The notes under the pieces: model-generated | Seen by the model: the letters and a program-made list of their open reading frames with translations, nothing else | What the model was told of the DNA's origin: nothing | Databases searched by the model: none | NCBI GenBank assembly: GCA_010094025.1 | Contig: ML991892.1 | Location: 1 to 40,683, forward strand | Reading direction: 5' to 3' | Length of the DNA: 40,683 bases | Origin: Viridothelium virens | Taxonomy: Eukaryota; Ascomycota; Dothideomycetes; Trypetheliales; Trypetheliaceae | Translations under genes and position numbers: made by a program | Shown: positions 1 to 40,683 of the stretch, in pieces | Numbering within the stretch: position 1 is the stretch's first letter | Layout: each line of letters starts with the position of its first letter

Positions 1-346
1 AATGTGTGCTTCAGTCTTAGTGCCTCCTTATATCCTTGCAGCGCTTATATGTACATCTCCTTTACCTCAGCCAGCTTGCCTTAGTCAGCGTAGAGAAGGC
101 CTAGATTGTTGACTATTATAAGTATTGATGTGTGCTTGGGTCTTAATGCCTTCTCCCTTCCTTGCAGCGCTTGTATATACATCTCCTCTACCTCAGCCAG
201 CTTGCTTTGGTCTTTATAAAGAAGGCCTAGGTTGTTGACCGTCTTAAGCGTTGATGTGTGCTTTAGTCCTAATATCTCCACCTTTCCTTGCAGCGCTTGT
301 ATGTACATCCTCTCTGCCTTAGCCAGCTTGCCTTAATCAGTGTAGA
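1..346 (-). repeat. Tandem TPR-coding repeats, 126-bp period
   Basis: Three units are phased exactly 126 bp (42 codons) apart, marked by CCTTGCAGCGCT at 34, 160 and 286 on the plus strand. On the minus strand each encodes a kinesin-light-chain-type TPR with the core NNLGLLY, GKLAE, MYIQALQG and LKHTS. At 81-83 and again near 336 the codon before GKLA reads TAA where the middle unit and the family have Gln; the first unit also has a TAA in MYI*ALQG. These are CAA to TAA changes. The high similarity between units suggests recent homogenisation, as seen in variable NLR repeat domains. Confidence 0.93.
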
Positions 347-1680
347 GGCTACTGAGGTTGTGCAGAGTTTATTCCATTCCAGCTGTATTAACTTTGCTAT
401 TTGCTACAAAATTGTTATATCTTATAGCATAAGCAAGAAGCTGCTGCTAAAGTAGCCACTACTTATTCTTATTATTATTAGGAACCTTTAAAGCAATATA
501 AGTTAATGCTAGCCTTGCCAAACTCTTATCCCAGTCCTTATTCAGCATAAAGATGGTCTATAAATATACACAGCTATGCATGCTGTACCCGCCTAATCTT
601 ATAGTTTTATGGAGAGATGGATCTGTATTAATCAGTTTATAATTGTACAGTATTCTGACTGCTATATTAAAGCTGATTATATCTTTAATAAGTAATTATA
701 TTTAGTTATTATTAATAAAGTATCCATATTGGAGAAGCTTAAACCAGATATTATGTTAATTAAAGTACGCCCATAACTTAAGCAACCTAGCTAATAGCAT
801 ATTTTATTATTTAACCTGATTAAGCAGTAACTGCTATATTATATATAATAATTAATTTTTATATAAGGTTAATTAGGGATTAATAATCTGTAATTTTAAT
901 TATAATACCTTATACAGTCAGAGATATTTAAAAAAAGTTATTATTACCTACTTTAAATATGCACCAGCTATTAATAAAGCAAGTGGTAGGCTATTAAGTT
1001 TTTTGGTAAGCTTTATAGCAGCAGGATTTTATTTATTAGCATAACTTTAACTTAAAGATTTTAAATAATATACTATTTATAATCCCCTATTAATTAAAGG
1101 TATTTAATAAGATCTTAAGGCTATTATAAGTATTTATTAATTTCTTAACCTATATTTAATAACCTAAAGCCACTCTTAATAATTGTGTTATAATAATAAC
1201 TAAGCCATAGTTAGACTTAAAAAAAAAGCAAAGGAAATTTAGTATAAATTTATCTTTATTGCTAAATAATTAAGGATTATTATAATTATTATAAATTAGT
1301 AGCTAGTACGTGTTTTTTAAAAGATTAAGCCAGTTTATAACTGCTCTAACTACATTATTAAGGTTTTCTAAGTCCATATTAATAGATATAAAGGCTGTAG
1401 GCTAATCTTTAATTATTTATTAATTTATATAGCCAAAACTTAGCTTAAGGGAATCTTTATTGCTTATATTTACCCAAAATATTGCTGTGTATTTTTCCTT
1501 ATGCCTATAAGCATATGCTATAATTAGCTAAGTCTTATTAATACCCCCAAGACTATTTAAAATAATAGCGGAATAATTAGGATGGTTATAAAGGAGTTAA
1601 TGTATTTCTGTAAGCTCCTTTTGCCTTGCAATAAGTTATACTACTTTAGGAATATAAAAGAGACTAAAAATAATAATAAA

Positions 1681-1776
1681 CTGCTTAAACTTAGCTCCTA
1701 TGCTTATTAATACTTTAAAATTATATAATATTATCTTTTAATTATTAGAGAATATGCTATAAATAAGATTACTTAC
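1681..1776 (-). other. Probable intron between HET and NB-ARC exons
   Basis: A GTAAGT donor begins at 1776 (minus strand) right after the HET domain block ending in FYKG. The next exon reads FIIIFSLFYIPKVV, the usual start of the NB-ARC exon in this family, so an acceptor near 1681-1683 (CAG) is plausible. The exact acceptor is uncertain because RIP has altered the surrounding bases. Confidence 0.55.
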
Positions 1777-2524
1777 CTTTATAAAACTTATTAATCTCTT
1801 TATAAAGCTGTTTTATTGCTTTTTCCTTCCCCTTATTATAAAGTAATAGCATTAAGATATTAAAAATACTGAGTAAAAAATATGCTTTATTTTTTAATTT
1901 CTTAATATATTAATAAGATGCCCATAATATTTTTTTATAAAAGCTAAAGTCAGTTAATAAGCCCTGCTTTAATATACTTATTAGAATCCTAGTAATATTA
2001 TATATTATTATTTTTAAGGTTAACTTATTATTAAGTTGCTTACCCTTTAAGCTAAAGAACTTAATTAAAGTTAGTGTAATTAGCTTTTACAGTATTTAGC
2101 CTTAAGTAAATTATTAACTTTTCTTAAATGCCAACTTTTATGCATTATTAGGCTGCTAAGTGCCTGCATTACTATTTTATATTAGCATATTAAAGAAATA
2201 TACATAATATTATGCCGCTTTTTAATACCAGCAGAATATTAAAGTAATAGCCTTAAAGAGCTTAATATTATTTTTTTTATTAATGCAGTAAGTATTAACC
2301 CAGAAGTATTAAAGCCTATTAATTATTACTTATTTTACACAAAATTATATTTTCTTATAACCAGCCTTACTTTTGCTAATGCCAGCTTTAACATCCTAAT
2401 AGTTAACCTCCTCTGTGTTATTAATAGCCTAGGTGTGGGATAGGACTGCATAAGCAGGAATATTTTTATTATTAAACTTATAAAGCATCAGCTTATTATT
2501 AGACTTGCGCTTAAAGAGGCGCAT

Positions 2525-3359
2525 TGTGATGTGTTAGGTAACCAAAGCTGGCAAATATGCTTATATAATAAACACTATCTACGCTGCTTATCACACTTAT
2601 TAATATTAAGCATACAGTTAAGGCATTTATGGGAAACTAGGAATACAGGATTATGTGGATTAAAAAGAAGTAATGCTGCTAATTTTTAATGCCACTACTA
2701 AGGAAGGATAGGCGCAACATAATATTAATATATAGGGTAGCAAGGCAGTAATTATGGCGGCGAATTAAGAGTATTATTACAGCAAACATACTATATACGC
2801 GCTATTAATATGGCTAAAAAGCCCTGCATAACCACAGCTAAATAACCTTGCTAGACTAGCATAAACTGCATAAAGTATATTATACTGTAATAGCTGTATT
2901 AGAAATGCGGGGTTGTATCCTACTAATTAAAAGTAGTAAGTTAATTGCATTAATTTAGAGGTACCAAATTGCATAATAGCGTTATACTTATTTGCCTTTT
3001 ATAATTACTATAAGGTTATTATTAATTTTATAACATAATTAATAATAAGATTGCTAAACTTAGCAATAACTAACCTAATGTATTATAAATAATAAAAATT
3101 TAGGAATAAATTACAGTCCATAGAATAAAATTATACAGCATAAGGAGGTTTTAGACTTATTAAGCAATTAAGCGCTAATATAAATGTAATATTAAGGTAT
3201 AAACTGCTATAAAAGCTTAGGAGTAATTACTGTATTAATATATATAATGGTATAAAAATATAAACATAAGTACAAGCTTAAGAGCGTCGCAAAGTTAAAG
3301 TATCTGCAATTTATCCTATATTGGGGGGTTGTTTATAACGCAGGGACAGATATTATTAA
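2525..3359. other. A+T-rich intergenic stretch upstream of the HET gene
   Basis: Holds the upstream region of the minus-strand HET gene. I see no supported coding frame, no clear TATA element and no repeat with a second copy. It is less extreme in composition near 2440-2900. Confidence 0.5.
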
Positions 3360-3720
3360 ATTAGATCTTTAATCTTAGGGCCTATAAGGTTTATGTTAAG
3401 CATTAAGCTTAGCTGAAGCATAAAATAAACATGCTTTCTTATGCTTTACTATTAAATACATCGCATAAAAAGCAATATTAAGGAGTGAGTCTATAACTTA
3501 CTACTGGGATTTTTTAGCACAGCGGGGTATTTACCACATAAGGATGGATATTAGCACATATACATCCTTGCAACTTGCATAATTAGCGCTTATTTTATGC
3601 ATTTTAATAATGCCAGCTTTTAGAATTATGCTGTTTTTCCTACTCTTTTTATCTTTATTTTGCGCCCATTCTATTTTTATTTATAATAAGATATAAAATA
3701 AATATTTATTAATTAATATT
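3360..3720 (+). repeat. Dispersed direct repeat, copy A
   Basis: Shares clear homology with 16390-16705 in the same orientation. The best block contains CATTAAGCTTAGCTGAAGCA followed by TAAAATAAA in both copies; a second conserved block ends in a T-rich stretch containing CTATTTTTATTT and later TTTATTAATTA. Copy A has about 70 bp that copy B lacks, near 3480-3550. Nature unknown: a relic of an LTR or of a shared gene-flanking segment are both possible. Confidence 0.7.
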
Positions 3721-4864
3721 TCTTTCTAATTAATACTTTACCTCAGTATAAGTACATATTTTAAAGCAGCGCATGCACCTTTATACTTATTATACCTCTT
3801 ATTCTTAGTGCTAAATAGTAAACTTTAATTTTGGAAGCTCCCAGCTTTTACATCCGGTATAAACATCAGCAATAAAACCCAGAATATAATAATAAAGGAA
3901 GGACTATTATAAGGTGGGGATATTTTTTATTAAGTTGCTATTGCTAAATTAAATAAATTTTGGTGTAGATTTAGGAGAGATTCCTTGGAGAATAGTTACT
4001 GTGTATAAATTAACTGCCTAAGGATTAACTTATAACTGCAATTATAATTATAACCGCGCAGATAATACAGCCATAGGGAAATAAGGAAGCAGATTAGTAG
4101 CGCGTTTATGCAATAAGGAGAAAGAAAAGGAGGGGAAAAAAATTAAAAGTAAAATAAAATAAAAGCAGGTAAAGTAGGAGTTTATAAGTTATGGATCCCC
4201 TATAAGTAAGTATAAGTGCAGGGGTGCGGCTGTATTAATAATACTGTATTGGGCTATTTTACCCCCCTAAAAAGGCAGTCTCTATTTCCTAATATAATTT
4301 TGCTGTGTTTATTTTTATTTTTAAAATTTATAGCTTTTTTAATATTTAAGATTATTATTAATATTTTTTCTTTTATTTAAATTCTAATAATATTATTTAC
4401 TAAAGTTTAGCTAGCTATTACGCAGAGTTGGAGTTAGCAAAATACTTATTATAGCCCTTTATTAATAATTAAATAAGGCCTTTTAAGACCTTTAATTATC
4501 TTATAATTATTTATAAAGCGCGCCCTTTAAGCTATTTATTCTTTCTCTCCCTCCCTTTTATTACCTTTTTTTCTTTTTTATTAATTAACCTCCCTTCTTA
4601 TCTTTTTTTATTACAGATTCTTATAATACCCCTAGTTTATAAGCAATTTATGGTATATTTTAAATAATAATATTAGTTTATTGCTAATAAATATTATTAA
4701 TTAAATAAACCTTTTATTTAAAAAAAGAATTACTGGCCTCCTTCTGGTGTTAAAAATAAAAAGTAAAAGACATTCCTAATAGAACTGCTAAAGATAATTT
4801 GCTGGCAATAAATATTTAATTAGCACCTATAAAACTTAAATCCTAATGCTACTTAAGGCTATTA
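3721..4864. other. A+T-rich spacer with a CT-rich tract
   Basis: No supported gene. A polypyrimidine-rich plus-strand tract lies at about 4535-4620, like the CT-rich leaders of filamentous-fungal promoters, but no plus-strand gene could be recognised after it. Confidence 0.45.
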
Positions 4865-6480
4865 TTATCCAGCATCTCTGCTTGCTGCAGCTCTTCCTCC
4901 TGCTATTATTAATTTCTCCCCTCTATTTTTAAGTTCTTATAGCTTTACCTGCCTTAATAGTCTGGAGGGTGTTAATTAGCATAAATAAATTATTTGCTAT
5001 AGGCGCGTGTGTTTATATTTTATTATTTTTTTATACTTTACTTTTTGCTCCTTACTAAAAAGATAATTATAAGGTGTTTGGATAACCTTTATAATAGCAG
5101 CTATTAACTCTTTTATACCTTAAATAGTTGCTAGAAGATGTGTAAAATTGCTTATATTTTTAAAGGTTATGGGAATCTTATACTTTAATTTATATAAATA
5201 AGCATAATATCCCCTTAGAATTAAGCGCATAATTATGCATTATTTATAGTATAAAAAAATATTAATAATACTAATTTGCTGAGTTAAAGGCGGATAAAAA
5301 AAAACCTTAATAATTAAAACCCATAGCATATCTTTTAGTATTTTTTATAACTTAAGGCTATTAAAGAGTAGCTTTATTTTATATGCCTAGGTGGATAAAG
5401 TAGCTTTATATGCACCTAATTTAAATATATTAGGTGCAACAGTATGTATTATGCTATCTAATTTTTTGCCGCTAAGTTAATTTATTATACTGTTATTAAT
5501 CTAATTTTTGTTATTTTAAGCAGCAGTAACTTTATTTTTTATCTCAGCCTTATTAAAATATTAGCATATTAAATAGGTATTAAGGTATATACCTTATTAT
5601 ACTAATTTACTTTAAGCTTTTTAAAAACAGCATGTATACTATTATTAAAAACCCGTCCTTATATTATAATATTATATTATTATTTATTTTTATTCTTATT
5701 TAAACTAAAATTGTAATAGTATTATTAATTAGTAAGCATATTAAGGGTAGTCGCAAGCTATCTTTGTATGCATTTATTAAGTGCTACTTATTTACCTTTG
5801 CTTAATAATATATTGTAAAAATAATCTTAAAGCATGCTTTAGGTAACTAGCTTATTTTCTGCATACTTAATTTTATTAACTTCCTTAATAAATTTGGCAA
5901 AAATAAATTTAGTAAGCGGGATTTAAAAGAGTGCTTTAAAAGACTTAATCTTATTGCTAAAGGCTTTTTTAATACCTTCTTAGTTTATATAAATAATCTA
6001 TAACTTAAGCAGTAGAGTTATTTTTTAATCCTTTAGAATTTCTTCTGCAAATACCCCAAAAGGCAATCTAAATTATAATTTTTTTAATTTTTAATTAGGT
6101 CTTATAATATACAACTCCTCTTTTATTCTAATTTTAATCTTTTTTATAATATTTTTAGCTTTTAAGTTAGTAAGGCTGCTGCATTTATTAATAATATAAT
6201 TAGGTTTTACCTACTTTAGTGTATAAGGATCTGCCTCCTTATTATATCCAGATTTTTTATTATGCTTTATATTTATTTAGCTTTAATATTTATATTTTTT
6301 AATTATTACCATAATATTATTACTAAAGTTAATAAACTTAGCAGGTGCGTAGTTACTATTATAAGTATTTTAGGTATAAAGTATTATTTCTGTGTTTTAA
6401 CCTTATTAATATAAAGCTTTTGCGGCCTAAATTAATTAGCAGATATTTATTTAAGTAATAATAGCTTTAGAATTATATCT
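4865..6480 (-). pseudogene. Unidentified protein-coding gene remnant X
   Basis: Two long minus-strand segments read as natural protein apart from stops at likely Gln/Arg/Trp codons. The 5' segment (about 6480-5720) contains KEADPYTLK, FRLPFGVFAEEIL, GIKKAFSNKIKSF and PLTKFIFAKFIKEV. The 3' segment (about 5660-4865) contains KLDSIIHTVAPNI, VFFYPPLTQQISI, IIMRLILRGYYAYLYK, NFTHLLATI and a basic tail with SRLLRQVKL. One frame change falls in the very A+T-rich stretch 5640-5720, either an intron or an indel. I do not recognise the family. The reverse strand is also fairly open here, but its translation looks less protein-like. Length about 520 residues. Confidence 0.45.
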
Positions 6481-6484
6481 TCTT

Positions 6485-6795
6485 ATTAGGGTTTCTATAA
6501 CTTAAATAGGGTCCAGTCTTATATAAAGTAAATTTAAATAAGTAGCCTAAAAAATACCTTCCTTTATTTAAAAAAATATTTTAATTCCCTTTATTAAATT
6601 CTTATAAGGCTTTTATAAACTAAATAGGCTTTAGTCTTATTAAAAGTAAATTTAATTAAATAGGCTAAAAAATACCTCCTATTTAGATTGGAGCCCCTTT
6701 AATTAGAATCTTTTAATAGGGCTTCTGCAAATTAAGTAGGCTCCAGTCTTACTTTAAGTAAATTTTATTAAGTAAGCAAAAAAATACTTCCTAAA
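6485..6795. repeat. Imperfect tandem repeat, three units of 112-118 bp
   Basis: The block AGTCTTA recurs at 6515, 6633 and 6745, each preceded by an AAATAGGxT or AAGTAGGCT core and followed by AAGTAAATTT and AAAAAATAC. The offsets 118 and 112 are not multiples of three, so on the minus strand the units fall in different frames (each can read YF..YL.KFT..KT..YL). This argues for a non-coding tandem array 5' of remnant X, or for a coding array with indels. Confidence 0.75.
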
Positions 6796-8941
6796 AAAAG
6801 ATTATAACCTAATTATAATTTAGGTAGCTACTGCTTAAAAAGTAAACTAACATATTACATACTAGGCTGCAATAATTATTTAATTCTTTGCCTATTTAGT
6901 TGCGGTTATCTGCTAAAAAATAAGTATTATTATAAAGTAATTATATAATTTAGAGGCTTTTTATATACTAATCTTTATTTAAACTAGTTTTAGAGGTGGT
7001 TTTAGTAATATTAATAAATTTTTGCTACTCCTATTTGGATACATCTTAATTATAAAAAAAGTTATAAACTTTTTTATAAATATTATATTTATTATGTATA
7101 AATCTCCCTATAATAGACTATAATTTACTATTAAAGAAATAAAAATAGTATATTAGGTATGCGTGTTATTAGGTCAGTTTTTAATAACATGTTTTAGCAA
7201 AAGCTAACATTATGTAACAGATTAGGAGCCATAAGTACCTAGGTACCTACCTAAACACGTGCTAAGGTACGCGGCACCTGTAATTAGATTATGGGTGTAA
7301 TACTTAAACACTCTTAGCTCTAGTCGCATATTTAGGTGGTACCTTTTATAAAAAATATGCGCCTATAATAACCTAATATTAGCAAGCATATAAGCATGGA
7401 TGGATTTATTATGTGGGATTAATAAGATCTAGCAATGGATAATAATGTTATAGCACTGGCTATAAAAGCTTTTCCAAACCTATAGCATAAAATTCTACCT
7501 CTTAAAATACTCTGGTATGCTGCTATCCCCCTAAAAATAACATACTAATAGCAATTAATAACACGCTCCTTAACGTGATACTGGGTGCTATATTTGTGTT
7601 AAAGTTAATTAATTTCTGTAAAAACCCTAATAACACAGCCCTTTTCCCTTTTAAATTCCTTTATATAATGCAACTCCTTACCCTGCCTCCCCACGCACTG
7701 TGTTTAAAGCTTGGTAATTAAAATTAAGTATGTTAGCCTTATTTAATAATAATAACATTCTAGCAAGTTTAATAGCTTAAATATTATTTATATACCTCTA
7801 AAGCTAGAACCTTATTTTATTCCTTACATATTCTATATAAGCTTAAAGTTTAGCCTAAAATAATATTAGTTAACATAATTTATGCAAAGTAGTGTAAGCA
7901 AATTATAGTACTTAATATTATAATTTAAATAAGTTAGATTAGCTTAACTTATAAAAAAAGTAAAAATAAAAAGACGCTGCTAATGCTTAAAGCTGTTTAC
8001 TTAGAAGAGCTGGCAAAGAGTAGGAAATAAAATTAGCAAATAATAAAAAGAAAGGAAACTTTTATAAGCAATTATAAATACAGACTGCTTAATAGCAAAC
8101 AGCAGGGCTTATGGGTTATAAAAAAAAGTAAAAAGTAAATAATACTAAAATGCTTTTAAAGGGATTTTAAAATTAAAATTATCTAACTAAGGAGAGTGCA
8201 AGAGGGAGCTGAGCATTACTAGCACTAAAAAAACCTAAAGGTAGGTCGCGCGCTTAAGGCTATTCAGCAGCAGAAGTTTAATAAGATGTTTAATTAACGC
8301 GAAGAGAGAGTTATTAAGGTAATAAGTTAAAGATTAAAGTCTCGCGCCAATAATCCTCTTAATAGGTTACTTATGGTAAATAATCTAATCTAAAGTTTTT
8401 TACTTTGCTGCTTAATATGTACATGCTGTCTATTTTATTATAACACATCCTATTATATAAAAGGCCCACTTTTATGTGCTTAAAAGCTTTACTTTATTTT
8501 TGTATATTATTTCTCTCTCTTATACTATCTACTTTCTGCTTATGTAACCTAATTTATTAGTCTCCTATTTTAGCTTTCTTTCTTTAGCTTATTAAAGCTC
8601 TCTCTTTATTACTTTTCTTTTTTACTTTTATAACTGCGCTATTCTTTACGGCTTAAAATTGCCTTGCTATAATATTATCTTTATTAGGATATTCTAACCT
8701 GCGCGGATTATATCCACCTAATGCTTAGGGTTTAAATTATAAATTAATTTACCTTTAAAATCTAAGCTGCCCTTCCCTTTTTATGTAAGTTTTTATACTG
8801 TTATAATTATGGATAATATTTTTAATTTTTAATTAAAAGAATAGTACTAAGGTTAAAAAAAGCAACCTTTTATCCCTGCTTTAGACTGCTTATATTATCT
8901 CTTAAAATAAGGGCGATATTAATCTACTTATATTATGGGTT
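6796..8941. other. A+T-rich region without supported gene; CT-rich leader at its end
   Basis: Contains a small cluster of self-complementary TAGGTACC-type motifs at 7229-7252 and a pyrimidine-rich plus-strand tract at about 8485-8640 that precedes the frame starting at 8942 and resembles a fungal promoter/leader tract. Nothing else could be assigned. Confidence 0.45.
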
Positions 8942-10972
8942 TTGGCAATAATAAATAATCTAATAAATAGCGCAGGTTTACTGCCTACTTTTTGCATTAT
9001 TTATAAGCCAGAATTTTGCAACCATAATATAGCTTCCTTTAATACCTTGCGTAAAGATTACCAGCAGCTCCTAACTAGGATTTTATTATATTGCTTAATA
9101 GGCTATAAACTAAATAACCTATTATATGGCAATTATATTGCTAATAATAAACCTTTTACAGTTTATGCTAAGCTTTATATAGCTAAGGGTGTGCCTTTTA
9201 AGAATAAAAGCTGCATTAATTATGTGTTTATTAGCAAAAAGGGTTATAATAATAAGTTATTTTATTTATTATGTTTTAATAATTGCTTATGCTGGGTTTT
9301 AAAAAAGACATAACCTAGCGGTGTATTATAACCTAAAGTATTAGCGCTTAAGGCGGAATTATATTATCTCTAAATTGCAACATGCAATAGGACCTTTTTA
9401 TAATTTAATCTCTTAAAAGTAGATAATAAAGTAAATTTAGAGTTGCTTAATACTCTTAATATTTATAGCCCTTTACCTATTAAATAGCCAGGGTATATTG
9501 CGGTACCTAAACCCTGCTTATTAAAACTTATTAAAACCCTTTTTAACTTTTAGTAAATTTTTAATTAGCATAATATTACTGGGATGCAGTTTTATTTAAA
9601 TATTATTCAGCACTTTAAAATACTTTAAGTCTAACATAAGCTAATTATATTATATTATCCCCAAATAAATAAAAAAGTTAAATACTTTAATAGCACACTG
9701 GGCAAAGCCCTTATAAAAATATATATTAGCAAAAGTATCCATAATTAGGACTTACATATCCTTATTACTTTATTTGCTGCTTAAGTACGCCAGTATTTAG
9801 TAATAAAAAAGTTTTTATATTACCTTATTTATAATTAACATTTATAATTACTTAATAATATAAATAAACCCACAAATCTTAATAAAACCTTAGAATAACA
9901 CCTTAAATGCGTATAATATGCCTAAAACCTTATAAATAACCTCCTTCTTAATAAACCCATCCTTACTAAATATATACCAAAAAATAAAGTTATAATAAAG
10001 ATGGGTTTAAGGTACAATATTAGCAATTAGGTATTAGTTTATAATAAGCAGAAAATAAAATTTTAACCTTACTGGATTAGTTTATATAAAATAATAAAAG
10101 CAAGTTTATTAGGAATATATTAAATAAAAACTCTAAAGGGTAACACAATAAAGTATCTCTTTTATAGCTTACATTTTATCCGCATGTAAGCAGATAACCC
10201 TACCTAATTCTGGTTAAAGCTTTAAATACACTAATAAGCGCAGCAGTTTAGTATAAGCCCCTTAACACTAAAGCTTAATAAGGTTCTTAACCAAAAAGCA
10301 GTTAATATAATGCCGGCCTTTAATAAACTTGCGGAATTTAAAAGAGCAGAATAAATACAGCAGTTATGGGACATATAAATTAGGCAGGTAAATGCTGCTC
10401 TAAACACCAACCTACACGCGGATATGCAGAATCTGGTAGGGGAGGATATTATAAATGTAATAAGACAATTAAAAAAACCAGCCTTAATGCTTACCTTAAC
10501 ATTTACAATATCCAGTTATAAACAGCTAATAAGTAGAGAGGTTGCTCCAATGTAAATAGGGAGGATGCTAATAGTAATAAGTATAGCCAGACCTACCGCT
10601 AATTTTAATTAAAAGGCCCCTAATGCAGCCAGAAGCTACTTTATTAGGCTCTAATAAAAGGAGCAGCTGTGCTAATGTAATTTATAATAGCGCAAATAAT
10701 TTAGTAAAAAATTTAGTAGGGACGCCTGCTAATAGCAATGCATAAAAGTTAGGCAGCAGACTACCCGGAATAACAAATACATCAGCTTAAGACCTGCCTA
10801 CATCTAGAGGGGCAGGCAGTATATTATTCTACCGGAGGTTAAAGATCCTATAAATATGGATACTATAAATCAGTCCTTAATCCCAATCTTTAAAGGTAGA
10901 GATCCTAATAAAGGGTTGGGAATAGGGTGTAATAATCCTAATAGCATCCTGGGTAAAGTAATTAATTTAAAT
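8942..10972 (+). pseudogene. Ty3/gypsy-derived ORF with integrase C-terminal half, RIP-inactivated
   Basis: One plus-strand frame stays in phase for about 2 kb with stops only at RIP-type codons. Residues 1-123 (8942-9313) are intact from ATG and match no family I know. An acidic/Pro-rich linker follows in its degraded form (to about 9540). From about 9580 the frame reads GMQFYLNIIQHFK, YYPQINKKVKYFNSTLG, HN*DLHILITLFAA, YLVIKKF, which is the C-terminal part of an rve integrase core (family: YHPQTNGKVERFNGTL). Then VLVYNKQKIKF, PYWISLYKI and a LLGIY block form the integrase C-terminal domain (about 10020-10215). A long tail continues to about 10972. Protease, reverse transcriptase and the N-terminal half of the integrase are not seen, so this is a truncated or chimeric retroelement protein. 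Confidence 0.75.
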
Positions 10973-13799
10973 AGGATGTAAATAAATAAATCTATTAATT
11001 ACCTTTAATAAGTAGAAGTGCTAAAGCTTTTAAAATTACTAATCCTGGTATTAATTCCTTAATTATAATTAGATTAATTAATAAATAATAATAAGATAAA
11101 GTTAGTTATAATTTATAAAATAAGCATGTCCCTAATTAAAAGGCGCAAGGCTGGGCTCTAAAAGTAGCTAAATTTATACTAAATTATTACTTATTAGAGA
11201 TCTTTCTTTTATATAGAAATTATAATATTATATTTTAGTTTTATAAAATTATTAAAGCTAATTATTAAATTCTTTAAAAAGGCCTAATAAATGCCAGTAA
11301 AAAGCTAATTTTAAAGCAACTTATTAAACCAAACCTCCGCAAGTTTTTATAACTTTTTTAAAACTTCTTAAAAGCTTCCACATAAACTTTTGCGCAACTT
11401 ATTACACAGCAATTCTTGCTAACCCTTAGGCTGCCCAGAACTTTAAAAAAAACCAATTAAGGGCTTATGCAAATGCCCACCTCTGGATAATCTAATTAAT
11501 ACCCCTAAGAGATTATAAGGGGCATAATAGGCGGGCAGCCTAGGGTTATACTGGGTGCTTTCTTATTAGCTAATAATAAAGTTAAAGCAGAAATACTGGG
11601 TATTAAAAGGGCCGGCTAGGATAATTAAAAAAGTTGCCTTATTTATAATTACTTAGTCATCCCTAATATTTATAACTCCCAGCGCATTACAGAAGATAGA
11701 TACAATTTATAAGCCTAAGGCAACCTAATTAGCGCGGGTAAGAGCTAGGCTGGGGACATATACTGGAGCTTAAGAGGCGCAAGCAGACAAGCTTAATTCT
11801 TCCTTTTATAAAGCAGTTATACACTGCATATGCGGTGTTATTATTGCTGTGGCTATACCAATAAGTTAATAAAAGAACTGAGATAATAATAGATTACTTA
11901 TAAAGGTTATATTTAGCAGTACTTTTATCCAAAAAGCAATTAGTATAGGTACTATTTATTAGCGCCCTGCTATCTATAATAAAGAGGACATAATTATAGT
12001 AATAACCTAAGTTATTTTGGCAGCAGTTATATGTATTATTATTATTAATTATCTGACCAGCAGCAATATGCAAAATTATGGAAGGGAGATAGGACTGGTA
12101 ATGCAATGTACTAAGTTGCCCTTTGCTTTTATAAAAGTTGGGCTAATAAATTAACCAAAGCTTTATGCAGTACTTATAGCCCCAGGCTGCTAATTTAGTA
12201 TATACACCAGCTGGTATAAACTCACCTTCTTTAGCAGCTATAACCAGGCCCTGCAGCATAAATTAGATATCCTTTAAAGTAATAAAGGTGCTTAAATTCT
12301 TTTTTTTAATTATAATAAAATAAGAATAGCCTAATTAAATAAAAAAAAAAAAAAGCAGCTATTACTTATTATAGTAATTAAGTCTTACAAAAGGCTTCCT
12401 CTTATCCAGACCTTTACTAAAACATTTATTATTATCACCAGCACAGCTTGCTATTAAGCCTAAACCAGATATATTTATTATAGCCATAGCAAAGGTAATA
12501 AGCTAAGTAAATTTAAAAAGAAAACAAAAGAATTAAAGAGGCTTAAGAAGCTGGAGGGTGGTAAAGCTAAAGCTAAAAGATAGTGTAAGAGAGAGATAAA
12601 AATAAAGCATAGCACTGCTTTTATGCTAGTTCTATTCCTTAATTAAATAGGCAGCTATCTAATCTTAATTGGGCTTTTAAATTTATTATTTACTGCCTTA
12701 TTAAAATAAACCGGATTTTATTAAATTTACCTAGGACCTGCCAGCAAATTCTAAGGGATTATAAGAATAATAAAGCTCTTCTTCAGGGTTAGAATCTACA
12801 ACACATTAGCCTGACTAGGCTGGGGAGGAGAAAGAGGGCGATTAGGTATAATTAATTAATGCGACTGTTAAAGGGGCAGAGAAAAAGGTAGGAATAAGGG
12901 CACATAATTAGGACAGATAATTAATAAGGGGAAGGGGACTTTTATAAATATCAAAAGCAGCGCTGGTGTGATACCTAAATAAGGCCCAGCATAAGTATAA
13001 GACTAGCCGGAAATAGGCTGCACTAAGACTAATATTTCTTTAATAAGTTTAAGTTTTTATAATTTAAGTCTCCTCTTAGAATAAGTCTTTTGCTGCTTTT
13101 ATAAAATAGTACACTAATATTATAATTTATATCTGGCGGCTGTAGGTAGGTACTTATAAACATACATAAGGATATATCCCTATTACCTATCTAAACTGCT
13201 TAAAAAAGCTTTAGGCAGGGTATGCGGCATAGTTTATACTTATTTATTTATTTATAAATTTTATACATAATAAAATAAAATAAACCAGTTTATCTTAATC
13301 TTATACAGTATTTTAATAGTCCAACCCAGCTAGAGTTTAGCCTAAGCTTGCGTAAAGTCAGACTTTAGCAAAACCAGCCTCCGCCCAAAAAATAAAGATG
13401 TGCTAAAGTAAGTACCCTTATACCTACAGTTTCCTAAAACCTACATCTTATTATTAGATATAAAGCTACTAAGCATATTTATAATTCTCCTTCTTTTTCC
13501 TTCCCTCTTCCTTTAAATAATTTTCCTTTCCATTCTATTATATTCTAATTAACTTTAGATTTATTATTACTTACATTACTTAGCTATTCTTTTAAACTAT
13601 TTAATTATTATACTTACCCAGTGTAAGCTAAAGTTACTTAATTTAATAGCAATTTAATAACATAAATTATTAATAAAAGTTTAAACTCCCTTAAATTAAT
13701 TGTAAAAAGCCGCTTTCCACCCCAAGTTCTTAGCAGCATATTATTAATTCTTTTGTAATAATTTTTATAAACTTAGGCAAATTAAATATAACCACTCTT
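10973..13799. other. Unresolved degraded region between integrase remnant and recombinase
   Basis: Several moderately open plus-strand stretches occur, including a lysine-rich frame near 12460-12600 and one near 12640-12840, but none could be matched to a family. There is a run of 14 A at 12341-12354. A GGTAGGTAC motif lies at 13142-13152 and a CT-rich tract at 13480-13560 upstream of the DUF3435 gene. A 70-codon minus-strand open frame at 11894-12106 has no supporting features. Confidence 0.4.
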
Positions 13800-16061
13800 T
13801 AGCAATAATTAATAATATTAACCGCATCTCCATAAGATGGGTTAGGTAAGGTCCCTTCCTCCTACCAGCATGCCTTATTATTAATTTACCCAAATATTAT
13901 AAAAATACTAATTAGAATCCTTATTTAGCAATTTGGGAGGGTTTAATTTAGGAGGTTATTACCTTTTTTTAATAAAATCTAAATAATTATAACACACAAA
14001 AATAATTAAGCATTTATTAATATTTTAAATATTGGCTATAATTTTATTAAAAATTTATTAACTAGGAGTAGCCCTTAGAATATGTGGAAGGTGTTAAAAA
14101 TGTATATAAGTTTTTAGCCATCCCTTTAGGATGCACAAGTTTAATTAAGGGGATAGTATATTAATAAACCCATAATAAAAGCCTATAAGCTAAATACCCG
14201 CCTAAATAAAAAACCAGTAATAAATATAAATAATCTTTTTTTTATCCTTTACTATTACTGGGTTTAGGATACCTTATAATTTTTAGAGCTGCGGCAGTTT
14301 CTGCAGTTAGCGTTTCTAATACTTATTTTTGCATATACAGCATCCCAATTAGGCGCACTAATCCATGCGAAGGGGAATGCAAATATGGTGCGCAAATGCG
14401 CTCTTGCAGGCTACATAATTAGAAATACACTTAGCATTAATAATAATAACGCTAGGGATAAAGATATTTAGCAGAATAATAAGCACAATACTGCTAATTA
14501 GAGTAATATTAAGGGAGATAAAAGTTAAATTCTAACCAAAGTTATTTATACTCTTTATTATAAACACATTACTCTCACCCTTCTACCCAATCCGGGCGGT
14601 AAGAGGGACCTCCTAACTATGGAGTTAGACCTCCAGTTTACTAAAGGATGGCAATAAAATTATAAATGGTAAGTGTACTATTATAATATGTGCAGAACCC
14701 GCTAACGCTTTTGCAGAAAGGTGTATTATTTTTATAAAGTTAATAACTTAATTTTTAACCCAGTAATCTATATAATTACCCTTGGGATCCTTAATAATAC
14801 CTTTAAGCTATCCTTTAAATTTATATAAAACATCTTTAGTCTGTAAGTCCTTACCCCACATTAGAGTATGCGCTTAAGGTGGAAAAGGGCCTGGGAAGAA
14901 AAGCCAGTTTTCTAATAGGCTGTAAAGACCTATAATAATTATTAAATATTAAATAAATAGCCCTTAAAGTATAATACCTTTCTAAAAAATCTCTAGTGTT
15001 TAAGTTTAATAGCTAGAATAATGCAAATACTTAATCCATACAACATCCAGTAAGGCGCTAATAAAGCTATTAATAAAGTTGCCACCTAAGCACTCTTATA
15101 ACAAGTTATAAGACATTAAAATATAGGTATTTTCCAGGCTTATATTAATAAGCATGTTTAATATAATATTTAGGCTGCTTTCCTTAGCCGTCCTTTAATA
15201 AATGTGCTGTTTAAGGCTATAGCCCATATGGGCTGCAATATAGATCTATAAGCTCTTATTAAGCTTACTAATTCTAAGATTAGCATGCTTTAAACATATT
15301 TATGGATTATTAACCTTTAAGAAGCATAAAATAGCCTTTATAAAAAAGCTTAGCAAATGTATGGTATTATTAAAAAGGCGGTAGCAGTTAGCAGCCCTAT
15401 ATATAACATGTATAATAAGGCCCATTATAAGCTAAAAAGCGTAAAGAAGTTTTTAAAGAGGGAGAAAAAGAAAGAATTTTAGGCAGCCTTTTTTAATAGG
15501 ATTAAAACTAAGGATGCATAAAAATAATTAAAGGGCTTATTACTTAATAAAGATAATACTATATAAAAGTTAGTATTAGCGCGGACTGCTAAAAGAGAGT
15601 AGGTTGCTAAGCTCCTCCTTAAAGCGCCTTTTGGTCTTACTATAAAAGAGAAACATTATTACTAAATTTATATTATTAAGGCTTTAGTTAAACTTTATAA
15701 AACCTTAAATACTTTAATCACAAATAGGCAGCTATAAGCAAGCAATAGGGGCAGTTCTAAGCCAGACTTATTACCTATTATAAAGCTAGAACCTATCCAG
15801 CCCATAAATAATTAATGTGTGTTTTATTTTTATAAGAATAGTTAGTTTAGGGAATTTACTTACCTTAATAAAGTAAAGGAGTATGTAAAGAAATAATATT
15901 TTAAGTTCTTTGGTTTAGAAGACCTAATTCTATATCCAGATAAATATTACTGCTAATTTAAAATTATCCTTTATAGCCATAGTTACTTTAAAAATCACAT
16001 AGTTATAATGCACGGATATTATTTCTTCCTTATGCAGAATAGCAATAAAAGAGGTTATTAA
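13800..16061 (+). pseudogene. DUF3435 tyrosine recombinase (Starship-captain family), RIP-inactivated
   Basis: A single frame holds from at least 13800 to a stop at 16059-16061. In order it reads NMWKVLKMY, a HHWV-type block (ILYYYWV, about 14250), TASQLGAL (14337-14360; family TxxRPGAL, so the first catalytic Arg at 14346-14348 is Gln), NLIFNPVIYIITLGI, LRWKRAWEEKPVF, IQ*GANKA (15045-15065; family RRGAANA), QVIRH with His at 15114-15116, and FQAYINKHV with the candidate nucleophile Tyr at 15141-15143. Downstream come the LTNSKI helix region, YNKAHYKLKSVKKFLKR, and a C-terminal Cys/His module with CVFYFYKN, FKFFG, ILYPDKYYC and HSYFKNHIVIMHG. This matches the DUF3435 (FluG-like) layout of about 700 residues. 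DUF3435 includes the recombinases that mobilise Starships; whether this copy headed an element is not shown. Confidence 0.88.
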
Positions 16062-16389
16062 ATAGCAATTTATTTAATAAATTAGCATCCCTTTTACTGT
16101 CTACCTTATTAAATAGGCAACCTCTTAGGAGTAAGCAATAAATAATCTCAATGTTTCTAGGGCTAAAAAATTACTTCTATTAAATATAAAAGCATTGCTA
16201 TAATAAGACTACTTTATTTCTTCTTTTTTATTAATAATTAGCAAAACTTAGCTTCTTTGCAAAGCCGACCTACTGGCAACTGGTAAAACTCAGCCTAATG
16301 CTATAATATTATAATCTTTGCTATATTCTAGAGCTATTATTACCTATAGAACTAAAAAGATATAATAATATTAGGCTTTAAAAATTATA

Positions 16390-16705
16390 AATTGGGTCCT
16401 TAACCTTAGCAGCTATAGGGTTTACTTTAAGCATTAAGCTTAGCTAAAGCATAAAATAAATGCGTGCTCTTATGCTCTGCTATTAAGTATGCCTTATAAG
16501 ATGCAATAACGCAGAGCAAATTTTATAGCATATATATATTCTTGCAATTTTATAAGGTCAGCGCCCCTCTTATGCGTGGTGGTGGGTACTATGCGGCTTT
16601 TTAGAGCTATTCTACTTTTACTGCTTTTTTTATTTTTATTCTATGCTTCTTTTATTTTTATTTGCAATAAAATAGTAAATTAAAGGTTTATTAATTAGAT
16701 TCTAT
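16390..16705 (+). repeat. Dispersed direct repeat, copy B
   Basis: Homologous to 3360-3720, same orientation, about 13 kb away. It lies some 330 bp beyond the stop of the DUF3435 gene. Shared blocks include CATTAAGCTTAGCTAAAGCA with TAAAATAAA and, further on, TTATTTTTATT and TTTATTAATTA. Most differences are C/T or G/A, with one block of about 70 bp missing relative to copy A. Confidence 0.7.
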
Positions 16706-17579
16706 TCCTAATTTTTTGATTATACCCTAGTCTAGCTACTAATATGTGGAATGCCCCTATTATTCTTTATTCTTTATTTTATTAACTATATGCTATTTTA
16801 ATATATTATCCCCTAGCCCTTAAGAACTGGATAGTGTTATATTTTTTTATTGCTTATGGATAATTAATACACTCTATGTAAAAGAAACTGGTTGCTAAAT
16901 TATTATAATTTTAAAGTCCGGTACTGCTATTATACCAGTATAAATTATAAATAATACTATTATATATAATTAAATTATTATGCGGGGTGCAGTTATTAGT
17001 TATAATTAGGTAATAAAGGGTGCTTAAGCCTGGGTTAAAGGAACTAAGCTGGTAATAAAGGGGTGGCAGCAGTAGAACACAGCTATTATAAGGAGTAAGG
17101 AAGGCCTAGCAGTAGCCTATAAGGTCCATGCTTATGCAAAGGTAAGTTGCTACTGCTAAAGCAGCGCTAGCAATTCTAAGTAATAATATAAGTAGGAGGC
17201 TGTATATAGTATGTACTGGTTTAGACTATCAGCTTAATAAAATAGTAGAGGGGAATTTAAATAGAATTATTTTAAATAAGGGTAGGCTGCCTAAATAAAA
17301 ATAAGAATAGAATAGTCTATGGATGCGGTTTATCTTCCTGCTGTTCCTTATATTAGCTAATTAATGCTAAATTAATTGTTAGGAAACCTTAATTATTAAC
17401 TCTAAAGATTTGATATTATGCTATGTGTATAATTTAATACTGTAATTTACTTATATATTTAAATTAAATATTAGATGTATACCAGCATTTTGCGCAACTT
17501 ACTTAATAATGCGGGCTAATTAACAGTCTAAATCTTATGTCCTTAATACTAATATAATAAATAATAAATAAGCTTTAAA
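16706..17579. other. A+T-rich spacer
   Basis: No supported gene. A somewhat less mutated patch at about 17030-17350 contains several G-rich purine stretches but no frame or repeat that I can defend. Confidence 0.4.
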
Positions 17580-19220
17580 AAAAGGGCGAGGTTAAATATC
17601 CCATAAATTTTAATAGCCTTTTATATTATAAAAACTAATCACCTTTTTAATTTATAGTTTTTGCACTGCCTCTTCTTTAGTTGGTACATTTTATTGCAAT
17701 TTATTAATATACTTTAAGGTGGATTAATAAATTATCTTAGCCTTTAGATATAATAATATAATACTTTAATTTAAGTCTTTTTAATTCCGGATTAGCTTAC
17801 AGAACTTTTTTATAACATTTTTTAAGATAATATTAAAATGTGTTAGTAGCTAAAAAATAAGGTATGCCTTTTTTTTAATCTTTAGTTATTGCTTTTAATT
17901 ATTTTTATTTTTTACCCACAACACCTTATAATCCGCTGGCTGGCTATTCTTAATAAAAAGGCTATACTTATAAAGATTAATAAGTTCTTTAATTAAACCT
18001 TTAATTTTAGGTGCTAAAAGTCTATTATAATATAATATTACATAAATTATAAGGTCTCCTTAAATAAACCTAATATTTAATTTAATAATTTTAGTATAGG
18101 TTTTAGCATTTTTTTAGGTATTTAGGGCGGCCTTTAGGTTTCCTTTCTCTTCTTAAATTTTCTCCCACTTAGACTTATAATTAGTTTTTAGCAGAGTGTT
18201 AGCTCTTAATTAAGTACAGCAGGGAAGTCTTACCCTAATAATATTTATTTAAATATGCTAATTTTTTAAAAGCTGATATAATTTTTTACTTTACCTTATT
18301 AATTTCTTCCTCCTTAATAATTTTTTTATTATTAATAAAGAAATAGACCTTGCTTTTATGCCCAGGGTTCCTAAATAAGTTTATAATACTTATTTAAATC
18401 CAGAAGTTTTTTAATACTTATGAATAGAAAAATAAAACTCTAATATAAGGTTCAGCCCTTTTCAGCCGCATAAGCTGCTGCTTATGGGGAAGGAAATTAG
18501 CAATTATGCCTTAATATCCTAAGCATGGGTGGAGAGATTATGCCGCACCCTAGGTAATTAATAATAACAATTCTTTAAGGCAAAGCGCTGCGCAGGCGTA
18601 CTTTTTTTAAGCAGTTATAAACCTTTTTTTGTCCATCTATTTAAGGGCATAATTTTATGCTTTATTGCTTTAAAATAACTAAAATTAGAGCCTTTTATAA
18701 ACTGGGTTACTTTAACCCTAATATAAAAAGTTTAGCTGCTAAAGGTTGTATGCCAGTATTTAACTTAGTCCATAATTTTACCTTACACTTATGAAGGCTT
18801 AATTAAGCCGGAATAAAGGATAAAATACCCAGCGCATTATAAGGTGCTGCTTATAAATAATATAATAATTTTTTTATAAGCAATTTTAATAGGTTTAACT
18901 TAACTTTATTGCATAATTAGTTATACACACTCCAGCTTTATTAAGGTATAAAAAAATAGTTATCCAAAGATTTATCCATCTTTTTTTATAACTTCTTTTA
19001 TTATAATTTTAGGTATTTTTTAGACTTTTTACTGGATTATAAAGTAGGTAAATTTTAAATATTTACTTTATTGGACAGCTTTTAAGTAAATTAGGTAGTT
19101 AAAAAAATAGCCTTTTAGGAATTTGTAAGGCTCTTAAAGCAATTTTACTTACACTTTTATTTTTGCATAAGCAAGTGCTATAATATAAATACTGCTTATA
19201 AAATTATTACTTATAATTTT
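17580..19220 (-). pseudogene. Unidentified protein-coding gene remnant Y
   Basis: Minus-strand frame with stops at RIP-type codons. The upstream part (about 19220-18640) contains MDKSLDNYFFIP, SWSVYN, YNALGILSFIPA, LSLHKCKVKLWTKLNTGIQP. The downstream part (about 18405-17580) contains RNPGHKSKVYFFINNKKI, KKLAYLNKYY, TSLLYLIKS, VGENLRRERKPKGRPKYL, ASGL, GIPYFLATNTF and ELKRLKLKYYIIISKG. The middle (18420-18640) is less clear and may hold an intron. The lysine- and tyrosine-rich look partly reflects G-to-A changes. No family recognised. Confidence 0.42.
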
Positions 19221-20124
19221 TACACTAAGCTTATGTTTTATAAAATAAATATTTATACGCATTTTATCCCTTGCATTCCCCAGTCTTACTTCCTTAACCT
19301 TAATAAGAACCTATACTAAATAGTTTATTAGTATATTTTTTTCTTTAAAAATATTAATAAAAAAATGCTCCACATATTAAAAAAAATTATTAAGCAATAT
19401 AAGGATTTAGTATCTTTTAGCATCTGCTATTACATATAAATTATAAAGTCCATACTTAGGATCCTGCTTATAAGTAAGAGTGTGTTAAAAAAGGCCTATA
19501 AGGTGCTTTATAATATAGTACTTATTTTATAAATCCCTAACCCATACTGTAAGTAAATTATACTCCCTTTAATCTATATTAAGGACTTTATTTTAGTTTT
19601 TTTTTTTAAGAAAGCTTATAAGAGTTATTATTTTATTATTAAATAAGGCCTGCTAATGTAAGTACCTAATGGGTCCAGTTACGCAATTAAGAAAGCTTTA
19701 GGTTAATCTTATTAAGGGTTATTAGCTATAATAAGGTAAGCAGCTTTATAGTCTTAAGCACCTTAGGATTAGGATAAAAAGCTTATATGCCTTATATTTA
19801 ACCCTTTATATTAATAATATAATTTATGGTTGTAAGGAGGATTTTTGTAGAGTCTAGACTGCATACTTTTATACTTTATTTATTAAGCCTTATTTATGTT
19901 TAAGATTTATTATAAAGTTATTGCATGTTTATATTAATAATAATTTGCTTACACTAAACTAAAATATTAATTATTGCAGTTAATTTTAAAGTTATTTTTT
20001 TAATATTAGACTTAATATTACCTAAAGATTATAATAAGTAAGAAAGTAAGCTAGCTAATAAACCCACTATATAATTGCCTTTTTTATTATTAATCCTAAT
20101 CTTTATAAGTTTTTTTAGCAAAAG
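19221..20124. other. A+T-rich spacer
   Basis: No frame, repeat or motif that I can support. Composition is extreme, with many TA-rich runs. Confidence 0.4.
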
Positions 20125-21010
20125 TGTTATAAGCCCTGGATCCAATTTTTTTTAACACTTCTTATCTTAGAGTACCTACTTTGCTGCCCAATACACCTAT
20201 CTCTGTGCTGTGCCTGCCATCTTTATTCCTGCTACCTCCCTTATTAATATAAGTATATGTTCCTCTTGCTAGGATGCTTTAATAAAGAAGTCTGATCTGG
20301 GATAAAGGCCAAAGGGCATTAATGCCCGAGATTGTATCCCGGATTATGCCACTTTAACAACAGAGCGGCACACTGATATTGTTTATAAAGTAGATCCAAT
20401 CAACATAGCCTTGGAGGTGGTGTTTACTACATCTCACGCGCGCTCGGATCCCTTTATGTAGATCCTTACGCCCTGTAGTTATTAGTTTATTTCCCTTCGC
20501 CCTTACCTAGAGGGAGGTCTATATAGCAGCCTGCACCTTGGGCGACCTAGATAGGTTAATTAAGTTCTTTCCTCCGATTTAGTTATTTGTTACAACATTA
20601 CACGCCGCAGCAGGAAATTGTTATGTGCCTTAGCTGAGATTGTTTGTATGCCAGCTAGCCTCCATAATCAGAAAAGCTACTGTGATTAATATTGCATAAT
20701 TTAGGTCTTTGGTTTCTGCGCCATAAATAAACAGCATGAACCTGTCTGGAGCCTGCGTGTTGTTAGCTCATTGCGGTTATAATCTTCAGCATACATGGTA
20801 GGTCTTAATCGCATCCTAGTAAGCTCCGGTGACTCGGAAGTGCCACGGGATCTGTAAGCGGGGCCGCATTAGACTATTGCTGTGCCTTATTGTGGCAGTT
20901 TTCCTAACAAACCTGCTTTTCTAAATTTGTTATAATTTTAAATAAAGCGGGAGCAGCTCCCTGCAGTCTTGCTTGCACAATATGTTGCACGGCTAAGAAA
21001 AGGTGAGTAA
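20125..21010. other. Lightly mutated island, possible relic LTR
   Basis: In contrast to both flanks this stretch keeps many CG and CA dinucleotides (for example CTCACGCGCGCTCGG near 20435 and CTCCGGTGACTCGG near 20825). A plus-strand TATA-like TCTATATAGC lies at about 20518. The left end reads TGTTATAAGCCC (20125), resembling an LTR terminus, and a TGTTACA occurs at 20588-20594, giving a possible 470-bp TG..CA unit, but the flanking 5-mers do not match as a target duplication. No coding frame was found. It may be a single-copy or sub-threshold segment that escaped RIP. Confidence 0.4.
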
Positions 21011-22398
21011 GGTATAGATTCCCAAGAGGGTGCTTAATGTACACTAATTATCTAATATTATGTGACTTTATATGGCAAAGTATGCAATATAATAAATAAA
21101 TTTTATATGTAGTGTAAATCTATATAAAAATAACAAGTTTATGTTATCTAAAATTTATTAATTTTAGCCAAAATTTTTAGTATTAAATATAAGATCTCTG
21201 CAGTTTTAATATATTTAGGCTCTTTTTAGTACTTACATTTTACCTCTTGCGCATAAATAAAGCATGCATTTATTAATCTGGCTTAAAGAGCACTAATCTA
21301 AAAGCAGCTAGCACAGTTTTAGCACTATCCGCTAACTTTAATAGCTTATAGCTTCTATAATATTAAACCTTAATAAAAAGCTTTATTAATTATGTATTAA
21401 CTTAATATTATAAATTATTTACTATGTATAAGGACTAAAATATTAATCTATTATATTAAATAATTATTATATTAGGCTGTAAATTTATGTTTAATTAAGC
21501 TTTTTTAGCTAAAGTAATCCACTAATTTACTGCGGTTAATATAATTTAGACTGCGGGGGTGGGCAAACTAATTATAAAGACTTAATTAGCACCTGCTGCC
21601 TAATCCCCTTTATATTCTTAAGATATTGCATAAAGTATTATTATACCGCGCTTTGTTAAGCAGCTAAGCAGCTGCGCAGTTAAACTAAAAAGCAGCGCGT
21701 ACTTAGCATTATAGGCCTGTAAAATAAATAGTCAGTGTTTATTAAAAAGTATGCATTTTATATTAAGTAATAAATAAAAAAGAAGTACTTCCTAATTTTT
21801 ATATAATAATGCTGATTAAAAGCTTCTTTATAGAGCTACTTAATTAAATCCTTAAATTATTATTATTAAGGGATGTGGAGAGCTTTATAGCAGCACTATT
21901 AGGAATATATTATTATTTATAAGGTTTATATAAGCAATAGGCATTACCTATAAAATTATTAATGGGCATGTTTATAAAGCCTAAATCTATCCTTAATAGT
22001 TTTGCGGCCTCTGGAGGTCTTATTTATAGTAATTTAGCCCTAAAGCATCTTATTCCTAGCAGCTTATAATAAGATGCACTAATTAAGATTTTTATTCTGG
22101 TACAGGCCTCCTTACTTTATATTATAATTTCGGCCCTTGCCTATAATAATATTACCTAGGAAATTATAAAAGAGTGGTTTTGGGGATTATTAGGTAAAAG
22201 GGTTGCTAAAATATTGTATGCCTATGGCGAACTTTAATATGCAATCCATACTGCACTTTTTAATAAAAATGCCTAAATAATAAGCACAAAATTTTTGCAC
22301 ACACTCTTATATTAAAGCTTTATAAAATAAATACCTTACTTAATTTCCTTAATAATATTATAGTCACCTTATAATATACTCTCTTTAGGACTTATAAC
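21011..22398. other. A+T-rich spacer before remnant U
   Basis: Short open stretches occur on the plus strand around 22150-22390, but none continues into a recognisable protein. Nothing else supported. Confidence 0.4.
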
Positions 22399-23860
22399 AT
22401 GTTATTAATACAGTGCAGTTATTATATTTCTGGCCTATTTAATATTGCTTAAGGTAAAGTAATCACACCTGCAGAAGAAAGGCCTATAAAATTTCTAATT
22501 CTTAATACCTTATAGAATATTTTACCTAAAGTCTTATCCTTTTATTCTAGCCATATAAAATACTTTATTAGCGCGTTTATTATGGCATATTTTGGTGCCT
22601 TAAATACTTATAATAATTAATTAATTATTTAAAAGCAGGCTGGGAAACTTATTCCTAATACGGATTTATAAGAAGGTAATTATTAAGAATATAAAGTACT
22701 TAATTAATATTTTAATTCTAATCTTAATATTTTATTTTTAATTACCAAAAATAACTTTAGGTTTATACTTAATTTATAATTATATTTAATTACTTTATTA
22801 TATTAATTGTTATAGTCTATAAGTTATTATTATAATTATCTCCAGTTTATTAAAGCATTATACTGGCGGGAATATGCAAGTTATTAAAGAAGCTATTATA
22901 ATTCTAAATGCGCTCCAAAATTCACCCTTTTCCCTAGACACAATCCTCTAATCCTACCCTCTTTAGTCCATAGATTTTTAGGTCCTATTTTATGCTAAGA
23001 AGAGTCCTTAGATTAAAGCTTTGCACACTTATTAAAAAATTACAGCCTTTAGTATAATTTAGAGTGTTAAAAACTTAATACTTAATACAATTTTAATTAG
23101 GCCTTTAACAATAATACATAATTATATATATTGCTATTAGAATATAATAATAATAGCTGTATGTATGTAAATCTTCCTTACTTTAGCAGAACCTTACTAA
23201 TCTAAGTTATTAGCTATGCTATGTAGCTTTATAATAATAATATTAGGGCACTTAAGTTAAGGTTAATATAATATTATAACAGGAAAATAAAGATAAAGTA
23301 TATAGCACTAAAAATGTTTTTATAAAAAGGCAGGAATTATTATTTAAAAAAAAGCTTATATCTATCTTTTTATGCTATTAGGGGCTGGGATAGCGGACTT
23401 TATTTATACTTAGCAATTAGAAGAATTTTAATATTAATTATTATATAATTAAAGATATTAAAAAAAGATAATTACTGTTATTAAAAGATTAAATAAGTAT
23501 ATATATATAAAATAAAATGTGGGTATTAAATAAATTATTTTTTATTTTAGTTGCTAATTATTATAGTAATTTTAATGCCCTTTACTTCCTGGAATAACTT
23601 TAAAATTAACTTAATTATTATTTTTTTAAACTTTATAATATTATAATTAAACTTATTTATCCAACTTTATATTTCCTTCCTAATATTTGCTAGATTTGCT
23701 TTATATTATTAATTTAAGCTTTTTAAATTAAATTCTTAAATTTGCGCCTTTTAATTAATATTTATGCGCAAGTTATAAATCTTAGGATTTTCTTTATTTA
23801 TTATCTTTATTTATCCCTTATCGCTAACTTTTTTAACACACTTATTTAACACTCCTAATA
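22399..23860 (+). pseudogene. Unidentified protein-coding gene remnant U
   Basis: From an ATG at 22399 one plus-strand frame stays in phase for about 1.46 kb (around 485 codons), broken only by stops at likely Gln/Arg/Trp positions. Readable blocks, in order: MLLIQCSYYISGLFNIA, GKVITPAEERPIKFL, VLSFYSSHIKYFISAFI, MAYFGALNTYNN, ALYWREYASY, KCAPKFTLFPRHNPL, LPSLVHRFLGPILC, LYLSFYAIRGWDSGLYLYL, MPFTSWNNFKI and CAF.LIFMRKL. The density of aromatic residues and the lack of frameshifts over this length argue for a once functional protein. I do not recognise the family. Confidence 0.5.
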
Positions 23861-24777
23861 GTTGCTGAGAGTTACTTAATTAAAATTGCAATTTGCAGAT
23901 TTAACTTTAAATCTCCTTATTAACCTGCGCGAGTTCTTTTAATATTTTATATATATAATCCAATTATTATATAAGTAGCTCTTAATAACTATTTATATTA
24001 TTAAGGATCTTAAATATTACAGCCTCTTATTTTTTTATTTAAGTTATTTTTGCTTAAAAGAATGTAATTATAACTGCTATATTTAAAGGGATTATATTAT
24101 TAAGACTTTTAACTTACTATTTTAAAAAAGTTATATTATTTAAATATGTAGTGGATTAGGTTCTTAGCATAATTACTAATTAATTAAGGTAGAATTTTAT
24201 TAGTCAGCAATTTTTATTAACCTAAAGTATAATAGCTATGCTTTATGCTAATTCTACTATGTTATTTATACCGTAATATTAGTACTATAAGATTATTATA
24301 TTAAATTTGGGCCATCCTAATAATAATCCTTTTAGATTTTAATTAAGCACTTTATAATAAGATAATAATGTAAAAAATAATTGCATTAACTATTAATATT
24401 AGCAATAATTAAGCCGCCCCCTTAACTTATATATAATTATGTCTAAATATGCGGCTAAAGATTGTTCACATTTAGCCCTAATATAAATTAAGCTTGCTAA
24501 TGCTCTTTTTTATTTGCGCTGTACATAAGCATTAGCACATAATAGTTATGCTAGATAGATGCAGGGCTTTTATGTAATGTGCTATTAATATGCAGAAAGA
24601 TATTATTATCTGTGTAAATTAAAAGCAAATTTAAAATAAAGCTAAAGGTCTAGAAATATTAGAACTGCATTTTAATTACCCTTTTGCCTCTTTAATAGAA
24701 TATACTTTACTAATTATTAATATGTATATTTTTCCTATTTATTTTAAGCAAAGTCTAATAAAAATAAAACAAAATAA
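23861..24777. other. A+T-rich spacer
   Basis: No supported gene or repeat. The stretch 24440-24620 is slightly less A+T-rich. Confidence 0.4.
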
Positions 24778-25080
24778 AACATGGATCTCACGCAGATAAT
24801 CCTTAATATTTGGGCCCAATTAAAGGCTGGTGGCCACTGAATTGTATATGCCTCATTTAAGTTGTGTGAAAAGGATGTCCAAAAATTCGAGAGATTGCCA
24901 TTACCACGTCATTGGTTGGAGCTTTGATTGTTCCTTTTATTATTGCAGAAGCCTAAAAAATAAACCTTATGTACAAAACTAGCTTGAGTTGCCTGCTTAT
25001 TAAGTTTTCCATTTTGACCAAGTAAGGCCGGAAATCGCTTGCTTAGATTTTTAACATCATCTTTCTGCTATTAATTAAGC
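24778..25080. other. Lightly mutated island of about 300 bp
   Basis: Sharp change from RIP-like sequence to normal-looking sequence containing TGGCCACTGAATTG, ACCACGTCATTGG and GGCCGGAAATCG, then back again. Short plus-strand reading from the ATG at 24780 meets stops after about 20 codons, so I do not call a gene. Likely a unique segment or an insertion that escaped RIP. Confidence 0.45.
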
Positions 25081-25599
25081 TGTATTATAAATTATCTTGT
25101 GAGGGTGGAATTTTTAACCCGCGCTATAAGTTTTAAGTCACGCCCCATAATAAGAATTTAGTAAAATAGGAGATAAATAACTTTATTAAACAGTAAATAG
25201 TTATACTATGTGTTAAAGTAATAATTAATATATAAGCGCTTTAGTTAAATTAACCTTTATGTTATTAAATATAATAAACAGAATAATATTATAGCTGCGT
25301 AATATTATATGCAGAAAAAAAAACACAGTTTCTGTGCCTTAGTATAATTAAAGATTAACTAAACTGCGTTATATTTATAAATGCTTAACCAGTTACTAAA
25401 TTTAAACCCTATAAGAGAACTTAAAGTATTAAAGGCAGCAAGTAATATTAAAGCAAAAACGCTAATACCTAAATGCTAAGGTTAGACTAAGAGTAAGCTA
25501 AAAATAAATTAATAATAAAATCCTTAAAAGCTTATCTCTAAAAAAAAGTCCCTGCTTAAGGTAGGTAAAGTCCTTAAAGAAGCTACTGGAATCCTTTAT

Positions 25600-25975
25600 G
25601 GACTTATAAGGACTTCTAACTTCACAACTCCCCTCCTTGGGGACCTCGCCGCCTTAAGGACTCGCCTCCCCAGGGACCTCGCCTCCCAGGGACTTCGCCT
25701 CGCCTCCTTAGGCACTTCACCTCCCCAGAACTTCACCTCCCCAGGACTTCGCCTCCCCAGGACTTCGCCTCCCTAGTCTCCTCCCTAGGGACTTCACCAC
25801 CCCAGGGACTTCGTCTCCCTAGGCACTTCTCCTCCCTAGGGACTTTGCCTCCCTAGGGACTTCGTCGTCTCCGTCCAGCGGACTTCTTCTGAAGATATCT
25901 CCACCTAAGACTTCTAACTTCTTTACTCTGGATGTCGCCAGGAGCTTCTTTGCCCAAGTGGATATAATCTGACTT
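25600..25975. repeat. GC-rich pyrimidine-skewed minisatellite island
   Basis: About 14 units of 16-18 bp with the core GGGACTTCGCCTCCCTAG are packed between about 25630 and 25880; variants include ACCTCG, CTCACC and TCGTCTCC forms. The motif GACTTCTAACTTC flanks the array at 25611-25624 and 25909-25922. The array is strongly GC-rich and C+T-rich on the plus strand in the middle of A+T-rich sequence, and its CG and CA dinucleotides are largely intact. No continuous reading frame is needed to explain it. Confidence 0.88.
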
Positions 25976-28289
25976 TATTCAAATATTAAATAGTTTAATT
26001 ATAGCAGGCTTATTATATTATAAAAAGAAAGAAAAGTCTAAAAAAGCTCCTTAGTTTATAATTTTGATTAATTTTTTGGCTAAAAATTAAGAGGGAAAAA
26101 TTAAATATTTTTACAGTACCCTTTAAATAAAGTATATTAAACTTTATAATAAGTTTTTTTATTGCTTAATATTAATTAATTTAAGTTAGGATATTTTTAA
26201 ATTTTATTTCTTTTTTATTTTTACTTATTAATAATTATTACCCTTTTATTAAGTTTATGCAATTTAATAATACTGCTTAACTAAAATTTTAAGCCTTAAT
26301 ATTTTATAATAAGTTAATATTTATTAAAAAAGTATTTAATATTATAATTAATATTATAAATTATAATATTAAATACCTAAAGGGTTTTTAATAAAGCTTA
26401 TAAGGGGGATTAATATCTTATATATTAATTATTTTATTTAATAAGAGAGTTTAAATAATAACTTATTTAATTAAAGTTAATATCCTTTAGTTTTTAATGT
26501 AGTTAAATATAACATATTATAATTATATTATTTTTAATATTTTTTAATACTTTTTTTATATATAAAAGCTGGGCAATAATACCTATTCTTATTATAATTA
26601 TAAGAAAAGTTTTATATTATTTAAATATATAAAGTTTTTTATAAGGCTTATTAAGAATAGCTTAATAAAATTAAGAGGCTTATTTATTAATTGCAGTTTA
26701 TAAAAGCTTTATAAAGTTATAATTATTTATTTTTAATTTATTATTTCTCTTAAATAAAGTATTATAAATACTTTAAAGCTTATTTATAAATTTTATGCCT
26801 TATTAACCCAAAAGGTAGATTTTTAAGGCATATTTTTTATTACTATTTTCTTATTAAATAACCATAAATAAATAGCCTTAAAAAAAAGATAAATTAAGAA
26901 GTATAAGCTAAATATATTAACTTATATGCATTTATTAATTATAAAATAATTAAACTTCCATTTTAATTATTCCTAATTAACTGCTTAAATAATAAGTTAT
27001 GCTAATTAATTAATTTTAAAAAATAAAATAAAATAAGTAAAGAGTAAGGGCAAGACTAAAAGCAATAAGAGATATTAAAATATAATAATATAAAAAAGTT
27101 AAGTAGTTATGCATCTAAAATACTGCTAGCAGACTCACACCTAAGGCAAAATAACTTATAAGGAAAAATTAAAAGTAATATTTTTACCTTAGGGGGCTAG
27201 TTATAAAGAGGCCTAAAAGTATAAAAAACTTAGGTTATAAGTTACTTAATAGTATTAAGTTTAGAATTTTACTTATAATTAAGTTATATAAGTTACCCAG
27301 GCAGGCTGTTAAAAATAATTATTAAGATAATTAAATATAGATGTGGACTAAAGCTTATTTAACTGCTATTATACTAATTATAGCATGTATGTAAAGTATT
27401 GTATATAATAATACACCAGCAGTATCTATTATAAGTCTAAGTTAATGTAATAAAAATAAAAAAATTAAATTAATAATAAATAAAATAACTGCGCGTTGCC
27501 CCGCCTTTATTGCAATATTTATTTTAATAAGGTTACATATTAGGGTACCTACCTAATATAGGACCTAAAAGCTAATTTCAGCCCATATAATAGGTCTAAA
27601 TAATTAAAGCTGATAAAAAATGCAGGGGTAAAAAACATGCTTAAGTAAAAAATAACTTAGGTTGTGTTATAAAAGGAGGGGTAATATGTAAATTAAAAGT
27701 AAAAAAAGGAATAAGCTGCTGGCAATCAGCGCATATATCTGGGGTATGTCCATTATCTAAAGGCTATTAGCTATGCTGATGGTTTAAGTAATATATATAA
27801 TAATAAACATAATTAATCTTAGGAGGTATGCGTATTGGTTATAGTGCTTTTTTTAAGGAAAATAATTAATAAGGGGTTATAGGTTTGCGTTAGGTTAAAA
27901 CAAGGTTGCTGAGGGTTAATTATATAAGATATTTAGTTGTTGCCAACCAAAAATTAAATAAATATAAACCCATAAAGAAAGGCTAAAATATTATTTAAGT
28001 ATTAATAATAAACTGTCTTTAAAAAAGTAAAGCAGCTAATACTGTTATGCCCCATAAGTATGTATATCTTAATCTAATATAAAAATATTATTTATTACTG
28101 GAAATCTAATAATAGCCCTTTTTAACCGCTAAGTAAGGAGTAGTTAGTATATAACTCTATATAAAGTTATCTCCTAAACTAATCCTATTTAGTATTTTAT
28201 AAATATTAAAGAAGTTAAACCTACATTAAAATTAATTGCTTATTAATATAATTAAATAAAAACAGCAAAATAGCTTTAAGAAAGCGCCT
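25976..28289. other. Extreme A+T-rich region
   Basis: The most A+T-rich part of the window (notably 25980-27060). No frame can be defended. A GGTACCTACCTAA motif lies at 27545-27557, related to motifs near 7240 and 13145. Confidence 0.45.
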
Positions 28290-29070
28290 TAAAGAATCGC
28301 GAAAGTAAAAATAAAGTCTTTAAAAAGGATAACCTTAAAAGTCCGCCTCCCTACTTAACCTTAATATTATTAAAGGATGCCTTTAGAGGCACCATAAAAG
28401 ATAAATATAATTAATTCCATAACTTTATATAAGGTATTAAATAAATTAATTTATTTAATCCTAAAGAATACTTAATATTTTATTAACACAGCATTATTAT
28501 TAATTTAAGTAATAAGCTTAGGCCAGATACTTTTTTATTTATAACTTATTAAATTAAACTATAATAAATACTCTTTTTTATACATAAGCTAAGATTCCTT
28601 AACAGATAATAGCTGCTTAAAATCTAAGCTGGAATTAGCTAAAAGAGCTACAAAAAAAGATCCCTTTAATTTAGCAGTTAATATAAGCAGAAGCTATAAG
28701 TTGCTTAAGGTGGTTCCTGCATACATAAGTAAAACTCTCCTTAAAAGCTGTCTTTATACATACTTAATATTGCTAAAGCTTTGGACAGCTTATTGTTAGG
28801 TTTTGTGGATACATCTGCTTAACTTATGTTAACCTGCAGCTGCATATATTAATAATAAACATGTTTAGGATTGCCCATTAATAAAATAATCTTTAGCTAT
28901 AAATAGGGTTAACTTATATGTGTGTTATTATTTTAAAGGAGTTCCCTTAGGTATTAAAGGGTTCCTAATTATATTTATCCTTTTAAAATACCTTTTAATA
29001 TACAGCTTGCCCTTTGGATATATTTATATACATAAGTAAGCTTCTTCTTAAGGGAGGTAATATTTTTGTA
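28290..29070 (+). pseudogene. Unidentified protein-coding gene remnant Z
   Basis: Plus-strand frame of about 260 codons in phase with RIP-type stops. Blocks: PPYLTLILLKDAFRGTIKDK, NLFNPKEYLIFY, LSNKLRPDTFLFITY, ILFFIHKLRFLN, then LSLYILNIAKALDSLLLGF, LMLTCSCIY, LGLPINKIIFSYK, VPNYIYPFKIPFNI. Start not determined. Family not recognised. Confidence 0.42.
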
Positions 29071-31109
29071 ATTCTATTTAATAATATTCTTAATATTATA
29101 TAATTTATTGCTAAGCCCGGCTTAAAAGGTTTAATATTTATAAATTTAATTTTATAATTATTTATAATTTATTAATAATAACTAATTCTAGTGCTATAAG
29201 CTTAGTGCATATTAAGTAGCAACTTTATATCCATTCTAAATGCAATTAATACAAAGAAGGCTATAGCTATGGGTAAGAAAAGTAGCAGGGGAGCCTAATA
29301 AAGCATAATTATATAAAATAGCTATAAGTAAGCTTCTTATAATCAAAAATATTAAGTTTGCGCCTTTCCCAGTAATAAAAAGATAATCTAAATATTATTA
29401 TTAAAAAAAGCTTTTAGGACAACCCCAAATATAATAAAAGCCGATAATAATAAGAGAATCTTTAAGTCTTAAATTAGCACATAATAAGGTTTAATATTAT
29501 AACAGCATTTAATATTGGTTATAAGCTGCGCTGCATAGAGTTTTTTAATTATTTTAATATTAAGGGTAGCGCCAACTAAGGCGATAATTTAAATAATGGA
29601 ATCTAAAACACATCCCAAATAAGATATCAGCCCTTAAATAGCATTAAGTAAATCCTCTATAAGAATTAAGCAAAGGAGCAAGCTTTGCATTAATGCTAAG
29701 ATGTTATTACTGGATTTATTTAACTTTAGTTATTTATTAGCTCTGCTGTATAAAGCTGCTGCAGCAAAACTATAAAAATTCCCTAAAATGTAATAAAAAT
29801 AAGAGCATTTTAAATACCTTTATAATAATATTTCGGATTGCTAATATTAATCAGACTTAGGAAGAATATATAAGCAATCTGTTATTAAATAATTTTATTG
29901 TAATATTAAAACCAATATTAAAATTATTACTTATTTATTTTAATATTACTGTACTTATACCTGCTGGTTATTAAAGCGCCCTATAGGCAAGCAATATAGT
30001 TCCGCAGCCGCGTCTATTTATGCTAAGCATAAATACTTAGGATTAAATACATAATATTAATATGCTTAATTCTGATTATTAGGATGTAAAATAGAAGGTT
30101 ACTAAACTTAAGAATTAGTAAGTAAATAAAACTCAGCCTAATATTTTATTAAAGGGCTTATAAATTAATAAAAATTTGCAATTTTAATAATATATACACT
30201 GCTTTATAATATTATAATTAAATTAATAAAAATAAACACCTTAATAAGCTGGAGCAAAACTTTAGCGCGTAAGTTTATCCTTATTTAAAAAAGAATTATA
30301 TCTTATTATTAATAATAATTATTTTAAGTTATTAAGCTTACATATTATTTATATCTTTAATTTTATTAAAATAATTAAAAAATGGGTTTAAAAAATGCAT
30401 TAATAACTTATTAATTAGGTGGGAAAAGCGCAAAAACAAAAATAAGCTGCAATAGCAGGCCCAAATATAACACAGTGTAAATAATATTACTTAATTAGGC
30501 TAAATTTATAAGTAAATAGCTATCCTAAAATTACTTTTTAGTAATCCATATCTTTATAATAAATTAATAAAAGAGAATAAATATCTTGCATAATCTTTAT
30601 AAAGATAAAGCTTAATTAGTTATAAAATTTTGCATTAATAATAATAAGCCTAGTATAACAGCCTACCTTATGGGGCAGGACAGCCTAAAACCTTATAATA
30701 AAAAAGGTGCTAATAAAGAAGTTTTATTAATTAAAGTGGTTTATAATACTCTCCAAGGCTAATATAAAATGTAATAAGTAAATATACTAGTATCCTAACA
30801 TATATAAAATATGTTTATTATAAGATATGCAAGGTTTTAAATTTATTTATAACTTAAATAATCCATAATTACCTTAAGGAAATTTGTTAGCAACTTTTAA
30901 AGGGGATAGGCTTATTATTTACAAAAAAACCATCCAGGTAATCTGCTTTTTTTATAATTAAGGCTTACAAAAGGAACTTATGGGATTAAAAATATTAGCA
31001 TTATAGGATGCTTTTATTTCCATAAGACAGTCCTCTTTTTATAGCTAAGGTTTATGCATAGGTCTTATAGGATAAGTATTAGATATAATTATTAATATAA
31101 AATAGTTAA
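29071..31109. other. A+T-rich region without supported gene
   Basis: Short open stretches only. I looked for reverse transcriptase, integrase, DDE and P-loop motifs on both strands and found none that I trust. Confidence 0.4.
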
Positions 31110-31960
31110 ACAGTATTCCATAAGCACTTATTATAACTGGCGTAAGCTTAAAAAAGGAGTGGAAAAAGTCCTATTTAATAACAAAGGAAGAGATGTGTAT
31201 ATTAGCTTTTAATTAATTATTGCAGAGATAATAAAGGAAAAAATAACTGCGATTTTATTTATAAAACTGTTTATATAATTAATTATAATAATGCGAAATA
31301 GGCTCTTCTAAATTACAACTGGTTAAAGGTGGGGTGTAATGTGTGAGCAGTTAAGCTAGTATGGCCTTAATAATATAACTAATATTTTGGATATAAAAAG
31401 CTAAGGCTAACTGGTTTATATTAAAAAAGTTATTTAGCTAAACCTTATTAATAAGCTTATAAATTATTTAAGTAATACTATTTTGCCTTCTTAAAGTACC
31501 TATTAGCTTAAAGCTAGATTTATATGCTAATTATGCAAACTAGGTAAAGAGGTTCTTTTAAACTTTAATAATTAGGGCTGGCACTTTTATATCCTTATGT
31601 GGGTTTACTGCTATTATTTTTAAAAAATAACATATTATAAATAATTATAATTATTGGTATGCTAGATTAAATATAATATGCTAAAGTGCAGTAATTAAAA
31701 ATGTATTAAAGTTAGCTACTTAAATTGCCAATATTTTTAAGAATGGATAATATATTTACTAAAATACTGCTTATATTAACTCCTTAGTCTTGGGTAAGAG
31801 ACTATGTAATATTTATGCGTATAACTTAAAATATTTTGTGTCTTTTAAAAATATATAAAGCAATAAAATTCTGCCCTAAACCTTAAGAAGGCTGGCCTAT
31901 ATTCCTGCATACTGTGTAGGATTAAAGATAAGGGTAAAAAGTTAACTGTCTTATATATTA
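31110..31960 (+). pseudogene. Unidentified protein-coding gene remnant W
   Basis: Plus-strand frame in phase for about 285 codons with scattered RIP-type stops. Blocks: YNWRKLKKGVEKVLFNNKG, RWGVMCEQL, YGLNNITNILDIKS, LNLINKLINYLSNTILPS, LCKLGKEVLLNFNN, GWHFYILMWVYCYYF, VLGKRLCNIYAYNLKYFVSF and LRRLAYIPAYCVGLKIRV. No family recognised. Confidence 0.42.
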
Positions 31961-32905
31961 TTTATAATTAACTTGGAATTTTTTTATAAGTATTTAGGAG
32001 TTAAAAGTTTTAAATATTAAATACTTTTAATATTAAGTTTTGTTTTAGTACCAGCTAATATTACTTTTATTTATAAGGCGTAAACACAGTTTAAATAATA
32101 GCATAATTCTTAAAATATTTTAATTTTTATACAGCTAAACTTATAAAAAAGACAGACCTTTTTATATTAAAGGCTAAGGATATAATATAAAATTCTTAAT
32201 TAAATAGCACCCTAAAGCCTAATAAATAAGAAAAGCCTATTAAAAGTATTATAAACTGGAGTTAATTTAAAGGCAAGTAAATTAATATCCACCTATTTTT
32301 ATTAGGATAAGCAGGCCAACCAGGTTTATGCTTGCATATTATTATAATTTCTTTAACAGAAGTAAAGATAATAATAAATATTTTTATTACTAAAAGGGTG
32401 AGAATTAATATCCTTAAACCTAAATTAAAGGATTAGCTTTTTTAAGAGCTCTGCGCAAGGTTAGTGGGTAATTATTTTTTTAGACTGTTTTTATTATTAA
32501 ACCTTTAAAATAAAATTCCACTACCCATTATAAGTTAATAGGCGCAAGAAAATATTAAGCAGCTTTAATTTAATACTAACTATAAAAATAAAGTAATAAT
32601 TAATTAAAATATAAAAGCAGTAAAACTTTAATGCGGTTTAAAAGCTTATTTTTAGTTACACCTGCCTTTTTTTAGGCTTTAATTAATTAATTTAATAAAA
32701 AAATTATTAGCACAAAGTGCTTAGGTTTAAAATAATAGCAGCCTTTAATTTAAAAAATATAAATTAAGTGTTAAATATTACCCTAATCTAAAGTGTAAGC
32801 TCCTTGTATATTACCTAGCTTAAATATAAGATTATGGAGTCTAACTTTTGCTTAGCCTTTATGCTGTAATTATTTCTTAATAAATAATACCTTATTATTT
32901 TTATT
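31961..32905. other. A+T-rich spacer between remnants W and V
   Basis: No supported gene or repeat. Confidence 0.4.
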
Positions 32906-33758
32906 ATGCGGAGTTTTACTTATTATATTATAAGTATGGCTGGATTAAATAATCTTTAATAGGTTCTAATAATTAAGCTAACAAATTATATTATTTTTAA
33001 GCATAAATAGGATTATTTAAGTATAATAGCATATATTAGAGGTGCTTACTTATACTTCTTTGCTGCCCTTATACCCTATCTAATAGCGCCCTATAACCAC
33101 ATCTTATAGATATAATTAATTAAAGCTAAAAACTGCATAATTATAAATATAAATTAATTCTTTTAAGTAATTTATAAACTTATTAACCCGCACTGCTAAG
33201 ACCCTTTTATTATTTTTTTCCTTAAAAGCTAAGCAAAGGATATGGCTTTATAATAAGTTTATCCTCATAATAACTTCTGGCGTAGGTGCTTAGGTAGTGT
33301 TGCTAATATGCAAGTTAATAATTAGATTATTAAAGCTAACCATCCAATTATATTTGCTAATAGGGATTTTTTAGCTTTAATTCCCCTAAGCTATATTATA
33401 ATAACTTGCTATTATAATTAGATATTTCCTATTTTATAGTTATACCTAAGCCTATAAAGTTTTATTAATATAATTTTTGCTAAATTACTCCTTTTATTTA
33501 CTTATATTTTGGTTATTTTTATTAAAAACCTTAATAATATAAATAAGTTTTGGGATGCTTTACTTTAATAGGTTTTACTTAGGATTTATAATAACTTACT
33601 TAATTAGGTGCGGCCTAGTTTAATCCTTATAATAATTAAAGGATATGCTAATATAATATTATAGCCCCTTTGTGCGGAGCTTTAGTCTTATAAATATAAT
33701 ATTAATTGCTTATTTATATCTATAACCTTTATTATATTAGTGCTAAGGTATTCCTTAT
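32906..33758 (+). pseudogene. Unidentified gene remnant V, interrupted by the LTR retrotransposon
   Basis: From an ATG at 32906 the plus strand stays in one frame to the insertion point at 33758 (about 284 codons). Blocks: MRSFTYYIISMAGLNNL, DYLSIIAYIRGAYLYFFAAL, NNFWRRCLGSVANMQVNN, HPIIFANRDFLALIPLSYI, NKFWDALL, VRPSLILIIIKGYANIIL and PLCAEL. Stops are at RIP-type codons. The 5-bp TSD ends this part, and the same phase resumes at 40514. No family recognised. Confidence 0.45.
33754..33758. repeat. Target site duplication, left copy (CTTAT)
   Basis: Five bases directly abutting the TG end of the left LTR. An identical CTTAT abuts the right LTR at 40509-40513. Confidence 0.95.
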
Positions 33759-34263
33759 TGTTATGAGCCTATACCCCCTGGTATAAGCACAGCTTGTAGC
33801 AGGTACGTAGAAGGGTCTCAGGGTTTTTCACGTAGGAGCGGAGTGTCAAGGATCCGATGATGTAAGAAGGGTTACTAAGCTTTGAACAACTTGGTAATGA
33901 ATAAGGGCTTTTTCAATTTGGCTTGTAACTAACTGTAGATACAGTTTTGGTATGATACAGTAAAGTAATAAAACGCGAGGAAGTTAGTTAAGCTGGTTTC
34001 CTCCTATATATATATACTTGTGATTTCCTTGATCACAGCTGTTATCCTTCTGATTAGATCTTTACTAATCTTGAGTGGATTATTACTGATCAGTGTGATA
34101 ACCTGTGATCCGTGGGTGATCACCCTAGATTGCTCTACCCTGATCTATGGTTTATTATTACTAATCAGTTATGTGACCTTTACTTATTACAACCTGTCTG
34201 TGGAGTGCTTGCAGCAAGTATAAAGGAGATGGCATTCAGCCTTAATATGGCTGGGTTGTAACA
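33759..34263 (-). repeat. 3' LTR (left), 505 bp
   Basis: Begins TGTTATGAGCC on the plus strand and ends GTTGTAACA; read on the minus strand it starts TGTTACAACCC. It aligns over its full length, without net length change, with 40004-40508. Differences are almost all C/T or G/A. Its outer half (33759 to about 34010) is well preserved and its inner half is RIPped. It retains the unmutated TAATAAAACGC at 33966-33976 and a TATA tract at about 34005-34016. Confidence 0.96.
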
Positions 34264-34280
34264 TTACCTCTCCCCTTTTT
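34264..34280 (-). promoter_or_regulatory. Polypurine tract (plus-strand DNA primer site)
   Basis: On the minus strand AAAAAGGGGAGAGGTAA lies immediately upstream of the 3' LTR start TGTTAC. This is the expected position and composition for the primer of second-strand synthesis and it independently fixes the element's orientation. Confidence 0.9.
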
Positions 34281-34299
34281 AACTGTCGGCCTGACAGTT
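34281..34299. other. Perfect 7-bp hairpin next to the polypurine tract
   Basis: AACTGTC-GGCCT-GACAGTT forms a 7-bp stem with a 5-base loop, directly upstream of the polypurine tract in element orientation and downstream of it for the antisense ORF promoter. Unmutated. Function unknown. Confidence 0.6.
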
Positions 34300-34310
34300 G
34301 CTCCGGTGTA

Positions 34311-34320
34311 GTATATATAG
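34311..34320 (+). promoter_or_regulatory. TATA-like box for the antisense ORF
   Basis: GTATATATAG on the plus strand, about 106 bp upstream of the ATG at 34426, followed by a pyrimidine-rich stretch (about 34345-34375) of the kind found at fungal transcription starts. It faces away from the 3' LTR, opposite to gag-pol. Confidence 0.5.
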
Positions 34321-34425
34321 CAGCTAATAATGTATTTAACTGTTATAGCTTCTGCCCGCATTCCCGCTTCTTCCATACTTTATTATTACCGTCTTATTGC
34401 TGAACTCTATAAGGCTTTTATTATA

Positions 34426-34824
34426 ATGCGTCCTTACCGCAATTGTGTGTGTTAAAAACTGGACTGCTGTATCAGTCCTAACTCTCAAAGGTGCCTAGAG
34501 TGTGTAAGAAAAAACTGTCCTTGCAATCTAGCCTTTTCTGAGGTTAACTTTAACAAAATTAACCATGAGATAAATTGGGTTTGGGATAAAATAATAAAAT
34601 CCATAGCTAAGACTAATTATTTGTAGAAATAACTGGAGTTCCTTTATAAACATTAACAGTCTTTAGCTTTTAATAAGACTTAAAACATTCTAAACCTTAA
34701 GTTTAAGGAAGGAAAACCTAAGGAGGTTACTTTACTTAAGGAGTAAGACCTTTTTTATACTATTCCCAGAATTGCGTGGGATATATTAATAAAGGAATTA
34801 ACCTCCTTTCCCACTAATTTTTAA
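34426..34824 (+). pseudogene. Antisense Cys-rich ORF inside the retrotransposon
   Basis: Plus-strand frame of 133 codons from ATG (34426) to TAA (34822-34824), opposite to gag-pol. N-terminus: MRPYRNCVC, DCC, then NSQRCLECVRKNCPCNLA (34489-34542), a dense Cys cluster reminiscent of small zinc-binding or Zn-cluster modules; next a likely coiled-coil region (INHEINWVWDKIIKSIAKT, LEFLYKH), an acidic-looking segment (KFKEGKPKEVTLLKE) and the tail FYTIPRIAWDI. Six internal stops are at codons that RIP creates from Gln/Arg/Trp. It ends about 15 bp before the end of pol, so the two are convergent. Small proteins of this type, with C..C motifs followed by a coiled coil, are common hypothetical proteins in filamentous fungi; that link is from memory and should be tested. 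Confidence 0.72.
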
Positions 34825-34837
34825 CTTAATTACATTC

Positions 34838-37800
34838 TTTTTAATAGTGTGTTTTCCTCCTTAAATTTTGGTATTATTATATTTTTTCTCCACACTTAGC
34901 TAGTGTAATCCTTATTTCCTAAGTATTTTTTAAATTTAGGTATCCCTTCTATTTTATTAAGTATTTTCTGTTTTTTTTTTGTAGGATCTTTTTTACTTTA
35001 AATTTATATTCCTCTTCTGACTTATAGCTGAATATCTCTGCGCATAATATGTTTTTATTTATTAATTTTAATAAAAATAAATAAAATATTGGGTGGACTT
35101 AAGCATCCTGCGGAAGGTTTAACTTATAATTAACTTTATTTTTCTTCTCTTTAATAATAAATGGACTAACCTTTACCGCATTAAGCTTTTTATAAGGTCT
35201 TTTTGTTTTTAAATTTCTTATAAGTAAATATACTTTATCCCCCTTCTTTAGTTAAGGTTTGTTTACTTTTTTATTACTTTAAATTAAACTGTTATTTCTT
35301 TTATTAATATTTTTGGCTATCTTATTGTGTATTATTTTTATTATTTTTTTATGATCTTCTCTTAGTGCTGACGTAACTTTAATAGGTATTGGTTGAATTA
35401 GTAGTGGTATATACCCTGTTAGTCCTTGGATGGGTGCAAACTTGGTTATACTGGATTCTCTGGTGTTAATACATAACTATGCTATAAGTAATAATAATAC
35501 CCAATTATTTTGTAGGTTATTAATGTAGTGTCTTAAGAATTGTTTTAGTAATTGGTTTATCTATTTAGTTTGTTTATTAATTTCCTTGTGATACGCTATT
35601 GATAACTTGGTTTTGGTCCCTAAGTTTGCTATTAACATTTGGAAGAATTTGGCTATAAACCTTTTATCTTAGTCTAATATTGTTAAGATAGGTAATCTAA
35701 AGTATAATATTACTCTTTTAAAGAGTATTTATGCTGTTTCCTTTATCCCATACTTTTTGTTAAATGGGATTAGTATTATATATTTTGTTAGTCTGTATAT
35801 TATTACATAGATTGCTGTGTAGACTTCTCTGGTTACTGGGTGCTTTAACGCAGGCAAGTCTATAATAAAGTTTATTATAATCTGCTCCTAAGGCCTTATT
35901 AGTGCTTAAATTGGTTGGATGGTGCCTTTTCTTCTTTGGGTACTGTGCTTGTTTTTTTTGCAGTAATTATACTTTGCCACATAGTTCTGGACCTTTTGCT
36001 TTATATTATTAAAAATGCAGTTTTGAGATATATTCCTAAATATCTATGCAACTTTAGGATGTCCATATTGCGGTTTGTTGTGATATCTTTAAATATAATA
36101 GTTAACTTTATTATTCAGAATTTGTAGTTTTTAAGTAACAATGGGGAATTATTTGTCCTTATCTTCCAAGATGTTAAAAATTAATCTAAACTCTTGGGAA
36201 GTGCTTTTAAGAGTGCTGTTATCCTTTTTCTTGAACACTGCTTGGTACACTTTTTTATTCCCTTAATAGTCTTCTTATTAACTTAAAGCATCTGCTCTTC
36301 TATTTTCTTTTTCTGGTGCGTAATGTATAATAAATTTGTATTATTTAAGGAGTTCTGCCTATCTAACTTGTTTTTAATTTAATTATTTTATTATTATAAA
36401 TATTAATAGATTTTTGTGGTTGGTATAGACATCCAGTTTGGGCGTTTCTTTTATATACGCTCTCTAGTGCTCTATTGCTGCTACTATTGCTAGCAATTCC
36501 TTGTTATGGATGTTATAATTTAGTTCAGCAGGAGTCATTTTTCTTAAGTAGTATTCTATCAGTCTCTACTTCCCATCTACCCATTGCAGTAGGCAGGCGC
36601 CTATTGCAAAATCTAAAGCATCCGTCTTAAGCTTTAGTGGTAACTTTAGGTTGCAGATTATTAGTTCTAAATCTTTTGCAATTTCTTTTTTAATAATTTT
36701 AAAGGCTTTTTTTTGTGGCTATTCTTATGTAAATAATTACTTACCCTTTATAAGGTCTGTAAGTAATTTTGCTTTCTTGGAATATTTAGGGATAAACTAT
36801 TAATTAAAGTTTATAAATCCTAAGAAACTCTAAACCCCCTTAACATTTGTTAGCCTTAGCTATATTAAGATTGATTATATTTTTTCTGGTTTTATTTAAA
36901 TTTAATCTTTTCTTATTACATATCCTAAGAATATTACTTATTTTTGGTGGAAAATATACTTCTTTAGTAATAATTTAAGATTCCTTTTCCTTAAATATTC
37001 CAGTATTATCTTTACATGTTTTACATATTCTTCCTTTATTTTAGAGTAAATTAGTATATTATTAAGATATACAATTATAAAGATGTCTAGATATAATTGT
37101 AATATGTTATTAATCTATTCCTAACAGGTCGTAGGTACATTTATTAATCCAAACAGCATTACTAAGGATTTAAATAGTCTGTATTTTATTCTAAATACAG
37201 TTTTTTATTCCTCACCTTTCTTTATGCGGATAGAATTGTAGGCATCTCTTTAATCTAATAATGTGAGCTACTTTACTCCGGTTAGGCAGTCTCTTAGTTC
37301 TGCTGCATTAAGTAATGGATACCTATTTTTAACCATAATAGCGTTAAGTTTTTAGTAATTAACACATAGTCGCAGTTTTTTATTCTTCTTGGGAACAAAA
37401 AGTATAAGATATCCTGCCAAAAACTCTAACTTTTAGATAAATCCTTTCCTAAGGTTTTCTCCTAGCTATTCTTAAAGCATCTTTAGTTCTCTTTATAACT
37501 GGGGATATAAAGGTCTAAAAGTAGGTTGCTTCCCTAGCTCCAATTTTATTTTATAGTCCCACAGTTAGTGCGGAGGCAGTGCTTTTTCTGCCCTCCCTTT
37601 TTTAAAGAGTAGTAAATACTCTTTATATTTAAGAGGTATTATTGTAAGTTCAGCGTCCTTACGCTCTGCGTTATCCCTTAGTTAACCTTCTACCTTTATT
37701 AAAGTGTTAGATATGCCGGATCCAGTTTGTCCTTTTTAGTCATCCTTATTTGTCAACATTAAAGCCACACCATAGCTCATCCTTATCTTATCCCTAAAGC

Positions 37801-38400
37801 AATTCTCTGCCCCTTTAGGGTCCCATATAATGCCGTATTTGCACCTAAAGAATGTAATTTCCCCCATTTCTTAATTAATATCCGGGTTATAATTTTGTAA
37901 CCACAGTAATCCAAGTATAATATTATACCTAATTAGATTTATAATATCAAGTTGGATTTCCTTAGTATGCCCTTACGTAATTATGGAAATAAGTTCTATT
38001 TTAATATCCACTTATCTTTGTCCTACAAATTATGGTCTGGTAGCTCTATATAAACTATATAGCTTTTCCTTTTCCTTGGTATTAAGTCCAATCTTTTTAG
38101 TGGTTATTGCTGCTATTATGTTTACTAATGCATTACTATTAATTATTGCTTTAACTTATTGGTTTTTAATCTTAACCTTAATCTTAAATAATCCTGTTAT
38201 TGCTTTATTAGGGGATGTTATATTACAACTTATTTATAACCCCTTTATAAGAAGTTGTCAACTTTTCCCTCTTCTTTATTCATTTTCCTGGCGGTTTTAT
38301 AGCACTTTTGCTATTCCAGTTTTATATCCTTATAATCCAGGCGATATTTATAGCAATTTAGGTTATTGCATTAATATTTCGTATAATAGTCCGCTTGCTC
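34838..38400 (-). pseudogene. pol: pol polyprotein: protease, reverse transcriptase, RNase H, integrase
   Basis: Minus-strand frame, in phase throughout. Protease: KAIINSNALVNII, where the DSG active site is NSN (38132-38140), followed by IILGLLWL. Reverse transcriptase: RDAYNSIRIKKGEE (about 37250-37210), FGLINVPTT and VYLNNILIYS, where the catalytic DD is NN (37058-37063). RNase H: TDALDFAIGACLLQ with Asp kept at 36620-36622, then [18 protein letters not shown]. Integrase: VAKYNYCKKNKH zinc-domain end, INFIIDLPALKHP (about 35860), IAYHKEINKQT, FAPIQGLTGYIP, then KKGDKVYLLIRN and an SH3-like LNAVKVSPFIIKEK and VHPIFY block. Beyond EEEYKFKVKKIL (about 34990) a degraded chromodomain is possible but not clear. 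Stops are of RIP type. Confidence 0.93.
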
Positions 38401-38989
38401 TTAGCAGTGTTTAACACACACAGTGCTAACACATCTTAGCCAGTTTGTTATTTGGCACATAAGTAGTTTGTAGGGTGGTTTTAGGCATAGTCCTTGTTTA
38501 GATTAACTTCTTCCCAAAGCTACACTACTATTTACTCTGTGATATAGGCAGATTTCTTTCTCTCTGCAGAACTTTTTGTTTAGTTGACTATAATCCCCCT
38601 CTTGCTTTTAGTGGAATTCACAGTCCCTTGCCCAACACATTATAAAGTGTTAGAACTTATAATGTAATTTCTGCTTATGTTATTCTTTTGCCTATTAATA
38701 TTTTTTGCATTTATTATCTTGACATTCCTCCCATCCAATTATCCAATTGTGGTCGGGATGTTGTGAGAGTCTATGGACTTCTTTCTAATATCAGAAATTC
38801 TTTTGTTCTTAATCCCACATGGTTGGTAGAAGCTCAGGCTTCACGCTCACACTTGCCCTATAAACATCACATTCCTGTAACAAGCATTATCCTAAAAGTT
38901 AATAATCTGGGTGGTCCTCTGTTCTAGATACCAAGTATGTGTAATATTTATGCCCCTTTTAAGTCGCTTCCTTCCCTTAGATTATATAC
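38401..38989 (-). other. gag-pol junction segment
   Basis: Between the clear end of gag and the protease. In the gag phase it reads RDCEFH, KKFCRE and KEICLYHRV, a Cys/His-bearing block often found before the protease in fungal Ty3 elements. The protease and later domains are in a different phase (a net -1 shift relative to gag), so either frameshifting or an indel lies here. Confidence 0.55.
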
Positions 38990-39984
38990 GTGGGTGATTA
39001 TAAGTCCTTTTGGCTATTTGCAGGGTTAGTAACTTCTTCCCATAAAGCACTCTCTTCCTCTGCATCAGATTTATTGTTAATTGTCTAATACTGGAAAACA
39101 TTTAAGTTCCTAGTATTATTATCACTTATTGGTTTGTTAATAATAATTTTATTTTCTCCTAAATGGACTTGGGTTGCCATATTAAATTCTTCTTTACAAT
39201 CCACCTTATTCTTGGATTAATAGTTTCTTGTTATATGCCCTGGTTTTCCACAAGCATAGCACTTTTTTTTTGTTTAAGCACCTCTTTTTTTCTTACTCTG
39301 CGCAAGGTTGGAGTATTGGACTCCTTCCATTAGTTTGCTACTATTATAATGTTAAGTAATTCCTCCCATTCTTCCTGCTGGAATGTATAAGGCTAATCGC
39401 CTCTTTATACGCCTTGCGTAAAGTTTATTATCCAGTTTAATTAAGGCATTAATAAGTTCTCACAATGTGTTAATAAAGCCGCTATAGCGCATTAGCTCAT
39501 CCTTAACATTATTCTTAAGTCCTCTTTAGTATATGGGTTGTAATACTTTATTATTCTATTCCAGTTTATTGGAATACTTTTGGAACTTAGCTGCGTAATC
39601 CGCTGTTAAAGTTTTTTGTACCAGATTTTAAACTGCTTACTCTGCTATCTTAACTTTGTTAAAGATCCTAAAAATTTGTCTAAGCTCTCTTTTAAATTAA
39701 GGGAATCTTATAAAGAGACTGTTAGGGTCCTCTAAGTTATTAAGATATAAAGTTAATTTGGGTTTTATTTAGTACTGGGCCTGTCCTCTTAAGTATAATA
39801 AGGCTACTAAGGTCTATTAATTGTCTAGAATTCTTTTAAATAAGAAGTAAAGTTGGATTTAGCACAGCTATTCTTTTAACTTGCTTTTTTCCCCAAAGTA
39901 CTTGTTGGGTTGTCCCACCTTGCCTTCCTTTAATAGGGCTTTAGTGCAGGACTCCGGCCGCGGAGTGGATCCTAATTAACTCAT
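38990..39984 (-). pseudogene. gag: gag with CCHC zinc knuckle
   Basis: Minus-strand ATG at 39982-39984, only 19 bp inside the 5' LTR, reads in frame MS*LGSTPRPES, then KYFGEKSKLKE, QIQLYFLF, YLRGQAQY, FKRELRQIF, LTADYAAKFQKYSNKLE, RGLKNNVKDELMRYSGFIN and LIKLDNKLYARRIKRR, the standard retrotransposon gag fold (PF03732-like). The nucleocapsid knuckle KCYACGKPGHITRNY lies at 39220-39264; the last Cys is Tyr (TGT to TAT). Stops are of RIP type. Gag would form the virus-like particle and bind the element RNA. Confidence 0.92.
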
Positions 39985-40003
39985 CCTTAAGGGCGTTTTA
40001 TTA
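39985..40003 (-). promoter_or_regulatory. Primer binding site of the self-priming type
   Basis: Directly inside the 5' LTR, minus strand TAATAAAACGC (40003-39993) followed by eight bases to the gag ATG. The same word TAATAAAACGC occurs on the plus strand inside the 3' LTR at 33966-33976, so an element transcript beginning there (GCGTTTTATTA) would pair with this site over exactly 11 bp. In the 5' LTR the copy is RIPped to TAATAAAATGT (40211-40221). No match to a common tRNA 3' end was evident. Confidence 0.8.
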
Positions 40004-40210
40004 TGTTATAAGCTTATACCCCCTAGTATAAGCACAGCTTGTAGCAGGTACATAGAAGGGTCTTAGGGTTTTTCACGTAAGAGCGGAGTGTTAAGGATCT
40101 AATAATATAAAAAAGGTTACTAAGCTTTAAACAACTTGGTAATAAATAAGGGCTTATTTAATTTGGCTTGTAACTAACTGTAGATACAGTTTTAGTATAA
40201 TACAGTAAAG

Positions 40211-40261
40211 TAATAAAATGTGAGGAAGTTAGTTAAGCTGGTTTCCTCCTACATATATATA
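40211..40261 (-). promoter_or_regulatory. LTR core promoter: TATA box and predicted start site
   Basis: Minus strand AGTATATATATGT (TATA at 40252-40261). About 40 bases downstream lies ACATTTTATTA (40221-40211), which in the less mutated 3' LTR is GCGTTTTATTA, the 11-base word complementary to the primer site. Self-priming requires the transcript to begin at or very near this word, and the spacing from TATA is compatible. Confidence 0.65.
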
Positions 40262-40275
40262 CTTGTAATTTCCTT

Positions 40276-40400
40276 GATCACAGCTGTTATCCTTCTGATC
40301 AGATCTTTACTGATCTTGAGTTAATCATTACTGATCAGTGTGATAACCTGTGATCCGTGGGTGATCACCCTAGATCGCTCTACCCTGATCTGTGGTTTAT
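40276..40400. promoter_or_regulatory. GATC-rich cluster in the U3 region
   Basis: Nine GATC sites in about 120 bp, several as TGATCA or CTGATCAG palindromes, directly upstream of the TATA box in element orientation. In the other LTR several are destroyed by C-to-T or G-to-A changes. Could be a repeated factor-binding site. Confidence 0.5.
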
Positions 40401-40508
40401 CACCACTAATCAGTCACGTGACCTTTACTCGTTACGACCTGTCTGTGGAGCGCTTGCAGCAAGTACAAAGGAGATGGCGTTCAGCCTTGACGTGGCTGGG
40501 TCGTAACA

Positions 40509-40513
40509 CTTAT
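40509..40513. repeat. Target site duplication, right copy (CTTAT)
   Basis: Identical to the five bases at 33754-33758. Confidence 0.95.
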
Positions 40514-40683
40514 CTCCCCTTACTTATTACCACCCTCTTAAAAAAGTACTCTTTACTTAGACTTATAAAATGTAGGAGCTATATTATTGCTTTTGCTGGC
40601 AATTTTCCGCCCTTTAGCTTAAAGTGCTATAAAGTTCCTACCTAAGATATTTTTTAATCAGCCTTTTTAACCCCTTTAACTTT
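40514..40683 (+). pseudogene. Continuation of remnant V beyond the retrotransposon
   Basis: After removing the element and one TSD copy, the frame of remnant V continues as SPLTYYHPLKKVLFT, then KM.ELYYCFCWQFSAL, with RIP-type stops, to the right edge of the window. Support is only the kept phase over about 57 codons. Confidence 0.35.

Follow-up and report, generated by a model that had tools for sequence, protein, structure and literature searches.

A RIP-mutated Tf1/sushi-like LTR retrotransposon of Viridothelium virens that very likely self-primed its reverse transcription

The element and its coding remnants

The window, a 40,683-nucleotide stretch of contig ML991892.1 of Viridothelium virens, carries on its minus strand a complete Ty3-type element with both long terminal repeats (LTRs) and a target site duplication (TSD) CTTAT. 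All features described below are on this strand. The 5' LTR (40004..40508, TGTTAC...TAACA) and the 3' LTR (33759..34263) are 505 bp long each and adjoin the TSD copies at 40509-40513 and 33754-33758, respectively. A polypurine tract read from the sequence, AAAAAGGGGAGAGG, occupies 34267..34280 and its 3' end is 3 nt short of the 3' LTR. The LTR pair is identical at 460 of 505 positions. Of the 45 differences, 43 involve C/T or G/A and are thus RIP-type, so reading the LTR divergence as a clock was rejected.

The coding pieces follow the order reverse transcriptase, RNase H and integrase characteristic of Ty3/gypsy elements, the integrase being known here from its C-terminal piece. The reverse transcriptase (RVT_1, 36914..37396) scores 76.7 bits and has 7 internal stops, while the RNase H piece (RT_RNaseH_2, 36569..36718) matches with E 2.7e-8. 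The integrase C-terminal SH3 domain at 35066..35242 matches Pfam SH3_Tf2-1 above the cut-off (45 bits, 1 internal stop). A chromodomain-like piece with two stops is found at the site expected in the Tf1/sushi group of chromoviruses, the integrase C-terminus (34880..35026); scored with TAG read as X, it reaches 14.4 bits with Chromo (E 0.037) against a cut-off of 25.1. None of the 9 matches listed from a genome search with PF00385 lies in the window; one of them (C168:1031-1123, 25.4 bits) shares its contig with family copies, not tied to one in particular.

The frame at 39841..39984, after the primer-binding site (PBS), resembles gag and is presumably gag-like. Its ATG (39984-39982) is found 19 nt from the LTR as originally predicted, but the argument drawn from it, that no room is left for a separate tRNA site and leader, is weak because codon 3 is a stop. 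This in-frame stop is present in the window and at all 22 LTR/leader junctions found in the same genome, hereafter junction copies, and in their alignment the ATG triplet reads ATA in 14 of the 22. The ATG was rejected as a certain gag start on account of the stop.

Primer motif and primer-binding site

Directly after the last base of the 5' LTR, 40004 (minus strand ...TTATAACA), comes the PBS TAATAAAACGC (39993..40003, read 40003-39993). The PBS is the exact 11-nt complement of GCGTTTTATTA, the putative self-primer motif and R start, which is intact in the 3' LTR (33966..33976, LTR nt 288-298) and appears as ACATTTTATTA, with two G-to-A changes, in the 5' LTR (40211..40221). Pairing in the window ends at 11 nt on both sides, with C/C before and C/A after, and the RIPped 5' LTR retains a complement of only 8 nt. 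The coordinates, the sequences and the state of the motif in each LTR given in the original prediction were exact on recheck. Its distance of about 40 bp between TATA box and motif was measured as 40 nt in the 3' LTR, counted from the start of the box (34005..34016); a TATA-like stretch is found at 40250..40261 in the 5' LTR.

The complement adjoining the 5' LTR is real: when the 3' LTR was dinucleotide-shuffled 5000 times, no shuffle contained an 11-nt complement that begins 0-5 nt past the LTR, and 3 contained one of 10 nt. In the genome GCGTTTTATTA is counted 59 times versus 12 for the reversed word.

Motif and PBS are both found in 22/22 junction copies, 201-226 nt apart; the motifs were located by pattern match, a placement that favours the motif. 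Pairs 6-10 are kept in cis in every junction copy, and pair 4 and pair 5 are each lost in a single copy; pairs 1-3 are kept in 14, 13 and 12 of the 22, respectively, the remainder having C/T or G/A letters. The in-cis match amounts to 11/11 in three copies, 10/11 in nine, 9/11 in seven and 7-8 in the rest. The one loss at pair 4 comes from an A-to-T change in the PBS of copy C84a. RIP is present to some degree in all 22 junction copies, none being RIP-free, and the best-kept pairs are A-T, which RIP cannot change; both points count against the self-priming explanation. Outside the duplex, pairing is absent at positions -1 to -4 in 22/22 copies, while the letters at -5 (21/22) and +15 (22/22) pair too, and a single conserved A-T column is therefore of little weight.

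Priming by tRNA is the usual mode in most LTR elements. That a tRNA or tRNA fragment served as primer here, with the complement in R being secondary, nevertheless appears most improbable. A PBS of the kind seen in tRNA-primed LTR elements, starting with TGG at 0-5 nt from the LTR, is found in 0/22 junction copies and none of them has TGG up to 30 nt from the LTR, which argues that there is no ordinary tRNA site; the tRNA 3'-end match named beforehand as contrary evidence has thus no counterpart of the TGG type. Inspection by eye of about 100 of 133 places listed gave no overlap of GCGTYTTATT with any of the 30 listed tRNA genes, a number small enough to leave the tRNA explanation some credit.

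Variation among family copies and length of the duplex

LTR loci were also compared irrespective of a leader. Of 75 found, 9 were dropped by eye because no R start was scored (C161:7967, C34:803, C154:17248, C168:9540, C17:700, C45:2902, C34:467 and two of C156), and merging those of identical sequence brought the remaining 66 to 63. The copy at C168:9540 was mis-set and has GCGTTTTATTA just downstream. Motif placement was scored with the motif itself, which favours the motif, and on this footing no transversion occurs from -6 to +10, that is six pyrimidines and motif nt 1-10, in the 63 distinct loci. Upstream there are 2 transversions at -7 and 24 at -8 and -9; downstream there are 7 at +11, 2 at +12, 9 at +13 and 22 at +14. 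Low-transversion columns are found elsewhere too (3 at +18 and 1 at +23). The motif opens a conserved block beneath five different U3 types, assigned by patterns made for this analysis, and in 62/63 loci across the five the start of a TATA-like box precedes it by 40-47 nt. Types A, B, C and D match one another never better than E 0.007 (nine representatives).

Pair 5 is the only pair that varies otherwise than by loss. In copy C161a (GCGTCTTATTA/TAATAAGACGC) it differs on both sides, with C-G for U-A, and the same C-G is found in C17 (GCGTCTTATTT/TAATAAGACGC), which belongs to a different branch. In C45 motif nt 5 is C but the opposite letter is A, a change on one side only. The covariation has a Fisher p of 0.013, not corrected for kinship among the copies, and on balance it bears out the covariation that had been proposed as a check.

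An inverted pair around R-U5 might alternatively be a protein-binding or promoter element, or a product of chance, with no role in priming. The pyrimidine tract and the motif could indeed form an initiator, conserved even without a PBS. Such an element would leave unexplained why a complement lies at the PBS position beside the LTR and why C161a differs on two sides, and chance has a probability below 1 in 5000; little credence is given to either origin.

The originally predicted stop of pairing at exactly 11 nt describes the window, but the 11th pair is not constant among the copies. It is present in cis in 18 of 22, which would suit a primer of exactly 11 nt that adjoins the LTR, on the model of Tf1 with its 11-nt primer (excerpt of PMC7175516), C at PBS base 1 then being a later change. 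The near lack of transversions at +12 (2/63) is also on the side of this explanation, as the conserved block has no sharp end at 10. It is nonetheless rather unlikely, since C stands at PBS base 1 in C103, the least T-shifted copy, and in C108 (T at 1/12 and 8/12 of the C/T sites within 45 nt, respectively), RIP changes C to T in CpA and not T to C, and 7/63 LTR loci have T at motif nt 11. Furthermore, the neighbouring CpA at the LTR end reads T in 19/20 LTRs followed by a PBS versus 2/34 without one, so RIP at the LTR/PBS junction is nearly complete; the LTR-end pattern covers 20 of the 22 junctions (C17 and C45 were missed) and one further end is too near a contig end. As PBS base 1 is C in these two copies, the T elsewhere being RIP-type, a duplex of 10 bp rather than 11 is probably the lasting one. 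In the window PBS, base 40003 was likewise probably turned from C to T by RIP, so that 39993-40002 remain as the 10-nt core. RIP can create an apparent 11th base pair, which calls for caution.

A fold of the 5' RNA had also been suggested as a check. The central primer duplex, with at least 8 pairs, is part of the predicted minimum free energy fold in 15/22 copies, but not in the window copy, where the RIPped primer of the 5' LTR is predicted to be unpaired with the PBS.

In Tf1 two further "pretzel" duplexes are known beside the primer duplex. A possible second duplex here would join the U5 block GTTACAAGCC (40165..40174) to the LTR end AGCTTATAAC (40005..40014), next to the PBS, with 8 of 10 pairs in the window copy. 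Its energy has p <= 0.02 in 14 of the 22 copies, which are related, whereas no more than 10 reach p <= 0.05 by run length; the duplex is found together with the primer duplex in the predicted fold of only 6. The third pretzel duplex has p < 0.05 in 1/22 copies. A candidate for it, between U5 ATCCTTRA and leader TYAAGGAT, can form in almost every copy but forms equally well in shuffles, and was rejected as evidence.

Proposed priming and known systems

Other copies, covariation and the tRNA comparison support the self-priming that had been proposed. Judged from sequence, the window element is very likely (probability about 0.9) a RIP-mutated Ty3-type, Tf1/sushi-like LTR retrotransposon that once self-primed its reverse transcription. 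The TATA distance and the conserved block suggest that the motif is the RNA 5' end. Transcription would start at the G of GCGTTTTATTA, ~40 nt past the TATA box, and RNA nt 1-10, or at most 11, would fold back onto the PBS ~200-225 nt downstream. Cleavage by RNase H behind the duplex would then release the 5' fragment that primes minus-strand DNA.

Tf1 and Tf2 of Schizosaccharomyces pombe share with this family an RNA start (here inferred) complementary to a PBS beside the 5' LTR, the absence of a tRNA site, and an SH3_Tf2-1-type integrase end. They likewise have an R-U5 common to family members and differing U3 (excerpt of PMC10085805). Unlike Tf1/Tf2, the present family has 505-bp LTRs, heavy RIP, a duplex of probably 10 nt rather than 11, and U3 types A-D whose mutual match, as given above, is poor; it is also known from sequence alone. 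Complementarity between the PBS and the inferred 5' end of the mRNA is described for Tj1 of S. japonicus (excerpt of PMC4600332) and for Tosmo1-3 of S. osmophilus, among which Tosmo2 has a differing U3 with the break 9 bp from the U3-R junction (excerpt of PMC10085805). The pretzel is reported as possible for Tj1 and Tosmo1-3, whereas only the central duplex is firm here.

The crapaud element of Podospora anserina is also a chromodomain LTR element under RIP, with R and U5 conserved and the subfamilies diverging in the 5' half of the LTR (PMC10787394); self-priming is not mentioned in the main text of that paper. MAGGY, skippy and sushi-ichi stand in the Tf1/sushi tree (excerpt of PMC10085805), the feature by which they are compared with the present family. 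A study of the plant element SM-Tcn1 found no evidence of priming either by a tRNA or by the element itself (excerpt of PMC2864245), so the signal is not seen in every relative. The available part of PMC3248453 does not mention priming. Searches for relatives elsewhere gave no match, either with the 21-letter leader pattern and a reverse transcriptase piece against viral_contigs or with the SH3 piece against genome_contigs.

A further, tentative proposal is that primer and PBS are rewritten from each other in each replication cycle and that the fixed R start is, in addition, a joint for promoter exchange. Because the plus strand would copy the self-primer, a single step could bring a change in R into the PBS as well, of which C161a would be an example. 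Whole promoters would be swapped at the R start, so that four or more unrelated promoters would serve a single self-primed family.

The element is a new example of the known self-priming mechanism, not a new mechanism. The family lets self-priming be read from many copies together; its R start stands out as a conserved block beneath different promoters and RIP mutations help to identify the old letters. If primer copying does rewrite the PBS, such families could reveal it in natural sequence.

The retrotransposon and its complementary 11-mer

Within its last 7 kb the window carries, on the minus strand, a complete LTR retrotransposon. Its two 505-bp LTRs (5' LTR at 40004-40508 and 3' LTR at 33759-34263, both minus strand) are flanked by a 5-bp target duplication, CTTAT, and a polypurine tract precedes the 3' LTR. 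Domain order is that of Ty3 (reverse transcriptase, RNase H, integrase C-terminal domain). The integrase C-terminal domain matches Pfam SH3_Tf2-1 above cut-off and is followed by a chromodomain-like piece scoring below cut-off; a Chromo family search of the genome gave no match in the window. The LTRs are identical at 460 of 505 positions, with 43 of the 45 differences being C/T or G/A, which together with stops inside domains fits RIP of the element. The start of another contig (C164:1-419) is 100% identical to the 5' LTR and has the same 50-nt flank, so this end of the window was probably assembled twice. About 15 contigs begin or end within the LTR of this family.

As originally noted, the first 11 nt beyond the 5' LTR, the putative primer-binding site (PBS), form a perfect complement to GCGTTTTATTA, a motif of the 3' LTR. 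This motif, taken as the start of R with its first nt as +1, bears two G-to-A changes in the 5' LTR. None of 5000 shuffled LTRs had an 11-nt complement and three had one of 10 nt. The motif occurs 59 times genome-wide versus 12 for the reversed word.

A search with the LTR yielded at least 46 matches (40 of 78 candidates scored). The leader search gave 22, with all 22 candidates scored, C45 and C17 matching over less than 50 nt. Motif and PBS are 201-226 nt apart in all 22 copies. Numbering pairs by motif nucleotide, pairs 6-10 are kept in cis in every copy, pairs 4 and 5 in 21 each, and pairs 1-3 in 14, 13 and 12, respectively; the latter, which in most copies are the only C- and G-containing pairs, are elsewhere changed to RIP-type letters. 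Three copies pair at 11/11 positions, nine at 10/11, seven at 9, two at 8 and one at 7. The PBS of C84a bears an A-to-T change. Pairing at positions -1 to -4 is found in 0/22 copies; also outside the duplex, -5 pairs by letter in 21 and +15 in 22.

The predicted absence of an ordinary tRNA site agrees with all 22 copies lacking TGG in the 30 nt next to the LTR. Among the 30 tRNA genes listed, compared by eye with about 100 of the 133 places of the primer 10-mer, none overlaps such a place. The gag ATG proposed close to the LTR fared less well: the triplet is present in the window, but codon 3 of its frame is a stop in all 22 copies (window 39976-39984 and leaders; TAA in 21, TGA in C74a), and the triplet reads ATA in 14. 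Either RIP has struck one codon in every copy or this is a tiny upstream frame.

Length and covariation of the proposed duplex

Where an LTR leads into a PBS, the CpA at its seventh base from the end reads T in 19 of 20 cases, versus 2 of 34 LTRs with no PBS behind them. Since the two LTRs of an LTR element are identical at insertion, this contrast is best read as RIP within the element with its outer edge spared. PBS base 1, also at a CpA, would then most simply be an old C become T and, motif nt 11 being A or T, the lasting duplex would most simply have 10 pairs. The 11-pair form originally proposed is unlikely to be the lasting one: PBS base 1 is C in C108 (T at 8/12 C/T sites lying no more than 45 nt from the PBS) and in C103, the copy with the fewest T at such sites (1/12). 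At its 5' LTR/PBS junction C103 has a 7-bp tandem duplication, CATAACA (C103:66774-66802), unique among the 22 copies.

Covariation in other copies, suggested as a check, is found in part at pair 5. Copy C161a (motif GCGTCTTATTA, PBS TAATAAGACGC) is altered there on both sides relative to the common form, neither change being in the RIP direction, and C17 has the same C-G pair; yet in C45, a relative of C17, the C at motif nt 5 faces A. This C occurs in 5 of 63 LTR loci, for most of which no PBS is known. When trees are built without motif and PBS columns, C17 clusters with C45 (support 1.0) and C161a with T-A copies, for which the longer tree gives support of 0.77 and 0.88 and the shorter one 0.10 and 0.52. 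Their placement in different groups suggests that the two-sided change probably arose twice; if C-G were ancestral, T-A would be derived. Fisher's test for covariation gives p = 0.013 with kinship ignored.

Inferred start of R and promoter types

LTRs were located via U5 and their upstream sequence then examined, yielding 63 distinct loci. These have zero transversions from -6 to +10. Upstream of this block there are 2 at -7 and 24 at both -8 and -9; downstream 7, 2, 9 and 22 are found at +11 to +14, respectively. Sequences preceding the motif fall into five types (A-E), defined by our own patterns, with 28, 24, 7, 2 and 2 loci. Among nine representatives compared, no match better than E 0.007 links any two of the types A, B, C and D, whereas type E has stretches in common with C (E 9e-14) and, over a short length, with A (E 4e-5). 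A TATA-like box begins 40-47 nt upstream of the motif in 62 loci; in the remaining one our rule picked a TATA 59 nt away. Transcription starts are expected to look like this, with a conserved pyrimidine tract running into GCG at a near-fixed distance from TATA and beneath differing promoters.

At C17:1-800 a type-D LTR with PBS and ~21 nt of leader directly abuts the start of a type-B LTR. At C45:2082-2599, C69:163099-163984, C34:1-680 and C154:17046-17439, partial LTRs meet in head-to-head or tail-to-tail orientation, no more than a few bases apart, possibly as nested insertions, inversions or assembly joins.

Leader folding and relation to known elements

The central duplex of motif and PBS, with at least 8 pairs, is present in the predicted minimum-energy fold of 15/22 native leaders and absent from that of the window's own leader. 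A duplex between the LTR end and a U5 block beats shuffles by energy (p <= 0.02) in 14/22 copies, but by run length p <= 0.05 is reached in only 10/22. Both duplexes occur together in 6/22 predicted folds; for a third, pairing exceeds chance (p < 0.05) in 1/22 copies. The Tf1 pretzel (PMC10085805) is thus matched only in part.

Tf1 is described as priming with its first 11 nt, RNase H cutting between nt 11 and 12 (PMC7175516), and PMC10085805 describes self-priming as common among Tf1/sushi elements. Most plant Tcn1-clade elements are predicted to be self-primed (PMC6317226), although SM-Tcn1 is reported to show no sign of it (PMC2864245). The differing promoter types resemble the U3 exchange beside the U3-R junction of Tosmo2 and the U3 difference between Tf1 and Tf2 (PMC10085805), as well as the crapaud LTR subfamilies, described as having R and U5 in common (PMC10787394). 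With these precedents both main features are already known. The original reading needs two corrections, on the duplex length and on the gag ATG, and there is good family-level evidence that the V. virens elements are a fresh example of the known self-priming mechanism.
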